From Ferrovibrio sp. (GTDB lineage: Bacteria > Pseudomonadota > Alphaproteobacteria > Ferrovibrionales > Ferrovibrionaceae), in NCBI RefSeq assembly GCF_019636075.1, contig NZ_JAHBYG010000014.1, positions 1 to 64,000 on the forward strand: DNA of 64,000 nucleotides, in the 5' to 3' direction. The notes under the pieces are model-generated. The model ran no database searches, was not told the origin of the DNA, and was given only the letters and a program-made list of their open reading frames with translations. Shown here in pieces: positions 1 through 64,000 of the stretch (positions are counted from its first letter, which is position 1; each line of letters opens with the position of its first letter). Position numbers and translations under genes: made by a program.

Positions 1-504
1 GGTGGTGCCCTTGCGGAGCGAGAGCAGCTCCAGCATCTGGTATTCCTTGCCCGTCAGGTGCACGCGCTGGCCGCCGACCTCGACCGTCTTGGTGTCGAGA
101 TTGACCACGAGGTCGCCGGTCTTGATGACCGACTGGGCGTGACCCTTGGAGCGGCGCACGATCGCGTGGATGCGCGCGACCAGCTCGTCCTTGTGGAACG
201 GCTTGGTCATGTAGTCGTCGGCGCCGAAGCCGAGACCCTTGACCTTGTCCTCGATGCCGGCGAGGCCGGAAAGGATCAGAATGGGGGTCTTGATCTTGGA
301 GACCCGGAGCTGCTTGAGCACGTCATAGCCGGACATGTCGGGCAGGTTCAGGTCGAGAATGATGATGTCGTAATCATAAAGCTTGCCGAGATCGAGGCCT
401 TCCTCGCCATACTCGGTCTTGTAGACATTGAAGCCCTCATGGCCCAGCATCAATTCGATGCTCTTGGCAGTGGCGGCATCGTCTTCGATCAGCAATACGC
501 GCAT
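1..504 (-). CDS. ctrA: Cell-cycle response regulator CtrA (3' end outside window)
   Basis: OmpR-type response regulator that controls replication, division and flagellar genes in alphaproteobacteria. The 168 codons present run without a stop to base 1, so the C-terminal part of the DNA-binding domain is missing. The receiver begins MRVLLIEDD, has its phospho-acceptor region in [15 protein letters not shown], and the switch segment [12 protein letters not shown]. The linker [15 protein letters not shown] and the motif [18 protein letters not shown] are characteristic of CtrA rather than of other OmpR regulators. It is divergent from fliI over a 252-bp region with three GANTC sites and several TTAA half-sites, which fits methylation-sensitive, autoregulated expression as known in Caulobacter. 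Confidence 0.95.
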
Positions 505-756
505 GGCATCCCCCTATGGATGTCGGCCCCGGATCGGCCCCGGTTAAGCCCTTTGGATTTGCGCCTGATTCGGGCGGATTATGACGAAACCCGAGACGAC
601 CTTGCGGAATTGGCGGATTTCAAGCTTTCTGCGATTCGCGATAATTTACCATGGTTAACGAATAAAGTTAACAACCTATATTTAGACGGAGGTCTTAACC
701 CGGTTTAAGGGATTCGGCGTTACCCTAAAGCGCCGGAAAGAAAGGATTATGCCAGC
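505..756. promoter_or_regulatory. ctrA/fliI divergent control region with GANTC and CtrA half-sites
   Basis: This 252-bp region separates the divergent ctrA and fliI. It holds three GATTC (GANTC, CcrM-type) sites at 567-571, 633-637 and 711-715. TTAA cores occur at 655-658, 668-671, 695-698 and 705-708. The minus strand at 651-658 reads TTAACCAT, the common CtrA half-site. The TTAA pairs are spaced by 9 bp (655/668) and 6 bp (695/705), not the canonical 7 bp. Auto-control of ctrA and CtrA control of fliI are inferred. Confidence 0.6.
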
Positions 757-2082
757 ATGCAAAGCCTGATGATGGAACTCGACCGGATCAAGGACATGAC
801 CTTCACCGGCCGTGTGGTGTCGATCCAGGGCCTGCTGGTGGAAGTGGCCGGGGTGGAGCGCTACCTGTCCATCGGCTCCCGCGTGCGGCTGCTGGCCCGC
901 GACAACCGCGTGGTGGAAGGCGAGGTGGTGGGCTTCCGGCAGAACCGCGCCCTGCTGATGCCCTATGGCTCGCTGGAGGGCGTGGGGCTGGGCACCCGGG
1001 CCGTGGTGGCCGAGGAACAGCCGGTGGTCTACCCCGATGTGAGCTGGCTGGGCCGGGTGATCGATGGCCAGGGCCGGCCACTGGATGGCGGCCCGCCGCT
1101 GGTGAACGGCATGCGGCCCTATCCGCTGCGCAACAATCCGCCGCCGGCCAATTCGCGCAAGCGCGTGGGCGGCAAGATCGATCTGGGCATCCGCTCGATC
1201 AACACCTTCATTTCCTGCTGCCGCGGTCAGCGCATGGGCATCTTCGCCGGCTCGGGCGTGGGCAAATCCGTGCTGCTCTCGATGATGGCGCGTTATACCG
1301 AAGCCGATGTGAACGTGGTGGGGCTGATCGGCGAGCGCGGCCGCGAGGTGCAGGAATTCATCGAGGACGATCTGGGCCCCGCTGGCCTGGCCCGCACCAT
1401 CGTGGTGGTGGCAACCTCCGATGAAAGCGCGCTGGTGCGCCGCCAGGCGGCTTACATGACGCTCACCCTGTCGGAATTCTTCCGCGATCTCGGCCTGCAG
1501 GTGCTGTGCCTGATGGATTCGGTCACACGCTTCGCCATGGCGCAACGCGAGATCGGGCTTTCCGGCGGCGAACCGCCAACCACCAAGGGCTATCCGCCCA
1601 CCGCATTTGCGGAATTGCCGCGCCTCTTGGAACGTGCCGGCCCCGGCACCGGCGATGGCGGCATCACCGGCTTGTTCACCGTACTGGTGGATGGCGACGA
1701 TCATAACGAGCCCATCGCCGATGCGGTGCGCGGCATTCTAGACGGCCATATCGTGATGGAGCGCCGCATCGCCGAACGCGGCCGCTATCCCGCCATCAAC
1801 ATCCTGCGTTCGATCTCGCGCACCATGCCGGGCTGCAACACCGAAACCGAAAACGCGCTGGTGAATCGCGCGCGGCAATTGATGGCGGCCTATGAGGATA
1901 TGTCGGAACTGATCCGGCTGGGCGCCTATCGCATGGGATCGGACCCCAAGGTGGACGAGGCGATCCGCTATCAGCCGGCGCTGGAGGCTTTTCTCAAGCA
2001 GTTGAAAAGCGAACGCGCCGATCTGGAATCCTGCTATATGCAACTGGCGGAAATCTTCGCCGCCGGCGATGCGAAACAATAG
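757..2082 (+). CDS. fliI: Flagellar export ATPase FliI
   Basis: ATPase of the flagellar type III export apparatus, homologous to the F1 beta subunit, acting at the cytoplasmic face of the basal body. It has 441 residues, the normal family length. The Walker A motif AGSGVGKS is at about 164-171, the export-ATPase signature [11 protein letters not shown] at about 191-201 and the Walker B strand [10 protein letters not shown] at about 251-260. An AAAGGA ribosome site lies 11 bases before the ATG. It is followed 13 bp later by fliJ, its usual partner, and is transcribed away from ctrA out of a region with CtrA-type sites. Confidence 0.97.
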
Positions 2083-2095
2083 GCGGACCTGACCC

Positions 2096-2572
2096 ATGCG
2101 CGGCATTGATGGCCTGATCCGCCTGTCGAAATGGACGTTGGACGAAAAGCGCCGGGTGATCGTGGATCTCGAGGTTCTGCGATCCGGCCTGGAACGCCAG
2201 ATCCAAGCCCTGGACGAGGAGTTGGAACGCGAACGCAAATTCGCCGCCACCTCGATGGAAGCCGGCTACAGCTTTGCCAATTACCGGCGGGTGAACCGCG
2301 AGCGGGTGGACCGCCTGATGGCATCGCGCGAAGAAGTGATCGCCAAGATCGCCATCGCCCAGGACGATGTGAACGAAGCCTTCCGCGAATTGAAGAAATA
2401 CGAATTGGTGAAGGAAACCCGGCTTGCCGCCGCCGCCCGCGAACAGGCAAAGCGCGAACAGGCAGAGCTGGACGAAGCCGGCCTGCAGGGCTTTTTGCGC
2501 CAGCAGCAGAGTGACGCAAATCAGAATAACGGGCAGCCCGGCAACACCGAACCTGCCGGCAGCCGGCACTGA
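2096..2572 (+). CDS. fliJ: Flagellar export protein FliJ
   Basis: Small coiled-coil protein that binds inside the FliI ring and escorts export chaperones. The 158 residues are almost entirely charged helix with Glu, Arg, Lys and Gln heptads (for example LDEELERERKFAA and REEVIAKIAIAQDDV), which is the family's character because primary sequence is weakly conserved. Position directly after fliI and length support the call. It is the last gene of this short plus-strand operon, which then meets the fliF operon tail-to-tail. Confidence 0.85.
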   Translation: MRGIDGLIRLSKWTLDEKRRVIVDLEVLRSGLERQIQALDEELERERKFAATSMEAGYSFANYRRVNRERVDRLMASREEVIAKIAIAQDDVNEAFRELKKYELVKETRLAAAAREQAKREQAELDEAGLQGFLRQQQSDANQNNGQPGNTEPAGSRH

Positions 2573-2589
2573 GGATCAAGCCGCCTTGA

Positions 2590-2712
2590 GCGGCCGAATC
2601 TCTTTGCGCAAAAATCGGCCAGAGATCGCGGCGCGCGATTTTCAGATCATAGCGCGATTGCAGATTCAGCCGGAATTCCGCTGTGGTGCCGAAATACGCG
2701 GCGAGGCGCAAC
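2590..2712 (-). pseudogene. Remnant of a HigA-family antitoxin (C-terminal piece)
   Basis: The minus strand reads RLAAYFGTTAEFRLNLQ followed by SRYDLKIARRDLW. This matches the well-conserved C-terminal helix of HigA/VapI-type XRE antitoxins (typically RLARYFGTSPEFWLNLQ then RYDL). The helix-turn-helix half is absent: upstream sequence is low-complexity and AT-rich, and no higB toxin is visible. The frame runs on into antisense of fliJ without a stop at the expected end. Trp in the EFWLNLQ motif is Arg here. I read it as a decayed fragment of a toxin-antitoxin cassette, recognised from memory of the family rather than by a search. Confidence 0.7.
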
Positions 2713-2810
2713 AGGATCAAGTTTCTCGCATTTTTTCTTCACATTTTTGACGATAGAACGGCCACCCGGTTTAAGGCCCAAAAAAAAATAGTGGTAGGAA
2801 CTCTAAACGC

Positions 2811-2896
2811 GTCACCCTCGGATTTATTCCGAGGGTCCATGCCTGACCCAGCAAAGCCGCTGAACCATGGACCACCGGAACAAGTCCGGTGGTGAC
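2811..2896. repeat. Two-hairpin REP/RIME-like palindromic element
   Basis: An 86-bp symmetric element. It is bounded by GTCACC (2811-2816) and its inverse GGTGAC (2891-2896). It holds two perfect 9-bp stems with 5-nt loops (2814-2822 with 2828-2836, and 2871-2879 with 2885-2893). An inner inverted pair, GGTCCATG (2834-2841) and CATGGACC (2866-2873), would allow a single long fold instead. Neither hairpin has a T-tract, so they are poor intrinsic terminators. The CGGA-loop-TCCG stems resemble intergenic palindromes that are abundant in many alphaproteobacteria. No second copy was noticed in this window. Confidence 0.7.
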
Positions 2897-2989
2897 GACA
2901 GGATTTGAAATCAACACCGCGAATTTAAACCGGACAGCCGCGCGGCAACTGCGAGGGTGCCGGGGTGGTGGGCATCACCGCAAGCGGAT

Positions 2990-4579
2990 TCACGCCGTCA
3001 ACGCATTGCCGCCGGATTTGGTTTCCAGTTCCGGGCTGGGCCAGGGGATCGGCGGCTCCCGATCATGGAACTGGATCGTGCCGGTCATGCCGCCGATGGC
3101 AATCGCATCGTCGAATATCCTTTGCACATCCAGCCGGAAGGCCGGGCCGAATTCGCTGTCCGCGCGCAGGATCAGATCGAAGCGTTTGTCGTTGAGAAAG
3201 CCATCGAATTGCAGCGGCCCGGTGCTTTCCAACGTAAAGTCGATGATGAAACGGGTCTGGCCCTGCTGCTTCTTCTTGTCGCGCCGGCGCCGCATGAAAA
3301 TCTGAACCGGCTCCACCTTGCCCTGCACCAGCATCGGCATGGTCAGCGCCTGCCAGTCGCTGTCGCCGCCGCGCTGATTGAGCTTGCCGAGATCGCGGAA
3401 ATCCTCATCCAGCCGGCTCAACAAATCCTGCCGACCGGCTTCGCGCAACACACGGCTGGCCTCTGTGCCCAACCAGGCCTGGGCATTGCCCAGCGCGGAT
3501 GCCGCCATGAATTGCAGAGCATTCGCAGCCAGCCGCGCATTGGGCTGCGGCAATGCCTGGGCCAGACGATCGGCCAGACCGGGATTGAGGCCGCGCAGCA
3601 CATCGAGGGTTTGCTGCATAGCGGGCCAGCCGGCCTGCAAGCGCTGCATCACGCCGATGCTGGGCGACGCCACCGACGCAGCGGCCGTACCCGGGCGCGT
3701 GAGGCCGGCAAGCTCCAGCGCCAATTGCGTACCCGCGGGCAAGGGCTGCGGCAAATCCAACGCGAGCAAGCCTTGCGGCAAACGCAGCAAGGTCTGCCCC
3801 GCTGCATTCTGGCCCAACGCCACGGCGATCTGCGCGGCTGCGGCCACCGGCGGCAGCGGCTGGCCCGGCATGGCGGCGGCGCGCACCACAAGCTGGGCCT
3901 GGGCGCCGGCCGGCAGGCCTTGCGCGGCACTGCTTTGCAAGGCAGTGCCCTGCAATGCTGCGCCCTGCAATGCGGCAGGCGAATTTTGCACCGGCAGCGT
4001 CTGGCCCGGCATGGCTGATGCCTGAGTCTGACCCTGGGCCGGCAAGGGCAGCACGCTGGCTTGCAGCATCTGGCCAGCCTGGGGCAACAGCAGCGGCGTT
4101 TGCGCCTGGCCCGGCTGGGGCACGGCGAGCGCGAGTTGCGTGGGTGTGGGATTGCCGAGCAAAGCCGAAAGCGGCGGCTGCAAGGCCACGCCATTGGCAC
4201 TGAGCAGCGTAACGCCAGGCGGCGTGCCGGGCTTCACCTGCAAGCTCAGCGTGGCGCCGGGCACCAGAAAATCCACCAGTTTGGGATTGCCGCTGAGCAC
4301 CAGTACGCTGCCGCCTTGGCTGCGCAGCACCAATGCATTGCCATCGCGGGCGGCGACCTGGGCATCCAGCGCGCGGCCGGATTTGGCCGCATCGGCCACT
4401 TCGCTGGTGCGCACGGCATCGGCGGTTTGCGGCTTGCTTGAAGTTTGCTGCGGCGTGTTGCTGCCGCTATCGAGAATCTTGTTGGCGCCATCGGCGGCGG
4501 ATGGCTGTGCAGGCGCTGGTTGCGCTTGCCCGGAAACAGCGGCCGGGGGCGGAGTACCGACCCGGCCGACCTCGCTCAT
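2990..4579 (-). CDS. Ala/Gln/Pro-rich flagellar-locus protein, FliK-like
   Basis: A 529-residue protein with a long low-complexity N-terminal half rich in Ala, Gln, Pro and Leu, including degenerate AALQGTALQ and MPGQ repeats. It has a compact C-terminal domain with RRRRDKKKQQGQTRFIIDFT and GPLQFDGFLNDKRFDLILR. The composition is like hook-length control proteins, but the classical Flg_hook domain is not evident, and a genuine fliK lies at 15225-16733. The start ATG at 4577-4579 is 5 bp after the flhG stop, so translation is probably coupled. It is the last gene of the fliF operon. Function is unknown; a second ruler or secretion accessory protein is possible. Confidence 0.6.
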   Translation of the reverse strand: MSEVGRVGTPPPAAVSGQAQPAPAQPSAADGANKILDSGSNTPQQTSSKPQTADAVRTSEVADAAKSGRALDAQVAARDGNALVLRSQGGSVLVLSGNPKLVDFLVPGATLSLQVKPGTPPGVTLLSANGVALQPPLSALLGNPTPTQLALAVPQPGQAQTPLLLPQAGQMLQASVLPLPAQGQTQASAMPGQTLPVQNSPAALQGAALQGTALQSSAAQGLPAGAQAQLVVRAAAMPGQPLPPVAAAAQIAVALGQNAAGQTLLRLPQGLLALDLPQPLPAGTQLALELAGLTRPGTAAASVASPSIGVMQRLQAGWPAMQQTLDVLRGLNPGLADRLAQALPQPNARLAANALQFMAASALGNAQAWLGTEASRVLREAGRQDLLSRLDEDFRDLGKLNQRGGDSDWQALTMPMLVQGKVEPVQIFMRRRRDKKKQQGQTRFIIDFTLESTGPLQFDGFLNDKRFDLILRADSEFGPAFRLDVQRIFDDAIAIGGMTGTIQFHDREPPIPWPSPELETKSGGNALTA

Positions 4580-4584
4580 GGCAC

Positions 4585-5502
4585 CTAGTACCGCGCCCTG
4601 GCGATGGCGCCGGTGAGGCCGGAAGCGATAGCTTCCACATCCTCGGCCGCATCGCACATCGGATGACGGGTGAGCAGCGGCATCTGGTTGCGGATGGCGT
4701 CGCGCACCTTTTCGTCGCGGCGGATCACGCCGGCCAGCGGCGGCGAGAATTTCAGGAAATTCTCGGCTGCCTTGTTGAGCTTGCCATAAGTGCGTTCGCC
4801 TTCCCGCGTGGTGGCGGCGATATTCACCACCACCCGCACATCGGCGGTCTTGTCGGCCATGCGCGCCAGCTTGATGAAGGCATAGGCATCGGTGAGCGCG
4901 GTGGGTTCGTCATTCGTAACGACCAGGATCGTGCCGGCGGCCTGCGACAGCGTGCGCACCACGCCATCCACACCGGCGCCGAGATCGATCACCACCTTGT
5001 CGTAACTGCGGGCCAGTTGGCACAGTTCGTCGCGCAAACCATTCAGCGCGGCCTGATCCAGCGTGGCCAGGCTGGCCGAGCCGGATTTGCCGGCGATGAT
5101 ATCGAAGCCGGCTTCAGACGGCATCACGGCATCGGCCAGGCCGAAACGGCCGGCGATCACGCTGCCCAGATCACGATCCGGCATCAGGCCAAGCTGGATA
5201 TCCACGTTGGCCAGACCGATATCGCCATCGAACAGCAGCGTGCGAATGCCCTGGCGGGCGAAATACTGCGCCAGCGTGATCGACAGCCAGGTTTTGCCCA
5301 CGCCGCCCTTGCCCGATGCAACGGCAACGATATTGGCCTGGCGGATCGGCGCCGATGGATGCCGCGTTGGCCGCTGCGGCATGTTGGTTGCCTGGCCGGT
5401 GGATTGGCCGGGTGTTTGCGCGGAGCCGGGTGTTTGCGCGGCGCCGGGGGTGTGCGCGGAGGAAGCGGCGGGCGAAGTCGGTTGCATGGCGATCACGTTC
5501 AT
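4585..5502 (-). CDS. flhG: Flagellar number regulator FlhG (MinD-like ATPase)
   Basis: ParA/MinD-family ATPase that limits flagellar number and works with FlhF at the cell pole. It has 305 residues. A 55-residue Pro/Thr/Gln-rich N-terminal tail is followed by the deviant Walker A SGKGGVGKT (about 63-71) with both MinD-type lysines, LLFDGDIGLANVD, and VVTNDEPTALTDAYAF, as in FlhG/FleN. Its ATG overlaps the flhF stop (ATGA). The tail is encoded in part by three tandem 18-bp units at 5408-5461 giving repeated AQTPG. Confidence 0.93.
   Translation of the reverse strand: MNVIAMQPTSPAASSAHTPGAAQTPGSAQTPGQSTGQATNMPQRPTRHPSAPIRQANIVAVASGKGGVGKTWLSITLAQYFARQGIRTLLFDGDIGLANVDIQLGLMPDRDLGSVIAGRFGLADAVMPSEAGFDIIAGKSGSASLATLDQAALNGLRDELCQLARSYDKVVIDLGAGVDGVVRTLSQAAGTILVVTNDEPTALTDAYAFIKLARMADKTADVRVVVNIAATTREGERTYGKLNKAAENFLKFSPPLAGVIRRDEKVRDAIRNQMPLLTRHPMCDAAEDVEAIASGLTGAIARARY
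5408..5461. repeat. Three 18-bp tandem units inside flhG
   Basis: Units start at 5408, 5426 and 5444 (plus-strand ccgggtgtttgcgcggag and close variants). They encode a repeated (A/S)AQTPG in the disordered N-terminal tail of FlhG. The unit keeps the frame, so copy number could change the tail length without inactivating the ATPase. Confidence 0.8.
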
Positions 5503-6551
5503 TCGGCAGCCTTCGAAGTCTGATGCGCGCCAACCCCGGTATCGGGATCACGCAGAAGCCAATGGGCGAGTTGCAGCGGATCGAGTCGTTCAAAACCCTT
5601 GCCCACGAAGGGCGAGCAGCCGGCATCGGCAAAGGCCAGGCCGGCGGCATCGGCGGCGGCCAGCAATCCACCGATGCGGCGGGTGGCATCCAGCCGCGTG
5701 GGCATGAAACGGCGCGCGCCGAGCGTGGCGAATACACGGGCGATATCGGCAGCCTCGCCGGCATCGCCGCCGGCCGAAAGCACCAGCATGGGCTCGGCGC
5801 CGGATGCGCGGATCAAGGCCTGCAGGCTATCGCGCTCCTTCTGCCGATAGGGATTGATGCCGGCAGTATCGATGATCACCTTGGCATCGCCGGCCTGGGC
5901 CATCAGCGCCTGCAATTCCTGTGCATCGCCGGCCTCGACGAACGGCACACTCATCACACGGCAAAGCGCTGCAAGCTGTTCGCCAGCGGCGGCGCGCGAC
6001 AGATCGCAGGAAATCACCTGCACGGCACGCTGATCCAGCACCGACCGCGCGGCCAGTTTGGCCACCGCCACCGATTTGCCGCAACCGGCCGGACCGATCA
6101 CCAGCATCGGACGGTTATCGGAGGAAAGGCCGGGGAAACGGAAGGCTTCGTCCAGCGCTTCGGCCAGCGCGCCAGGCGCATCATCAAGGCCCACATTCAG
6201 CGCATGCTGGATCAACCGGTCGGCCAGGCGCGCCGGCACGCCATGCCAGGCCAAGGCGCCTTGCAGCAATTCGGAGAATTCCTGGGCATACTCATCCGCA
6301 CCAGGGCCGAAATCCTCCGCCGGCACATAGCCGCGCGCATTGGCGCCATAGCGCGCCGTCTCGCGCAGCGCACGCGCCTCCGGCGTTGCGTAATCGTCTT
6401 CGCTGTCGCTGTCGATCGCCGCGGTGATTTCCACATGGCCATCGGCGCGATTCTGGTGCGTGGATACGATGATCGCATCCTCGCCCAACTGGCTGCGCAC
6501 CATGTCCATGGCCTCGGCCATGCTGATCGCGGAGAAGGTCTTCAGGCGCAT
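5499..6551 (-). CDS. flhF: Flagellar biosynthesis GTPase FlhF
   Basis: SRP-type GTPase that places the flagellum and recruits early basal-body parts. It has 350 residues. The N-terminus MRLKTFSAISMAEAMDMVR and the LGEDAIIVST segment are typical of FlhF. The NG-domain P-loop VIGPAGCGKSVAVAKLA is near 150-166, VISCDLSR and VIIDTAGINP follow, and the C-terminal part reads FMPTRLDATRRIGGLLAAA. It is somewhat short because the linker between the N-terminal segment and the GTPase is compact. It lies 17 bp after flhA and overlaps flhG by 4 bp. Confidence 0.94.
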   Translation of the reverse strand: MRLKTFSAISMAEAMDMVRSQLGEDAIIVSTHQNRADGHVEITAAIDSDSEDDYATPEARALRETARYGANARGYVPAEDFGPGADEYAQEFSELLQGALAWHGVPARLADRLIQHALNVGLDDAPGALAEALDEAFRFPGLSSDNRPMLVIGPAGCGKSVAVAKLAARSVLDQRAVQVISCDLSRAAAGEQLAALCRVMSVPFVEAGDAQELQALMAQAGDAKVIIDTAGINPYRQKERDSLQALIRASGAEPMLVLSAGGDAGEAADIARVFATLGARRFMPTRLDATRRIGGLLAAADAAGLAFADAGCSPFVGKGFERLDPLQLAHWLLRDPDTGVGAHQTSKAAE

Positions 6552-6568
6552 CGCTCAAACCTCCCGCA

Positions 6569-8689
6569 TCAGATTTGCGCCAATGTACGCAGCTTGGCCC
6601 GGGGATGGACCTCCTGCTGCGACATGATGATGGTGGACGGCCGGAAACGCTCGATGATCGAGCGCACATAAGGCCGCACGCCCGGGCTGACCAGCAGCAC
6701 CGGCACATAACCTTCGCCGCTCAGCCGCTCGAAGGTCTGGCGCACGGCGGCGATGAAATCCTGCAGCTTCGACGGCGCCATGGAAAGCTGGCGTTCCTCG
6801 CCCTGGCCGATCAGCGATTCGGCGAAGGCCTGCTCCCAATTGGGCGACAGCGTAACCAGCGGGATGAAGCCATCGGGGCCCACATTGGCATTGCAGATCT
6901 GCCGCGCCAGGCGGGCCCGCACATGTTCGGTGATCTGCGTGATGCTCTGGGTATAGCCGGTGGCCTCGGCCACGGCTTCCAGGATGGTGGCAAGATCGCG
7001 GATCGAGACGCGCTCGGACAGCAGATTCTGCAGCACGCGCTGCACGCCGTTGACATTGATGCGGCTGGGGATCACTTCGGTCACCAGCTTTTCGTTGGTC
7101 TTCTTCAACTCGTCGATCAGCTTCTGCGTTTCCGCGAACGACAGCAGATCGGCCATGTTGTCTTTCACCACCTCGGTGAGATGGGTGGTGATCACCGTGC
7201 CGGGATCCACCACGGTATAGCCACGGAACATGGCTTCGTCGCGCAAGCTGTCATCCACCCACATGGCCGGCAGGCCGAAGGTAGGCTCGATGGTTTCTTC
7301 GCCCTGCAACGCAATGCGTTCGCCGCGCGGATCCATCACCAGCAGCATGGTGGCGCGCACTTCGCCGCGCGCGGCTTCCACTTCCTTCACGCGGATCACG
7401 TAGGAATTGCCGGGCAATTGCATGTTATCCAGGATGCGCACGCTGGGCATGATGAAGCCCATGTCGATGGCCACCTGGCGGCGCAGCGCCTTGATCTGGT
7501 CGGTGAGGCGATAGCCGCGGGCATCGTTGATCAACGGCAACAGGCTGAAGCCCAGCTCAAGCCGCAAATCGTCGATAGCCAATGCATTGGTGACCGGTTC
7601 ATCCAGCGGGCTGACCGGCTTGGGCGGTTCGGGCGGCGGCACGATGGCCGCGATCCGGCGCCGCTTGGTTTCCTGCCGTGCGGCATAGGCCAGGCCGCCG
7701 AATATCAATGCCAGCACCAGGAAAGGCAGGAACGGCATGCCCGGAATCACCGCGAAGGCCAGCGACAAGGCAGCAGACATGCCCAGCGCCTTCTCGCCGG
7801 AAAGCTGGGTAGCCAGGGCCTGATCGGTGGTGCCGGTGGCCGTGCCCTTCGACACCATCAAACCAGCCGCCACGGAAATGATCAGCGCCGGAATCTGCGA
7901 CACCAGACCATCGCCCACGGTCAGGATCGAATAGGTGGCGACCGCCTGCTGGAAGGTAAGGCCTTTATCCAGAATGCCGATCAGGATGCCGCCGATCAGA
8001 TTGATGAACGTGATGATGATGCCGGCAATGGCATCGCCGCGCACGAATTTCGATGCACCGTCCATGGCGCCGAAGAAGCTGGATTCGTCTTCCAGTTCCT
8101 TGCGCCGGGTACGTGCGGAAGCTTCATCGATCAGGCCGGCGGAGAGATCGGCGTCGATCGCCATCTGCTTGCCGGGCATGGCATCCAGGGTGAAACGCGC
8201 CGACACTTCGGCGATACGGCCCGAACCTTTGGTGATGACCACGAAGTTCACCAACACCAGGATCGAGAACACGATGATGCCGATCACCAGGTTGCCGCCC
8301 ATCACGAACTGGCCGAAAGCCTCGATCACATGGCCGGCGGCATCGGTGCCCTCATGGCCATTGCCCAGGATCAGGCGCGTGGAAGCCAGGTTGAGCGACA
8401 GGCGCAGCATGGTGGTGATCAGCAGCACCGTGGGGAAGGCCCCGAATTCCAGCGGCTTGGTAACGAACAGGCAGGTCATCAGCACCAGCACGGCCGACGT
8501 GACCGACACCGCCAGCGCGAAATCGAGCAGCCAGGTGGGCATCGGCAGGATGAGCATGGCCAGCACGGCCATGACGCCCACGGCGAGGAAAATCTCGCCA
8601 TGCTGGGTCATGCGCTTCAGCCGATCAGTGAAGCTGGGGCCGCCGCCGCCTGCTACTGCCGGTTTATCCGCTGGAACCAGTTCGGTCAT
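6569..8689 (-). CDS. flhA: Flagellar export gate protein FlhA
   Basis: Integral membrane component of the flagellar type III export gate; its nonameric cytoplasmic ring docks chaperone-substrate complexes. It has 706 residues. The N-terminal half contains about eight hydrophobic segments and the highly conserved FHIPEP-family stretches, including LNLASTRLILG, GSGRIAEVSARFTLDAMPGKQMAIDAD and VGDGLVSQIPALIISVAAG. The C-terminal half is soluble and carries IRDLATILEAVAE and AKLRTLAQI at its end. It follows flbD by 52 bp, the longest internal gap of the operon, in which I found no convincing promoter. Confidence 0.97.
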   Translation of the reverse strand: MTELVPADKPAVAGGGGPSFTDRLKRMTQHGEIFLAVGVMAVLAMLILPMPTWLLDFALAVSVTSAVLVLMTCLFVTKPLEFGAFPTVLLITTMLRLSLNLASTRLILGNGHEGTDAAGHVIEAFGQFVMGGNLVIGIIVFSILVLVNFVVITKGSGRIAEVSARFTLDAMPGKQMAIDADLSAGLIDEASARTRRKELEDESSFFGAMDGASKFVRGDAIAGIIITFINLIGGILIGILDKGLTFQQAVATYSILTVGDGLVSQIPALIISVAAGLMVSKGTATGTTDQALATQLSGEKALGMSAALSLAFAVIPGMPFLPFLVLALIFGGLAYAARQETKRRRIAAIVPPPEPPKPVSPLDEPVTNALAIDDLRLELGFSLLPLINDARGYRLTDQIKALRRQVAIDMGFIMPSVRILDNMQLPGNSYVIRVKEVEAARGEVRATMLLVMDPRGERIALQGEETIEPTFGLPAMWVDDSLRDEAMFRGYTVVDPGTVITTHLTEVVKDNMADLLSFAETQKLIDELKKTNEKLVTEVIPSRINVNGVQRVLQNLLSERVSIRDLATILEAVAEATGYTQSITQITEHVRARLARQICNANVGPDGFIPLVTLSPNWEQAFAESLIGQGEERQLSMAPSKLQDFIAAVRQTFERLSGEGYVPVLLVSPGVRPYVRSIIERFRPSTIIMSQQEVHPRAKLRTLAQI

Positions 8690-8741
8690 ACCTTAGCTCT
8701 GCATCCTGCCTTGATTCTGTATTCCGTGACGCGCGCCGCCA

Positions 8742-10133
8742 TCAGGCGGTGGCGCGGGGCCCTTCATTGGCGGCCGGCACCGGCACGCCTTCGTCGGTAT
8801 ATTGCTTCAGCTTGTTGCGCAAAGTGCGGATCGAGATGCCGAGGATATTGGCGGCATGGGTGCGATTGCCTAGGCAATGCTTCAGCGTATCGATGATCAG
8901 GTCGCGTTCCACATCGGCCAGCGCGCGGCCGACCAGCGAACCTGCCGCAGCAACCGGCATGGCGGCTTCGGCACCAGCGGCGGTGGAACCCGGCGCCGGA
9001 CCGGCCTCGCCGCCCACCAATTCGGCCAGCGCTGTGCCATCGGGCAGCCGCACGGCTTCGATCTCGATCTTGTCGCCCAGCGCCAGCAGCACCGCGCGAT
9101 GCATGGCGTTTTCCAACTCGCGCACATTGCCGCGCCAGGGGGCTTTTTTAAGCGCCACCAGCGTTTCGGCAGCCAGCGGACGCACCGGCACGGCATTCAC
9201 CTCGGCGTATTTCTTGGCGAAATGCGTGGCCAGCAATTCGATATCGGCCGGGCGCGAACGCAGCGGCGGCAGCTTGAGATTCACCACATTCAGGCGGAAC
9301 AGCAAATCTTCGCGGAACGTGCCGCGCGCCACTTCGGCCGCCAGATCGCGGTTGGATGTGGCCAGCACGCGGATATCCACCTTCACCGGTTTGGAGCCGC
9401 CGATACGGTCGATTTCGCGTTCCTGGATGGCGCGCAGCAGCTTGGCCTGCAGGCGGATATCCATTTCGCTGATTTCATCCAGCAGCAGCGTGCCGCCGTT
9501 GGCCTCTTCGAATTTGCCGATACGGCGCGCCACGGCGCCGGTGAAAGCGCCTTTCTCATGGCCGAACAATTCCGATTCCAGCAATTGCTCGGGGATCGCC
9601 GCGCAATTCACGCTGACGAATGGCTTGTCGGATCGCGGGCTGCGCGCATGAACATAGCGCGCCATCACTTCCTTGCCGGTGCCGCTTTCGCCGGTGATCA
9701 TCACGCTGGCAGACGACGGCGCGATCTGTTCGGCCAGCTTGACCACCTGGGCCATGGCCGGATCGCGGAACAGCATCTGGTGGTTTTCTTCCGCCACGGC
9801 TTCAAGCACGGCAGCGATCAGATCGGCATCGGGCGGCAGCGGCAGATATTCCTTGGCGCCGGCACGGATGGCCGCCACGGCGGCGCGCGCATCATTGCCG
9901 ATTCCGCAGGCCACCACCGGCAGGTTGATACGCTCGTCCTTCAGGCTTTCGACCAACGCCTTCACATCCAGGGTTACGTCCACCATCGCCAGATCGGCGC
10001 CCTTGCCGGAACGCAGCAGATTGAGCGCGGCAGAGATATCCTCCACCTGCGCCACCTTGGCGCCGCGCTGCAGCGCGATGCGGGTGGCGGCCCCGATCTG
10101 CCCGTTCAGCGTTCCGATGATGAGTAACCGCAT
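8742..10133 (-). CDS. flbD: Sigma-54 flagellar activator FlbD
   Basis: NtrC-type activator that in Caulobacter drives class III/IV flagellar genes from sigma-54 promoters and represses fliF. It has 463 residues. A degenerate receiver (about 1-115, with Asp at about 52 but an atypical acidic pocket) is followed by an AAA+ domain with GESGTGKE (148-155), the sigma-54 contact motif GAFTGA (195-200) and [10 protein letters not shown] Fis-type helix-turn-helix ([20 protein letters not shown]) ends the protein. The first 110 residues closely resemble Caulobacter FlbD ([28 protein letters not shown]). Two sigma-54 promoters in this window are candidate targets. Confidence 0.95.
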
Positions 10134-10138
10134 CGTTC

Positions 10139-10474
10139 TTATCCCTGCCTGCCGCCCTTGATGATTTCCGTCATCGTCACGCCCAGACGATCTTCCACCA
10201 CCACCACTTCGCCGCGCGCCACCAGCCGGTTGTTCACATAGATGTCGATCGCCTCGCCCACCTTGCGGTCGAGCTCGATCACCGCGCCGCGCCCCAGCTT
10301 GAGCAGCTGGCTCACCTGCATGTTGGCCTTGCCCAGCACTGCCGAGACATGCACCGGAATATCGAACACCGCCTGCAGATCGGCTGCCGTGCGTGCCGCA
10401 TTGGGATCATCTTCCTCGGGCAGCGCGCCCTGGCCGATATCCTTCAGTTCGAGATCGTCGCCGCCTTCAGCCAT
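10139..10474 (-). CDS. fliN: Flagellar motor switch protein FliN
   Basis: C-ring protein of the motor switch. It has 111 residues: an acidic N-terminal tail, then the SpoA/surface-presentation domain with [62 protein letters not shown]. The length and motifs match the short FliN form. It lies 5 bp before flbD and 30 bp after fliH. Confidence 0.96.
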
Positions 10475-10504
10475 GATCCGTCATCCCCTTTGTTTCGCGC
10501 CGCC

Positions 10505-11170
10505 TCAGGCTTCCGCCTGCGGTTCGCGTGCCTCGGCCATCAGGCCTTGCAGATAGCGTTGCACCGCCTGGTCCACATCGCGTTCCAGCGCGGCCTGATT
10601 GCGTTCGGCCGAACCATCGGCCCAATCCACGCGGCAATCGGTGGCCGGCAGACTGTCGTCGGGCACCAGCATCACCTTGCCGCCGAAGCCCGATTGCGCC
10701 ACCAGCGCATCGATGCGTTCGTCCAAAAGCTTGGCCACGGCCTCGGCGGCCCGCACCACCAGGCGCGGTTCGTCGCGCATGTCGTCCATGCAGCGCAGCA
10801 CCAGGGCCTCGATCTCGCGCAGCGGCTCGCGCGCCATGGCATGCGAAGCCAGCTTGCGGGCGATGGCCGCCGCAGCCGATACCGCCTCGGCACGGGCGGC
10901 GGCCTGGGCCTGATTCTGCCCCTCGGCCAACTGGCCCAGCCGCGCTTCGATGGCGCCGAGCGCTTGCTCAACAGCCCGCGCATGCTCGGCCTCGATGCTG
11001 GTGCGGCCTGCCTGTTCGCCTTCGTCGTAAGCCTGCTTCTTGGCGGCCTCGAGATCATCGAGGCTGAATTTCGGCGGCGGCCCCTTCGGACGATACATCG
11101 GCTCCGACGACGATTTCGGCTTCGTGCCGTCGAAGGGATGGTCGAAAAGAAATTTGGCCTTGCCCACCAT
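10505..11170 (-). CDS. fliH: Flagellar export regulator FliH (FlbE)
   Basis: Stator-like subunit that binds FliI and tethers it to the C-ring. It has 221 residues. The N-terminus contains FLFDHPFDGTKP, as seen in alphaproteobacterial FlbE/FliH proteins. An Ala/Gln/Glu-rich coiled coil (about 45-110) comes next, then the C-terminal domain with MLVPDDSLPATDCRVDWADGSAERN, the conserved glycine/aspartate turn of FliH. The position between fliG and fliN, one base after the fliG stop, is the Caulobacter order. FliH is poorly conserved, so context carries part of the call. Confidence 0.87.
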   Translation of the reverse strand: MVGKAKFLFDHPFDGTKPKSSSEPMYRPKGPPPKFSLDDLEAAKKQAYDEGEQAGRTSIEAEHARAVEQALGAIEARLGQLAEGQNQAQAAARAEAVSAAAAIARKLASHAMAREPLREIEALVLRCMDDMRDEPRLVVRAAEAVAKLLDERIDALVAQSGFGGKVMLVPDDSLPATDCRVDWADGSAERNQAALERDVDQAVQRYLQGLMAEAREPQAEA

Positions 11171-11171
11171 G

Positions 11172-12185
11172 TCAGTAGATCAACTCGTCGTCGCCCTTGT
11201 TGTCGGCCAGCATGATTTCGCCCTTGGCCGCCAACTCCTTGGCAGTGTTGACCATGATCATCTGCGCCTCGTCCACATCCTTCAGGCGGACCGGGCCCAT
11301 GCTTTCCATTTCCTCGCGCAGCAGCTTGGAGGCGCGTTCGGACATATTTGAGAAGAACAGGTCGCGCAGGGTTTCCGAAGCGCCCTTCAGCGCCAGACCC
11401 AGCTTGTCCTTCTCCACCGCCTTGAGCAGGGCCTGAACGCCGCTGGGATCCAGCTTGATCAGATCCTCGAAGGTGAACATCAACGCCTTGATGCGCTCGG
11501 CGGCATCGCGGCTGCGTTCTTCCAGCGCGGCCAGGAAACGCGCCTCGGTGTTGCGATCCAGGCTGTTGAAGATTTCCGCCATCATTTCGTGGCTGTCGCG
11601 GCGATTGGTACGCGCCAGGTTCGACATGAATTCGGTGCGCAGCGTCTGCTCCACCTTGTCGAGCACTTCCTTCTGCACGGATTCCATGCGCAGCATGCGC
11701 ATCACCACTTCCATGGAGAATTCTTCCGGCAACGCCGCCAGCACGCGGGCGGCATGCTCTGGCCGGATCTTGGACAGCACCACGGCAACGGTTTGCGGAT
11801 ATTCGTTCTTGAGATAATTCGCCAACACGTTTTCGTTCACGTTGGCAAGCTTGTCCCACATGGTGCGACCCGCAGGACCGCGGATTTCCTCCATGATCTG
11901 CGTAACGCGATCGGCCGGCAGGGCCTTCATCAGCAAACGCTCGGTGCTGTCGAAGGTGCCCGACAGCGAGCCGGTGGAGGAGAAGTTGTTGACGAATTCC
12001 AGGAATAGCTTTTCCACCAGTTCGGAATTCACCGAACCGAGATTGGCCATGTTCTGCGAGATTTCCTTGATCTCTTCATCATCCAGCAGCGGCCAGAGCT
12101 TGGAGGAATGCTCCTCGCCCAAGGCAAGCATCAGGATGGCGGCCTTATCGGGCCCCTTGAGCTGGCGGAAATCCTTATCGGCCAT
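11172..12185 (-). CDS. fliG: Flagellar motor switch protein FliG
   Basis: C-ring protein that couples the rotor to the stator and binds FliF. It has 337 residues, the usual length. It shows [19 protein letters not shown] at the N-terminus, the middle-domain motif [20 protein letters not shown], and the C-terminal torque helix region [21 protein letters not shown] with the charged [20 protein letters not shown] segment. An AGGAGG ribosome site precedes the ATG. The gap from fliF is 18 bp. Confidence 0.97.
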
Positions 12186-12203
12186 GAATCATGCCTCCTG
12201 GAA

Positions 12204-13871
12204 CTATGCCGCCTGATACAGCCAATTGCGGATGATGGAGATGGCTTCTTCCGGATGCTTATCGACGATCTCGCCGATCTTCTTCAAGCTGGAAGCCTTC
12301 ACCTGGCCTTCGATGCGGGCGATATCGATCATCGATTCGATGCCGGGCGTTGCCATCGGCGACATACCATCGGGCGCAGCCGGCAATTCGGCTATCGGCG
12401 CGGAACCCACCACGGAGGGCACACCCGGCATGCTGGGCGTCAGCATGCCCGGCGGTACATCGTCGGGATTCTGCGAAGCCTCGATGATGCGGCGCACGAT
12501 CGGGCGCACCACCAGCAGCAGGGCCAGCAAGGCGGCCAGCAGGTAGCCGGCGATTTCGCCGATGCGGAACAGGTCGCGTTTGTTCAGCCCCATGAAAATC
12601 GGCTGCAGGTCGGGGTCGAGCTCTTCGGGAATGTCGCCCGGCTCGGCGAAGCGCATCGACACCACTTCCACATTGTCGCCGCGCCCCTGGTCGAAACCGA
12701 TGGCGTTGCGCACCAGCGCGGTGAGCTGCTGCAATTCCTCAGGGCTGCGCGGCTGATAGGCGCGTTTGCCCTCGCCATCCACCAGCACGATGTGGTTCAC
12801 CAGCACGGCGGCGGATACTTTGCGCATCACGCCGCCTTCGCGCACCTGGGTGCGGATGGTCTTGGAGATTTCGTAGTTGACCAGCTCTTCGTTGCGCTGG
12901 CCGCGCTGCGTGGCCTGATTGGCACCCTGGGCCTGGGCTTCGGGCAGGTTGTTCTGCACCGTAACGGCCTGCTGGCCTTCCTGGCTCTGGTTCTGCTCCG
13001 AGATGGTTTGCGTGGAGCGCACCACCTGCTGCTCGGGATCGAACAATTCCTGATTGGTGGTGATGCGGTCGAAATCCATATCGACCGAAACCTCGGCACG
13101 CACATTTCCGATGCCGACCGAACGTTCTAGCAAGGCCTCGATGGATTTGCGCAGGCGATCCTCGGCCTGGCGGCGCACTTCCACCATCTTGGTGGCGCCG
13201 GCAGCAACCGGATCGGCGGATTCCTCGCTGGTGCCGGCCAGCAGATTGCCGCGATCATCGATGATGGCAACACGGCTGGCTTTCAGATCGGGCACCGCGC
13301 CGGCAACCAGGTTCTGGATGGCGCGCACCTGCGGCTGGTCGATACGGCCGCCGCGCGTCTTGATCACGATAGAAGCCGAGGGTTCGCGCTGCTCACGGCT
13401 GAACACCTCGCGCTTGGGCAGCACCAGATGCACGCGCGCCGATTGCACCTGGTCGATGGCGCGAATCGTGCGGGCCAGCTCGCCTTCCATGGCGCGCAGG
13501 TGATTCAGGTTCTGCATGAAATTGGTGGCCGACAAGGCATTCGCCTTATCGAACAATTCATAGCCGACGGAACCGCCCGAAGGCACCCCGGCTTCGGCCA
13601 TCTGCATGCGCAGGCGCAGCACGCGATCTTCCGGCACCAGCACCTGCGCGCCATTGGCGGCGATCTGGTATGGGATCTTCTGCTGTTCGAGTCGGGCGAC
13701 GATACTGGCCGAATCCTGCAGATCGAGGTTGCCATACAGCAGCGCCATGCGCGGCTGCGTCACCTTCATTCCGATAAACAGGAAAAAACCGATCAGGGCC
13801 GCAGCCGTCACGCCAAGGATGGCGAGGCGGGCAGCCCCAAGATTACGCAGCATTTGCATCAGACCGTTCAC
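12204..13871 (-). CDS. fliF: Flagellar MS-ring protein FliF
   Basis: Forms the MS-ring, the first part of the basal body. About 555 residues with two membrane segments: the N-terminal one after ARLAILGVTAAALIGFFLF and the C-terminal one around EIAGYLLAALLALLLVV. Between them are YscJ-type segments such as MALLYGNLDLQDSASIV and ARVHLVLPKREVFSREQREPSASI. I prefer the GTG at 13869-13871, which gives MNGLMQMLRNLGAARLAI and has a GGGGTGA ribosome site 6 bases upstream. An in-frame GTG at 13896-13898 would add nine residues. It heads the nine-gene minus-strand operon. Confidence 0.94.
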   Translation of the reverse strand: MNGLMQMLRNLGAARLAILGVTAAALIGFFLFIGMKVTQPRMALLYGNLDLQDSASIVARLEQQKIPYQIAANGAQVLVPEDRVLRLRMQMAEAGVPSGGSVGYELFDKANALSATNFMQNLNHLRAMEGELARTIRAIDQVQSARVHLVLPKREVFSREQREPSASIVIKTRGGRIDQPQVRAIQNLVAGAVPDLKASRVAIIDDRGNLLAGTSEESADPVAAGATKMVEVRRQAEDRLRKSIEALLERSVGIGNVRAEVSVDMDFDRITTNQELFDPEQQVVRSTQTISEQNQSQEGQQAVTVQNNLPEAQAQGANQATQRGQRNEELVNYEISKTIRTQVREGGVMRKVSAAVLVNHIVLVDGEGKRAYQPRSPEELQQLTALVRNAIGFDQGRGDNVEVVSMRFAEPGDIPEELDPDLQPIFMGLNKRDLFRIGEIAGYLLAALLALLLVVRPIVRRIIEASQNPDDVPPGMLTPSMPGVPSVVGSAPIAELPAAPDGMSPMATPGIESMIDIARIEGQVKASSLKKIGEIVDKHPEEAISIIRNWLYQAA

Positions 13872-13943
13872 GGCATCACCCCATGCGTTTCCACGCACCT
13901 GGACATCTGCTTGCCAGGGTAGGGAGCGGGGATGAAGAAGAGG

Positions 13944-13980
13944 TTAACACCCCGGCAAATTTTGCCTAGTGGATTGTTAA
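13944..13980 (-). promoter_or_regulatory. fliF upstream region with palindrome and TTAAC sites
   Basis: Between sciP and fliF. A perfect 13-bp palindrome, GGCAAA-T-TTTGCC, sits at 13954-13966, flanked by TTAA cores at 13944-13947 and 13977-13980. The minus strand at the upstream side reads GGTTAACAAT, close to the CtrA half-site TTAACCAT. Palindrome and TTAA cores are direct observations; control of fliF by CtrA and by FlbD repression, as in Caulobacter, is inference. Confidence 0.45.
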
Positions 13981-14063
13981 CCTTTTTTCGTCCGCCGCGT
14001 ATGCCGGGATGGGGCGGGGAGATCGGACCGAATATCAGGCCCCCAAGGGGCAGGAAGGCTATT

Positions 14064-14420
14064 CTAAAAGCGGTTGCGCATTCCGACTTTCAGGCTGCCT
14101 GCCTTCAGGGTACCGGGGCGGTATTCCTGCAGGCGGGTGGTGCGCAGGCCGGCCAGGCCATGTTTTTCGATGGCCCGCTGCCAGGACAGGAATTCCTCGG
14201 TGGTAAGGCTATAACGTTCGCAGGCTTCGTCCAGCGTGAGCAATCCGCCGCGCACAGCCGCCACCACCTCCGCCTTGCGGCGAATCACCCAGCGCTTGGT
14301 GTTGGGCGCAGGCAGGCTGTCGCGGGTCAGTTGCTGACCCTCGGGACCGATAATGCTGGCTATACTACGGTCGCGCGTGAACATCCGAACCGGCTGGGGG
14401 TGATAATCGGGCTGTCGCAT
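14064..14420 (-). CDS. sciP: SciP, DUF1153 CtrA-inhibitory protein
   Basis: Small helix-turn-helix protein that in Caulobacter binds CtrA-dependent promoters and blocks transcription activation. It has 118 residues. The diagnostic DUF1153 core is complete: SIIGPEGQQLT, LPAPNTKRWVIRRKAEVV, AAVRGGLLTLDEACERYSLT, EEFLSWQRAIEKHGLAGLR, TTRLQEYR. It carries about 16 extra C-terminal residues beyond the core. It lies between fliF and flgD on the same strand and has its own upstream region with a perfect TTAA-N7-TTAA CtrA box 40 bp before the ATG. Confidence 0.93.
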   Translation of the reverse strand: MRQPDYHPQPVRMFTRDRSIASIIGPEGQQLTRDSLPAPNTKRWVIRRKAEVVAAVRGGLLTLDEACERYSLTTEEFLSWQRAIEKHGLAGLRTTRLQEYRPGTLKAGSLKVGMRNRF

Positions 14421-14459
14421 TCTCTGACTCCGGCTTTAAGAAACCCCTAAACGCTTTGG

Positions 14460-14474
14460 TTAAGCAGCGGTTAA
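14460..14474 (-). promoter_or_regulatory. CtrA box TTAA-N7-TTAA before sciP
   Basis: The sequence TTAAGCAGCGGTTAA has two TTAA cores separated by exactly seven bases, the canonical full CtrA site. It is centred about 47 bp upstream of the sciP start, where it would overlap a -35 region. A GACTC (GANTC) site lies at 14426-14430 between box and gene. Activation of sciP by CtrA, which would close a CtrA-SciP feedback loop, is inferred from Caulobacter. Confidence 0.7.
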
Positions 14475-14521
14475 CACACTGCCAAGGCAAAAACTCAGGC
14501 CAAAGCGGGTTATTTTTGAAT

Positions 14522-15196
14522 TCACTGCTGGGCTGCACGCACAGCCACAATGTCGGCCGGCAGCACCTTCACATTGCCCACCACCAGGTATTGATCGCCA
14601 TTATCGTATTCCAGGCTGTCCACCCGGCCCGTGGTGTAAACCTTGGCATCGGTCAAAGCCTTGCCATTGCCATCCTTGGCAACGACTTCCATCTTGTAAT
14701 TGCCCGGCTTGGGGATCACGCCGTCGCTGCGGGTGCCATCCCAGCTGAAATCGGCGCGACCGGCTTTCGGCGTCAGATTGGTGCTGTAAACCAGCTTGCC
14801 GGCCTCGTCATACACATTGGCCTTGGCCGTGGTGACGCCGGCGGGCAGGTTATACATCCAGTCGATCTTGCCATCCTGGGCCAGCGTGCCGCCGCCGCCA
14901 TTCACCACCACATCCTTGCCGATATAGCCAAGATTGGCGTTGGCGGTCTGGGCGCCGATCATCGAGATCAGCTTTTCCAGGTTCTTGTTCTGATTGATCT
15001 GCTGCTCCACCTGGCTGAACTGCACCAGCTGCTGCGTGAATTCCTTGGAATCCATCGGCGAGGTGGGATCCTGGTTCTTCAGCTGCGTGGTCAGCAGCTT
15101 CAGGAAGGTGTCGAAATTCTTCGCCAGTGATACGCCAGCGGTGCCGGCGGCCGAGGTGGCGGTGGTGGCGGTGTTATTCGTTACGGAGGTGACCAT
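14522..15196 (-). CDS. flgD: Flagellar hook scaffolding protein FlgD
   Basis: Hook cap that promotes polymerisation of FlgE; it is exported and later discarded. It has 224 residues. The conserved N-terminus reads FDTFLKLLTTQLKNQDPTSP followed by MDSKEFTQQLVQFSQVEQQ, and the C-terminal FlgD Ig/Tudor region includes FSWDGTRSDGVIPKPGNYK. It follows fliK by 28 bp and shares its sigma-54 promoter. flgE is not in the window. Confidence 0.97.
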   Translation of the reverse strand: MVTSVTNNTATTATSAAGTAGVSLAKNFDTFLKLLTTQLKNQDPTSPMDSKEFTQQLVQFSQVEQQINQNKNLEKLISMIGAQTANANLGYIGKDVVVNGGGGTLAQDGKIDWMYNLPAGVTTAKANVYDEAGKLVYSTNLTPKAGRADFSWDGTRSDGVIPKPGNYKMEVVAKDGNGKALTDAKVYTTGRVDSLEYDNGDQYLVVGNVKVLPADIVAVRAAQQ

Positions 15197-15224
15197 GTTC
15201 TATGCTCCTTCCCTCTGTTAACTT

Positions 15225-16733
15225 TCAAATACGGATATCGAGCCCGCCGCGCGCAGCCGCGCGCTGGGCATTGGCAGCCTGGGCCACGGCACGCGGATCG
15301 GCGCCAAGCTGGCCGGCATCGGCCATGTCATCGCCGCCGCGACCGCCGCGCTGGCCACGGCCATTGCCATCGCCCTGGCCATTCTGGCCCTGCTCGCGCA
15401 GCATGAAGTTCAGGCTGTCCTGATTGGTTTTCAGGCCGGAATCCCGCAGGCTCTGTTCCAGCACCTGGGCATCCTTCTGCAGCATGGCCAGGGTTTCCGG
15501 CTTGTCGGCGGCGATCACCGCCAACAGGCGGCCATCGGAGGAGACTTCCATCGTCACCTCCACCTTGCCCAGATTGCCCGGATCCAGCTTGATCGAAATG
15601 GTATCCAGCCCTTCGGAGGCCGCGCGCTTGATCTGCACAGCCACCTGCTCGCCCGGCGGCACCAGGGCCTGCGGATGGCGGGCAGCCTGGGCATGGGCGG
15701 TATGATGGGCAGCCTGGGTAGAGATATTCGCGGCACTTCCGGCCACCGCGGCGATACCGCCGGGCTGCTGGCTGCTATTGCCGGCAGCGGCCTGGTTCTG
15801 GCTCGCCAGATCGAAAACCATGGCGCCGCCCGCCAGCGGATTCTGCAGCTGCATGGCATGGTCGCCCAGCAATTCGGCGGCCAATTCCGGCGGCAGGCCT
15901 TCCTCGCCTTCCACCTTCAGCATCTCGGCGAACAACGACGATGTATCGACCAGCGAAAGCTGGGCGCTAGCATCGCTGCTGGTCTGCACGCTCAACTTGG
16001 CGGCTTTGCCTTCGGTCTTGCCCTGGCCGGCATTCTGCGCGGCATTCTTGGCGGCTTCCAAGGCAGCCTGCTGCGCTTCCGGCGACAGGCCTTCTGCCTG
16101 CAGGGCGCGCAAAGCGGCATCCGCCGGGGTTTCGGCAGTGCCTGCGCCAGCCGCCTGAGCACCGGCATGGGCGGCAGCGGCATGGGCGGTGGTGGCAACC
16201 GCGGCTGTTGCGGGGGCAGCCACCAGCAATAACGGATCTACCTGGGTTTCGGCCTTCTTGTCCTTGCCTTCGGCATCGGCGGCAGCCTCTTCGCCCTTGG
16301 CCGCCGCATCGGCGGCCGGCTTGGCGGGCGTTTCGGCCTTGTTATCAACGGGCTTGTCGGAGGCCGCATCGGCGGTCTGTTCGGCGGGTTTGTCGGCCTG
16401 CTTGGGCCGCTCACGATCAGACGGCTTGGCCGATGCAGAGCTGTCATCGGCGCGGTCGCAGCGCTTATCGGCAGGCTCGGAGGAGCGGGTTTCGGATGCA
16501 CGGTCGGCGCGGTCGTTGCCGCCGCGGTCGGAAGCCGAACGATCGGCCTGGCGAATCTGGGAGACTTCCGGGCCCTTCAGATCGGGCGCCCCGGCTTCAG
16601 ACCGGCGCGCCGCCTTGGCGGCATAGCTGCCAGCCAGCAGGTTGGCGAAATCCGGCGCACCGGTATCGTCGGCGGCAAAAGCCGGAGCGGCCTGACTTGC
16701 GGCGCTGGAGGAAGTGGCGGAACCGATCTGCAT
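15225..16733 (-). CDS. fliK: Flagellar hook-length control protein FliK
   Basis: Secreted molecular ruler that sets hook length and switches export specificity. About 502 residues. The N-terminal two-thirds is Ala/Asp/Lys-rich and disordered (many AD, AE and AK repeats). The C-terminal Flg_hook domain is clear: ISIKLDPGNLGKVEVTMEV, LLAVIAADKPETLAMLQ, LEQSLRDSGL. A His/Gln-rich hinge precedes it. I start at the ATG 16731-16733 (MQIGSATSS) because GAGG lies 6 bases upstream; a longer reading would need a TTG. The gene has a well-spaced sigma-54 promoter about 50 bp upstream and lies ahead of flgD. Confidence 0.92.
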   Translation of the reverse strand: MQIGSATSSSAASQAAPAFAADDTGAPDFANLLAGSYAAKAARRSEAGAPDLKGPEVSQIRQADRSASDRGGNDRADRASETRSSEPADKRCDRADDSSASAKPSDRERPKQADKPAEQTADAASDKPVDNKAETPAKPAADAAAKGEEAAADAEGKDKKAETQVDPLLLVAAPATAAVATTAHAAAAHAGAQAAGAGTAETPADAALRALQAEGLSPEAQQAALEAAKNAAQNAGQGKTEGKAAKLSVQTSSDASAQLSLVDTSSLFAEMLKVEGEEGLPPELAAELLGDHAMQLQNPLAGGAMVFDLASQNQAAAGNSSQQPGGIAAVAGSAANISTQAAHHTAHAQAARHPQALVPPGEQVAVQIKRAASEGLDTISIKLDPGNLGKVEVTMEVSSDGRLLAVIAADKPETLAMLQKDAQVLEQSLRDSGLKTNQDSLNFMLREQGQNGQGDGNGRGQRGGRGGDDMADAGQLGADPRAVAQAANAQRAAARGGLDIRI

Positions 16734-16779
16734 GGATGCCTCTATTCGCAGGACGGACGAATGTGTTCGGCGGGGTATT

Positions 16780-16795
16780 TGCAAAGCCCGGGCCA
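16780..16795 (-). promoter_or_regulatory. Sigma-54 promoter of fliK-flgD
   Basis: On the minus strand the sequence reads TGGCCCGGGCTTTGCA. It has GG at -24 and GC at -12 separated by the required 10 bp, and it differs from TGGCACG-N4-TTGCA at one position. Transcription would begin near 16770, about 35 bp before the fliK ATG. FlbD, encoded in the same locus, is the likely activator. Confidence 0.75.
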
Positions 16796-16958
16796 AGTCC
16801 AAAAATAGAGGTAATATATTGATTTATATTGGATTTATTCGGATGGCCGAAGCGCCCATGATTGCCGGGCGGCAGCTTTTGCCGAGGCCGTCCTTGCTAC
16901 CGGGTGGCGTTTTCTGCCGGCCCGATACGCCTGGCAGCAGCCTGGAATCGCCGGCGGA

Positions 16959-19790
16959 TCAGGCGGCGTCCTTACGGGTTGTGGCCTTGGCGGCCGGCCG
17001 GCCGGCGCCGGGTTTGTCGGCTGCCTTGAGGTCGCCGCTCTTATGTTCGGCCACGGTGAGCTGCTTGAGCAGATGGCCCTCGATCTGTTTCAGCCGGGCG
17101 GCATCCTCGATCTTCTGGCCGGTGAGATCCTGCACATAGAATACGTCCACCGCACGTTCGCCATAGGTGGCGATATGCGCCGAGCGGATCGACAGGTTGA
17201 GATCATAGAGGCCGCGCGTCACGTCGTAGAGGAAGCCGGGCCGGTCGCGGCCGTTCACCTCCACCACGGTATGGCGGTTGGAAGCGGTGTTGTCGATCAG
17301 CACCGCCGGCGCCACCTTGAACACACGGGTACGGCTGGGCAGACCCGGCTTGTCGGCGCCCAGAACCAGGCGCGGCCGCAGATCGCCCGACAGCGTGCGC
17401 TGGATGGCGGTAGACAATTTGGCCAGCTTGTCGGAACGGTCGAACGCCTTGCCCTCCATGTCCTGGATGAAGAACGTGTCGAGCGCCATGCCGTCGGTGG
17501 TGGTGAAAATCTTGGCATCCACGATATTGCCGCCAGAGGCCGCAATCGCCCCGGCCACGCGCGCGAACAGGCCGGGATGATCCGGCGCGTAGAGCGTGAT
17601 TTCGGTGACGGCACGGAAGCCATCCACCCGGGTTTCGAGCGTGAGGCCGCGCTTTTCCTTATCGGCCACCCGCATCAGCCGGGCATGGCGGGCGATGGTA
17701 TCGGCGTCGTTAGAGAACCAGTAAGTCTCGTAATGGCGCTTGAGCAGCGCGTTGCGCTCGGCCGCCGGCCAATCGGGCAACTGGGCTGCCACCTGTTTCT
17801 TGGTTTCCGCCACGCGCTGTTCGCGGCCGCGCACGCTGAAACCGCCCGACAGATATTCCTCGGCGCGATAATACAATTCGCGCAGCAGCTGGCCCTTCCA
17901 GCCATTCCACACATTCGGCCCCACGGCGCGGATATCGGCAACCGTGAGCACCAGCAACAGCCGCAAACGCTCGGGGCTTTGCACCAGCTTGGAAAAGTCC
18001 ACCACGGTTTTCGGATCGGCGATATCGCGCTTGAAGGCGGTGGCCGACATCGCCAGATGCCAGCGCACCAGCCAGGCCACGGTTTCGGTTTCGGCATCCG
18101 ACAAGCCGAAACGCGGACCGAGCTTCCAGGCCACCTTCTCGCCCAAAATGGAATGATCGCCGCCGCGCCCCTTGGCGATATCATGCAGCAACACCGCCAC
18201 ATACAGCGCGCGCCGCGACACCACCTGCGGCATCACCTTCACGCTGAGCGGATGTTCCTCGGCCAGTTGCCCGGCCTCGATGCGCGAGAGAATGCCGATG
18301 GCGCGGATGGTATGCTCGTCCACCGTATAGACGTGATACATGTCGTGCTGCATCTGCGCGACGACGCGGCCGAAATCCGGCACGAAGCGACCGAATACGC
18401 CGGCTTCGTTGAGGCGGCGCAAGGTGGTCTCGGGATCGTTCTTCGAGGTCAGCATCTCGACGAACAGACGATTGGCTTCCGCGTTGTTGCGCAGTTCGGC
18501 GTTGATCGCCTTCAGGCTGCGGCTGACCTGGCGCAGCGCATCGGGATGGATATCCAGCCCCTGCTCCTGCGCCAGATGGAACAGGCGCAGCAGCTTTACC
18601 GGCTCACGTTCGAACAATGCCGGATCGGCCAGATCCAGCCGGCCGCCTTCCACCACGAAGCCATCGGTGGTTTTGGGCCGGCGGATTTTCGATTTCAGCA
18701 CCGCCAGCGGCTTTTTCTTCTTATGGCGCTCTTCCAACGCGGCGGCGAAAATGCGGGTGAGATCGCCCACCTCCTTGGCCACCAGGTAATAGCGCTTCAT
18801 GAAGCGCTCGACATCCTTGCGGCCCGGCCGGTCGGCATAGCCCATGGCGCGCGCAATCTCGGTCTGCATGTCGAAGGTGAGGCGCTCTTCCGGGCGGCCG
18901 GTGAGGTAATGCAGATGGCAGCGCACCGTCCACAAGAATTCGCTGGCCTGATTGTAGCGCTTGTATTCATCGGGCGCCAAAAGCCCGAGATCGATCAGCG
19001 CAGCGAGATCCTCCACGCCATACACATAACGCGAAATCCACAGCAGCGTGTGCAGATCGCGCAGGCCGCCCTTGCCTTCCTTGATATTGGGTTCCACCAG
19101 ATAGCGGGAATCACCCATGCGGCGATGACGATCATCGCGTTCGCCCAGCTTCTTCTCGATGAAATCCGGCCCGGTCTTGGCCATCACCTCGGCGGCGAAA
19201 CGCGTGCGCAATTGCTGCGCCAGCGGTTGGTCGCCCCAGATCCAGCGCATTTCCAGCAAAGCCGTGCGGATGGTGAGATCGCCCATGGCCAAGCGCAGGC
19301 AATCCTCCACCGAGCGGGTGGAATGGCCCACCTTCAGGCCCATATCCCAGAACAGATACAGCAGGTATTCCACCACCTGCTCGCCCCAGGGGGTCTGCTT
19401 GTAGGGAAACAGGAACAGCAGATCCACATCCGAGAAAGGCGCCATCTCACCGCGGCCATAGCCGCCGACTGCCACCACCGACAGCCGCTCGGCCGCCGTG
19501 GGGTTGGGCAGCGGATAGACCCGCCCGGTGGTGAAATCGAAAGCCAGGCGGATGATCTGGTCGGTCAGATAGGCAATCGATTGCCGGGTCACCAAGGCGC
19601 TTTCGCCGGCCTCGAACCGCGTGCGGATGGTTTCGCGGCCATGGGCCAGCGCCGCCTTGAGCAGCGCCAGGGCCTGGTTGCGCTGGTCCTGGGCTGCATT
19701 CTTGCCGCCGTCATTGCCAAGCGCCTCGAGCTGCAAGGTGAGGCTCTTGCGGTCGATGATGGCGCGGCGATTGGGGATGGTGGCAAGCAT
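16959..19790 (-). CDS. glnD: Bifunctional PII uridylyltransferase GlnD
   Basis: Nitrogen sensor that uridylylates and de-uridylylates PII proteins in response to glutamine. It has 943 residues. The nucleotidyltransferase motif GGYGRGEMAPFSDVDLLF lies at about 109-126 with catalytic Asp at about 121 and 123. The HD domain has VLLHDIAKGRGGDH with LGEKVAWKLG. Two C-terminal ACT domains begin at ITLYAPDHPGLFARVAGAI and VEVNGRDRPGFLYDVTRGL. All parts are intact. It is 40 bp downstream of an SDR gene on the same strand, with a TATATAT stretch just before the ATG that may be part of its own promoter. Confidence 0.97.
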   Translation of the reverse strand: MLATIPNRRAIIDRKSLTLQLEALGNDGGKNAAQDQRNQALALLKAALAHGRETIRTRFEAGESALVTRQSIAYLTDQIIRLAFDFTTGRVYPLPNPTAAERLSVVAVGGYGRGEMAPFSDVDLLFLFPYKQTPWGEQVVEYLLYLFWDMGLKVGHSTRSVEDCLRLAMGDLTIRTALLEMRWIWGDQPLAQQLRTRFAAEVMAKTGPDFIEKKLGERDDRHRRMGDSRYLVEPNIKEGKGGLRDLHTLLWISRYVYGVEDLAALIDLGLLAPDEYKRYNQASEFLWTVRCHLHYLTGRPEERLTFDMQTEIARAMGYADRPGRKDVERFMKRYYLVAKEVGDLTRIFAAALEERHKKKKPLAVLKSKIRRPKTTDGFVVEGGRLDLADPALFEREPVKLLRLFHLAQEQGLDIHPDALRQVSRSLKAINAELRNNAEANRLFVEMLTSKNDPETTLRRLNEAGVFGRFVPDFGRVVAQMQHDMYHVYTVDEHTIRAIGILSRIEAGQLAEEHPLSVKVMPQVVSRRALYVAVLLHDIAKGRGGDHSILGEKVAWKLGPRFGLSDAETETVAWLVRWHLAMSATAFKRDIADPKTVVDFSKLVQSPERLRLLLVLTVADIRAVGPNVWNGWKGQLLRELYYRAEEYLSGGFSVRGREQRVAETKKQVAAQLPDWPAAERNALLKRHYETYWFSNDADTIARHARLMRVADKEKRGLTLETRVDGFRAVTEITLYAPDHPGLFARVAGAIAASGGNIVDAKIFTTTDGMALDTFFIQDMEGKAFDRSDKLAKLSTAIQRTLSGDLRPRLVLGADKPGLPSRTRVFKVAPAVLIDNTASNRHTVVEVNGRDRPGFLYDVTRGLYDLNLSIRSAHIATYGERAVDVFYVQDLTGQKIEDAARLKQIEGHLLKQLTVAEHKSGDLKAADKPGAGRPAAKATTRKDAA

Positions 19791-19830
19791 GATGGGTTAT
19801 ATATACCGCGCCAGACAGCAATAGTCAGGA

Positions 19831-20610
19831 TCAGACGGACTGGAAATTCACCATGCCGCCGCCGTCGATCACCATGGTCTGGCCGGTCATGAAGCTGCCG
19901 GCCCGGCTGGCCAGGAATACGGCGGCGCCGGCAATCTCGTCGGGATCGCCCACCCGTTTCAGGGCATAGCCCTGGGTGGCCTTCTTGGAGATCGTGGGGT
20001 CTTCCCACAAGGCGCGGGCGAAGTCGGTCTTGATCAAGCCGGGTGCGATGCAATTGGTGCGGATATTCGCCTCGCCCCATTCGACCGCCAGATTGCGCGC
20101 CAGTTGCATGTCGGCGGCCTTGGAGATGTTGTAGGCACCGATCAGGTTGGTGCCGATCAGCCCGCCCACAGACGACACGATGATCATCGCCCCGCCCTGT
20201 TTGCGTGCCGCCATATGCGGTGCCACCATCTCGCAGAGCCAATGGTTGCTCTTGATGTTGCAGGCCATGATCTTGTCGAAGGCGTCGTCGGGGATATCCT
20301 TGTTGGGGCCGAAATACGGATTCACCGCCGCGTTGCAGACCAGGGCATCGATGGCGCCCCATTGCTTCAGCGTGGCCTCCACCAGCGCCTGCAATTGCGC
20401 CTTTTCGGCGATATTGCAGGGCACCACGATAGCCTCGCCGCCAGCAGTGCGGATTTCGGCCGCCACCTTTTCGCAGGCCTCCGCCTTGCGGCTGGATACC
20501 ACCACGCGCGCACCATGCTGGGCCATGCGCAACGCGATGGCACGGCCGATGCCGCGGCTGGAGCCGGTGATCAAGGCCACTTTCCCGGTCAGGTCGAACA
20601 GGCTGTCCAT
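19831..20610 (-). CDS. SDR-family oxidoreductase (FabG-like)
   Basis: NAD(P)-dependent short-chain dehydrogenase of 259 residues. The cofactor motif TGSSRGIG follows MDSLFDLTGKVALI. The NAG-like CNAAVNP is present. The catalytic residues are Ser in SSVGG and the YxxxK pair in AYNISKAA. The end, FLASRAGSFMTGQTMVIDGGG, is typical of classical SDRs of about 255 residues. The ATG at 20608-20610 is preceded by a strong GGGAGGAA site. Substrate cannot be read from sequence. It may be cotranscribed with glnD, but nothing suggests a functional link. Confidence 0.88.
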   Translation of the reverse strand: MDSLFDLTGKVALITGSSRGIGRAIALRMAQHGARVVVSSRKAEACEKVAAEIRTAGGEAIVVPCNIAEKAQLQALVEATLKQWGAIDALVCNAAVNPYFGPNKDIPDDAFDKIMACNIKSNHWLCEMVAPHMAARKQGGAMIIVSSVGGLIGTNLIGAYNISKAADMQLARNLAVEWGEANIRTNCIAPGLIKTDFARALWEDPTISKKATQGYALKRVGDPDEIAGAAVFLASRAGSFMTGQTMVIDGGGMVNFQSV

Positions 20611-20667
20611 GGGTTCCTCCCCTTCTATGCGTTTCTTATACAGGCAAACCGCATTATGCTTGCCAGT

Positions 20668-21144
20668 ATGACGTTGCGGCAATTTTTTCCGGCAATAATG
20701 TTTCTGCTGGCGGCCTGCTCCAGCCCGGCTGAGCCGCCGCTGGCAGCCTCCGCCGAATTGCAGCCGCCAGACAAGCTGATTCTGCGGGTGAGTGCCGCAA
20801 CCGCCCTTGAGCAAGCCGAGCTGACCGCCCCCGATGGCCGCGCCTTTCCCGCCCAGCGCCTGGTGCTGCGCGAACCGCCGCAGCCGGAACAGGATAATCG
20901 ACGGCCCGGCGTGATCCTGGGCGGCAGCGGCGGCTCGTCTAGCGGCATGGATGCCGGCATCGGCCTCAGCCTGCCGCTGAAAAACCCGTTCGCCGCCGAA
21001 CGCAAACGGCCCATCGCCGCGCAGGCCGAATTCCGCCTGCCGCCCGATCTGCTGGACCGTTACCGCGCCGATCCCAAGGCCTGGATGGTCTATCTCACCT
21101 TCGGCAACGCCACCCGGGGCATTCCGGGGCCCGCCCCAGAGTAA
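20668..21144 (+). CDS. Putative lipoprotein, unknown function
   Basis: A 158-residue protein with a lipoprotein signal: MTLRQFFPAIMFLLAACSS places a lipobox LAAC with Cys at residue 17. An in-frame ATG 12 bp upstream (20656) would add four residues. The mature part is Pro/Gln/Arg-rich, contains a Gly/Ser-rich stretch (GGSGGSSSG) and then PLKNPFAAERKRPIAAQAEF. I recognise no domain. It is divergent from the SDR gene. Its TAA stop lies inside a duplicated 13-bp unit. Confidence 0.7.
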   Translation: MTLRQFFPAIMFLLAACSSPAEPPLAASAELQPPDKLILRVSAATALEQAELTAPDGRAFPAQRLVLREPPQPEQDNRRPGVILGGSGGSSSGMDAGIGLSLPLKNPFAAERKRPIAAQAEFRLPPDLLDRYRADPKAWMVYLTFGNATRGIPGPAPE

Positions 21145-21163
21145 CTGGCCAGAGTAACTGGCC
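21138..21163. repeat. 13-bp tandem duplication across a stop codon
   Basis: AGAGTAACTGGCC occurs twice head to tail at 21138-21150 and 21151-21163. The TAA of the upstream lipoprotein gene (21142-21144) is in the first copy, so the second copy carries the same TAA one frame away. The following AGAATAATCGG is a decayed third start. Confidence 0.85.
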
Positions 21164-21285
21164 AGAATAATCGGCGGGAGCAATCGGCAAATTAAACCAT
21201 GGCCGGCGAAGCCTGCCTGGGAAGATTCTGCCTCCAGTCAATCCGAGCCCCACAAATATAACCAGAAAACCAGTAAATATTCAGT

Positions 21286-21301
21286 TGGCACGCTCCCTGC
21301 A
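21286..21301 (+). promoter_or_regulatory. Sigma-54 promoter before the 150-residue helical protein
   Basis: TGGCACGCTCCCTGCA matches the sigma-54 consensus TGGCACG-N4-TTGCA at all but one position, with the 10-bp GG-to-GC spacing. Start of transcription would be near 21312 and the ATG is at 21361. It is one of only two such sites I found. FlbD is the sigma-54 activator seen in this window, but other activators elsewhere are possible. Confidence 0.75.
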
Positions 21302-21308
21302 ATTAGCG

Positions 21309-21344
21309 TTAACGATCCAGCCGAGAAGCGGCCGTTATCGTTAA
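21309..21344 (+). promoter_or_regulatory. 5'-UTR stem-loop next to the ribosome site
   Basis: TTAACGAT (21309-21316) pairs with ATCGTTAA (21337-21344), and inside it GCCG (21320-21323) pairs with CGGC (21329-21332) around AGAAG. This nested hairpin would form the very 5' end of the predicted mRNA, 6 bases before the GGAG ribosome site at 21351. It could protect the transcript or control translation. Confidence 0.6.
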
Positions 21345-21360
21345 GACACAGGAGATCGAC

Positions 21361-21813
21361 ATGGCTTTAGCATTGCTTTCCTTGCGCCAGGCACAGAAGG
21401 TCGAGCCGCAACTGAAAGCCGCGCTGATGCCAGAGGGAGAAACCCTCACGGCACGTGAGCGCCTCGCGAAACGCGATGGCCTTGCCGCCACCCCGCTCAC
21501 CGCCCGGCAATATGTGCAGAAGCTCAATGGCCGGGCGCGCGAGCTTGCGCAGGAACAGGTTTCCTGGGCCTTGGGCCGCGTTGAGCCCGAGGAATTGGAC
21601 GGCCTGTTGCGCCATATCGCCAAGCTGCGGGGGCGTTATGCCACCCTGGTGCTGGAACATGCGCAATCCGACCGCCCGCTGCGCCGCGAACAGCTGAACG
21701 AGTTGAAGCTGATGCGCGAGCAGATCGAGGAACTGAACCACGGCCTGGAATTGCTGAAGGAAGTGATCCTGGACGGCACCGCCGAAGTGCGCGGCGTGAA
21801 GGTGGTGGACTGA
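21361..21813 (+). CDS. Helical protein of unknown function under sigma-54 control
   Basis: A 150-residue soluble protein, rich in Leu, Glu, Arg and Gln and predicted mostly alpha-helical. Examples are RARELAQEQVSWALGRVEPEELDGL and a C-terminal coiled-coil-like LKLMREQIEELNHGLELLKEV. It has no signal peptide or membrane segment, and I recognise no family. The GGAG site sits 6 bases before the ATG. The near-perfect sigma-54 promoter and structured leader suggest controlled expression. Because FlbD is encoded 11 kb away, a flagellar or motility accessory role is a reasonable guess, not a demonstrated one. Confidence 0.75.
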   Translation: MALALLSLRQAQKVEPQLKAALMPEGETLTARERLAKRDGLAATPLTARQYVQKLNGRARELAQEQVSWALGRVEPEELDGLLRHIAKLRGRYATLVLEHAQSDRPLRREQLNELKLMREQIEELNHGLELLKEVILDGTAEVRGVKVVD

Positions 21814-21908
21814 TCAGCGAAGGCGTTGTTCGCCGCACAAATCAAAATTCACATTTCTGATCGGCTTTATTCCATCGCCCGCCAGCATCAAGACAGCGGT
21901 CGATTGCA

Positions 21909-21931
21909 ATCTCGTGATACAGCCACGAGAT
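21909..21931. terminator. Hairpin between convergent genes
   Basis: ATCTCGTG (21909-21916) pairs with CACGAGAT (21924-21931) around a 7-nt loop in the 176-bp gap between two converging genes. There is no T-tract on either side, so intrinsic termination is uncertain. The rest of this gap shows nothing else. Confidence 0.35.
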
Positions 21932-21989
21932 CAAAATAATTGTACCCAGCAATCCGATTGCCCATCGCCATTTCAATTTCAGATGCCGC

Positions 21990-22619
21990 CTATCGCCTGG
22001 CATCCAGCACCAGCCGCACAGCCAGGCCGGTAAAGACCAGGCCGAGAAACCGATTCTGCCAGGCCAGGAAACCCGGCTTACGGCCGAGCCATTCGCCGAA
22101 CCGGCCAGCCATCAGCGCAATCGGCGTCAACACCAGCGCACCCGCGATATTGAGAATGCTGGCCAGTAGCAAAGCCTGCGGCAAGGCCGTGCCCGGATCG
22201 GGCAGCATGAATTGCGGAAACAGCGCCAGAAAAAACAACGCCACTTTCGGATTCAGCACATTGCACAGAAAGCCCTGCGCGAACACGCTGCGCAAATGCG
22301 TTTTCGGCAGAGTCTGCGCGGGCAATTGCACGCCGCCATGGCCGCGAAAACACTGGAGGCCGAGCCAGAGCAGATAGGCCGCACCGGCCCAGCGGATGAT
22401 CTCGAAAACCAGCGGCCCCAGCAGCAGCGCGCCGCTCAAGGACAATCCCGCCACCAGCGCATGCACATAACAGCCCAGCGATATGCCCAGCATCGCCACC
22501 AGGCCGTCGGCGCGGCCCTGAGCCAGCGAGCGCGTGAGCACCATCAGCATGTCCGGCCCCGGCGTGATGGCAAGCGCCAGGGCGGCAAGGGCGAAGGTGA
22601 GCAAGGTGGCGGCGGTCAT
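21990..22619 (-). CDS. LysE/RhtB-family exporter
   Basis: Membrane exporter of the LysE superfamily, usually for amino acids or homoserine lactones. It has 209 residues with about six hydrophobic segments. It carries the family motif ITPGPDMLMVLTRSLAQGR near the N-terminus and FLCNVLNPKVALFFLALFPQF in the middle, both standard for RhtB-type proteins. It lies 14 bp downstream of the intradiol dioxygenase gene, so the two form an operon that may be controlled by the divergent TetR regulator. The substrate is unknown. Confidence 0.9.
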   Translation of the reverse strand: MTAATLLTFALAALALAITPGPDMLMVLTRSLAQGRADGLVAMLGISLGCYVHALVAGLSLSGALLLGPLVFEIIRWAGAAYLLWLGLQCFRGHGGVQLPAQTLPKTHLRSVFAQGFLCNVLNPKVALFFLALFPQFMLPDPGTALPQALLLASILNIAGALVLTPIALMAGRFGEWLGRKPGFLAWQNRFLGLVFTGLAVRLVLDARR

Positions 22620-22633
22620 GCCGCCAGCTTATC

Positions 22634-23215
22634 TCAGCTCAGCACGAAATCGTAGCGCCCGAGCAGCCCCTCGCCGCGTTGTTCCAGTTGCAGCAGCAAA
22701 CGCGGATCGTAGATGCCGTCGCGCGCATTGCCGGGATCGTTGGGGAAATAGAGCTGCGTAGTGAGCAGGCGCGTGGTCGGCCCCTTCACCTTCACATGGA
22801 TATGCGGCGTGCGGCCGGGATAGCGACCCGGGCGGATGGTGTCGATCATCCAGCCGCCGGCCTCGTCGGCAAAGACATGGCCACGCAGGCGATAGCCGCG
22901 ATTGTCGTATACGCCATCCGCATCGGCCTGCCAGACTTCGAGCAGCGCCCGCGAGACCGGGCGGCAATGGCTATCCAGCACCCGGCCGGCCATGCGCAGC
23001 TGTTCGCCCTTCATGCCGGGCTCATGCAGATCGGTTTTCAGCGGCGCATTCGGGGTGAAATACGGACCTTCGGTCTGCTCCGGGGTGGCAGCCCCGCAGG
23101 CTGGCGTCACCTCGGCCCTGGCCTGGCCGGCGGCAACGAAAAGACTGCCCGTCGGCAACAACAAGCCGGCCGCGAAGCCGGCGGTAAGAAGGGTACGGCG
23201 CTTCATGTATGTCAT
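22634..23215 (-). CDS. Exported intradiol ring-cleavage dioxygenase
   Basis: Non-haem Fe(III) enzyme family that cleaves catechols between the hydroxyls (protocatechuate 3,4- and catechol 1,2-dioxygenases). About 193 residues. The N-terminus MKRRTLLTAGFAAGLLLP looks like a signal peptide with an RR pair, possibly Tat, so the enzyme is probably periplasmic. The iron ligands are visible as Tyr residues in DGVYDNRGYRLRG and His residues in RTPHIHVKV. I start at the ATG 23213-23215 with GAGTG upstream; the ATG at 23206 is an alternative. Neighbours are a LysE exporter and a TetR regulator, suggesting an aromatic-compound response. Confidence 0.85.
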   Translation of the reverse strand: MTYMKRRTLLTAGFAAGLLLPTGSLFVAAGQARAEVTPACGAATPEQTEGPYFTPNAPLKTDLHEPGMKGEQLRMAGRVLDSHCRPVSRALLEVWQADADGVYDNRGYRLRGHVFADEAGGWMIDTIRPGRYPGRTPHIHVKVKGPTTRLLTTQLYFPNDPGNARDGIYDPRLLLQLEQRGEGLLGRYDFVLS

Positions 23216-23310
23216 GGGAAACACTCTATGCTTTCCAGAGAGGAGGCCTTGTTCACGATCAGGCTAGTCCCATTCACGCTTCGGCGAGGGCGGGCCTGCG
23301 CTGATATATG

Positions 23311-23339
23311 TTGACAATTAGTACGACCGTTCGTATTTT
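23311..23339 (+). promoter_or_regulatory. tetR promoter with embedded TetR operator
   Basis: A perfect -35 TTGACA (23311-23316) is followed after 17 bp by TATTTT (23334-23339). The spacer contains the inverted repeat TACGA-CCGT-TCGTA (23322-23335), a typical TetR-family operator form. The promoter would start transcription at about 23346, the A of the regulator's ATG, so the mRNA appears leaderless. The site could also repress the divergent dioxygenase operon. Confidence 0.7.
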
Positions 23340-23345
23340 ATGGGT

Positions 23346-23957
23346 ATGAGCAAAGGCGCGGAAACCAAGGAAGCCATCATCCGCGAGGCGCTGAAAACCG
23401 CCTCAGTGGAGGGCATTGATGGCCTGACCATCGGCAATCTGGCCACGAAGCTGAAGATGTCGAAAAGCGGCCTGTTTGCCCATTTCGGCTCGAAGGAAGC
23501 CTTGCAGGAAGCGGTGATGGACACTGCTGCCCGGCGGTTCCTGGATGCGGTTTGGGTGCCGGCCAAGGCCGAGCCGCGCGGCCTGCCCCGGCTGCGGGCG
23601 CTGTATCGCAATTGGCAGGAATGGATGCTGCACAATCCCGACCTGCCGGGCGGCTGCGTGCTGACCTCGGCGGCCACGGCGCTGGACGACAAGCCCGGCC
23701 CGGTGCGCGACCGCCTGGTGAGCATGCAGAAGGAATGGCAGGCCACCATCGCCAAGGCCATCGAACTGGCGGTGCGTGAAGGCCATTTCCGCGCCGATCT
23801 GGATTGCGAGCAGTTTGCCTTCGAATTGAACGGTATCCTGCTGAACCTGACCTTCCATCAACGGCTTTTGCGCGACCGGCAGGCCGCCGAGCGTTGCAGC
23901 ACCGCTTTCGAAGCCCTGGTCAGCAGGGCCGCAAGTAGGACAGCCCAGGCCGCCTGA
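23346..23957 (+). CDS. TetR-family transcriptional regulator
   Basis: A 203-residue repressor. The N-terminal helix-turn-helix includes KEAIIREALKTASVEGIDGLTIGNLATKLKMS-type spacing, with KSGLFAHFGSKEALQEAV as recognition helix and linker. The C-terminal ligand domain resembles TetR_C (LPGGCVLTSAATALDDKPGPVRDR). I prefer the ATG at 23346 over 23340 because the -10 hexamer ends at 23339, and no ribosome site precedes either start. It is divergent from the dioxygenase-LysE operon and has an operator in its own promoter, so it probably controls both. The ligand is likely an aromatic compound (inference). Confidence 0.9.
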   Translation: MSKGAETKEAIIREALKTASVEGIDGLTIGNLATKLKMSKSGLFAHFGSKEALQEAVMDTAARRFLDAVWVPAKAEPRGLPRLRALYRNWQEWMLHNPDLPGGCVLTSAATALDDKPGPVRDRLVSMQKEWQATIAKAIELAVREGHFRADLDCEQFAFELNGILLNLTFHQRLLRDRQAAERCSTAFEALVSRAASRTAQAA

Positions 23958-23984
23958 CTCAACTGAATCCTGACTCAACCGAAT
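23953..23984. repeat. 16-bp tandem duplication across the tetR stop codon
   Basis: CCTGACTCAACTGAAT (23953-23968) is repeated with one mismatch at 23969-23984. The TGA of the regulator is at 23955-23957 in the first copy; the second TGA lies 16 bases later in another frame. Confidence 0.85.
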
Positions 23985-24013
23985 ACCCCAAACACCCCTC
24001 TCAGGAGCATGTC

Positions 24014-24364
24014 ATGACCTACCCAATCCATCCTAAGCAGGTTGCCCGAATTAAAAAGCACGAACGTTCGATATATCAGCGACAAATCGCCCCCGATCTT
24101 GGCCTGTTATCCGGCTTTGCCGGCGCCGAGCGGGTTTTCAGCGGCCTGTATCAGCCGGCCTGGAAACTGGCCCTGGCAGCACTGCGGATACAATGGCTGC
24201 AATGGCGCGAGCGGGCGGCCAGGCACCGGCAATTGGCCAGCCTGGCGGATCTTGAACGTCGCGCCCTGGCCGATCTGGGCATCAGCCGGGCACAGGCAGG
24301 CTACATCGCCATCCGACCGAACGCCGCTATCGCACAACAGGCGCCGGGCGCCGCTGCGGAATGA
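24014..24364 (+). CDS. DUF1127-type small protein
   Basis: A 116-residue basic protein. The C-terminal half has the short DUF1127 (YjiS-like) helical motif RQLASLADLERRALADLGISRAQ. In other bacteria such proteins act as small RNA-binding regulators of phosphate, carbon or stress responses. A longer N-terminal part (MTYPIHPKQVARIKKHERSI) and a Trp/Arg-rich helix (QWLQWRERAARHRQ) precede it. GGAG lies 7 bases before the ATG. Its TGA is followed closely by the VOC gene, so they may be cotranscribed. Confidence 0.75.
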   Translation: MTYPIHPKQVARIKKHERSIYQRQIAPDLGLLSGFAGAERVFSGLYQPAWKLALAALRIQWLQWRERAARHRQLASLADLERRALADLGISRAQAGYIAIRPNAAIAQQAPGAAAE

Positions 24365-24400
24365 TTGCGCCGCAGCCACGGCATCCGCCATGCTGATGCC

Positions 24401-24781
24401 ATGAGCCTGCTGCACGCCATTCCGATTCTACCCTGCCGCAACCTGGACAGGACGCAGGGTTTTTTCGCCGCATTGGGTTTTGCCTTGCGCGGCCGCTATC
24501 CGGATTACCTGATCCTGAGCCGCAACGGCCAGGAATTGCATTTCGCTCTGTCGGAAACCCCCGAATACACATTCGATGTGGCGGCCAATTGCGCCGGCGC
24601 CTATCTGCGCGTGGCGGATGCCGATGCATTACATGCGGCATGGATCGGCCAAACCCGGTTATGGCAGCAGGATGCCCGCATTGCCGGAAGCGTGGAAAAC
24701 AAACCCTGGGGACAGCGGGAGTTCCATTTCCTGGATCCGGACCGTAACCTGTTCCGCATCGGACAGGCCATAACACCCTGA
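24401..24781 (+). CDS. VOC-family protein (bleomycin-resistance/glyoxalase fold)
   Basis: A 126-residue protein of the vicinal oxygen chelate superfamily. The start SLLHAIPILPCRNLDRTQGFFAALGF and the end WGQREFHFLDPDRNLFRIGQ match bleomycin-binding and related proteins. HFAL and the final EFHFLDPDRN would supply part of the site. It may bind a small molecule or be a metal-dependent lyase or dioxygenase; sequence alone does not decide. The ATG at 24401 is the only in-frame ATG near the start. Confidence 0.8.
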   Translation: MSLLHAIPILPCRNLDRTQGFFAALGFALRGRYPDYLILSRNGQELHFALSETPEYTFDVAANCAGAYLRVADADALHAAWIGQTRLWQQDARIAGSVENKPWGQREFHFLDPDRNLFRIGQAITP

Positions 24782-24860
24782 TAATGTACCGCGACAATAT
24801 AGCACTGGCGGAAAGCGATAACGGCGCTAACCTTGTCGGCAAATCAAAAGGACGCCCCCG

Positions 24861-25379
24861 ATGACGATCTCGCCGCTGTTGCTGCATGTCCACCGCATGG
24901 CCGACTACAATGCCTGGGCCAATCGCCGGCTCTACGAGGCCAGCCTGGCCTTGCCGCCGCATGATTACTACGCCGAACGGCCGAGCTTTTTCGGCAGCAT
25001 CCACAACACGCTGAATCATATCATACTGGGCGATACCGTGTGGTGGGCGCGCTTCACCGGCAAGCCTGCCAGGCATATCACCCGGCTGAATCAGATTCTG
25101 TATGCCGATCTGCCCTCGTTGCATGAAGCGCGCGTGGCGAAGGATGACGAGATCGTCGCCTTTGCCTATGGGCTGGATGAAGCCCAACTGAATATCACGC
25201 TGCATTACACCAATGTGAGCGGCGCGACATTCGATCACCCGCTATTTCCGCTGCTGATGCATGCGCATAATCATCAGGCGCATCATCGCGGCCAGGTGCA
25301 TCAGATGCTATCGGAAGCCGGCGTGGCCGAGCCGCCGGAACTCGACCTGATCCATTACCTGCGCGAAATCGGGCTTTAA
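24861..25379 (+). CDS. DinB-family protein
   Basis: A 172-residue four-helix-bundle protein of the DinB/YfiT superfamily of putative metal-dependent thiol transferases or hydrolases. It shows MADYNAWANRRLYEA, SFFGSIHNTLNHIILGD and the C-terminal HAHNHQAHHRGQVHQML. The three conserved His ligands are expected in NTLNHI and in the HHRGQ region. Its stop overlaps the stop of the WD40 gene on the other strand by 4 bp. Confidence 0.88.
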   Translation: MTISPLLLHVHRMADYNAWANRRLYEASLALPPHDYYAERPSFFGSIHNTLNHIILGDTVWWARFTGKPARHITRLNQILYADLPSLHEARVAKDDEIVAFAYGLDEAQLNITLHYTNVSGATFDHPLFPLLMHAHNHQAHHRGQVHQMLSEAGVAEPPELDLIHYLREIGL

Positions 25380-26398
25380 ACCTCGAAATCCAGGATCGCC
25401 GCAGCGCCCTCTTCGCCGCCGGCCATCAGGAAACGGCCATCAGGGCTCCAGGCCAAAGCCGCGATGGGCTGATGGCCCACCTGCTCCAGCTTCACGCTGC
25501 GCTGATCGCCCAACCGGCCCAGGATCACAGCGCCATCGGCATGGCCGCTGGCCAAAATGGCATGACGCGGATGGAACGCCACGGCTGTGACCATGGCGCC
25601 GGCATTCATCTCCACCGGCGTGCTGCCCATCGGCCCCTTGCCCGCACATTCCCAGCAAACCGCCACTTCGGCACCCGCCGTGGCCAACCATTTGCTATCA
25701 TGGCTCCAGGCCATGGCGCGCGGCTTGGAGGGATAGCCGCTCATGCGCATGTCAGCGAAATCCTCCACCCGCCAGCCATGCAATTCGTTTTCCTGGGTGG
25801 CGGTCATGATGAAACGGCTATCGGGACTCCAGCTCAGGCCAACATGGCTGCCGCGCCAGTTGAGCCGCTTGGGTTTCTGCTCGGATGATTTCACCCACCA
25901 CAACGACACACCGTTGTAATGCGCCGTGGCCAGCCGTTTGCCGCGCGCATTGAAGGCCAGGCCGCTAAGCGTGCTGGGATGATCGGCCAGCATGGCCAGG
26001 CGCGTGCCATCGGGCTGCAGCAGCACGGCTTCCTTGCCGACGGCATAGGCAATCAAATCCGCATCCGCCGAAATCGCCAGATGCTCGATCCATTTGCGCG
26101 GCGCCTCCGCCAGCAATTTCGGTTCGGCATCGCGGCGGCACAGCATCAACCGGCCATCGGCGCCGCCGGAAACCAGGCCGCCGTCTTTCAACACACCCAG
26201 GCAGAGCAAAGCATCCGCATGCGCGGGGAAACGCTCGGCCGGCCGGTCGGGCGCGGCAAGATCGCGCAAGGCCAGGCTGCCATCGCCCAAACCAAATGCC
26301 GCGACATCGGGGACGGCCCAGGCAATGGCCGTTACCGGCGCATCGAACTGCCAGAAAAAGCCGCGAAAGCCCGGCCCACTCGTTGCGGCCTCAGGCAC
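25376..26398 (-). CDS. WD40-repeat protein coupled to CobW GTPase
   Basis: A 340-residue beta-propeller protein with recognisable WD-type blades: [68 protein letters not shown] and [22 protein letters not shown]. No signal peptide is visible. I place the start at GTG 26396-26398, which overlaps the CobW stop, with GAGG 6 bases upstream. A longer reading into cobW has no ribosome site. A WD40 gene after a His-rich CobW protein is a recurring alphaproteobacterial pair, probably in metal homeostasis, where the propeller could be a scaffold or substrate. Confidence 0.82.
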
Positions 26399-27458
26399 AG
26401 CAGGCCTCGAAACCCTTCTGCAAGGCATCGCGATCCAGCTTGCGGCCGATGAACACGGCGCGGCTGATGCGCGGTTCATTATCTTTCCAGGGCCGCTGGA
26501 AATCCCCCTCGCGGATCATATGCACGGCCTGGAACACGAAACGCTGCTCATCATCGGCAAAGGCCAGAATGCCCTTGGCGCGCAGGATATCCGGCCCCTG
26601 TTCGGCCAGCAGCTTGGACAGCCAGGCATCGAATTTATTCGAATCCAGCGGCTTCAGGCTGCTCAGCGAAACGCTGGCCACCGTACTGTCATGCTCGTGG
26701 TCGTGATGATGATGGTGATGATCATGCCCGTGATCATGGCCATGGTCATGGTCGTGATGCCCGTGATCATGGTCGTGATGATGATCATGCGGCAGATGAT
26801 CCTCACCCAGGTCGCGCTTCAGGAAATCCGGCTCCAGGCTGAGGATGCGCTCGAGATCGAAGCCGCCGCGATCCAACACCTTATCCAGCGGCAAGGCACA
26901 ACGGCTGGTGCGATGAATCGGCGCCAGCGGATTGATGGCGCGGATGCGACGCTCGATATCGGCCAGTTCCGCCGGCGATACCAGATCGGTCTTGTTAAGG
27001 ATGATGATATCGGCGAACGCGATCTGCTCTTCAGCCTCGCGGCTATCGGCCAGCCGCAGCGGCAGATGGCGGGCATCCACCACGGTGACGATGGAATCCA
27101 GACGTGCCCGGCGCGAAACGTCGTCATCGACGAAAAATGTCTGCGCCACCGGGCCGGGATCGGCCAGGCCGGTGGTTTCCACCAGGATGGCATCGAACTT
27201 GCCCTTGCGCTTCCACAGACCCTCGATGATGCGGATCAGGTCGCCGCGCACGGTGCAGCAGATGCAGCCGTTATTCATCTCGAACACTTCTTCGTCGGCA
27301 TCCACCACCAGATCGTTGTCGATGCCGATCTCGCCGAACTCGTTCACGATCACGGCGTAACGCTTGCCATGCTGCTCGGTAAGGATGCGGTTGAGCAACG
27401 TGGTCTTGCCGGCGCCGAGATAGCCGGTGAGCACGGTAACGGGCACGGGAGCGGACAT
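26391..27458 (-). CDS. CobW/ZNG-family metal chaperone GTPase, His-rich
   Basis: G3E-family GTPase of about 355 residues that probably delivers zinc or another metal to a target protein. It has P-loop [15 protein letters not shown], the metal-binding CxCC motif in [26 protein letters not shown] and the NKTDLV guanine motif. A linker near residues 225-265 is almost pure His/Asp ([12 protein letters not shown] and on), a metal store or sensor. CobW_C follows. The ATG is 27456-27458. The name is family-level: no cobalamin genes are nearby, and the coupling to a WD40 gene suggests a zinc-type chaperone. Confidence 0.9.
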
Positions 27459-27620
27459 GATGCGGGCCTTCCAGGAAAATCGCGCCGAGAAAATCGAGGC
27501 TGTATATAGGCCGCCAGGCCGGCAGGGAAAAGGGCGCAACTGCCTCCGGCGAACCGGCTTCCGGATGGAAAAGCCGATAATCGCTGGCTTTTTTGCCGAT
27601 TCGAGGCCAGAATCGGCGCA

Positions 27621-28148
27621 ATGGACCAGCCGATTCGCCGTATTGTCGTTCCTTCGCCCTTTGGGCCGCTCAGCGTGACCGAACGCGACGATGCCATCGT
27701 GTCGCTGGATTGGGGCCGCCTGCCCGGCGAAGGCCCCTCGCTGCTGCTGGAAACCGCCGCCGAGCAGCTAGATGCCTATTTCGATGGCCGGCTGAAGCTG
27801 TTCGACCTGCCGCTGGCGCCGCAAGGCAGCGAACATCAGCAGAAGGTGTGGCGGGCCATGCAGGCCATACCCTATGGCGAAACCATGACCTACGGCGAAT
27901 TGGCGCTGGGCATCAAAAGCATCGCGCGCGCGGTGGGCACCGCCTGCGGCGCCAATCCGATTCCGATCATCATTCCCTGCCACCGCGTGGTGGGCGAAAA
28001 AAGCCTGGGCGGTTTTTCCGGCCTGGGCGGCATTGCCAGCAAGCGCCGCCTGCTGGCGCTGGAAAACGACGGCGCATTGCCGCGCCGCCAGCCCAGCCTG
28101 TTCGACCTGCCGCTCTTCTCGTATTCGGCGCCGCAGCCGGTCGCCTAG
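27621..28148 (+). CDS. ogt: Methylated-DNA-[protein]-cysteine S-methyltransferase
   Basis: Suicide repair protein that removes alkyl groups from O6-guanine. It has 175 residues. The active-site motif PCHRVV has Cys at about 120, preceded by [13 protein letters not shown], and the helix-turn-helix recognition segment [13 protein letters not shown] is present. The N-terminal domain is short and there is no AraC-type Ada domain, so Ogt-like. A C-terminal tail ([12 protein letters not shown]) extends beyond the usual end. Its stop overlaps the LysR stop on the other strand by 4 bp. Confidence 0.94.
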
Positions 28149-29071
28149 CCAAGCTCCGTTGCCTTCAGGGCAGCGGCAAAGCGGCGCAGATGCGGCAATG
28201 CCATGTTTTCCGGCTTGGCCAGGAAAAGCAGCGGACTGAGCGCCATGGGATGATCCGGCCGCAACGCCCGCACCAGCCCCAATCCGGCGTAATAATTCAC
28301 CGCGGAACTGGGCGCCACGGTGATCAATGCCGTGCCGGCCAACAGGCGCAGATTGGTGTGGAATGACAGCGATTCGATCATCGCCTGCGGCGCAGGCACG
28401 CCATGCTGCAAAAAATGCTGCTCCAGCGCCGTGCGCGTGAAGCTGCCGCGCGGCGCCAGAATCCAGGGTGCGGCCACCAGTTCGACCAACGGCACTTTGC
28501 GCCGACGCGCCAGCGGATTATCAGCCGCGACGGCGAAACCCAGCCCCTCCTCGCGCAACCGCACCGCATGCAAGGCTGCATTATCCGTACCATGCAGCAG
28601 ACCCGCATCGACGCGGCCGATGAAGGCGTCGATCTCGCGCCGCTCCAAGGCCTGCAACAGCACGGGCACGGTCTGCTCCACGATCTCCAGCCGGAAATCC
28701 ATGGCATCCGCCAGCAAAGCCCGCACCGCCTGCGGCAATGGATCGACAGCCGCCAGCGGCAACACGCCGATGCGCAGGCGCCGCAATGGCGCACCGCCGC
28801 CCTGGCGGGCATCCTGCAAAGCACGATCCAACATGGTGAGGCCGAGCTTCAGCCGCTCGATGGCGGCCTCGCCGGCCTCGGTCAACTTCACGCCGCGCGG
28901 CATACGATGCAGCAGGCGATGGCCGAACAGGCTTTCCAGTTCGCGCAGAATCTTCGTGGCGGCAGGTTGGGTGAAGCCGAGCTCGGCAGCCGCCGCGCTG
29001 AGCGATCCCAGCCGCTGCACCGCCAGCAGCAGTTTGAGATTGCGTATGCGCAGGCGGTCGAGCGCGTCCAT
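28145..29071 (-). CDS. LysR-family transcriptional regulator
   Basis: A 308-residue LTTR. The N-terminal helix-turn-helix is typical: LRIRNLKLLLAVQRLGSLSAAAAELGFTQPAATKILRELE, followed by LFGHRLLHRMPRGVKLTEAG. The effector domain is complete. It is divergent from the Bug/CoA-transferase genes and probably activates them in response to an organic acid. The 104-bp intergenic region contains three CGATAA copies (29108, 29119, 29150). I start at ATG 29069-29071, where homology begins. Confidence 0.9.
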   Translation of the reverse strand: MDALDRLRIRNLKLLLAVQRLGSLSAAAAELGFTQPAATKILRELESLFGHRLLHRMPRGVKLTEAGEAAIERLKLGLTMLDRALQDARQGGGAPLRRLRIGVLPLAAVDPLPQAVRALLADAMDFRLEIVEQTVPVLLQALERREIDAFIGRVDAGLLHGTDNAALHAVRLREEGLGFAVAADNPLARRRKVPLVELVAAPWILAPRGSFTRTALEQHFLQHGVPAPQAMIESLSFHTNLRLLAGTALITVAPSSAVNYYAGLGLVRALRPDHPMALSPLLFLAKPENMALPHLRRFAAALKATELG

Positions 29072-29175
29072 CCCGATATTCCCTAGAGTTATGAATAGAT
29101 CAATAATCGATAATTTACCGATAAAAGGAAAGCCCATAGCCTGGGCCTAACGATAAAATCCAGGAGGAAACCATC

Positions 29176-30165
29176 ATGCGTGTTTCGCGGCGCGGCTTTC
29201 TATTTGGCGCGGCAGCCCTGCCGGCACTGACCGGCCTGCCATCGGCGGCAAAGGCGCAAGCGCATTTCCCCAGCAAGCCGGTGAAGCTGATCCTGCCCTA
29301 TGCACCGGGTGGCGGCCCCGATCTGCTGACCCGCGCCATGGCCGAGCGCATGAGCGAACATCTGGGCCAGCGCGTGGTGGTGGATAACCGCGTGGGCGCC
29401 GGCGGCATGCTGGCCGGCCAGGTGGCGGCCAATGCCGATCCGGATGGCTATACCATCGTGCTGGGCTCTTCCACGCACATCACCCAGAAACTGATCCAGC
29501 CCAGCCTGCAATTCGATCCGCTGACCAGCTTCGTGCATATCACCCGGCTGAGCATCAGCCCGTCGCTGCTGGTGGTGGCGGAAGGCTCGCCCTATCGCAG
29601 CGTGAAAGACCTGGTCGCCGCCGCCAAGGCGCAGCCCGGCAAGTTCAACTATGCCTCGGGCGGCGTCGGCTCGGCCGCGCATCTTTCCGGCGCGGCGTTC
29701 GCCACCCATACCGGCATCGATGTGGTGCATGTGCCCTACAAGGGTTCGGTGGAAATCGTGCCCTCGATCATGAGCGGCACCACCGAATACGGCTTTCCCA
29801 TCGCCTCCACGGCGATTCCGCAAATCAATACCGGCAAGGTGCGGGCGCTGGCCACCACGGCCGCCAAACGCCAGGAACAATTGCCCGATGTGCCCACGCT
29901 GAAGGAAGCATTCGGCAGCGAGGATCTGGTGCTGGAAGCCTGGAGCGGCCTGTGGGCACCGGCCAAGACGCCTGCAGAGGCCGTGCGCATCCTGTATATG
30001 GCGGCCTCGCGCGCAGCACAGGAAGCGGAGATCGTGGCGTTGAACAGCCGCATGGGCGCGGATACCGCAGTGACCGCATCGCCGGCGGACTTCACCGCCT
30101 TCATGCGCAGCGAGACCGAAAAATACACCCGTATCGTGGCATCGGCGAAGATCAAGGCGGAGTAG
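29176..30165 (+). CDS. Bug-family tripartite tricarboxylate substrate-binding protein
   Basis: Periplasmic binding protein of the TctC/Bug family (329 residues). A twin-arginine-like signal MRVSRRGFLFGAAALPALTG is followed by FPSKPVKLILPYAPGGGPDLLTR, the family's N-terminal motif. VPYKGSVEIVPSIMSG and KVRALATTAAKRQEQLPDVPTL are also diagnostic. No TctA/TctB membrane genes are adjacent, which is common for Bug proteins. GGAGG lies before the ATG. It is cotranscribed with the CoA-transferase gene 2 bp downstream and divergent from LysR, so it may sense or import an acid that is activated as a CoA thioester. Confidence 0.92.
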   Translation: MRVSRRGFLFGAAALPALTGLPSAAKAQAHFPSKPVKLILPYAPGGGPDLLTRAMAERMSEHLGQRVVVDNRVGAGGMLAGQVAANADPDGYTIVLGSSTHITQKLIQPSLQFDPLTSFVHITRLSISPSLLVVAEGSPYRSVKDLVAAAKAQPGKFNYASGGVGSAAHLSGAAFATHTGIDVVHVPYKGSVEIVPSIMSGTTEYGFPIASTAIPQINTGKVRALATTAAKRQEQLPDVPTLKEAFGSEDLVLEAWSGLWAPAKTPAEAVRILYMAASRAAQEAEIVALNSRMGADTAVTASPADFTAFMRSETEKYTRIVASAKIKAE

Positions 30166-30167
30166 GC

Positions 30168-31310
30168 ATGACGGCTTTCCAAGGCAAGCGGGCAGAAGCA
30201 TTCGCACCGCTTTCGGGTGTGCAGGTGCTGGATTTTTCCCATGTGATTGCCGGCCCGCTGGCCAGTTTCTATCTGGCGCAGCTCGGCGCCACGGTGATCA
30301 AGGTGGAAGGCCGCGAGGGCGATGTAATGCGCAATACGCCGCGCGGAGCCCAGGCCTATGCCGCGCTCAATCACGGTAAGCAAAGCCTGCGGCTGGATCT
30401 GAACGATGCCGCGCAAAAGCAGGAAGCGCTGAAGCTGGCGGCCAAGGCCGACATCCTGCTGGATAACCTGCGCCCCGGCGCGCTGGAAAAGCATGGCCTC
30501 GGGCCCGGCGCCCTGCTGGCTACCAATCCAAAGCTGATCTACTGCTCGGTTTCCGGTTTCGGCCGCGCCGGTAGCGGACCTGGCAGCGATCCTGGCGCCA
30601 ATCCCTGGGCGGGACGGCCGGCCTATGATCATGTGGTGCAGGCCGCCACCGGCATGGCGCTGATGGCCGGCAACGAGGGCGATCCGCCGATCAAGGTTGG
30701 CTTTCCCGCCATCGACGCCGCCACCGGCCTGCTGGCGGCGTTTGCCATGCTGGCCGGCCTGCGCGAGCGCGACCGCAGCGGCCGCGGCATGCTGCTGGAT
30801 GTATCCATGAGCAATGCCGCGCTGCAATTGATGTATCCCTTCACCTGCGACGCATTGACCACCGGCAACACGCCGCCGCGCGTGGGCAACCAGGGCTATT
30901 CCGGTAGCCCGGCCGCCGACCTGTTTGAAACCAGCGACGGCTGGATCGCCATCGGCGCCAACAAGCCCAAACATGTGGCGGCCTTGCTGCGCGCGCTGAA
31001 GCTGGACGATATCGCCGCCGACCGCTCGATCTTTCCCGATGGCCTGGTCACCGATGGGCCGGCTGCCTTCGCGCGGGCGGCCGATCCAGCCAAGCTAAAA
31101 GCGGCCTTAGCCGCCGCTTTGCGTCAACATCCGGCCGCCGCATTGGAAGAGACCCTGGCCGCCCAAGGCGTTCCGGTGGCGCGGCTGCGCAGGCTGGGCG
31201 AATTCGCCAGCGAATTGCGCGCCATGCCGGGCTCCTGCGCCGTGCAATTGGGCGAGGGCGAAGCCAGTTCCTGGTCGCCAGGCCTCGGCTTCGGAGTGTT
31301 CCAGGCCTGA
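30168..31310 (+). CDS. CaiB/BaiF-type (family III) CoA transferase
   Basis: Transfers CoA between carboxylic acids (380 residues). It has PLSGVQVLDFSHVIAGPLAS at the N-terminus, ATVIKVEGREGDVMR, LDLNDAAQKQEALKLAAKAD and PAYDHVVQAATGMA, all typical; catalytic Asp is expected in the YDHVVQA-to-GFPAIDAATG portion. Length is slightly below the usual 395-410. The ATG at 30168 starts directly after the TAG of the Bug gene with GGAG overlapping it. The substrate is unknown. Confidence 0.92.
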   Translation: MTAFQGKRAEAFAPLSGVQVLDFSHVIAGPLASFYLAQLGATVIKVEGREGDVMRNTPRGAQAYAALNHGKQSLRLDLNDAAQKQEALKLAAKADILLDNLRPGALEKHGLGPGALLATNPKLIYCSVSGFGRAGSGPGSDPGANPWAGRPAYDHVVQAATGMALMAGNEGDPPIKVGFPAIDAATGLLAAFAMLAGLRERDRSGRGMLLDVSMSNAALQLMYPFTCDALTTGNTPPRVGNQGYSGSPAADLFETSDGWIAIGANKPKHVAALLRALKLDDIAADRSIFPDGLVTDGPAAFARAADPAKLKAALAAALRQHPAAALEETLAAQGVPVARLRRLGEFASELRAMPGSCAVQLGEGEASSWSPGLGFGVFQA

Positions 31311-31345
31311 AGGCTTGCGGCCCACGCGCGGCATTCGATAGGCTG

Positions 31346-31369
31346 CCTCCCGATTTTCATAACGGGAGG
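31346..31369 (+). promoter_or_regulatory. Hairpin that covers the ribosome site of the dienelactone hydrolase gene
   Basis: CCTCCCG (31346-31352) pairs perfectly with CGGGAGG (31363-31369) across a 10-nt loop. The right arm is the Shine-Dalgarno sequence of the gene whose ATG is at 31377. Folding would hide the ribosome site, so translation may depend on an unfolding signal such as temperature, protein or RNA. Confidence 0.55.
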
Positions 31370-31376
31370 ATAAGCC

Positions 31377-32075
31377 ATGCCGCGCATGTTGAGCATTCCC
31401 GCCGCCGATGGCGGCAGCTTCCAGGCCTATCTGGCCGAACCCGCCAGCCGCAAGGGCCCCGGCGTGCTGGTGATCCAGGAAATCTTCGGCATCAACACGG
31501 TGATGCGCGGCATCTGCGACGATCTCGCCCGCCAGGGTTATTTCGCGCTCTGCCCGGATCTGTTCTGGCGCATCGAACCGGGCATCATGCTGGACGACCG
31601 CATCGAGCCCGATCTGCAGCGCGCCTTTCAGCTGTTCGGCCAGTTCGATATCGACAAGGGCATCACCGATCTGAAAGCCGCGCTCGCCGTGCTGCGCAAG
31701 CTGGATGGCGCCACCGGCAAGGCCGGCAGCGTGGGCTATTGCCTGGGCGGCCGCCTGGCCTATCTGATGGCCACCCGCAGCGATGTGGATGCCAGTGTGG
31801 GCTTCTACGGTGTGTATCTGCAAAACCATCTGGATGAAGCCGCCACTATCAAAAAGCCGCTGCTGCTGCATTGCGCCACCGAAGACAAATTCGTGCCCAA
31901 GGAGGCGCAGGCACAGATCGCAGCCGGCCTGAAGGGCCATGCGCTGGTCACCCGCGAGGATTATGTGGGCCAGGACCATGCTTTCGCCCGCATCGGTGGC
32001 GAACATTACAACAAGGAAGCCGCCGATCTGGCCAATGGCCGCACCCGCGACTTCTTCAAGAAGCATCTCGGCTGA
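31377..32075 (+). CDS. Dienelactone hydrolase family protein
   Basis: Alpha/beta hydrolase of 232 residues. The catalytic triad is complete: nucleophile Cys at about 122 in GYCLGG, Asp at about 170 in CATEDKF and His at about 201 in GQDHAF, with Glu at about 35 (QEIFG), the same spacing as clcD/DLH. It would hydrolyse dienelactones or similar esters. It is followed by a quinone oxidoreductase gene after 24 bp. Together with the intradiol dioxygenase 8 kb away this suggests some aromatic metabolism, though the genes are not one operon. Confidence 0.92.
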   Translation: MPRMLSIPAADGGSFQAYLAEPASRKGPGVLVIQEIFGINTVMRGICDDLARQGYFALCPDLFWRIEPGIMLDDRIEPDLQRAFQLFGQFDIDKGITDLKAALAVLRKLDGATGKAGSVGYCLGGRLAYLMATRSDVDASVGFYGVYLQNHLDEAATIKKPLLLHCATEDKFVPKEAQAQIAAGLKGHALVTREDYVGQDHAFARIGGEHYNKEAADLANGRTRDFFKKHLG

Positions 32076-32099
32076 GGCAGCCGCACAGGAGCAGACATC

Positions 32100-33071
32100 A
32101 TGGCAAAGGCATTCCGTTTCCACCGCACCGGCGGCCCCGAAGTGATGCAATGGGAAGATGTCGAGGTCGGCTTGCCCGGCCCCGGCCAGGTGAAGCTGAA
32201 GGCCACCGCCGTGGGGCTGAACTATCTCGACACCTATCACCGCACCGGCCTCTATCCGATGCCGCTGCCCAGCCCGATCGGCATGGAAGGCGCCGGCGAA
32301 GTGATCGCCGTGGGCGAAGGCGTGGGCGACTTAAAGCCCGGCGACCATGTAGCCTATAGCTCGATCCTCGGCGCCTATGCCGAGGAAAGGCTGGCACCGG
32401 CAGATAAGCTGGTGAAGCTGCCGGCGGGCGTGAGCGACAAGGTGGCCGCCGCCATCATGCTGAAAGGCATGACCGCCGAATATCTGCTGAACCGCACCTA
32501 CAAGGTGAAGCCCGGCGATACGATCCTGTTCCATGCCGCAGCCGGCGGCGTGGGGTTGATCGCCTGCCAATGGGCCAAGCATCTGGGCGCCACGGTGATC
32601 GGCACGGTGGGCAGCGATGAAAAGGCGGCGCTGGCCAAGGCGCATGGCTGCGACCATGTGATCAATTACAGCCGGGAGAATTTCGTCGAACGCGTGAAGC
32701 AGATCACCGGCGGCAAGGGCGTGCCGGTGGTTTACGATTCGGTGGGCAAGGATACCTGGCCGGCCTCGCTGGATTGCCTGCAGCCGTTAGGCATGATGGT
32801 CAGCTTCGGTAATTCGTCGGGTCCGATCCCGGCGGTGGAAGGCCAACTGCTCAGCGCCAAGGGCAGCCTGTTCTTCACCCGCCCGACCTTGATGACCTAT
32901 ATCGGCCGCCGCGACTGGCTGGAGGCTTCCGCCGCCGCCCTATTCGACGTAGTGGCCAAGGGCATTGTGAAGATCGAGATCAACCAGACCTACGCGCTGA
33001 AGGATGCCGTGCAGGCGCATATCGATCTGGAAGCCCGCAAGACCACCGGCTCGACGGTGTTGATTCCTTAG
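32100..33071 (+). CDS. NADPH:quinone oxidoreductase (zeta-crystallin type)
   Basis: Medium-chain dehydrogenase without catalytic zinc, 323 residues, as for QorA. It has FHRTGGPEVMQWEDVEVG, the Rossmann motif AAAGGVGLIACQWAKHLGA, PIGMEGAGEVIAVGEGV, and GAYAEERLAPADKLVKLP. It reduces quinones with NADPH. It lies 24 bp after the dienelactone hydrolase gene with AGGAG before the ATG, so the two are probably an operon. Confidence 0.93.
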   Translation: MAKAFRFHRTGGPEVMQWEDVEVGLPGPGQVKLKATAVGLNYLDTYHRTGLYPMPLPSPIGMEGAGEVIAVGEGVGDLKPGDHVAYSSILGAYAEERLAPADKLVKLPAGVSDKVAAAIMLKGMTAEYLLNRTYKVKPGDTILFHAAAGGVGLIACQWAKHLGATVIGTVGSDEKAALAKAHGCDHVINYSRENFVERVKQITGGKGVPVVYDSVGKDTWPASLDCLQPLGMMVSFGNSSGPIPAVEGQLLSAKGSLFFTRPTLMTYIGRRDWLEASAAALFDVVAKGIVKIEINQTYALKDAVQAHIDLEARKTTGSTVLIP

Positions 33072-33080
33072 TCACGCAAA

Positions 33081-33113
33081 ATGGTTGTGGGCTGATGCTC
33101 AGCCCGCAACCAT
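33081..33113 (-). terminator. Terminator hairpin overlapping the end of the lipoprotein gene
   Basis: A 15-bp stem (33081-33095 with 33099-33113, one G-U pair) closes a 3-nt loop. Read on the minus strand it contains the last codons and stop of the lipoprotein gene and is followed by TTTTGCG. It therefore terminates minus-strand transcription and may also block plus-strand read-through from the quinone reductase. Confidence 0.7.
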
Positions 33114-33839
33114 CTTCCAATCAACGACGCGCACGCGACCATTCTCACGCTGCAACGTATATTGGAACAAGCGCGATTGCGTCATTGCTTGCGTAACTCC
33201 TGTCGGATGGGGCGCTGCCGTACCATCGACATCAAGGCGTGCCGAGATAATCAGTTTTGCGGATTGTTCTTGATTTTGTTCGTCCTGTTTTTTCACTCCA
33301 ACCAACTGCATTGCACCAGAGCTATATGCCCCCAAATATGATGCATAGCTCGCACGATTGGCTTCAAAATGCTGTCTCAGAACGGGCTCGACCTCAATCC
33401 AATTGGGCGGCGAGGATGCCGAAGGCATACGATCAGCACGAATAGCCGCTGCTTCACTGCCTGTTTTTGGCGTAAAGGCCACAACGGTAACCGGATCGTA
33501 TTTATTGTTGGCGCCGGAGGCCATATCGATGATCAGGCCAACGCCACCACCCAGGATGATGTTGCCGAACGTCGCAGCGGCGACATCCGACTTGATATGG
33601 GCGGATACATCCTCATAGCCCGCCAAGGTGCAGTTCAGGTCGATGCCCGAGCGGGTTTTATGCACCAGTACGGCACCAGGCGTGGTGGCCCTGCCGATCA
33701 CGATGCCATCGCGGCGCAAAACGCATTCGCCACCCGGTGGATCGCTCTGAAAGGTCAGGGTTTGCGTGGTGCCTTCGGTGATCGACGAGCATGCCGGCAG
33801 CAACAGAAGCGCGCCGAAAACGCCGAATTTTTTTATCAT
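33099..33839 (-). CDS. Lipoprotein of unknown function, AT-richer than neighbours
   Basis: A 246-residue protein with lipoprotein signal MIKKFGVFGALLLLPACSS (Cys at residue 17). The mature part begins with TQTLTFQSDPPGGECVLRRDG and GVLVHKT-like PEGA/carboxypeptidase-type beta segments. A glycine-rich hydrophobic stretch, FGNIILGGGVGLIIDMASGANN, resembles a membrane or amyloid-like segment often seen after such domains. Codon use and the flanking DNA are clearly poorer in G+C than the surrounding genes, which suggests acquisition from elsewhere. No function can be named. Confidence 0.78.
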   Translation of the reverse strand: MIKKFGVFGALLLLPACSSITEGTTQTLTFQSDPPGGECVLRRDGIVIGRATTPGAVLVHKTRSGIDLNCTLAGYEDVSAHIKSDVAAATFGNIILGGGVGLIIDMASGANNKYDPVTVVAFTPKTGSEAAAIRADRMPSASSPPNWIEVEPVLRQHFEANRASYASYLGAYSSGAMQLVGVKKQDEQNQEQSAKLIISARLDVDGTAAPHPTGVTQAMTQSRLFQYTLQRENGRVRVVDWKMVAG

Positions 33840-33874
33840 TCGCCCCCCGAAACCACATATCTATTAGTGCTTAT

Positions 33875-33906
33875 GAGAAATTTATAACACTAAAAACGAG
33901 AAATTT
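33875..33906. repeat. Direct repeat GAGAAATTT upstream of hugZ
   Basis: GAGAAATTT occurs at 33875-33883 and 33898-33906, 23 bp apart (about two helical turns), in the AT-rich region between the lipoprotein gene and hugZ. The spacing would suit two binding sites on one face of the DNA. No regulator is identified. Confidence 0.4.
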
Positions 33907-33981
33907 TCCAATCCCTTTTGGTTGCCGCCTTGCCTGACCTATGCTTGTCCAATCATTTGATCGTTGGAGAAAGCGCCCGCC

Positions 33982-34695
33982 ATGTCCACCGCCAGTATCG
34001 ATGCCGCCCAACAATGCCGCGCTGTGGCCCGTGCCTGCCGCACGGCAACGCTGGCGACCAATATGGCCGGCTCGCCTTATGCTTCGCTGGTGCTGGCGGC
34101 CTTCGATCTGGATGCCACGCCGTTGCTGCTGATCTCGCAATTGGCCGAGCATACGAAAAACCTGCTGGCCGATCCGCGCGTGTCGCTACTTTGCGACGGC
34201 ACGGCGGGTTATGCCGAACCACTGACCGGGCCGCGCGCCACCCTGCTCGGCCGCGCGGTGCGCACGGATGAGCCGCGCCATCGCGAACGCTTCCTGGCCC
34301 GGCATCCGGGTGCTGCGATGTATGCCGATTTCAAGGATTTCGCTTTCTACACGCTGGCAATCGAGCGTGCCCATATCGTGGCCGGCTTCGGCCGCATCCA
34401 TTGGTGCGAGGATTACCGGCTGGCGGGCGACATGCAGGCGCTGGCCGAGGCGGAAGCCAGCATCATCGCGCATATGAACAGCGACCATGCCGATGCCGTG
34501 GCATTGTATGCCAGCAAGCTGCTGGGCCGTGATGGCGAAGGCTGGCAGCTTTGCGGCATCGACCCGGAAGGCGCGGATCTGATTCACCCTGAGGGCCAGC
34601 TTGCCCGCCTGCCCTTCGATAAGACGGTCTGGGATGCGGAAGGCGCGCGGGTGGAACTGGTGCGCCTGGTAAAGCGTGCCCGGCAGGGGAGTTAG
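33982..34695 (+). CDS. HugZ-type haem-utilisation / PNPOx-like protein with DUF2470
   Basis: A 237-residue protein with an N-terminal FMN-binding-like split barrel (TATLATNMAGSPYASLVL, LLLISQLAEHTKNLLADPRVSLL) and a C-terminal DUF2470 domain (MNSDHADAVALYASKLLG, GIDPEGADLI). HugZ proteins of this build degrade haem, while other members are of unknown function. GGAGA lies 11 bases before the ATG. It is the only haem-related gene here and sits beside a strong Fur box, which supports an iron role without proving haem oxygenase activity. Confidence 0.8.
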   Translation: MSTASIDAAQQCRAVARACRTATLATNMAGSPYASLVLAAFDLDATPLLLISQLAEHTKNLLADPRVSLLCDGTAGYAEPLTGPRATLLGRAVRTDEPRHRERFLARHPGAAMYADFKDFAFYTLAIERAHIVAGFGRIHWCEDYRLAGDMQALAEAEASIIAHMNSDHADAVALYASKLLGRDGEGWQLCGIDPEGADLIHPEGQLARLPFDKTVWDAEGARVELVRLVKRARQGS

Positions 34696-34715
34696 GCTCA
34701 AAAAAAAGCCGGGCC

Positions 34716-34802
34716 AAAAAAATGCCGGGGCGGTGTCGCCCCACAACACCGCCCCGGACCCCGTCGTCGCAACCAGCAGTGTGACGACGTTTCTCTGTGC
34801 TG
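34716..34802 (-). ncRNA. Candidate Fur-regulated small RNA (RyhB-like)
   Basis: Between hugZ and the cytochrome gene the minus strand has a promoter-like TTGTGT-N17-TAAGAT overlapping a Fur box, and about 90 bp downstream a strong hairpin plus T7. No reading frame of note lies between. The predicted RNA of about 87 nt would contain a CGTCGTC/GACGACG stem and the terminator. This size and layout match Fur-repressed sRNAs such as RyhB, PrrF, NrrF and ArrF. The upstream cytochrome gene has its own terminator, so this second minus-strand terminator needs its own transcript. Start and end are predicted only. Confidence 0.5.
34725..34757 (-). terminator. Intrinsic terminator (minus strand) before the hugZ 3' end
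   Basis: CCGGGGCGGTGT (34725-34736) pairs over 12 bp with 34746-34757 around a 9-nt loop. On the minus strand it is followed by CA and seven T (34722-34716). On the plus strand no T-tract follows, so it serves minus-strand transcription. Confidence 0.75.
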
Positions 34803-34815
34803 GCTCCGATCTTAT

Positions 34816-34830
34816 TGAGAATGATTTTCA
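34816..34830. promoter_or_regulatory. Fur box
   Basis: TGAGAATGATTTTCA matches the 7-1-7 Fur consensus TGATAAT-N-ATTATCA at 12 of 14 arm positions. A second weaker inverted repeat, GAGAA-AGA-TTCTC, is at 34846-34858. The box lies inside the spacer of a candidate minus-strand promoter and no protein gene starts near it on either strand, apart from hugZ ending 120 bp away. Confidence 0.65.
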
Positions 34831-34866
34831 AACACAAGTGCAATCGAGAAAGATTCTCAAAAAAAA

Positions 34867-34899
34867 TTGGCCGCCTGATAGTTTTGCCCAGGCGGCCAA
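34867..34899 (-). terminator. Intrinsic terminator of the cytochrome c gene
   Basis: TTGGCCGCCTG (34867-34877) pairs over 11 bp with CAGGCGGCCAA (34889-34899). Read on the minus strand it comes 24 bp after the stop of the cytochrome gene and runs directly into eight T (34866-34859). It is a textbook terminator for the soxY-soxZ-cytochrome transcript. Confidence 0.88.
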
Positions 34900-34923
34900 A
34901 GGAAATGTTGAATTTCCAGTCAA

Positions 34924-35322
34924 TTACTTCTTTTTGCCATCCGGGGTGTATTGCGCCAGGAAGGCGGTGAGGTTGGCGATCTCGGTCTCGTTCTTGATAC
35001 CGGGGAATACCATCTTGGTATTCGGAATCACGCCTCTGGGATCCTTGATGTAATTGGCGAAGCTTTCCGGGCTCCAGGCAATGCCGGAATTCTTGTTGGC
35101 GGCGGAATAGGCATAGCCCGGCACTTCGCCGGCCTTGCGGCTGAACAGCCCATTGAGATGCGGACCGGTGACATTCTTGGCACCCTCGCCGATCTGATGG
35201 CAGGCACGGCATTTGTTGAAGGATTTCTGCCCGGCTTCGACATCCTGCGCGGCGGCAAGGCCCGGCAGGGCGACGGCAAACAGTGCAAGGCTGGCACAAG
35301 CGGCAACGAAACGGATTTTCAT
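34924..35322 (-). CDS. Periplasmic class I cytochrome c (c2/c550 type)
   Basis: Small soluble electron carrier of 132 residues. A cleavable signal (MKIRFVAACASLALFAVALPGLAAA) precedes a haem-binding CRACH at about 38-42. The axial Met is in NTKMVFPGIK, and GPHLNGLFSRKAG is the class I loop. AGGAA precedes the ATG at 35320-35322. It is downstream of soxY and soxZ on the same strand and is a likely electron acceptor for their chemistry, although an independent respiratory role is equally possible. It has its own strong terminator. Confidence 0.92.
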   Translation of the reverse strand: MKIRFVAACASLALFAVALPGLAAAQDVEAGQKSFNKCRACHQIGEGAKNVTGPHLNGLFSRKAGEVPGYAYSAANKNSGIAWSPESFANYIKDPRGVIPNTKMVFPGIKNETEIANLTAFLAQYTPDGKKK

Positions 35323-35387
35323 GCTGGTATTCCTGGTGTTGCTTGAAAGCACCTGACGATAGCAAGACGGCCCGGCAAAGGCGCGGC

Positions 35388-35435
35388 GGTGGATTGCCGC
35401 AGGGGTGGATTGCCGCAGGGGTAGATTGCCGCAGG
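35388..35435. repeat. Three 16-bp tandem units between soxZ and the cytochrome gene
   Basis: GGTGGATTGCCGCAGG at 35388-35403 and 35404-35419 is identical, with a third copy at 35420-35435 differing at one base. The array begins 15 bp after the soxZ stop (minus-strand sense) and ends 65 bp before the cytochrome start. Confidence 0.88.
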
Positions 35436-35450
35436 GAATACCCACCCGGC

Positions 35451-35780
35451 TCAGGTAACGGCGAGTTTGGCCTTGGTGCCGTAGACGGAACCATCGTCGT
35501 CGGTCCAGGTGAACTGGAATTCGCCGCTCTCGCGCGCCTTGAAATAAAAGCTCTGCTGCGGATTGGCAGCTACCGCCGGATGCCAATCCGCCTCGAAAAT
35601 CACCGCGCCGTTGAAGCTGGCGGTAAACTTGCTGAGGATTTTGCGCGGCACCAGCCGGCCCGCATCGTCCTTGCGGAATCCGCTTTCCATGGCATGCGTG
35701 ATCAGGGTGCGGATCTCGATCACCTCGCCGCGCTTGGCACTAGTGGGTACGCGCACGCGCGGCATGGATGCTGCTGTCAT
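35451..35780 (-). CDS. soxZ: Sulfur-carrier complex subunit SoxZ
   Basis: Partner of SoxY in the SoxYZ carrier. It has 109 residues with an Ig-like fold and family motifs RVPTSAKRGEVIEIRTLITHAMESGFRKD, LVPRKILSKFTASFNG and FTWTDDDGSVY. It starts 9 bp after soxY. No soxA, soxX, soxB or soxCD is in the window, so a complete thiosulfate-oxidising system is not shown. Confidence 0.93.
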   Translation of the reverse strand: MTAASMPRVRVPTSAKRGEVIEIRTLITHAMESGFRKDDAGRLVPRKILSKFTASFNGAVIFEADWHPAVAANPQQSFYFKARESGEFQFTWTDDDGSVYGTKAKLAVT

Positions 35781-35789
35781 CGCCGCCTC

Positions 35790-36242
35790 CTATACGCTGC
35801 AGCCGCCGACGGTGACGCTGACCGCCGCCTTGGCGGTGAACAGCGAACCATCCGACATTTCGGCCACGCAGATGATGGTCTGGCTCTGCGCCAGGCGCAT
35901 GCGGATGGCAATCGCCGCCCGCCCGCAGGCCGGCGTGAAACGATAGCTGGCCACCACCGGCAGCGGATTGCCATCGGCGAAAACATGCAGGGTCTTCACA
36001 TGATCCTGCTCGCTCATCGGGCTATCCACGCTGACCGCCAGGGGAACCGACATGCCGTTTTCGGCAATCGCCGGCAAATCCAGCTTGATGCGGCCGGCTG
36101 CCATCGGCTTGTCGGCATAAAGCTGCTTCAGCGCCGCCGAAACGGCAGCGGCATCGGCAAAGGCCATGCGCGGCGCCAGGATGGCGGCAAAGCCGGCCAG
36201 CAAGGCGCTGCGGCGGGTATATTTCACAGAGCGGGGCTGCAT
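35790..36242 (-). CDS. soxY: Sulfur carrier protein SoxY with variant C-terminus
   Basis: Carries sulfur intermediates on a C-terminal Cys in the periplasm. It has 150 residues. A Tat signal (YTRRSALLAGFAAILAPRMAFA) is followed by the SoxY domain with ENGMSVPLAVSVDSPM and HVFADGNPLP. The C-terminus is GGCSV, with Cys at residue 148, rather than the usual GGCGG swinging arm. The reactive Cys and the preceding Gly-Gly are kept. I start at ATG 36240-36242. It leads the soxY-soxZ-cytochrome operon. Confidence 0.9.
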   Translation of the reverse strand: MQPRSVKYTRRSALLAGFAAILAPRMAFADAAAVSAALKQLYADKPMAAGRIKLDLPAIAENGMSVPLAVSVDSPMSEQDHVKTLHVFADGNPLPVVASYRFTPACGRAAIAIRMRLAQSQTIICVAEMSDGSLFTAKAAVSVTVGGCSV

Positions 36243-36367
36243 GCTTGGAATATAGCGCAGTTGCGGCCCGGGAAAAGTCACAGGCCGGCTTCGTTGACCC
36301 TGCAACAGGATCAACAAACAGTGTTAACGGGTTGCCATGCCGGGCGGCATGGGCAAGCCTAGGCGCC

Positions 36368-37282
36368 ATGATTCGCCTGTTGTTGCTCCTCACGTTTCTG
36401 GCTCTGCCCGCTGCGCCCATTTATGCGCAATCCGGGCCAGTGCAATCCAGACCTGTGCAGTCCTGGCCGAAATGGCCGGCCGTGGCCGCCAACAAGCCGC
36501 CCAGCGAGCAACCCTATCCCACCGGCATCGATCTGAGCTTTCCGGCCGGCACAGCGATTGCCTTCACCCGGCCAGCCACCCTGATCCGGGCCCAAGGGAA
36601 ACTAACCGCCCAGGGTAAATCGCTTGTATGGCCCAGCCTGGTGGCCGAACTGACCGGTCCCGACGGCACAATCACGGTGCGCCTGGTGGGGGCCAGCGCC
36701 AATCTGCGGCCAGGCGAGAAACAGCAGGCCGGCATGCCGCTGGCAGTGGCGGCAGACCCCACGCCGCTCTGGCCCGGCCTGCCCGGCCATGTGACGCTGG
36801 AGGTCTATCGCGATGGCAAACGGGTGGATCCCACGCCCTGGGCGATCCGCCTGCTGCCCCAGGGTTTGCCGGTGCAACTGACCCTGCCTGCCGCTGCCGC
36901 CACGGCCTGGCCGCAATGGAAACTGCGCGGCGAAGCCTTTGCGATAGCAGCAAAAGAGCCGAAGACCGCCATATCGCGCCTGCGCGGCGCCATGCGCTAT
37001 CCGGCTTTCAAGGCAAGCAATCTGGATCTGGCGGAAGATCTGGCGCTGGCCGCTGCGACTGCGGGCGACAAGCTGACCCAGGCCGCCGCCCTGCGCCGCA
37101 CGATAAGCCTGGCCCGCGCCGAGATCGGCTATGCGGAAGGCGCGCTGCCGGAAAACCTACTGGGGCCAGTATCTGCTGCCCGCCATCCGGCGGCGCTGCA
37201 GGCCATCCTGAATCGCGCGGAAGCCGCCCTCACCGCCCTCGGGCCGGTGCAGGATGATGGCAGCGACAGCTACGATGAATAG
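36368..37282 (+). CDS. Secreted protein of unknown function
   Basis: A 304-residue protein with signal peptide MIRLLLLLTFLALPAAPIYA. The mature part is Pro/Ala-rich with beta-type segments (GTAIAFTRPATLIRAQGKL, GHVTLEVYRDGKRVDPTPW) and then helices (KASNLDLAEDLALAAATAG, QAILNRAEAALTALG). I recognise no domain. It is divergent from soxY with a 125-bp gap, so a link to SoxYZ is possible but unproven. Its stop codon is in the first unit of a 25-bp tandem array. Confidence 0.7.
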   Translation: MIRLLLLLTFLALPAAPIYAQSGPVQSRPVQSWPKWPAVAANKPPSEQPYPTGIDLSFPAGTAIAFTRPATLIRAQGKLTAQGKSLVWPSLVAELTGPDGTITVRLVGASANLRPGEKQQAGMPLAVAADPTPLWPGLPGHVTLEVYRDGKRVDPTPWAIRLLPQGLPVQLTLPAAAATAWPQWKLRGEAFAIAAKEPKTAISRLRGAMRYPAFKASNLDLAEDLALAAATAGDKLTQAAALRRTISLARAEIGYAEGALPENLLGPVSAARHPAALQAILNRAEAALTALGPVQDDGSDSYDE

Positions 37283-37378
37283 CGGTTACAAACCAACCGA
37301 GCGATAGCGGTTAGAGACCAACCGAGCGATAGCGGTTACAAACCTACCGAGCGATAGCGGTTACAAACCTACCGAGCC
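37279..37378. repeat. Four 25-bp tandem units joining the ends of two convergent genes
   Basis: Units begin at 37279, 37304, 37329 and 37354 (form ATAGCGGTTACAAACC then TACCGAGCG, with a few mismatches). The TAG of the plus-strand secreted protein (37280-37282) lies in unit 1. The TAA of accA (37361-37363) and its last codons lie in unit 4. Each unit thus repeats the accA 3' end, and 25 is not a multiple of three. Confidence 0.9.
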
Positions 37379-38314
37379 GATATCGAGGAATTTGCGGCGC
37401 CGGGCCTCGCGCAGAGCGCCCGGCTCCTGGCCCTGCAGGCCGCGCAGCTGGATTTCCAGCGCATCGCCCAGGCTTTTGATGGCACCGTTGGGATCACGAT
37501 GCGCACCGCCTACCGGTTCGGGCACGATCTCGTCCACCACCTTCAGCTTATGCAGATCGGCGGCGGTGAGCTTCAGCGCCTCGGCGGCATCCTGCGCCTT
37601 GTCGCCGGCATTCCATAGAATGGCCGCGCAGCCTTCCGGGCTGATCACCGAATAGACCGCATGCTCGAACATCAACACCTTGTTGGCCGCAGCCAGCGCC
37701 ACGGCACCACCCGAACCGCCCTCGCCCACGATGGCGGCAACCAGCGGCACGCGGATATCCAGGCAGCAATCGATGGCCCGCGCGATGGCCTCGGCCTGGC
37801 CGCGCTCCTCGGCGGCAACGCCGGGATAGGCGCCAGACGTATCCACCAGGGTGATCACCGGCAGCCGGAACCGTTCGGCCAGACGCATCAGGCGGATCGC
37901 CTTGCGATAGCCTTCGGGCTTGGCCATGCCGAAATTGTGCTTCACGCGGCCTTCGGTGCCCCGGCCTTTCTCATGACCCATCACCATCACGGCGCGACCA
38001 CGGAAACGGCCCAGGCCGCCCTGGATGGCGGCATCGTCGGCAAAAGCGCGGTCGCCGCAAAGCGGCGTATAATCCTGGATCAGGCCGGCCACGTATTCGG
38101 CGAAATGCGGCCGTTCCTGGTGGCGTGCCACCTGGGTTTTCTGCCAGGCGGAGAGCTTGGCATAGGTGGATTGCAGCTGCTGAGCCGCCTTGTTTTCCAG
38201 GCGGGTCAGCTCATCGGCCATATCGGCATTGCCATCGGCCGCCAGCTGCTTCAGCTCGGCGATCTTGGCTTCCAGCTCGGCGAGCGGCTTCTCGAATTCC
38301 AGATAAGAGCGCAT
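37361..38314 (-). CDS. accA: Acetyl-CoA carboxylase carboxyltransferase subunit alpha
   Basis: Makes malonyl-CoA together with AccB, AccC and AccD for fatty-acid synthesis. It has 317 residues, as usual. It has LEFEKPLAELEAKIAELK, RPHFAEYVAGLIQDYTPLCGDR, MVMGHEKGRGTEGRVKHNFGM, PEGYRKAIRLMRLAERF and ITLVDTSGAYPGVAAEERGQ, all hallmark AccA. The C-terminus (DIGSVGL) is inside a tandem array. It is divergent from purH. Confidence 0.97.
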   Translation of the reverse strand: MRSYLEFEKPLAELEAKIAELKQLAADGNADMADELTRLENKAAQQLQSTYAKLSAWQKTQVARHQERPHFAEYVAGLIQDYTPLCGDRAFADDAAIQGGLGRFRGRAVMVMGHEKGRGTEGRVKHNFGMAKPEGYRKAIRLMRLAERFRLPVITLVDTSGAYPGVAAEERGQAEAIARAIDCCLDIRVPLVAAIVGEGGSGGAVALAAANKVLMFEHAVYSVISPEGCAAILWNAGDKAQDAAEALKLTAADLHKLKVVDEIVPEPVGGAHRDPNGAIKSLGDALEIQLRGLQGQEPGALREARRRKFLDIGSVGL

Positions 38315-38504
38315 GGCGGCCTCCTATAGCATCGAATGCGCCACGGCACAAATGCCGGCAACCACATGATATTTCGTGCTTTTCCGGGCTTGGCCGCAAC
38401 CGCCGGGCATAGCGGCGGGTCGGCGGCGGTTAAGCCTTGGGCTGCCAGGGGCCGGCATGCTATAGCCTGCGCTTTCCCGCTGACCCGCCAGAGGCACCCG
38501 GTCC

Positions 38505-40088
38505 ATGCCCGATATCGTACCCGTCCGCCGCGCTTTGCTCTCCGTTTCCGACAAGACCGGCCTGGTCGATTTCGGCCGCGCCCTCGCCAGCCAGGGCGTG
38601 GAGCTGCTGTCTACCGGCGGCACCTTCAAGGCCTTGCAGCAGGCCGGCGTGGCAGTGAAGGAAGTGGCCGAACATACCGGCTTTCCCGAAATGATGGATG
38701 GAAGGGTGAAAACCCTGCATCCCACCATCCATGGCGGCATCCTGGCCTTGCGCGACGAACCCAGCCATGCCCAGGCCATGCAGCAACACAACATTCCGCC
38801 GATCGACCTGGTGGTGGTTAACCTCTATCCCTTCGCCGCCACCGTGGCCAAGGGCGCGGATTTCCCCACCTGCATCGAGAATATCGATATCGGCGGTCCG
38901 GCCATGCTGCGCTCGGCAGCGAAGAATCACGGCTTCGTGGCCGTGGTGGTGGATGTGAACGATTATGCCGCCGTGCTGGACTCGATGAAGGCCAATGGCG
39001 GCGGCACCGATCTGATGCTGCGCCGCAAGCTGGCCGCCAAGGCCTATGCCCATACCGGCAGCTACGATTCGATGATCGCCACCTGGTTCGCCGGCCAGAA
39101 TGGCGAGGAGTTTCCGCCCACCCTGCTGCTCTCGGCCGAGCGCAAACAGATTCTGCGCTATGGCGAGAATCCGCATCAGCGCGCGGCCTTCTATGTTTCC
39201 GGGCAAAGCCGCCCTGGCGTGGCCACCGCACGGCAATTGCAGGGCAAGGAACTCAGCTACAACAATCTGAACGACACCGATGCGGCTTTCGAGCTGGTAT
39301 CGGAATTCTCCGACCGGCCGACGATTGCCATCATCAAGCATGCCAATCCCTGCGGCGTGGCCACGGCCGCCAGCCTGTCCGACGCCTGGGACGCCGCTTT
39401 GCGCTGCGATCCGGTTTCCGCGTTTGGCGGCATCGTGGCGATGAACCGCAAGCTGGATGCCGCCACCGCCGAGAAGATCGGCAAGATTTTCACCGAGGTG
39501 ATCGTGGCGCCCGAAGCCGAGGCCGAGGCCATCGCGCTGCTGGAGAAGAAAAAGAATCTGCGCCTGCTGCTGACCGGCGGCATGGCCGATCCGGTGGCGA
39601 CCGGTTGGAGCGTGAAAAGCGTGGCCGGCGGCTATCTGGTGCAGACCCGCGATGCCGGCCGCATCACCGAGGCCGAATTGAAGGTGGTGACCAAACGCGC
39701 CCCCAGCACGCAGGAACTGGCCGATATGCTGTTCGCCTTCCGGGTCGGCAAGCATGTGAAGTCCAACACCATCGTTTATGCCAAGAACGGCGCCACCGTG
39801 GGCATCGGCGCTGGCCAGATGAGCCGCGTGGATTCCGCCCGCATCGCCATGCGCAAAGCGGAGGATGCCGCCCGTGCCGCAGGCCTTGAGGGCCGGCTCA
39901 CGCAAGGCTCGGTGGCGGCCTCGGATGCCTTCTTCCCGTTCGCCGATGGTTTGGAAGTGCTGGTGGAAGCCGGCACCACAGCCGTGATCCAGCCCGGCGG
40001 CTCGATCCGCGACCAGGAAGTGATCGATGCCGCCGACAAAGCCGGCCTGGCCATGGTGTTCACCGGCATGCGGCATTTCCGCCACTGA
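38505..40088 (+). CDS. purH: Bifunctional AICAR transformylase / IMP cyclohydrolase PurH
   Basis: Catalyses the last two steps of IMP synthesis. It has 527 residues. The N-terminal MGS-like cyclohydrolase domain has [29 protein letters not shown] and [16 protein letters not shown]. The transformylase domain has [42 protein letters not shown] and [11 protein letters not shown]. All expected motifs are intact. It is divergent from accA, with 190 bp between them in which I see no clear regulatory element beyond a possible TATAGCCT near 38461. Confidence 0.98.
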
Positions 40089-40135
40089 CGGATTGTTCTA
40101 TAAAACGCGTAGACCCGGCCCCAGGGAGAACGCCG

Positions 40136-40939
40136 ATGCTGACACCGCCGCAAGAGGCACCGCATAATCCGCGCGTGGGCCTGTTCGTCACCTGCCTGGT
40201 GGATCTGTTCCGGCCCAGCGTGGGCTTTGCCAGCGTGAAACTGCTGGAAGAGGCCGGTTGTCGCCTTGAGGTGCCGGATGCGCAGGTCTGCTGCGGCCAG
40301 CCGGCCTATAACAGCGGCGACCGCAAGGACACCGCCGCCATTGCGCGCCAGGTGATCGAAGCGTTTGACGGCTATGATTACGTGGTGGCGCCATCGGGTT
40401 CCTGCGCCGGCATGCTGCGCGATCATTATCCCGCCCTGTTCGCCGGAGATCCCGAGATGAAGGCGCGCGCGGAGGCCTTTGCCGCGCGGGTATGGGAGCT
40501 CACCAGTTTTCTGGTGGATGTGCTGAAGCTTGAAACCATCCAGGCCACGCTGCCGGCCAAGGCGACGTATCACGACAGTTGCTCGGGCCTGCGCGAACTG
40601 GGCGTGAAGCGGCAGCCGCGCCAATTGCTCGCCGGCGTGAACGGCCTGGAATTGATCGAAAGCCCGGCGGCTGAAACCTGCTGCGGCTTCGGCGGCACCT
40701 TCTGCGTGAAATACGGCGAGGTATCGGCCGATATCGCCGGCCGCAAGACCCAGGCAATCAAGGAAACCGGCGCCGATCTGTTGCTGGCCGGCGATATGGG
40801 CTGCCTGATGAACATGGCCGGCAAGCTGCAACGCGAAGGTGCTGCCGTAACCGTGCGCCATGTGGCGGAAGTGCTGGCCGGGATGACCGATCAGCCCGGC
40901 ATTGGAGAGCCAAACTGGGGTGGGAGTGAACCGCGATGA
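40136..40939 (+). CDS. lutA: L-lactate utilisation protein LutA (CCG-domain Fe-S protein)
   Basis: One of three subunits of the LutABC (YkgEFG) L-lactate oxidation complex. It has 267 residues with cysteine-rich CCG domains: [35 protein letters not shown] and [16 protein letters not shown]. It is cytoplasmic. Its stop overlaps the lutB start (ATGA). Confidence 0.93.
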
Positions 40940-42378
40940 GCGCGCATATCACATCGCCGGCCTTCAAGGACAATGCCAAGGCCGCGCTGGCGGATCCCAA
41001 TCTGCGCAAGGCGATGGCGATCATCGCCGGCCCGATGGCCGGGCGCCGCGTGGAATCCGCCAGCGAATTGCCGGAATTCGAAGCCCTGCGCGACGAAGCC
41101 GTGAAGATCAAGAACCATACGCTGGCGCATATGGATATCTACCTGGAGCGCTTCGAGGCGGCCGCCACCGCGCGCGGCGCCCATGTGCATTGGTGCCGCA
41201 CGCCGCGCGAGGCGCGCGAGACCGTGCTGGCACTATGCCGCAGCCGCAATGCCCGCACCGTCACCAAGGGCAAGTCGATGGTGACGGAAGAGATCGGCCT
41301 CAACGCCTTTCTGGAACAGCACAGCATCCAGCCGGTGGAAACCGATCTGGGCGAATACATCATCCAGCTGGCCCATGAACCGCCGAGCCACATCATCGGC
41401 CCCGCCCTGCACAAGACCCGCGAACAAGTGGCGGAATTGTTCGAGGAACATCACCCCGATTACGCGCCCAATGGCATAAAGCCGGGGCCGCGTTCCACCG
41501 AGCCGCAAACCCTGGTGAGCGAGGCACGCGCGGTGTTGCGCGAACGCTATTTCCAGGCCGATGTGGGCATCACCGGCGCGAATTTCCTGGTGGCCGAAAA
41601 CGGCGCCACCATGATCGTGACCAACGAAGGCAACGGCGATCTCACGCAAAGCCTGCCGAAGATGCATATCGTGGTGACCAGCATCGAGAAGGTGATCCCC
41701 ACGCTGGAGGATGTATCCACCATCCTGCGGGTGCTGGCGCGCTCCGCCACCGGGCAGGAGATGAGCGTTTACACCACGGTGTCTTGCGGCCCGAAACGGC
41801 CGGACGATGCCGATGGCCCGGAAGAGATGCATATCGTGCTGCTGGATAACGGCCGCAGCGAAATGCTGGGCGGCGAGTTGCAGGAGTTGATGCGCTGCAT
41901 CCGTTGCGGCGCCTGCATGAATAATTGCCCGGTCTATCAATCGGTGGGCGGCCATGCCTATGGCTGGGTCTATCCCGGCCCGATCGGCGCCGCGCTGGAT
42001 CCGCATCTGATCGGCCTCGAAGCCGCCCAGCATCTGCCCAATGCCTCCACCTTCTGCGGCAAATGCCAGGAAGTCTGCCCGATGCGGATTCCGCTGCCCA
42101 AGATCATGCGGCATTGGCGCGAGCAGGCCCATGACAAGCGCATCACGCCGCCTATGCAGCGCTGGGGCATCGAGGCCTGGGCCTGGCTGGCGCAACGACC
42201 CGCGCTGTATCGCCTGGCAACGCGCATCGGCATGACCGCGCTGCGCGCCGTGGCCGGCAGCAAGGGCCGGCTGCGTTCGTTGCCACTGGCCGATGGCTGG
42301 ACCGCGCAGCGCGATTTCCCCGCGCCGCAACCGGGCGGCAGCTTCATGGCGCAATGGAAAAGCGGGAGAAGGCGATGA
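40936..42378 (+). CDS. lutB: L-lactate utilisation protein LutB (2x[4Fe-4S])
   Basis: Central iron-sulfur subunit of LutABC, 480 residues. The N-terminal LUD domain includes [17 protein letters not shown] and the C-terminal ferredoxin part has [20 protein letters not shown] and [15 protein letters not shown], two complete CxxCxxCxxxCP clusters. It overlaps lutA and lutC by 4 bp each, so the three are translationally coupled. No lctP permease or GntR-type regulator lies next to it. Confidence 0.94.
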
Positions 42379-43088
42379 GCAATTCCCGCGAACGCATTTT
42401 CAACAGCCTGCGGCGCGGCTTGGGCCGCGGGCCGGAAGACGCCAAGGCGCAGGCTGCGGTGAATGCCCGGCTATCGGCGATGGCCCGCAATCTGGTGCCG
42501 CAGCGGGCGCAATTGCCACATCCGCAACAGGTGAAGCTGTTCATCGAAAAGATCACCGCGCTGACCGTAACCGTGCAACGCGTGGCCAGCACGGCCGCCG
42601 TGCCCGATGCGGTGGCGGATTATCTGGTGCTGCATAACCTGCCCACCGAAATCCGCATGGCGCCGCATGATGAATTGCGCGCCCTGCCCTGGCAGAAGCG
42701 CCCCCTGCTGCAACTCAGCGAAGGCCCGGGCCGCGCCACCGATCTGGTAAGCCTGACTCCGGCCTTCGCCGGCATCGCCGAAACCGGCACGCTGATGCTG
42801 CATTCCGGGCCGCAGAATCCCACCACGCTGCATTTCACGCCCGACAATCATATCGTTGTGCTGCGCGCCAGCCAGATCAGCGGCAGTATGGAAGATGCCT
42901 TCGCCAAGCTGCGGGCGCAGGTTGGCGGCGCCGATCATTGGCCGCGCACGGTGAACATGGTGACCGGGCCTTCGCGCACCGCCGATATCGAAGGCGTGCC
43001 GGTGCTGGGCGCCCATGGGCCGCGCCGCCTGCATGTGGTGCTGATCGAGGATGTGCCGCAAGATGCCGCCCAAGCGCAGCAGCCTTAA
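42375..43088 (+). CDS. lutC: L-lactate utilisation protein LutC
   Basis: LUD-domain subunit of LutABC, 237 residues. The start [17 protein letters not shown] is typical. The C-terminal half includes AGIAETGTLMLHSGPQNPTTL and HIVVLRASQISGSMEDAFAKL, the conserved LUD signatures. The ATG at 42375 overlaps the lutB stop. Its end overlaps the start of the Smr gene by 26 bp. Confidence 0.93.
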   Translation: MSNSRERIFNSLRRGLGRGPEDAKAQAAVNARLSAMARNLVPQRAQLPHPQQVKLFIEKITALTVTVQRVASTAAVPDAVADYLVLHNLPTEIRMAPHDELRALPWQKRPLLQLSEGPGRATDLVSLTPAFAGIAETGTLMLHSGPQNPTTLHFTPDNHIVVLRASQISGSMEDAFAKLRAQVGGADHWPRTVNMVTGPSRTADIEGVPVLGAHGPRRLHVVLIEDVPQDAAQAQQP

Positions 43089-43656
43089 GCCGCAGCCGCT
43101 GATACCGGGTGGCGCGGAACCGGATGGCGAAATCTGGCGCCATGTGGCCGCCGGCGCGAAGCCGCTGAGGCGAGACGATATCGCGCCACGGCCGCTCAGC
43201 CCACTGCCGAAAATCCATCGGCCCGAACGCCCAGGCCCGGCAGATTATCATCGCGCCGAGGCCGGCAAGCGCATGCCCTTGCCGGCGCATCGGGAAAAAC
43301 CGCTGCCGCAGATGGATGCCCGGTTGAAGCAGAAGCTGATCCGTGGCGAATTGCCCATCGACCGCCGATTGGACCTGCATGGCCTGACGATTGCGGAGGC
43401 CGAGCGCGCCATGGACCGCATGCTGCGCGAGGCTGTGGCGCGTGGCCAGCGCGGTCTGCTGGTTATCACCGGCAAGGGAGAACGCCCAGACCATCCGCAG
43501 CCGATTTTCGAACGGCGCGGCGTGCTGCGCCATTGGCTGCCGGATTATCTGAAGCGTGGCCCCTGGCGGGACCATGTGCTGGGCATTGCCCCGGCGCGAC
43601 GCGACCTGGGCGGCAGCGGTGCCTATTTCGTGCTGCTGCGGCGCCAGCGCGAATAA
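43063..43656 (+). CDS. Smr-domain protein (MutS2-type C-terminal domain)
   Basis: A 197-residue protein with a disordered basic/proline-rich N-terminus and a C-terminal Smr nuclease-like domain: RRLDLHGLTIAEAERAMDRML, GLLVITGKGER and RGVLRHWLPDYL. The LDLHGxT and TGKG motifs are the expected active-site elements. It starts inside lutC and is probably cotranscribed, with no evident functional link. Alphaproteobacterial stand-alone Smr proteins are usually of unknown role. Confidence 0.9.
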   Translation: MPPKRSSLKPQPLIPGGAEPDGEIWRHVAAGAKPLRRDDIAPRPLSPLPKIHRPERPGPADYHRAEAGKRMPLPAHREKPLPQMDARLKQKLIRGELPIDRRLDLHGLTIAEAERAMDRMLREAVARGQRGLLVITGKGERPDHPQPIFERRGVLRHWLPDYLKRGPWRDHVLGIAPARRDLGGSGAYFVLLRRQRE

Positions 43657-43665
43657 CACAAGGTA

Positions 43666-44457
43666 TTACGGCGTGGCTATCTGCACCGGTATGTCGTAGC
43701 GCGCCAACAGGCGCTCGTATTCGCCGCTGCGCTTGAAGCGCTCCAGCGCCTGATTGAAATCGTCGCGCAAGGATGCATCCGCGAATACCGCCCGGTAATA
43801 GGTGGGCGGAAATAATGCATGTTCGCGGATCGCCACGCCGCCCGCGCTGTCCTGCACCGAGCGAATCAATACCTGCAGGATGCGGCGCTCACCCACGATC
43901 AGATCGGCGCGCCCGGCAAACAGGGCGCGGACCTGCAGGGTCTGGTCGGCCACCTCCAGATAATCGGGGTTGCGTTCCTGGATATCCAGAAATCCCGGCA
44001 GCAGGCGGCGGGCATTCTGGAAAGCGACGATGCGCAGGCCACGCAGGCTATCCGCCCGATCCGCCATGATCCGGCGGGCCTGCAACGACAGGCCCACGTT
44101 GTTGTAGACCAACATTACATCGGAAAAGGCGCCCGACAGGTTCATCACCGGGTTTGCCGGCACGAAGGCCGGCAGGCGGCCACGGCGGAAATCCTCTATC
44201 AACCGGCTGAATGGCAGAATGCGCGCCTGCATGCCATGGCCGGTAAGCGCCAGTACTTCGCGCACCAATTCGTATTCCAGGCCATGCAATCCGCCATCCT
44301 CGGCTTCCATCACATAGGGCGGCACCAGGCGAAAGCCGATCACCACTTCGGCGGCATTGGCCGGTTTGCAAACCGGGCCCGGCAACAAAAACAGCAGCAA
44401 TAGCAGCCCCAGGCCGAAACGGCGCAGATCGGAAAGGCAGCATGGTTGCAGGCTCAC
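43666..44457 (-). CDS. Periplasmic solute-binding protein (SBP_bac_3 type)
   Basis: A 263-residue protein with a strong signal sequence (LGLLLLLFLLPGPVCKPANA) followed by an amino-acid-type binding domain: VVIGFRLVPPYVMEAEDGGLHGLEYELVREVL, NVGLSLQARR, and FADASLRDDFNQALERFKRSGEYERLLARYDI near the end. No ABC transporter genes are adjacent, so it may feed a remote transporter or act as a sensory protein. The start codon is GTG at 44455-44457; no in-frame ATG lies before the signal. Confidence 0.85.
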   Translation of the reverse strand: MSLQPCCLSDLRRFGLGLLLLLFLLPGPVCKPANAAEVVIGFRLVPPYVMEAEDGGLHGLEYELVREVLALTGHGMQARILPFSRLIEDFRRGRLPAFVPANPVMNLSGAFSDVMLVYNNVGLSLQARRIMADRADSLRGLRIVAFQNARRLLPGFLDIQERNPDYLEVADQTLQVRALFAGRADLIVGERRILQVLIRSVQDSAGGVAIREHALFPPTYYRAVFADASLRDDFNQALERFKRSGEYERLLARYDIPVQIATP

Positions 44458-44528
44458 GGTTCGGGATTATAGGCTGGGCCGGCCATGTCGCCTAATCCGA
44501 TTTCAACACAACCCGCATCATACCGGCC

Positions 44529-44891
44529 ATGACCCCGTTCGGTGCCCGTATGCGTGCCCTGCGCAAGGCGCGCGGCCTTACGCTGCGCCAGATGGCCGAG
44601 GATCTGGGCGTTACCTCGGCCTATCTTTCGGCCCTGGAGCATGGCCATCGCGGCCGGCCGAGCTGGCTGTTCATCCAGCGCGTCTGCGGCTATTTCAACA
44701 TTATCTGGGACGATGCCGAGGCCCTGGCCGATCTGGCCAAACTGTCGCATCCGCGCGTGACCATCGATACCGCCGGCCTGCATCCCAAAGCCACCCTGCT
44801 GGCCAATGAACTGGCCCGGCGGGTGAAAGACCTGGACGAGGCCCGGATCGCCCGGCTGCTGAAAATCCTGCAGGAGAAGGACGGCGCCTGA
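44529..44891 (+). CDS. XRE-family helix-turn-helix protein
   Basis: A 120-residue DNA-binding protein. The helix-turn-helix reads GARMRALRKARGLTLRQMAEDLGVTSAYLSALEHG with GHRGRPSWLF after it, followed by a helical C-terminal part (LANELARRVKDLDEARIARLL). It is divergent from the solute-binding protein and convergent with an SDR. Small XRE proteins of this form are common in alphaproteobacteria; the target is unknown. Confidence 0.87.
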   Translation: MTPFGARMRALRKARGLTLRQMAEDLGVTSAYLSALEHGHRGRPSWLFIQRVCGYFNIIWDDAEALADLAKLSHPRVTIDTAGLHPKATLLANELARRVKDLDEARIARLLKILQEKDGA

Positions 44892-44919
44892 CATCTCACG
44901 CCCACCCGTGAGCCGCATC

Positions 44920-45705
44920 CTAGCGCCCGCGTGGCTGCGCCAGCCGCATGCCGCTATCGATCAGCAGGGTTTCGCCGGTGACATTGGCGGCATCGACCAG
45001 GAAAAACACGATGCTGGCCGCCACATCCTCGGGCTGGTTGGTGCGCCCCAGCGGCGTGACCCGCTGCCAGTTCTCGCGGGCTGCCTCATAAGCCTTGTCG
45101 CCGATGCCATTGCGCAGCCATTCGCCTTCGATGAAACCGGGGCAAACCGCATTGATGCGGATTTCCGGCCCCAATACCCGGGCCAACGATAGCGTGATGC
45201 CGTTCAGCGCAGCCTTGGATGCCACATAGGCGATCGACGAGCCGGTGCCATATACCCCGGCAATCGAAGACACATTCACGATGGCAGCATCGCCCGCCTT
45301 GCGCAGATGCGGCTCGGCGGCACGGGTCATCTGATAGGGCCCGATGGTATTGACCGCATAAACCTGCTGGAAATCCTCCGCCGTCAGGCCGTCGAGATTA
45401 CGATGGCTGACGAATTTGGTGGTACCGGCATTGTTGACCAGATAATCCAGCCGGCCGAAGGCAGCGACGGTTTCCGCCACCACGCGCCGGCAATCGGCAT
45501 CCTTTGCCACATCGCCCGGCACCAGCAGGCTGCGCGCGCCGAGTTTTTCGCAGGCGGCCGCCACCGCAGCACCGGCGGCATGGCTGCGCGAAAAATTGAT
45601 CGCCACGGCGCAACCGCGCGCCGCCAGGCGCTTTGCCGTGGCCGCGCCCACGCCCGCCGATGCGCCGGTGATCAACGCCACCTTGCCCGCCAGATCGCCT
45701 GCCAT
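44920..45705 (-). CDS. SDR-family oxidoreductase
   Basis: A 261-residue classical SDR. The cofactor motif ITGASAGVGAATAKRLA, NNAG, the catalytic Ser in IVNVSSIAGVYG and YxxxK in AYVASKAAL are all present. The C-terminus DAANVTGETLLIDSGMRLA closes the family fold. It is related to FabG-like dehydrogenases; substrate unknown. A 6-bp hairpin (44895-44912) without T-tract separates it from the XRE gene that converges on it. Confidence 0.9.
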   Translation of the reverse strand: MAGDLAGKVALITGASAGVGAATAKRLAARGCAVAINFSRSHAAGAAVAAACEKLGARSLLVPGDVAKDADCRRVVAETVAAFGRLDYLVNNAGTTKFVSHRNLDGLTAEDFQQVYAVNTIGPYQMTRAAEPHLRKAGDAAIVNVSSIAGVYGTGSSIAYVASKAALNGITLSLARVLGPEIRINAVCPGFIEGEWLRNGIGDKAYEAARENWQRVTPLGRTNQPEDVAASIVFFLVDAANVTGETLLIDSGMRLAQPRGR

Positions 45706-45756
45706 GTGCCCCTCCCTATAATCGTTATCTAGCTTTGGAGTAGACGCCGATCCGGA

Positions 45757-46479
45757 TCAACGTGTCCAGGGGACCAGGCGCCATTTGCCGCCGCGCCCGG
45801 TCAGCACCGCCTCGCGCGGGCGCTCGCAGGCAACATCAGGTTTGCCGATGCAGCCGCGATAGCTGAGCCGTGCGGTATCGGCGGAGAACCAATCGGTGAA
45901 ATCATAGCCGGCATCGTCTTTCTCCTCATGGAAGAAAACCAGCTCGGGGCCGGATGCGTCCAGCCGCCAAACTTCGATACCGTTGACCGTATCGCCTTGG
46001 AGACTTTTGTTGACGGCGGCGAGATGGCGGCCATCCGGACTGAAATAGGGTGGACCGATCAGCATGGTTTCGCGGCCATCGCGCTCGCTGACCAAGGCAT
46101 AGGCCTCGCCTTCGCGCAGCCGCACGGCCAACAGCCAATAGCCGCGTTCGGCAAAGCGCGCGATGGCATGCTTGCGCACGCAATCGCGCAGGATATCGGC
46201 TGCGGATGGGATGCCCGAGCCTGCCCGGCAAGAGCGGTCCTCGGCCACCGTCACCCGCCGGCCATCTGCCAGCAACAGCTGCAGACCGCCCGCATCCCGG
46301 CTGGCCCGTGCCTCCGGCCGGCGCAGGAAATCCGCTTCCTCGCGCGCCATGGCGGCATCCCAGCCGGCCGCGCCGCGCCAATGCCGCTGGTTCAGCCGCG
46401 CCTCGTCGCCAGTATTGGCGCCCACGCAGCCGAACAGCAGAAGCCCGGCGGCAACACACCCCATGGTGGCTTTGAGCAT
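45757..46479 (-). CDS. Putative lipoprotein with propeller-like segments
   Basis: A 240-residue protein with a lipoprotein signal ending LLLFGC (Cys at about 18). The mature part has segments like RGYWLLAVRLREGEAYALVSERDGRETMLIG, GPPYFSPDGRHLAAVNKSL and IEVWRLDASGPELVFF, which look like TolB-type beta-propeller blades, but only two or three are evident. Two Cys pairs (SCRAGSG, RDCVRK; GCIGKPDVACER) may form disulfides. It is divergent from cfa. Function unknown. Confidence 0.72.
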   Translation of the reverse strand: MLKATMGCVAAGLLLFGCVGANTGDEARLNQRHWRGAAGWDAAMAREEADFLRRPEARASRDAGGLQLLLADGRRVTVAEDRSCRAGSGIPSAADILRDCVRKHAIARFAERGYWLLAVRLREGEAYALVSERDGRETMLIGPPYFSPDGRHLAAVNKSLQGDTVNGIEVWRLDASGPELVFFHEEKDDAGYDFTDWFSADTARLSYRGCIGKPDVACERPREAVLTGRGGKWRLVPWTR

Positions 46480-46617
46480 CGATTCATACCCCCCTTGCCG
46501 TTACAGGCTAACCGCCCCTTATAATAGGTCAAGACTACGCCATTACCCCGTTTTCAATTTTGCAGCCGTGTTGGCCGCCTGTCGGCTCGCGGCTGGAAAG
46601 CCTGAGAAGAGGGCGAC

Positions 46618-47889
46618 ATGCTGCTGGTAGCTTTGCTTCGCACATTGATAAAAAAGGGCTCGCTCACCTATTACGACCCGACCGGCCGCCGCCATGATTT
46701 TGGCGACCCCGCCGAGGGCCCCGGGGTTACGATCCGCATCACCGACCGCCTGACCCCGCTGCGGATCGCCATCGACCCCCGTATGGCCCTGGGCGAAGCC
46801 TATATGGACGGCCATCTGCGGATCGAGCAGGGCACGATTTACGATTTTCTGGAACTGGCGGCCCGCAATCTCGGCATGAAGGGCAGCATCACCTCGGAAA
46901 TGCTGGCGCGCTGGCGCGATTGGCTGCTGCGCAAATGGCAGCAATGGAATCCCATGGGTGCCGCCTCGGCCCATGTGCGCCACCATTACGATCTGGATGG
47001 CCGGCTATACGACCTGTTCCTGGATACCGACAAACAATATTCCTGCACCTATTTCGAAACGCCAGATGCCACGCTGGAACAGGCGCAACTGGCCAAGAAA
47101 CGCCATATCGCCGCCAAGCTGCGGCTGCGGCCGGGCTTGCGCGTGCTGGATATCGGTTCGGGCTGGGGCGGCATGGCGCTGCATCTGGCGGAAAACCATG
47201 GCGTGGATGTGCTGGGCATTACGCTGTCGGTGGAACAGCATGCGGTGGCGACCCGGCGTGCGCAGGAACGCGGCCTGGCCGACCGGGTGAAATTCGAGAT
47301 CCGCGACTACCGCACGCTGGACGGGCAGTTCGACCGCATCGTTTCGGTGGGCATGTTCGAGCATGTGGGCACACCGCATTACCCGGCGTATTTCGATACG
47401 CTGCGCCGGCTGCTGAAACCCGATGGCGTGGCATTGCTGCATGCCATCGGCCGCGCCGATGGGCCGGGCTCTACGGCCGGCTTTATCCGGCGCTACATCT
47501 TTCCCGGCGGCTACAGCCCGGCCTTGAGCGAGGTGCTGCCCGCCATCGAGCGTAGCGGCCTGTGGACCACCGATATCGAAATCCTGCGCCTGCATTACGC
47601 CGAAACCCTGCGCCATTGGCGCCAGCGTTTCATGGCGCGCTGGGATGCCGCCAAGGCGTTGTATGATGAACGCTTCTGCCGGATGTGGGAATTCTATCTG
47701 GCCGCCTCGGAAATCACCTTCCGCCATATGGGCCACATGGTGTTCCAGATTCAGCTGGCGCCGGATGTGGATGTGCTGCCGGTCACCCGCGATTACATGC
47801 TGGATGACGAACGCGGCATGTCGCTGAAGCCGGGGGCGTTCACTCCCGGGGTTCACGCACCTGCCAGAGCAGCCAGAAGCCCAGGGTAA
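46618..47889 (+). CDS. cfa: Cyclopropane-fatty-acyl-phospholipid synthase
   Basis: Uses SAM to add a methylene bridge to unsaturated acyl chains of membrane phospholipids. It has 423 residues. The SAM motif VLDIGSGWGGMALHLA is at about 176-191, followed by GITLSVEQHAVATRRA, FDRIVSVGMFEHVG and FIRRYIFPGGYSP. Conserved residues for the bicarbonate and lipid sites lie in SCTYF and EFYLAASE. GAAGAGGG precedes the ATG. A TATAAT (46520-46525) lies in the divergent region. The last 50 bp overlap the convergent MFS gene. Confidence 0.94.
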   Translation: MLLVALLRTLIKKGSLTYYDPTGRRHDFGDPAEGPGVTIRITDRLTPLRIAIDPRMALGEAYMDGHLRIEQGTIYDFLELAARNLGMKGSITSEMLARWRDWLLRKWQQWNPMGAASAHVRHHYDLDGRLYDLFLDTDKQYSCTYFETPDATLEQAQLAKKRHIAAKLRLRPGLRVLDIGSGWGGMALHLAENHGVDVLGITLSVEQHAVATRRAQERGLADRVKFEIRDYRTLDGQFDRIVSVGMFEHVGTPHYPAYFDTLRRLLKPDGVALLHAIGRADGPGSTAGFIRRYIFPGGYSPALSEVLPAIERSGLWTTDIEILRLHYAETLRHWRQRFMARWDAAKALYDERFCRMWEFYLAASEITFRHMGHMVFQIQLAPDVDVLPVTRDYMLDDERGMSLKPGAFTPGVHAPARAARSPG

Positions 47890-49246
47890 GGAATACCAGC
47901 ACCACCAGCGTGGCTATGCGCTGCACCTGAAACAACGTGGTGGCAAGGCCGATCATTGCCGGCGCCAGGAAACTGGTGGCACGGCCCGACAGCGAGAATA
48001 TGCCATAGAATTCCGTGACCATGCCGGCGGGCGCCAGGCGCGCCACCATGGTGCGGCTGGCCGATTGCATCGGCCCCATGCCCAGCCCGAGCAATACGGC
48101 GCAGACGAAAAACACCTGCTCGCCGGCGGAGGAGAAGGCTGCAGCACCCGCTGCCTTAGGTGTGATGGCGAGGCCGAACAGCACGCTGTCGGCAGTGATC
48201 GAGGCGATGCCCAGGGTACCCAGCCCCACCAATATGATGGCGAGTTGCACGGTGCGCTTGGAACCCAGCCTGTCGTCCAGCCAACCGGCCGCCATCACCG
48301 AAGGTATCGCCACCACATTCAGCGCGATGCCGAAAATACCGAGTTCGGTGGTGCCCCAGCCGAACACCCCGGCCGCATAGATGCCGCCGAAACCGATCAC
48401 TGCGTTGAGGCCATCGTAATACAGCATGTAGGCGATCAGAAACCGCAGCGTGTTGCCGTGCTGGCGCAACTGGCGCACGGTATGCACCACCTGGCGAAAG
48501 CCCTCGCGCGCCGCCTGCAGCGTGCTCTTGCCGGTGCCCGGACGATCCGGCGTGAATAGAAACATCGGCGTGACGAATAGCAGCAGCCACAGCGCGGCTA
48601 CGGGGCCGATGATGCGCTCGGCCTCGTGGGTTGTGCGGTCCAGCCCGAACAGCGCCTCGCCTTCCGGCGGTGTGATGCCCAGCAATTCCGGACGCGAAAC
48701 GATCAGGATGGCGAACAGCGCGATCAGGCCGCCGATATAGCCCATGCCCCAGCCGAAGCCGGATAGCCGGCCCATGCGGTTTTGCGGCACCAGGCCGGGC
48801 AGCAGCGAATTGTTGAACAGGATGGAATATTCCGCCGCGATATTGGCCAGCACCAGGCCCAGCAGCACCAGCGGCAGGGTTTGCGGCGTGTCGGGCCGGG
48901 CCAGCCAGAGCAGCATGCAGCCGCCGGCCAACACGATCTGAAACAGCAGCAGCCATGGTTTGCGCCGGCCGCCGATATCGGCGATGGCACCCAGAAGCGG
49001 CGCCCCCAGCGCCACGATGGTGGCGGCAAAGGCCGTGGTATAGCCCCACAGCGCCTGGCCCTGCACCGGATCGCCCACCACCACCGAGGTGAAATAAGGT
49101 GCGAAAATAAAGGTGGTTATGACAGTGAAATAGGGTTGGTTGGCCCAATCGAACAAGGCCCAGGAAAACCGGGCGCGCCAGGGCGCCATCTTGGGCATAG
49201 CGGGATTCCGATCCGCCTGCCCTGTTTCCGACCCACCCGCTGCCAT
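47840..49246 (-). CDS. MFS transporter, UMF1 (Atg22-like) family
   Basis: Membrane protein of about 468 residues with roughly 12 hydrophobic segments. The N-terminus FSWALFDWANQPYFTVITTFIFAPYF is the hallmark of the UMF1 family related to yeast Atg22, a vacuolar amino-acid effluxer. Further support: RMGRLSGFGWGMGYIGGL and GLGMGPMQSASRTMVARLAP. I start at ATG 49244-49246 because GGGGGAG lies 6 bases upstream; the ATG at 49264 is weaker. It overlaps cfa tail to tail by 50 bp. Substrate unknown. Confidence 0.87.
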   Translation of the reverse strand: MAAGGSETGQADRNPAMPKMAPWRARFSWALFDWANQPYFTVITTFIFAPYFTSVVVGDPVQGQALWGYTTAFAATIVALGAPLLGAIADIGGRRKPWLLLFQIVLAGGCMLLWLARPDTPQTLPLVLLGLVLANIAAEYSILFNNSLLPGLVPQNRMGRLSGFGWGMGYIGGLIALFAILIVSRPELLGITPPEGEALFGLDRTTHEAERIIGPVAALWLLLFVTPMFLFTPDRPGTGKSTLQAAREGFRQVVHTVRQLRQHGNTLRFLIAYMLYYDGLNAVIGFGGIYAAGVFGWGTTELGIFGIALNVVAIPSVMAAGWLDDRLGSKRTVQLAIILVGLGTLGIASITADSVLFGLAITPKAAGAAAFSSAGEQVFFVCAVLLGLGMGPMQSASRTMVARLAPAGMVTEFYGIFSLSGRATSFLAPAMIGLATTLFQVQRIATLVVLVFLTLGFWLLWQVREPRE

Positions 49247-49361
49247 GCCGTCTCCCCCTGCCATGAAGCTTACTCTACAGCCAACGCGGTTTTCCTGTAA
49301 CCATCTCTTGTTACAGCCGCATGGCAGCCTATGATGGAATACCAACGATATTCTTATACAT

Positions 49362-51404
49362 ATGACCGCAAATACCGCCGATACCGATCCGCAGGGTCAC
49401 GATGCCCTGGCCCATGAGATCAAGCGGGCCCGCCCCTTGCTGGCGGCGGCGTTGGATGCCGTGATCGTGGCCGATCTGCGCGGCAAGGTGCTGGAATTCA
49501 ACCCGGCCGCCGAGCGTATGTTCGGCCTGGCCCGCGATGCCGCGCTGGGGCGCGGCGTGGGCGAGTTGTTGGTACCGCAGCATCTGCGCGCCGCCCATGA
49601 TGAAGGTATCAAGCGCCATATGGCCGGCGAGCCGCCGCGCCTGCTGGGCCGCCGCATCGAGACCGAGGCCCTGCATGCCGATGGCCGCCGCTTTCCGGTG
49701 GAACTGACCGTAACCGAGATCGAGCGCGGCGGCGTGCGGTTCTTGACCGCCTATCTGCGCGATATCACCGACCGCAAGACCGCCGAGGCCGCGCTGCGGC
49801 GTAGCGAGGCACGTTACAGCCTGGCTGTGCGCGGTTCGGAAGACGGCATCTTCGAATGGGATCTGGAAAGCAACAGCACCTATTATTCCGAGCGGCTGGA
49901 GCGCATTGCCGGACGCAGCAAACGCGATCTGGGGCCGAACCTGAATGCCTGGCAGGCTTTTGTGCATGACGACGACAAGGAGATCGTGCGCAATGCCATC
50001 CGCGCCATGCTGCAGGGCGACAGCGACATCACCATGCTGGAATTCCGCATCCTGCGCCCCGATGGCAGCGAACGCTGGCTGCGCGCCACCGCCGCCATCG
50101 AACGCGACGATCTGGGCCGCGCGCTGCGTATCGCCGGCTCGCTGGGCGACATCACCGAACGCAAACGTTCGGAAGCCGAAATCGCCCGCCAGCGCGAGGC
50201 GCTGTATCAGAGCGAAAAACTCTCTGCGCAAGGCTCGCTCCTGGCAAGCGTGGCGCATGAATTGAACAATCCGCTTGCCATCGTGCTGGGGCAGGCGCAG
50301 TTGCTGCGCGACGCGGTACATAATGCCAGCCAGAAGACTGGTCAAAATACTGGCCAGAATACCGCGACCACGCATGCTGCATCGCAAGCATCGGCAGGCC
50401 TGGCCGAACGCGCCAACCGCATTGCCCAGGCAGCCGAACGCTGCGGCCGCATCGTGCGCGGCTTTCTGGCACTCGCCCGCCAGCGCCGACCGGAGGCCGC
50501 CAGCGAAACCGCCAAGCCGGTATATGTGGAAACGCTGCTGGATGAAGCGCTAAGCCTGCTGGATTACGGCCTGCGCAGTGCCGGCATCAGCCTGCAGCGC
50601 GCGCAGCTCGACCCATTGCCGGCCTTACGCGGCGATGCCGATCAATTGGGCCAGGTGCTGAGCAATCTGCTGGTGAATGCGCAGCAGGCCCTGCTGGAAC
50701 GACCGGAACCGCGCCGCCTGAGCGTGCAGACCATGCTGAGCCTGGATCGCCGCTGGGCCGAGATCGTAGTGGCCGATAACGGCCCGGGCGTGAAGCCGGA
50801 ATTGCGGCGGCGGATTTTCGAGCCATTCTTCACCACCAAGCCGGAAGGCAGCGGCACCGGCATCGGCCTGTCGGTATCGCTGGGTATCGTGGAAGCCCAT
50901 GGCGGCAGTCTGACGGTGGAAGACAATCAGGGCGGCGGCGCCTGCTTCACCCTGCGGCTGCCACTGCCGGAACATGCCGATGAAGCAGCGCCGGAACCAA
51001 TCGCCGCACCGGAATCGGCTGCCTTCGCAGCCTTGCCGGCTGGGGCCAGACTGCTGGTCGTGGACGACGATCCCGAAGTGGCGGAATTGCTGCGCGAAAT
51101 CCTCAATCAAGCCGGCTATGGGGTGGACCTGGCGCGCCACGGCGCCGAGGCGCTGGAACGCATTGCCACCACCGAGTATGCCGCCATTTTAAGCGATATG
51201 CGCATGCCAGTGCTGGATGGCCGCGGACTTCTGCTGCGTTTGCAGGCGGAACGACCAGAGCTTGCGCAGCGGCTGATTTTCGTGAGCGGCGATACGCTGA
51301 ATCTGACCGGTCAGGCCGGCAACGGCGAAGATCGGCCGGTGCTGGAAAAACCCTTCAACCGCCAAGCCGTGCTGAATGCCCTGGCGGCCCTGCGGCGCGG
51401 CTGA
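49362..51404 (+). CDS. Hybrid sensor histidine kinase (PAS-PAS-HisKA-HATPase-REC)
   Basis: Soluble 680-residue kinase. Two PAS domains (about 25-140 and 150-270, the second with PAC motif [15 protein letters not shown]) are followed by the H-box [16 protein letters not shown] with His at about 299. An Asn/Thr/Gln-rich insert ([10 protein letters not shown]) follows in the dimerisation helices. The ATPase has [30 protein letters not shown] and [15 protein letters not shown]-terminal receiver ([14 protein letters not shown], with [12 protein letters not shown]) ends the protein. No partner output regulator is adjacent; the TRAP operon 120 bp downstream is a possible target. No clear ribosome site precedes the ATG. 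Confidence 0.93.
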
Positions 51405-51524
51405 AGCCCTGCCCTGCGAATGAATCGCCGGCACGCCACGGCAAAGCTTGCCTTTATCGGCATACAAATGATTTACTACCCGCTTCGGTGCAAACGCACC
51501 GCCAAAAGCAGGGAGATCACAAAC

Positions 51525-52508
51525 ATGCTTCGTCGCACTTTGCTTGCCACCGCCGCTGTGCTGGCCGCCGGTTTCGCCGCCCCGGGCATGGCCCAGGCCC
51601 AGACCAAATGGGACCTGCCCGGCGCCTACCCGGCCGGCAATTTCCACACCAAGAATCTGGTTGCCTTCGCCGAGGACGTGAAGCGTCTGTCGGGCGGCAA
51701 GCTGGAGATCACCGTTCATCCGGGCGCATCGCTGTTCAAGGCCCCCGAGATCAAGCGCGCGGTGCAGACCGGCCAGGCGCAGATCGGCGAAGTGCTGATG
51801 GTGAACGTGGAAAACGAAATCGCGATCTTCGGCGCCGATGGCGTGCCCTTCCTGGCCACGTCGTTTGACGATGCCGCCAAGCTGTGGGCCGCGCAGAAGC
51901 CCTTCATCGCCAAGAAGCTGGCCGAGCAGGGCATGACCGCGCTTTATGCCGTGCCGTGGCCGCCGCAGGGCATCTACACCAAGCAGAAAGAACTCAACAC
52001 CATCGATGACCTGAAGGGCCTGAAATACCGCGCCTACAGCCCGGCCACCTCGCGCATCGCCGAACTGGTGGGCGCCCAGCCGGTGACCGTGCAGCAGGCC
52101 GAACTGGCCCAGGCGATGGCCACCGGCGTGATCGTCACCATGATCACCTCGGGCTCCACCGGCCGCGACATCAAGGCCTGGGAAAGCATGACCCACTTCT
52201 ACGACACCCAGGCCTGGTTGCCGAAGAATCTGGTCTTCGTGAATAACGATGCGCTGAAGAAGCTGGATGCCGCCACCCAGAAGGCGATCATGGATGCCGC
52301 CGCCGCCGCCGAGAAGCGGGGCTTCGACGCCGTGAAGGTGGAAACCGAAGAATCCAAGGCGGCCCTGGTGAAGGGCGGCATGAAGGTGCTGCCGCCGTCG
52401 CCGGCCTTGAAGGCCGGCTTCGAAAAGGTGGGCGCCACCATGACCGAAGAATGGATCAAGAAGGCCGGCGCCGATGGCAAGGCCATCGTGGACGCCTTCA
52501 AGAAGTAA
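51525..52508 (+). CDS. dctP: TRAP transporter substrate-binding protein DctP
   Basis: Periplasmic receptor of a TRAP uptake system, 327 residues. Signal peptide MLRRTLLATAAVLAAGFAAPGMAQA. Mature motifs: LVAFAEDVKRLSGGKLEITVHPGASLF, QTGQAQIGEVLM, LPKNLVFVNNDALKKL. Ligand cannot be inferred, though adjacent RidA and transaminase genes suggest an amino or keto acid. GGGAG lies 10 bases before the ATG. A strong hairpin separates it from dctQ, as often seen where the receptor is made in excess. Confidence 0.93.
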   Translation: MLRRTLLATAAVLAAGFAAPGMAQAQTKWDLPGAYPAGNFHTKNLVAFAEDVKRLSGGKLEITVHPGASLFKAPEIKRAVQTGQAQIGEVLMVNVENEIAIFGADGVPFLATSFDDAAKLWAAQKPFIAKKLAEQGMTALYAVPWPPQGIYTKQKELNTIDDLKGLKYRAYSPATSRIAELVGAQPVTVQQAELAQAMATGVIVTMITSGSTGRDIKAWESMTHFYDTQAWLPKNLVFVNNDALKKLDAATQKAIMDAAAAAEKRGFDAVKVETEESKAALVKGGMKVLPPSPALKAGFEKVGATMTEEWIKKAGADGKAIVDAFKK

Positions 52509-52521
52509 GGCTTAAGCGTAT

Positions 52522-52543
52522 CGGGCGGGGGCAACCCCGCCCG
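52522..52543 (+). promoter_or_regulatory. Intercistronic GNRA hairpin dctP-dctQ
   Basis: CGGGCGGGG (52522-52530) pairs perfectly with CCCCGCCCG (52535-52543) around the tetraloop GCAA. There is no adjacent T-tract, so it is more likely an mRNA-stabilising or partial-termination element that raises dctP over dctQM expression. Confidence 0.7.
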
Positions 52544-52580
52544 AAATGTTTTCGGGGGACAATAAAAAAGGTTGCTTGCG

Positions 52581-53090
52581 ATGCGTTCGCCACTCGAACC
52601 GCTATACAGGGCCTGCGGCTGGGTCGCCGGCCTTTTCATGATCACCCTGCTGGTGACCATCCTGCTGAGCATTCTCGGTCGGCAGTTCAACTTCTACATC
52701 CGCGGCATCGATGCCTATGCCGGCTATTGCATGGGCGCGGCCACCTTCCTGGCCCTGGCGCATACCTTTTCCTACGGCGAACATATCCGCGTCACCCTGG
52801 TGCTGAAGCGCTTCACCGGCGGCATCCGGCGCGGGCTGGAATTGTGGTGCGTGGCACTTGGTATCGGGTTTTCCGGCTTCTTCGCCTTCTATTCCTGCAA
52901 GATGGTTTGGTGGAGCTGGAAGTTCAACGACATCTCCACCTCCAACGATGCCACGCCGCTGTGGATTCCCCAGCTTGGCATGGCGATCGGCACCAGTGTG
53001 CTGTTCATCGCCATGATCGAAGAATTCTTCCTCGTGCTGCGCGGCAAGCCGCTGGACGACACCCCCGCCGAACTGGCGCGCACGGAGTAG
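52581..53090 (+). CDS. dctQ: TRAP transporter small permease DctQ
   Basis: Small membrane subunit, 169 residues with four hydrophobic segments. Family features: AGLFMITLLVTILLSILGRQF at the N-terminus, GIDAYAGYCMGAATFLALAHTFSYGEHIRV, and the WWSWKFN segment. ATG at 52581, chosen because the upstream TTG extension has no support. It is 6 bp ahead of dctM. Confidence 0.9.
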   Translation: MRSPLEPLYRACGWVAGLFMITLLVTILLSILGRQFNFYIRGIDAYAGYCMGAATFLALAHTFSYGEHIRVTLVLKRFTGGIRRGLELWCVALGIGFSGFFAFYSCKMVWWSWKFNDISTSNDATPLWIPQLGMAIGTSVLFIAMIEEFFLVLRGKPLDDTPAELARTE

Positions 53091-53096
53091 GCCGCC

Positions 53097-54407
53097 ATGG
53101 ATCAGATCCTGATTTCCGTCTTTCTCATCCTGGCGCTGTTCGCCATCCTGGCCACCGGCCTGTGGATCGGCCTGGGCCTGATCGCCTGCGGCTGGCTGGC
53201 GATGGAATTGTTCACCACCCGCCCGGTGGGCGATGCCATGGTGACCACCATCTTCGGCTCCAGCACCAGTTGGACCCTCACCGCCCTGCCGATGTTCATC
53301 TGGATGGGCGAAATCCTGTTCCGAACCCGATTGTCGGAAGACATGTTCCGTGGCCTGGCGCCATGGATGACACGCCTGCCCGGTCGCCTGGTGCATACCA
53401 ACGTGATCGGCTGCACCATCTTCGCCGCCGTGTCGGGCTCGTCGGCCGCCACCTGCGCCACCATCGGCAAGATGAGCATCCCGGAACTGCGCCAGCGCGG
53501 ATATCCGGAAACCATCGTGGTGGGCAGCCTCGCCGGCGCCGGCACGCTGGGCCTGCTGATTCCGCCCTCGCTGATCATGATCGTGTATGGCGTGGCCGCC
53601 GAAGTGTCGATCGCCAAGCTGTTCATCGCCGGCGTGTTTCCCGGCATCCTGCTGGCCGCTTTGTTCATGGGCTATATCATGGTCTGGTCGCTGCTCAACC
53701 GCGACAAGATCCCGGAGCCGACAGAGCGCTTCAGCTTTACCCAGAAAGTCTGGGCTTCGCGCCATCTGCTGCCCACGGTGGGCCTGATCCTCGCCGTGCT
53801 GGGCTCGATCTATACCGGCATCGCCACCGCCACCGAAGCCGCAGCGCTCGGCGTGGTGGGCGCATTGGTGATTTCGGCAGCGCAGCGCAGCCTGACCATC
53901 GGCACCTTCATCGAAAGCCTGCTGGGTGCCACCCGGCTTTCCTGCATGATCGGCCTGATCCTGGCCGGCGCGGCCTTCCTCACGCTCGCCATGGGCTTCA
54001 CCGGCCTGCCACGGCATCTGGCGGATTGGATCGCCACGATGGGCTTCAGCCCGGCCATGTTGATCATCGTGCTGATGGTGTTCTACATCATGCTCGGCTG
54101 TTTCCTGGATGGCATCTCGATGGTGGTGCTCACCATGGCGGTGGTGCTGCCGATGATCGAGCGCGCCGGCATCGACCTGATCTGGTTCGGCATCTTCGTG
54201 GTGCTGGTGGTGGAGATGGCACAAATCACCCCGCCGGTGGGCTTCAACCTATTCGTGCTGCAAGGCATGACCGGCCATCAGATCACCTATATCGCCCGGG
54301 TTGCCCTGCCATTCTTCCTGCTGATGGTGGTGGCGGTGGCGTTGATCTTCATTTTCCCGGAGATCGTCACCTGGCTGCCGGACCAGATGCTCGGCCCGGC
54401 GCGTTGA
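53097..54407 (+). CDS. dctM: TRAP transporter large permease DctM
   Basis: Catalytic membrane subunit of the sodium-coupled transporter, 436 residues and about 12 membrane segments. It carries VSGSSAATCATIGKMSIPELRQRGYPE, GSLAGAGTLGLLIPPSLIMIVYG, GVFPGILLAALFM and FLDGISMVVLTMAVVLP, all diagnostic of DctM. It follows dctQ by 6 bp and is followed 53 bp later by a RidA gene. Confidence 0.96.
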   Translation: MDQILISVFLILALFAILATGLWIGLGLIACGWLAMELFTTRPVGDAMVTTIFGSSTSWTLTALPMFIWMGEILFRTRLSEDMFRGLAPWMTRLPGRLVHTNVIGCTIFAAVSGSSAATCATIGKMSIPELRQRGYPETIVVGSLAGAGTLGLLIPPSLIMIVYGVAAEVSIAKLFIAGVFPGILLAALFMGYIMVWSLLNRDKIPEPTERFSFTQKVWASRHLLPTVGLILAVLGSIYTGIATATEAAALGVVGALVISAAQRSLTIGTFIESLLGATRLSCMIGLILAGAAFLTLAMGFTGLPRHLADWIATMGFSPAMLIIVLMVFYIMLGCFLDGISMVVLTMAVVLPMIERAGIDLIWFGIFVVLVVEMAQITPPVGFNLFVLQGMTGHQITYIARVALPFFLLMVVAVALIFIFPEIVTWLPDQMLGPAR

Positions 54408-54460
54408 ACCGCACCGGCATCTGGGTATGGTGTTTGCGTAAAATTGCGCAGGAGTGAAGA

Positions 54461-54814
54461 ATGCTTCCGATCAAACGCTTCCCGGGCAGCGCGCCGGGGC
54501 GCAGCAGCATCGTTGCCCATGCTGGATTGGTCTACACCGTGGTGACGGCCGACACCTATGAACTGGACATGACCCGGCAGACCCGGGAGGCCCTGGCCAA
54601 CCTGGATCGGCAACTGGCGGAAGCCGGCACCGACAAATCCCGCCTGCTGCAAACCACGATCTATCTGGCCGACATGGCGCGCAAGCCGGAAATGAATGCG
54701 GTCTGGCTGGAATGGGTGGACCACGACAATCCGCCGCAACGCGCCTGCGTGGGTGCCGAACTGGAAGAAGGCGACCTGATCGAGATCATCGCCATCGCCG
54801 CCAGCAAGGAATGA
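54461..54814 (+). CDS. RidA-family enamine/imine deaminase
   Basis: A 117-residue chorismate-mutase-like fold protein. It has the RidA segments TREALANLDRQLAEAGTDKSRLLQTTIYLADM and RACVGAELEEGDLIEI. Members hydrolyse 2-aminoacrylate or other imines that arise in amino-acid metabolism. The conserved Arg is in QRACV. It comes after the TRAP genes on the same strand, near a transaminase, which suggests a shared amino-compound pathway. Confidence 0.88.
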   Translation: MLPIKRFPGSAPGRSSIVAHAGLVYTVVTADTYELDMTRQTREALANLDRQLAEAGTDKSRLLQTTIYLADMARKPEMNAVWLEWVDHDNPPQRACVGAELEEGDLIEIIAIAASKE

Positions 54815-54820
54815 GCTGCG

Positions 54821-55369
54821 TCAGAAACTGGGCGGTGTGCAGGCGCTGATCAATTCGCAAGGCTCGCTGCCGATCACGCGAAAGCGGTGCGGCTGCTGGC
54901 TTTCGAAATAATAGGCATCGCCGGGGCCGAGCACCCGGCTGTTGCCGGCCACCGTCACCTCCAGCCGGCCCTTCAGGATCACGCCGCCCTCTTCGCCGCG
55001 ATGCTTCAGCGGCACGCGGCCGGTATCGGCGCCAGGTGCATAACGCTCCACCAGAATCTGCAGCGCACGTCCGCTGAGATCGCCGCCCACCTGGCGATAG
55101 CTGATCTTGCCTTTGCCCACCTCCAGCAATTCGTCGGCGCCATAGAAGGCCTGGCGCGGCGCCGGCAATTCCAGCGCAAAGAATTCCGCCAGGCTCATCG
55201 GCAGGCCATCCAGCACCCGCTTCAACGCGCCCACCGAGGGATTCACCCGGTTGGCCTCGATCAGCGAAATGGTGGCATTGGTAACGCCGGCCCGGCGCGA
55301 CAATTCGCGCTGCGACAGCTTACGCATCTGACGCACCGCCTTCAGCCTGCCGCCAATATCGATCTCCAT
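54821..55369 (-). CDS. XRE-cupin transcriptional regulator (PuuR-like)
   Basis: A 182-residue regulator with an N-terminal helix-turn-helix (GRLKAVRQMRKLSQRELSRRAGVTNATISLIEANR) and a C-terminal cupin (LKHRGEEGGVILKGRLEVTV, FESQQPHRFRV). This is the architecture of PuuR and related repressors of amine and amino-acid catabolism. It is divergent from the transaminase gene and convergent with ridA, so control of the transaminase, and perhaps of the TRAP operon, is likely. An AT-rich region at 55385-55440 with AACATTGTT lies between it and its target. Confidence 0.9.
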   Translation of the reverse strand: MEIDIGGRLKAVRQMRKLSQRELSRRAGVTNATISLIEANRVNPSVGALKRVLDGLPMSLAEFFALELPAPRQAFYGADELLEVGKGKISYRQVGGDLSGRALQILVERYAPGADTGRVPLKHRGEEGGVILKGRLEVTVAGNSRVLGPGDAYYFESQQPHRFRVIGSEPCELISACTPPSF

Positions 55370-55517
55370 TGCCCGCTCCGCCTGTTTCGGGTGTTTATTA
55401 TCTTTAACATTGTTCTATTTGCCACATCAATTTCAAGAGCTTAGCCCATGGCATAAAAGCGTTGTTTTGCCAGAGCCTGGCGCCCAGAATGCCGGCGCTT
55501 TATTGGAGGAGACGACC

Positions 55518-56843
55518 ATGGCGCAAACTGCAGCGGTACCGAACGATCTGGATTCCTGGTGGATGCCGTTCACGGCCAACCGGCAATTCAAGGCCAATCC
55601 GCGCCTGCTGGTGGGCGCCAAGGACATGCATTACATCAGCCATGACGGTCGCCGCGTGCTGGATGGCTGCGCCGGGCTTTGGTGTGTGAATGCCGGCCAT
55701 AACCGCGATTCGATCGTGAAGGCCGTACAGGCCCAGGCCGCCGAGATGGATTTCGCGCCCAGCTTCCAGATGGGCCATCCCAAGGCTTTCGAATTCGCTG
55801 CCCGGCTGGCCAATCTGGCGCCCGGCGACCTGAACCATGTGTTCTTCGCCAATTCCGGTTCGGAAGCAGTGGATACCGCGCTGAAGATCGCCCTGGCCTA
55901 TCACCGCGCACGCGGCGATGGCGCCCGTACCCGGCTGATCGGCCGCGAACGCGGCTATCATGGCGTGGGCTTCGGCGGCATCAGCGTGGGCGGCATCGTG
56001 GCCAACCGCAAGGTGTTCGGCCCCATGCTGGCCGGCGTGGATCATCTGCCGCATACCCATTCGCTGAAGGACATGGCGTTTTCGCGCGGCCTGCCCGATT
56101 GGGGCGCGCATCTGGCGGAAGACCTGGAACGCATCGTCGCGCTGCATGACGCCAGCACCATCGCGGCCGTGATCGTGGAGCCGGTTGCGGGTTCCACCGG
56201 CGTGCTGCCGCCGCCCAAGGGCTATCTGAAACGCCTGCGCGAAATCTGCGACAAGCATGGCATCCTGCTGATCTTCGATGAAGTGATCACCGGCTTCGGT
56301 CGCCTCGGTTCGGCCTTTGCCGCCGAAACCTTCGGCGTGCTGCCGGATTTGATGACCACCGCCAAGGGCCTGACCAATGCAGCAGTGCCGGCAGCAGCGG
56401 TGTTCACCCGCAAGCATGTGCATGATGCCTTCATGCAGGGCCCGGAACACATGATCGAACTGTTCCACGGCTACACCTATTCGGCCCATCCGCTGGCCTG
56501 CGCCGCCGGCCTTGCCACGCTGGATGTGTATCGCGATGAAGGCCTGTTCGAGAATGCCAAGGCATTGAGCCCCTATTGGGAAGATGGCGTGCACAGCCTG
56601 AAGGGCACCCGCAATGTGATCGACCTGCGCAATGTGGGCATCATGGCGGCGGTGGAACTGGCGCCGCGCCCCGATGCCCCCACCAAGCGCGGCTACGACG
56701 TGTTCGTGAAATGCTTCGAACGCGGCCTGCTGGTGCGCCTGACCGGCGACACCATCGCGCTGTCGCCGCCGCTGATCCTCACCAAGGCGCATATCGACGA
56801 AGCCTTCGGGATTCTGCGCGAAGTCATCACAAGCGTGGACTAA
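55518..56843 (+). CDS. Omega-amino acid:pyruvate / beta-alanine transaminase
   Basis: PLP-dependent class III aminotransferase, 441 residues. Segments DSWWMPFTANRQFKANPRLLV, GHPKAFEFAARLANLAPGDLNHVFFANSGSEAVDTALKIA-type block, IAAVIVEPVAGSTGVLPPPKGYL, LIFDEVITGFGRLG and FHGYTYSAHPLACAAGL closely follow the Pseudomonas omega-amino acid:pyruvate enzyme (BauA type). The PLP Lys is expected in TTAKGLTN. A GGAGGAG site precedes the ATG. The stop lies in a tandem array (56833-56892). It probably deaminates beta-alanine or another omega-amino acid. Confidence 0.92.
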   Translation: MAQTAAVPNDLDSWWMPFTANRQFKANPRLLVGAKDMHYISHDGRRVLDGCAGLWCVNAGHNRDSIVKAVQAQAAEMDFAPSFQMGHPKAFEFAARLANLAPGDLNHVFFANSGSEAVDTALKIALAYHRARGDGARTRLIGRERGYHGVGFGGISVGGIVANRKVFGPMLAGVDHLPHTHSLKDMAFSRGLPDWGAHLAEDLERIVALHDASTIAAVIVEPVAGSTGVLPPPKGYLKRLREICDKHGILLIFDEVITGFGRLGSAFAAETFGVLPDLMTTAKGLTNAAVPAAAVFTRKHVHDAFMQGPEHMIELFHGYTYSAHPLACAAGLATLDVYRDEGLFENAKALSPYWEDGVHSLKGTRNVIDLRNVGIMAAVELAPRPDAPTKRGYDVFVKCFERGLLVRLTGDTIALSPPLILTKAHIDEAFGILREVITSVD

Positions 56844-56892
56844 ACCGGGTTGGCGTGGACTAAACCAGGTTGGCGTAGACTAAGCTTGGCTG
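56833..56892. repeat. Three 20-bp tandem units across the transaminase stop codon
   Basis: Units GCGTGGACTAAACCGGGTTG at 56833-56852, a copy with one change at 56853-56872 and a more diverged copy at 56873-56892, then a partial fourth (ACGTGGATCGAACC). The TAA at 56841-56843 lies in unit 1; the copies carry stop codons at +20 and +40 in other frames. Confidence 0.85.
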
Positions 56893-56923
56893 ACGTGGAT
56901 CGAACCACCACGCTGTTTGGCAT

Positions 56924-56968
56924 GAATTCCGGGCGGACGGTAACATAGCACCGCATCGCCCGGAATTC
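56924..56968. terminator. 12-bp inverted repeat after the transaminase gene
   Basis: GAATTCCGGGCG (56924-56935) and CGCCCGGAATTC (56957-56968) are perfect inverse copies with a 21-nt loop. There is no T-tract, so it may be a Rho-linked or mRNA-protecting structure, or a control site for the downstream exporter gene starting 88 bp later. Confidence 0.5.
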
Positions 56969-57055
56969 CGCTTCGGCTGGCTGGACCCTGCCCTCCGCCC
57001 GGGGCAATATGCCTGGGTCTTTGATTGCAGCCATTCATCCCCTCCCCCACCACTC

Positions 57056-58546
57056 ATGTCCGCTCCCTCACCATCGCCGCAGCCCGCTCCAGGGCCTGGG
57101 CTCGCGTCGTTTTTGGCGGTCTTTCCCTCGATCATGCTGCCGATGTTTCTGGCCATGGTCGACAGCACGATCGTAACCACCGCACTCTCCCAGATCGCCG
57201 CCGATCTGGGCGGCGTGGAACGCATTCCCTGGATCATCGTGTCGTATCTGATCTCGGCGGCCATCGTTACGCCGGTCTATGGCCGCTTGGGCGATGTGCT
57301 GGGCCGCCGCCGCCTGATGGCCGTGGCGCTGGTGATCGCCATGCTGGGCACGGTTTTATGCTCGATGGCGCAGAGCATGGAAATGCTGATCTTCTCGCGG
57401 ATGCTGCACGGCCTGGGCAGCGGCGGGTTGATGACCCTGTCGCAGGCACTGATCGGCCAAGCCGTGCCGCCGCATGATCGCGCGCGCTATCAGGGCTATC
57501 TGGCCGGTGTGGCGGTTTGCGCCAGTGCCTTCGGGCCGGTGGCGGGTGGCTTTCTCACCGAGCATTTCGGCTGGCGTTCGATCTTCCTGGTGAACATCCC
57601 GCTGATCCTGCTGGCCATCGGCCTGGTATTCCGACTGCCGCCGCGCAGCACGCCGCGCGAACCTTTCCGCTTCGATTTTTTCGGCCTGCTGCTGTTTGCC
57701 GCCTTCATCAGTGCGCTGCTGATGCTGTTGGAGCAATTGCGGCGCTGGAACAACATCGAACCCTGGCTGCTGATCTGCCTGCTGGGCATCATCGCCAGCA
57801 CATTTCCGCTATTGCTGTGGCAGGAGCGGCGGGTGAAGCATCCGTTGCTGCCGATCCCGCTGTTGAGCAACCCCACCATCTGGCGCAGCGATGTGCTGGC
57901 AATGTGCCATGGCGGATTGTTCGTATCGATGCTCACCTTCGTGCCGATCTATTTCAGCACGGTGCGCGGCATGTCGGCCGCCGAAATGGGCCTGCTGTTG
58001 CTGCCCACCACGATGGGGGTGGGGGTGGGATCGATCCTCACCGGACAAATCGTCAGTCGCACCCATCGCACCGCGATCATGCCTTCCATCGGCCTGATCT
58101 TCACAACCCTGCTGCTGCTCGGCCTGGCCTTGACCATCGACCAGATGGAAAGCCATACCGTCGGCCTGGCTTTCGGCCTGGTATCGCTCACGCTTGGTAC
58201 GGTGATGGGCGTGGTGCAGGTGAGCGTGCAATCCGAGGCCACGCCCGGGATGATCGGCATTGCCGCCGCCAGCGTGCAGCTATCGCGTTCGGTGGGCGCC
58301 GCGATCGGCACGGCGCTGGCCGGCAGCTTGCTGTTTGCCCTGGTATCGGCCAGCGGCCTGGTGGATGCGGCAACCCTGCAGGCGATCCTGCAAGGCGGCA
58401 CCAGCCTTTCGGCGATGGATGCCGCCAAGGTGGCAGCATTGCGTGCCGAAATCAGCGGCAGCTACCGCTATGTGTTTCTGCTGCTAGCGCTTTACGGCGC
58501 CCTCGGCTGCTTCATGGCATGGAGCCTGCCGCGCCGGCATGTATAG
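57056..58546 (+). CDS. DHA2-family multidrug exporter (MFS, EmrB/QacA type)
   Basis: Inner-membrane drug:proton antiporter of 496 residues with about 14 hydrophobic segments. It has LAMVDSTIVTTALSQIAADLGG (motif D1), GRLGDVLGRRRLMAVAL (motif A) and VAGGFLTEHFGWRSIFLVNIP (motif C region), characteristic of 14-segment DHA2 proteins. No EmrA membrane-fusion partner or regulator is adjacent. The leader is C-rich with no obvious ribosome site before ATG 57056. Confidence 0.92.
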   Translation: MSAPSPSPQPAPGPGLASFLAVFPSIMLPMFLAMVDSTIVTTALSQIAADLGGVERIPWIIVSYLISAAIVTPVYGRLGDVLGRRRLMAVALVIAMLGTVLCSMAQSMEMLIFSRMLHGLGSGGLMTLSQALIGQAVPPHDRARYQGYLAGVAVCASAFGPVAGGFLTEHFGWRSIFLVNIPLILLAIGLVFRLPPRSTPREPFRFDFFGLLLFAAFISALLMLLEQLRRWNNIEPWLLICLLGIIASTFPLLLWQERRVKHPLLPIPLLSNPTIWRSDVLAMCHGGLFVSMLTFVPIYFSTVRGMSAAEMGLLLLPTTMGVGVGSILTGQIVSRTHRTAIMPSIGLIFTTLLLLGLALTIDQMESHTVGLAFGLVSLTLGTVMGVVQVSVQSEATPGMIGIAAASVQLSRSVGAAIGTALAGSLLFALVSASGLVDAATLQAILQGGTSLSAMDAAKVAALRAEISGSYRYVFLLLALYGALGCFMAWSLPRRHV

Positions 58547-58606
58547 CCGGCGCGAAAATGGGGAACCTGCCGCGCCGACACGTGTAGCCAGCGCAAAAAA
58601 AATAAC
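58525..58606. repeat. 41-bp imperfect duplication of the exporter gene 3' end
   Basis: CCTGCCGCGCCGGCATGTAT (58525 on) is repeated in diverged form at 58566. Each copy encodes LPRRHV followed by TAG; the real stop is 58544-58546, and the second LPRRHV-stop is in another frame because 41 is not a multiple of three. Confidence 0.8.
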
Positions 58607-58612
58607 CGATCC

Positions 58613-59212
58613 TCAATCCTTCAGCGCGCGCGCCAGGAAATCCAGCCGGTCCTGGCCCCAGAAGACCTCTCCATCCAGCACATAGGAAGGCGCGCCGAAC
58701 ACGCCAGCCGCCAGCGCGGCCTCGGCATTGGCGGCATAGGCTGCCTTCACATCCTCGCGTTCAGCCGCCTGAGCAAGCGCTGCCGCATCCAGGCCGCAGG
58801 CCGTGGCCACCCGGGCCTGGGTTTCGGGGGCGGCGATATCGGCATCCTCTGCCCAGACCGCGCGCATGAAGCCATGCGCCAACGCCAAGGCGCCCTCCTG
58901 GCCAGCCAGTTGCGCGGCCACCACCATGCGGGCGGCCTGGGCCTCGGCGGTGGGAAAGAATTTCGGCTGCAGGTTCAAGGGCAGGCCGAGAAAACTGCGC
59001 CAACGCTTCAGCTCGGTCATGCGATAGGCCTGGCGCTGCGGCGCGCGCTTGGCCAGCGGCAGGCCACCACTGGCGGGAAATACCGTACCGGCATCCATCG
59101 GCCGCACATTCACCACAAGGTTATGCGCCCGCGCCAGATCGGCGAAACGCGCCGAGCCCAGATAGGCCCAGGGCGAGGCGAGAAAAATATAATAATCGAT
59201 GGTTTGCGGCAT
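58613..59212 (-). CDS. 2-hydroxychromene-2-carboxylate isomerase-like / DsbA-fold protein
   Basis: GST-kappa/DsbA-fold protein of 199 residues, as for HCCA isomerase (NahD type). It has DYYIFLASPWAYLGSARF, with Ser in place of the thiol Cys, LPLNLQPKFFP, and GVFGAPSYVLDGEVFWGQDRLDFL, all typical. Biochemically it could isomerise 2-hydroxychromene-2-carboxylate in naphthalene breakdown or use glutathione on another substrate; no naphthalene genes are nearby. Confidence 0.88.
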   Translation of the reverse strand: MPQTIDYYIFLASPWAYLGSARFADLARAHNLVVNVRPMDAGTVFPASGGLPLAKRAPQRQAYRMTELKRWRSFLGLPLNLQPKFFPTAEAQAARMVVAAQLAGQEGALALAHGFMRAVWAEDADIAAPETQARVATACGLDAAALAQAAEREDVKAAYAANAEAALAAGVFGAPSYVLDGEVFWGQDRLDFLARALKD

Positions 59213-59233
59213 CGGGATTTCCTCGGTTTTTGT

Positions 59234-60556
59234 TTATTGCAATCCACGCAGGCGCTGAAACTGCTTCAATGCGTAGGAATCGGTCATGCCGCTGACATGA
59301 TCGGTCACATCCAGCAGCCAATCGTAGCGCGCAGCGGCCGGATCCGGCTGGCGCGGCATCAACCGCAGCAAAGCGCGGTCGCGCGGTGCCAGTTCGGCCT
59401 CATTGCCACCGGCACGCTCGAAAGCGGCATGAGCGGCACAGAAGGCTTCCAGCAGGCTGACCAGGATTTCGCCGCCCATCACTTCGGTCTGGAACCGATC
59501 GCGGGTTTCGAAAATACGCTCGCGCGTGAAGCCGGCAATCTCGGCCAGATGCGGCGCCGAGGGCGTGCGCGACAACAGATCGCCACTGAAGCTACCGGCG
59601 AGAATTTCCTGCTCATGCCGCAGGAAAACCTCCACTGCCTGGTCGATCAGGCCGCCGATCGCCTTGGCGCGCAGATAGGCGATGCGCCAGGGTTTATCCT
59701 CGATCTCGCCATAGCGCGGCGGCAGCATGGGCAGCAGGCGGCGCAGACGGCTTTCGGCATCATCGAACCCGATGCGGCCCAGCTTGAAGCCATCTTCCAC
59801 ATCCACCACCGAATAGCAGATGTCGTCGGCTGCCTCGACCAGATAGGTGAGCGGATGCCGCGCATGGCGGCCGCCGCCCAGCGCCAGCAGCCCCGCCGCA
59901 TCGGCCACTTCGGCAAAGGCATCCGCCTCGGCCTGGAAGAAGCCGAATTTCGGGTGCGCCGGATCGGCGGCCAGGCTGCCATGGGGATATTTCATGAAGG
60001 TGCCGAGCGTGGCGCAGGTCAGCCGCAGGCCGCCGGCATCGCGCCAGTTCTGCAGGCGCGTGAGTACGCGAAAGCCCTGGGCATTGCCCTCGAATGCCAG
60101 CAGATCGGCGCGCTGTGCGGCGCTCAGGCCCTCCAGATAGACCGCGCCGGCGCCCGAGCGGAACCAATGCTGCACCGTGGCTTCGCCGAAATGGCCGAAA
60201 GGCGGATTGCCGATATCATGGCCGATACAGGCCGCCGCCACGATATGGCCGAACTCGGCCGCCGTGATGCCGCCCAGATCCTCGCGCAGCTCGGCGCGCT
60301 GGGCCACCACTTCGCCTACCTGCGCACCCAGCGAACGGCCGACCGACGACACTTCCAGCGAATGGGTGAGCCGGTTGCGCACATAATCGCTTTCCGGCAG
60401 CGAATGTACCTGGGTCTTGTCCTGCAAGCGGCGGAAAGCGGAGCAGAATACCACGCGATCCCAATCCTTCTGAAAAGGGTTGCGGGTGGGGGTAACCGGC
60501 TCGGCACCTGTATGGCCAAGCCGGCGCGGAGACAGCAATCGGCGCCAGGACATCAT
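59234..60556 (-). CDS. dgt: Deoxyguanosinetriphosphate triphosphohydrolase
   Basis: HD-domain enzyme that cleaves dGTP to deoxyguanosine and triphosphate. About 440 residues, the Dgt class. The N-terminus has PFQKDWDRVVFCSAFRRLQDKTQVHSL and RNRLTHSLEVSSVGRSLG, and the metal site is GHDIGNPPFGHFGE. I use ATG 60554-60556 (MMSWRRLLSP) since longer frames lack homology. It is divergent from the histidine kinase and 21 bp upstream of the isomerase gene on the same strand. Confidence 0.95.
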   Translation of the reverse strand: MMSWRRLLSPRRLGHTGAEPVTPTRNPFQKDWDRVVFCSAFRRLQDKTQVHSLPESDYVRNRLTHSLEVSSVGRSLGAQVGEVVAQRAELREDLGGITAAEFGHIVAAACIGHDIGNPPFGHFGEATVQHWFRSGAGAVYLEGLSAAQRADLLAFEGNAQGFRVLTRLQNWRDAGGLRLTCATLGTFMKYPHGSLAADPAHPKFGFFQAEADAFAEVADAAGLLALGGGRHARHPLTYLVEAADDICYSVVDVEDGFKLGRIGFDDAESRLRRLLPMLPPRYGEIEDKPWRIAYLRAKAIGGLIDQAVEVFLRHEQEILAGSFSGDLLSRTPSAPHLAEIAGFTRERIFETRDRFQTEVMGGEILVSLLEAFCAAHAAFERAGGNEAELAPRDRALLRLMPRQPDPAAARYDWLLDVTDHVSGMTDSYALKQFQRLRGLQ

Positions 60557-60702
60557 CCCGGCAGATTGCAGAATCCCCGTCCGGGCTACAAGCCTGCGGC
60601 GAAGCCCGGAGCGATTTTCGCATCGCTTCGAGGCGCGGCTATTCCTTTTTTCCGGCGCCGGTTCCACACTGGCCGCCGCAGGGAGCGTGGGAACGGCACG
60701 AG

Positions 60703-62433
60703 ATGTTACATCTGGCAATCATGGCTATGCTGGCAACCGGCCTGGTTGCCGTGCTTTGCCTGGCAATACGCATCCTGTTTGCCCCCAGCGCCATTTCGTT
60801 GCTGTATTGGTCGCTCTCGCATTTCGCCTTGGCAATCGGCGGGGCGATTCTCACCCTGCATATCTATTGGCATCCGCTGCCGATCATCCTGCTGGGCGTG
60901 GCCGCACTGATGCAGCAGATTTTTGCCTGGTTTCTGCTCTATGGCGTGCGCTCGCAACTGGGCTTGAGCGCCGATTGGCGCCAGGCGGTGCTGTTCAGCC
61001 TGCTCTGCACCGTGGTTTCTTTCGGGTTTTATGCGAACCTGCCTTCGATGCGGGCAGCCCCGGCCTTCGGCATGCAGGCGGCCTTGTTGGCTTTTGCCGG
61101 ATTGCTGATGATCCGCCTGCAGCGTTCGCGGCTATATGGCTTCATCGGCATTCTGCTGCTGCTGCGCGCCGCCAATTCTTTGGTATTTCTGGTTTTCGCC
61201 GTGATGCAGGGCGAATCGGCAACGCCGGTATGGCCGGTGCTGGCCTCCATGGTGGTGAACCTGCTTTCCGGCATCGGGCTGGCCCTGTTGCATCTGGATG
61301 AAATGCAACGCGCCAACCTTGCCGCCGAACGCGAGAAGCTGGATGCGCTTGCCTTGTTGCGCACGGTGATCGACACGATCCCGGCCATCGTGCATTTCAA
61401 AGATACCGAACTGCGCCATGTGATGATGAACAATTATGCGCGAACGATGTTCGCCGAATATACCAGCGATCCGATCGGCAAACGATTTAGCGACATCGCC
61501 GACACCCCGGCAGTGGCGATGGTTGAAACCTCCGACCGCCGGGTGCTGCGAAGCGGCATGCCGGAAGATTTCGCCGAATCGCCCTGGACCTATCCAAGCG
61601 GCCGGCAGGTGATCTGGTGGGTGACCAAGGTGCCGCTGCGCAGCGACGAAGGCATGGTGCGCGGCGTGGTGACCGTGGCGCTGGACATCACTCGGCTGAA
61701 GGAAGCCGAGGCGCGGCTGATCGAAGGCATGCAGGTTGCAGAGCGTGCCAACCGCGCCAAAAGCAGCTTCCTGGCCAATATGAGCCACGAATTACGCACG
61801 CCGCTGAATGCCATTATCGGCTTTGCCGAAATGCTGAGCGCCGGCTATGGCGGCGCCGTCAACGAGAAGCAGCAGGCTTATGTGCAAAATATCCATACAT
61901 CGGGCCAGCATCTTCTGGCACTGGTGAACGATATCCTCGATCTCTCGCGAATCGATGCCGGGCGGCAAAAGCTGGAGCCGGAAACCCTGTCGTTGGACGA
62001 AATATTCACCGAGGCGGTTTCAATGACCCGCCCGGCTGCTGATGCCGAGCATGTGCAACTGATCTATTCGCCTACCAATCTGCAATGCCATGCCGATCGC
62101 CGCGCATTGATGCAGATCCTGCTGAACCTGTTGAGCAACGCGGTGAAGTTCAACCGCCCGGGCGGTTCGATCACGCTGGAAGCGCGCGCCGATGGCGATA
62201 GCGTGATGATCGCGGTGAGCGATACCGGCATCGGCATGAGCGAAAGCGAACAAGCGCGCGCCTTCCAGCCATTCGAACGCGGCGAAGCTTTCATGGTGAG
62301 AACCAAGGCCGGTGCGGGCCTTGGGCTTGCCATCGTCAAGAGCCTGGTGGAATTGCATAATGGCAAGCTGCGCCTGCAAAGCCGCCCCGGCCATGGCACG
62401 CGGATCGAAATCCATCTGCCAGGCAAGGCCTGA
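60703..62433 (+). CDS. Membrane-bound sensor histidine kinase (PAS-HisKA-HATPase)
   Basis: A 576-residue kinase. The first about 195 residues hold six or seven hydrophobic segments with no large periplasmic loop, so signals may come from within the membrane. A PAS domain (about 215-330) has PAIVHFKDTELRHVMMNN. The H-box SFLANMSHELRTPLNAIIGF has His at about 362, and the ATPase carries NLLSNAVKFNRPGGSI, SDTGIGMSE and GAGLGLAIVKSLVELHNG. No response regulator is adjacent. The kinase core is of the DivJ/PleC-like class, but the short motifs are shared widely, so I do not name it. Confidence 0.92.
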   Translation: MLHLAIMAMLATGLVAVLCLAIRILFAPSAISLLYWSLSHFALAIGGAILTLHIYWHPLPIILLGVAALMQQIFAWFLLYGVRSQLGLSADWRQAVLFSLLCTVVSFGFYANLPSMRAAPAFGMQAALLAFAGLLMIRLQRSRLYGFIGILLLLRAANSLVFLVFAVMQGESATPVWPVLASMVVNLLSGIGLALLHLDEMQRANLAAEREKLDALALLRTVIDTIPAIVHFKDTELRHVMMNNYARTMFAEYTSDPIGKRFSDIADTPAVAMVETSDRRVLRSGMPEDFAESPWTYPSGRQVIWWVTKVPLRSDEGMVRGVVTVALDITRLKEAEARLIEGMQVAERANRAKSSFLANMSHELRTPLNAIIGFAEMLSAGYGGAVNEKQQAYVQNIHTSGQHLLALVNDILDLSRIDAGRQKLEPETLSLDEIFTEAVSMTRPAADAEHVQLIYSPTNLQCHADRRALMQILLNLLSNAVKFNRPGGSITLEARADGDSVMIAVSDTGIGMSESEQARAFQPFERGEAFMVRTKAGAGLGLAIVKSLVELHNGKLRLQSRPGHGTRIEIHLPGKA

Positions 62434-62489
62434 CGCTGAAAAACGCGGCTTTTGGCAAAGCCTGCAACTTCGTGACAGCCATCACTGCA

Positions 62490-62695
62490 TGGGTGACCGG
62501 GCCGGTTTATGTTGTCACCATCGAAAGCGGCGGTGGAGCTGGCTCCTGTCCCCCCTCCCCCCCTGATACCCGGCTCCGCCGCCGCCGAGATCCTGATGAC
62601 CTCCCGCCGTAAAGATTTTTGATTGTCGTGCGTAGGTTAAGTTGATTCCTCCCCTGCCTTGAAGGGCGGCGCCTTCCCACGGTGCCGCCCTTTTT
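62490..62695 (+). ncRNA. Candidate structured small RNA with C-rich loop
   Basis: Three stems are visible on the plus strand: GGTGAC (62492-62497) with GTCACC (62514-62519); a 13-bp stem 62527-62539 with 62573-62585 (one G-U) closing a 33-nt loop that contains a CCCCCCTCCCCCCC tract; and a terminal intrinsic terminator at 62662-62695. A C-rich loop could pair with purine-rich ribosome sites, as in CCUCCUCCC-type alphaproteobacterial sRNAs. No convincing promoter was found, so a processed 3' UTR of the kinase mRNA is an alternative. Confidence 0.45.
62662..62695 (+). terminator. Strong intrinsic terminator
   Basis: AAGGGCGGCGCC (62662-62673) pairs with GGTGCCGCCCTT (62681-62692), 12 bp with one G-U, around a 7-nt loop, followed by TTT-C-TTTTT. 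It is the strongest plus-strand terminator in the window and lies 230 bp after the nearest stop codon. Confidence 0.88.
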
Positions 62696-62767
62696 CTTTT
62701 TGCCACGCGCTTTTCGGCTGGCTGGCATGGCCCTTTACAAATCCCTGCGGATTGGCGAGGGATAGCT

Positions 62768-63205
62768 ATGCCGATTGTCGTTTCTCCGCCCATTCCGCCC
62801 GGCTTTGTCCGCGCAAAATCCGCATCGCGTTTTTTTACCGGCCTGGGGCGTTTCTATATACGCGAACAGCCGGAGGGCCATTCGGTTCATAACCTGCCGG
62901 TTTATGGCCTGCATGTAAGGCCCAAACACAGCAATCGTCACGGCACCGGCCATGGCGGGTTTCTCGCCACGCTGGCCGATAGTTTCATGGCCGGCTTTGT
63001 CAGTCTGGGCTTCAACGGCCGCCGCATGGTGACCACCGATCTCAAGATCAAGTATCTGCGCCCGGCCAGGATCGGCCAATGGCTGGAAGGCCATTGCATC
63101 GCCATGGCGCAGAAGGGCGATTATGTGGTGGTAACCTGCGATCTGATGGCCGAAGGCAAACGCATCTGCCGCGCCGAAGCGCGCTTCAAGCTGCTGGCGC
63201 CCTGA
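62768..63205 (+). CDS. PaaI-type hotdog thioesterase
   Basis: A 145-residue acyl-CoA thioesterase-like protein. It has the PaaI signature GTGHGGFLATLADSFMAG with His at about 62 and Asp at about 71, then TTDLKIKYLRPARIGQWLEG and ICRAEARFKLL. GAGGG precedes the ATG. Its last 20 bp overlap the convergent phoD gene. The acyl group is unknown. Confidence 0.9.
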   Translation: MPIVVSPPIPPGFVRAKSASRFFTGLGRFYIREQPEGHSVHNLPVYGLHVRPKHSNRHGTGHGGFLATLADSFMAGFVSLGFNGRRMVTTDLKIKYLRPARIGQWLEGHCIAMAQKGDYVVVTCDLMAEGKRICRAEARFKLLAP

Positions 63206-64000
63206 TCCCGTCTGGCAATACGGCAAAATACAGCGCGGGTTCCGCCGCCATACGGCTGCGATGCTCGCGGATGGTATCCAACAGCCGCCACTGCGCCGTA
63301 CAGCCTTCCGCCGAAAGCGTGAGATCGAGATAGCCGCGCCGCCCGGTATCGCACCACAGCATGCCCGGGCTGGATGCACGCATCAATGCCGCCAGATCGG
63401 CAGGCGGCAACGGCACGGATGTTTCCATGCCCGGCGAGGTGACCGCCGGCGTGGCGCATTCGATGAAATGCGGGCCATGGGCAAAGGCCCAGGCATTATG
63501 GGTGTCGCCGCTGAGCATCACCACGCGGCGACCGGGCCTGCCGGCCTGATCCAGCAGCCAGCGCCGTTCGGCCACATAGCCGGGCCAGGAATCCCGCGAG
63601 GGGGAGATCCCGCGCATATGCAGATCGGCACTGCGGGCCAGGCCGCTACGCAGGGCCTGGCTGGCGCTTTCGGGCAATTTTTCCACCACGGCCGGCGGAT
63701 AGCGCCGTTCGCCGAACACGATCTGCTGCGCCAGAATCTGCCATGTGGCGCCGCGCCGGGCCGAGGCTTCCAGCCCGGCGGCCAGCCAATCCTGCTGCCG
63801 GCTGCCCAGCAGATGGCGGTCGGGTTTTTCCAGCGCGGCGCGATAGCCATCCAGCGCTGCCAGATAGGCCGGGCTGCCGGGCGGATTGTCGATCAATCCG
63901 CGCGGCAATGCCGCCGGGGCATCGCGGCCCTCGATGCGGGTATCCAGCAGCAACAGATCGGCCAGATCGCCCAGCTTCACGCTGCGATAGAGATGCTCTG
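63186..64000 (-). CDS. phoD: PhoD-family alkaline phosphatase (5' end outside window)
   Basis: C-terminal about 271 codons of a PhoD-type metallophosphatase. The frame is open to base 64000 (reading LYRSVKLGDLADLLLLDTR), so the N-terminal signal and part of the catalytic domain lie outside. Visible motifs are DLLLLDTRIEGRD, RGATWQILAQQIVFGERR and the metal-site region VVMLSGDTHNAWAF. The end overlaps the thioesterase gene by 20 bp. Confidence 0.88.
   Translation of the reverse strand, partial: EHLYRSVKLGDLADLLLLDTRIEGRDAPAALPRGLIDNPPGSPAYLAALDGYRAALEKPDRHLLGSRQQDWLAAGLEASARRGATWQILAQQIVFGERRYPPAVVEKLPESASQALRSGLARSADLHMRGISPSRDSWPGYVAERRWLLDQAGRPGRRVVMLSGDTHNAWAFAHGPHFIECATPAVTSPGMETSVPLPPADLAALMRASSPGMLWCDTGRRGYLDLTLSAEGCTAQWRLLDTIREHRSRMAAEPALYFAVLPDGIRAPAA

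Follow-up and report, generated by a model that had tools for sequence, protein, structure and literature searches.

In many cases, Fur acts on iron uptake as a direct repressor and its 'activation' of iron-using genes runs through a small RNA; Fur-controlled small RNAs are well known in other bacteria. The preliminary description of the locus studied here held that such RNAs were little described in its group, and this agreed with the literature searched, in which, with most subscription papers lying outside its scope, no other Fur-controlled sRNA was established for the Alphaproteobacteria. A study of the iron response of Caulobacter allowed for 'an unidentified iron-responsive sRNA' and found sodB to be down 2.2-fold in a fur mutant, though not with iron (PMC3751524). 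The absence of such an sRNA from the Caulobacter Fur regulon has been called intriguing (PMC11005374). In the CC0682-sRNA1-CC0681-sRNA2 region of Caulobacter, Fe-Fur-repressed RNAs were proposed, speculatively, as candidate iron-sparing RNAs, and Northern analysis showed a long transcript only (PMC3751524). RusT of Caulobacter crescentus is a 118-nt RNA composed of stem-loops plus a terminator; it is induced by iron starvation and is controlled by NtrYX (PMC11005374).

We analysed a stretch of 64,000 nucleotides from Ferrovibrio sp., referred to below as the window. Covariance models (R1, R2 and R3) identified a small RNA with a predicted length of about 87 nt on the minus strand at 34716 to 34803, the start being inferred from the spacing of the -10 hexamer and the end being placed in the T-run. 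Homologues were detected in two forms, type 1 with a U-tract terminator and type 2 without one. The RNA resembles RyhB, PrrF, NrrF and HrrF in having a Fur box in its own promoter, a length of about 90 nt, an intergenic gene, an intrinsic terminator in type 1 and a possible sodB target in type-2 species. It differs from them in its compact two-hairpin fold, its closing helix and its G-rich loop 2, and in being found in one alphaproteobacterial genus only. The RyhB/PrrF/NrrF-type layout of the preliminary description was recovered, with a Fur box in the promoter, a length of about 87 nt and a terminator. The likeness to RusT lies in the alphaproteobacterial host, the stem-loops plus terminator and the use by RusT of a conserved loop for pairing with its targets. 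RusT is located at the lolA-xth locus, whereas the neighbourhood of the present RNA is different, and the two were set apart by neighbourhood and by the published description. The CC0682-sRNA1-CC0681-sRNA2 region is likewise alphaproteobacterial and holds Fur-regulated candidate iron-sparing RNAs, but no stand-alone promoter-terminator unit has been described there. A search of the window with all 4227 Rfam families, including the known Fur-controlled sRNAs, yielded no match at the gathering thresholds, and the use of an E-value threshold yielded sub-threshold matches only, none of them real. The sRNA would thus be a functional look-alike of the RyhB class and not a sequence relative. Its best explanation, which we regard as probable, is a Fur-repressed, trans-acting iron-starvation sRNA with RyhB-like logic.

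The promoter of this sRNA lies on the minus strand and consists of a -35 hexamer, TTGTGT (34832 to 34837), which aligns with TTGCTT or TTGTAA in the eight other homologues, and a -10 hexamer, TAAGAT (34809 to 34814), which aligns with TATTAT or TATACT in homologues. The 17-bp spacer houses a Fur box, TGAAAATCATTCTCA (34816 to 34830), that scored 12/14, the score being the number of matches over the 14 arm positions of TGATAAT-N-ATTATCA. All elements of this arrangement, TTGTGT-N17-TAAGAT with a 12/14 box in the spacer, had been reported before and were present in the sequence. A consensus promoter scan did not pick up the promoter, which was recognised because it is conserved among the homologues. 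In the 64-kb scan, this was the only box in the window with a score of at least 12/14; in first-order random sequence with the dinucleotide make-up of the window, such boxes arise by chance at 3 per 2 Mb, or about 0.1 per 64 kb. As the flanking genes in the window converge on the interval, the sRNA is the only gene that this box can serve. A second and weaker Fur-like box, TGAGAATCTTTCTCG (34845 to 34859, minus strand; 10/14), is located upstream of the -35 hexamer, between it and the terminator of the cytochrome c gene. No counterpart of this second box was seen at the same place in relatives on inspection by eye, and it is apparently confined to the window genome.

The strict palindrome TGNNAATNATTNNCA occurred at 4 sites in the 4.0-Mb genome, one of them being the sRNA promoter box. 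Another, at G000:C15:15025-15039 (L176), was a strong Fur-like palindrome, TGCAAATAATTATCA, upstream of an ECF sigma factor gene, which FecI models matched below the cut-off, and the remaining two sites were within or at the start of coding sequence. A strong Fur-family gene, with a score of about 124-130 bits, was detected in 9 of the 10 genomes of the genus. The Fur-family gene of the window organism scored 130 bits, and its best NCBIfam model was the ferric uptake regulator, below the equivalog cut-off. Weaker Fur-family paralogues, present in most genomes of the genus, look like Irr-like and Zur-like proteins. The promoter box would be bound by this Fur.

Two hairpins were found in the predicted transcript. 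Hairpin 1 (34789 to 34762), which was absent from the preliminary description, has a covarying stem and presents the loop 1 motif CUGCUGGU (34772 to 34779), a candidate pairing seed that was identical in nine of nine homologues. Hairpin 2 (34757 to 34725) also has a covarying stem, and its loop 2 motif, UGGGGC (34738 to 34743), was found in 8/9 homologues, with CGGGGC in G002. This second hairpin, previously described as a hairpin with a T7 tract after the promoter, was found to be a strong intrinsic terminator, with 15 pairs counted, and is followed on the minus strand by CATTTTTTT. The T7 tract of the terminator (34716 to 34722) can also form the 3' side of a closing helix with 5' AGAGAA. 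Upstream of the sRNA, and a neighbour only, is a cytochrome c gene (34924 to 35322, minus strand; Pfam Cytochrom_C) that has cytochrome c-550 CycA as its closest NCBIfam model, below the cut-off. It has its own separate terminator hairpin at 34867 to 34899 with a T-run after it, the two together spanning about 34899 to 34860 on the same strand; the second minus-strand terminator therefore implies a separate transcript, in agreement with the earlier proposal. The claim that no reading frame lies between promoter and terminator held in part: ORFs called mechanically span the interval, but none of them resembles a gene, and a coding role was excluded by indels between homologues that break the frame. 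As judged from sequence only, the type-1 element is a short stand-alone non-coding unit with an intrinsic terminator. Overall, the locus very probably encodes a small, folded non-coding RNA under Fur control that is induced by iron scarcity.

The preliminary description had named a lack of the box and hairpin in related genomes as grounds for refuting its proposal; the comparison was made, and its outcome supported the proposal. Nine of the 10 genomes of the genus kept the Fur-box promoter and the covarying two-hairpin RNA, in the neighbourhood of a HugZ-like gene, and in all nine a Fur-like box scoring 9-12/14 was situated at the same place between -35 and -10. The tenth genome, in which the sRNA was not found, is 72% complete and is also missing the HugZ-like gene. 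A blastn search with the sRNA DNA clearly found three genomes of the genus, in which promoter, box and terminator were all kept, and the type-2 form surfaced only with covariance models, in the same neighbourhood of other members of the genus. Type 1 was represented by four genomes, including that of the window, and type 2 by five, at L060:1463-1551, L061:13364-13451, L062:3561-3648, L063:7583-7671 and L064:6284-6371. Model R1 was built from the four type-1 sequences, and R2 was built from the five type-2 sequences only, the window sequence being excluded. R1 found the type-2 RNAs (28 bits, E 1e-6), and the window RNA was the best match of R2 in its genome (35.2 bits, E 2.2e-5). As each model found members of the other type, types 1 and 2 are homologous. 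Furthermore, the sRNA and its promoter form a conserved island in diverged flanks; for example, G003 and G004 were 97% identical over the RNA and 80% over the promoter, versus 12% upstream and 53% downstream.

No recognisable U-tract or intrinsic terminator was found at the five type-2 loci. The type-2 RNAs of G001 and G006 have a 5' hairpin, CGCACCCCGGUGCG, followed by GUUUUU just past the predicted transcription start, which resembles a tiny attenuator. Beyond the genus, the sRNA was detected neither among 18 genomes of the order (one family) nor in a class-wide sample of 385 genomes, a search in which strict filters were applied and few candidates were scored per genome, such that weak distant homologues could escape. 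Low-scoring covariance matches (L155 and L169-L172 among them) were inspected and rejected; these had no such promoter or terminator and lay in coding-like sequence.

The fold shared by the homologues consists of two hairpins within a closing helix, in which the stems vary and the loops CUGCUGGU and UGGGGC are essentially fixed. Across the nine homologues, all from one genus, 17 of 28 pairs were changed on both sides and 95.2% of pair cells were standard pairs. The covariation score, obtained with an alignment fitted to the type-2 structure, was 0.624; shuffled controls gave 0.277 and slid controls no more than 0.2. Folding energies of the 83-86-nt type-1 RNAs were 4 to 4.5 s.d. below those of shuffles, with a z-score of -4.3 for the 86-nt window RNA. 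In type 2, the closing helix GGUCG/CGACC encloses both hairpins, and type 1 has the U-tract in place of the 3' strand. The evidence for a closing helix in type 1 is weaker because U pairs easily and because the structure guided the alignment. When its complete predicted 5' end is included, the leader AGCCAGCA of the window RNA can pair with loop 1, so two folds would compete in this RNA, and a loop-loop kiss of UGCU with GGCA or GGCG is possible. Computation thus showed that the promoter with its box and the covarying RNA are conserved and that a Fur gene is present.

A HugZ-like gene (33982 to 34695, plus strand; PNPOx + DUF2470) converges with the sRNA in the window. The name hugZ given to it earlier was supported by this architecture but not by the score, 32.6 bits versus a 240-bit HugZ equivalog cut-off; as the gene falls so far below this cut-off, its heme oxygenase activity is uncertain. 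The adjacency reported for the two genes was seen in the window, but in the other genomes the converging HugZ-like gene is about 1-5 kb from the sRNA, the space between being mostly metNIQ. The position 'next to hugZ' is an accident of the window genome, and a functional link between the sRNA and hugZ was therefore not supported. The same comparison bears on whether the hairpins instead serve to terminate the converging HugZ-like gene or to control it in antisense, with an incidental Fur box. The window RNA does lie between two converging genes, and read-through from hugZ would be antisense to it; however, the relatives keep RNA and promoter at this distance from the gene, and hairpin 2 read on the plus strand has no T-tract after it. 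Such a role was rejected by synteny and is, in our estimate, highly improbable.

In the eight other genomes, one or two small ORFs lie downstream of the sRNA on the same strand, and in most of them metN-metI-metQ does as well. The metNIQ block is missing from the window, where the sRNA sits beside the HugZ-like gene. This gene order, together with the lack of a clear terminator in type 2, could indicate a 5' leader or attenuator under Fur control that serves the small-ORF/metNIQ operon, the window having lost the operon and kept the leader. However, in type-2 genomes a diverged stretch of ~60 bp is followed by a conserved promoter-like sequence, TTGACtt-N-GAATAT, that belongs to the downstream operon itself. 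In type-1 genomes that have the operon, a strong terminator is still present after the RNA, and the window has retained the RNA but not the operon. We therefore consider a leader role to be quite unlikely.

Several further features were observed in this neighbourhood. Downstream of the type-2 RNA, a conserved block, TTTTATTTGCATAACT, which is a possible operator, lies upstream of the promoter-like TTGACtt...GAATATAG and before the small-ORF/metNIQ operon (alignment A4 columns about 300-375); no SAM riboswitch was detected at this block. The small proteins that precede metNIQ in the genus (MSEAYLIEA...RERGGFRFFAA; ...PDWHGGGDLLALSFLPFDR; L061:12476-12983, minus strand, with equivalents in L057-L064) had no Pfam match, and their two sequences appear as a single reading frame in G003, G004 and G007. 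A cobalamin riboswitch (105 bits) was found at L064:1058-1326, in the same region of G005. In G003, the sequence immediately downstream of the HugZ-like gene (L057:6866-6990, minus strand) gave a sub-threshold match to the alphaproteobacterial sRNA ar14 (30 bits versus a gathering threshold of 58.8).

Potential targets were examined by comparing loop 1 with the sodB and sdhC leaders, both genes being classical iron-sparing targets. In G005 and G006, loop 1 and its flank, UCACUC-UGCUGGUCGU, pair with the sodB leader ACGACCAGCA and the SD sequence GGAGUGA, and pairing of this quality was reached at only 2 of 830 other gene starts and by only 1 of 5000 shuffled loops. The pairing was imperfect in G001 and G002 (29 and 17 of 830, respectively) and was not convincing in G008, in the type-1 relatives or in the window, where the sodB leader does not pair with loop 1 (rank 190/193). 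No signal was obtained for the sdhC leader, and perfect complements of loop 1 near start codons (ATG) in the window genome included no iron gene. As two genes and two loops were tested and the type-2 genomes are related, sodB is a lead that applies to part of the genus, and its role as a target in type-2 species is only suggested.

The absence of a convincing target in the window genome would also be compatible with a Fur-controlled RNA that binds a protein or another sRNA, sequestering it through the two fixed loops, and does not pair with mRNA. Two hairpins in a closing helix and invariant loops are likewise expected of a protein-binding or sponge RNA. However, a pairing seed would be expected to show conserved loops just as well, as RusT does (PMC11005374), and the type-2 loop pairs with the sodB SD sequence. 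Sequestration was judged unlikely, and base pairing is the likely mechanism of the predicted sRNA.

For the Fur-repressed, trans-acting sRNA, we infer Fur binding, expression and base pairing as the mode of action. With enough iron, Fe-Fur on the box between -35 and -10 would block transcription of the sRNA. When iron is short, Fur would leave the promoter and an sRNA of about 87 nt would be made, in which the two folded hairpins would present the near-fixed loop motifs in single-stranded form. At least loop 1 would most likely pair, close to the ribosome-binding site, with mRNAs that encode dispensable iron-using proteins. This pairing would stop translation of these proteins and spare iron, as RyhB does.

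A conserved RNA with a Fur promoter, a defined fold and a testable loop provides a concrete candidate for the sRNA sought in Alphaproteobacteria. We propose tentatively, with slightly less than even confidence, that this may be the first RNA family placed directly in the alphaproteobacterial Fur regulon and the missing 'negative arm' of Fur, with an origin independent of RyhB, PrrF and NrrF and a convergence on sodB in part of the genus. If true, the sRNA would supply the 'negative arm' of Fur postulated by the Caulobacter workers and would be a further case of the same regulatory logic arising independently.
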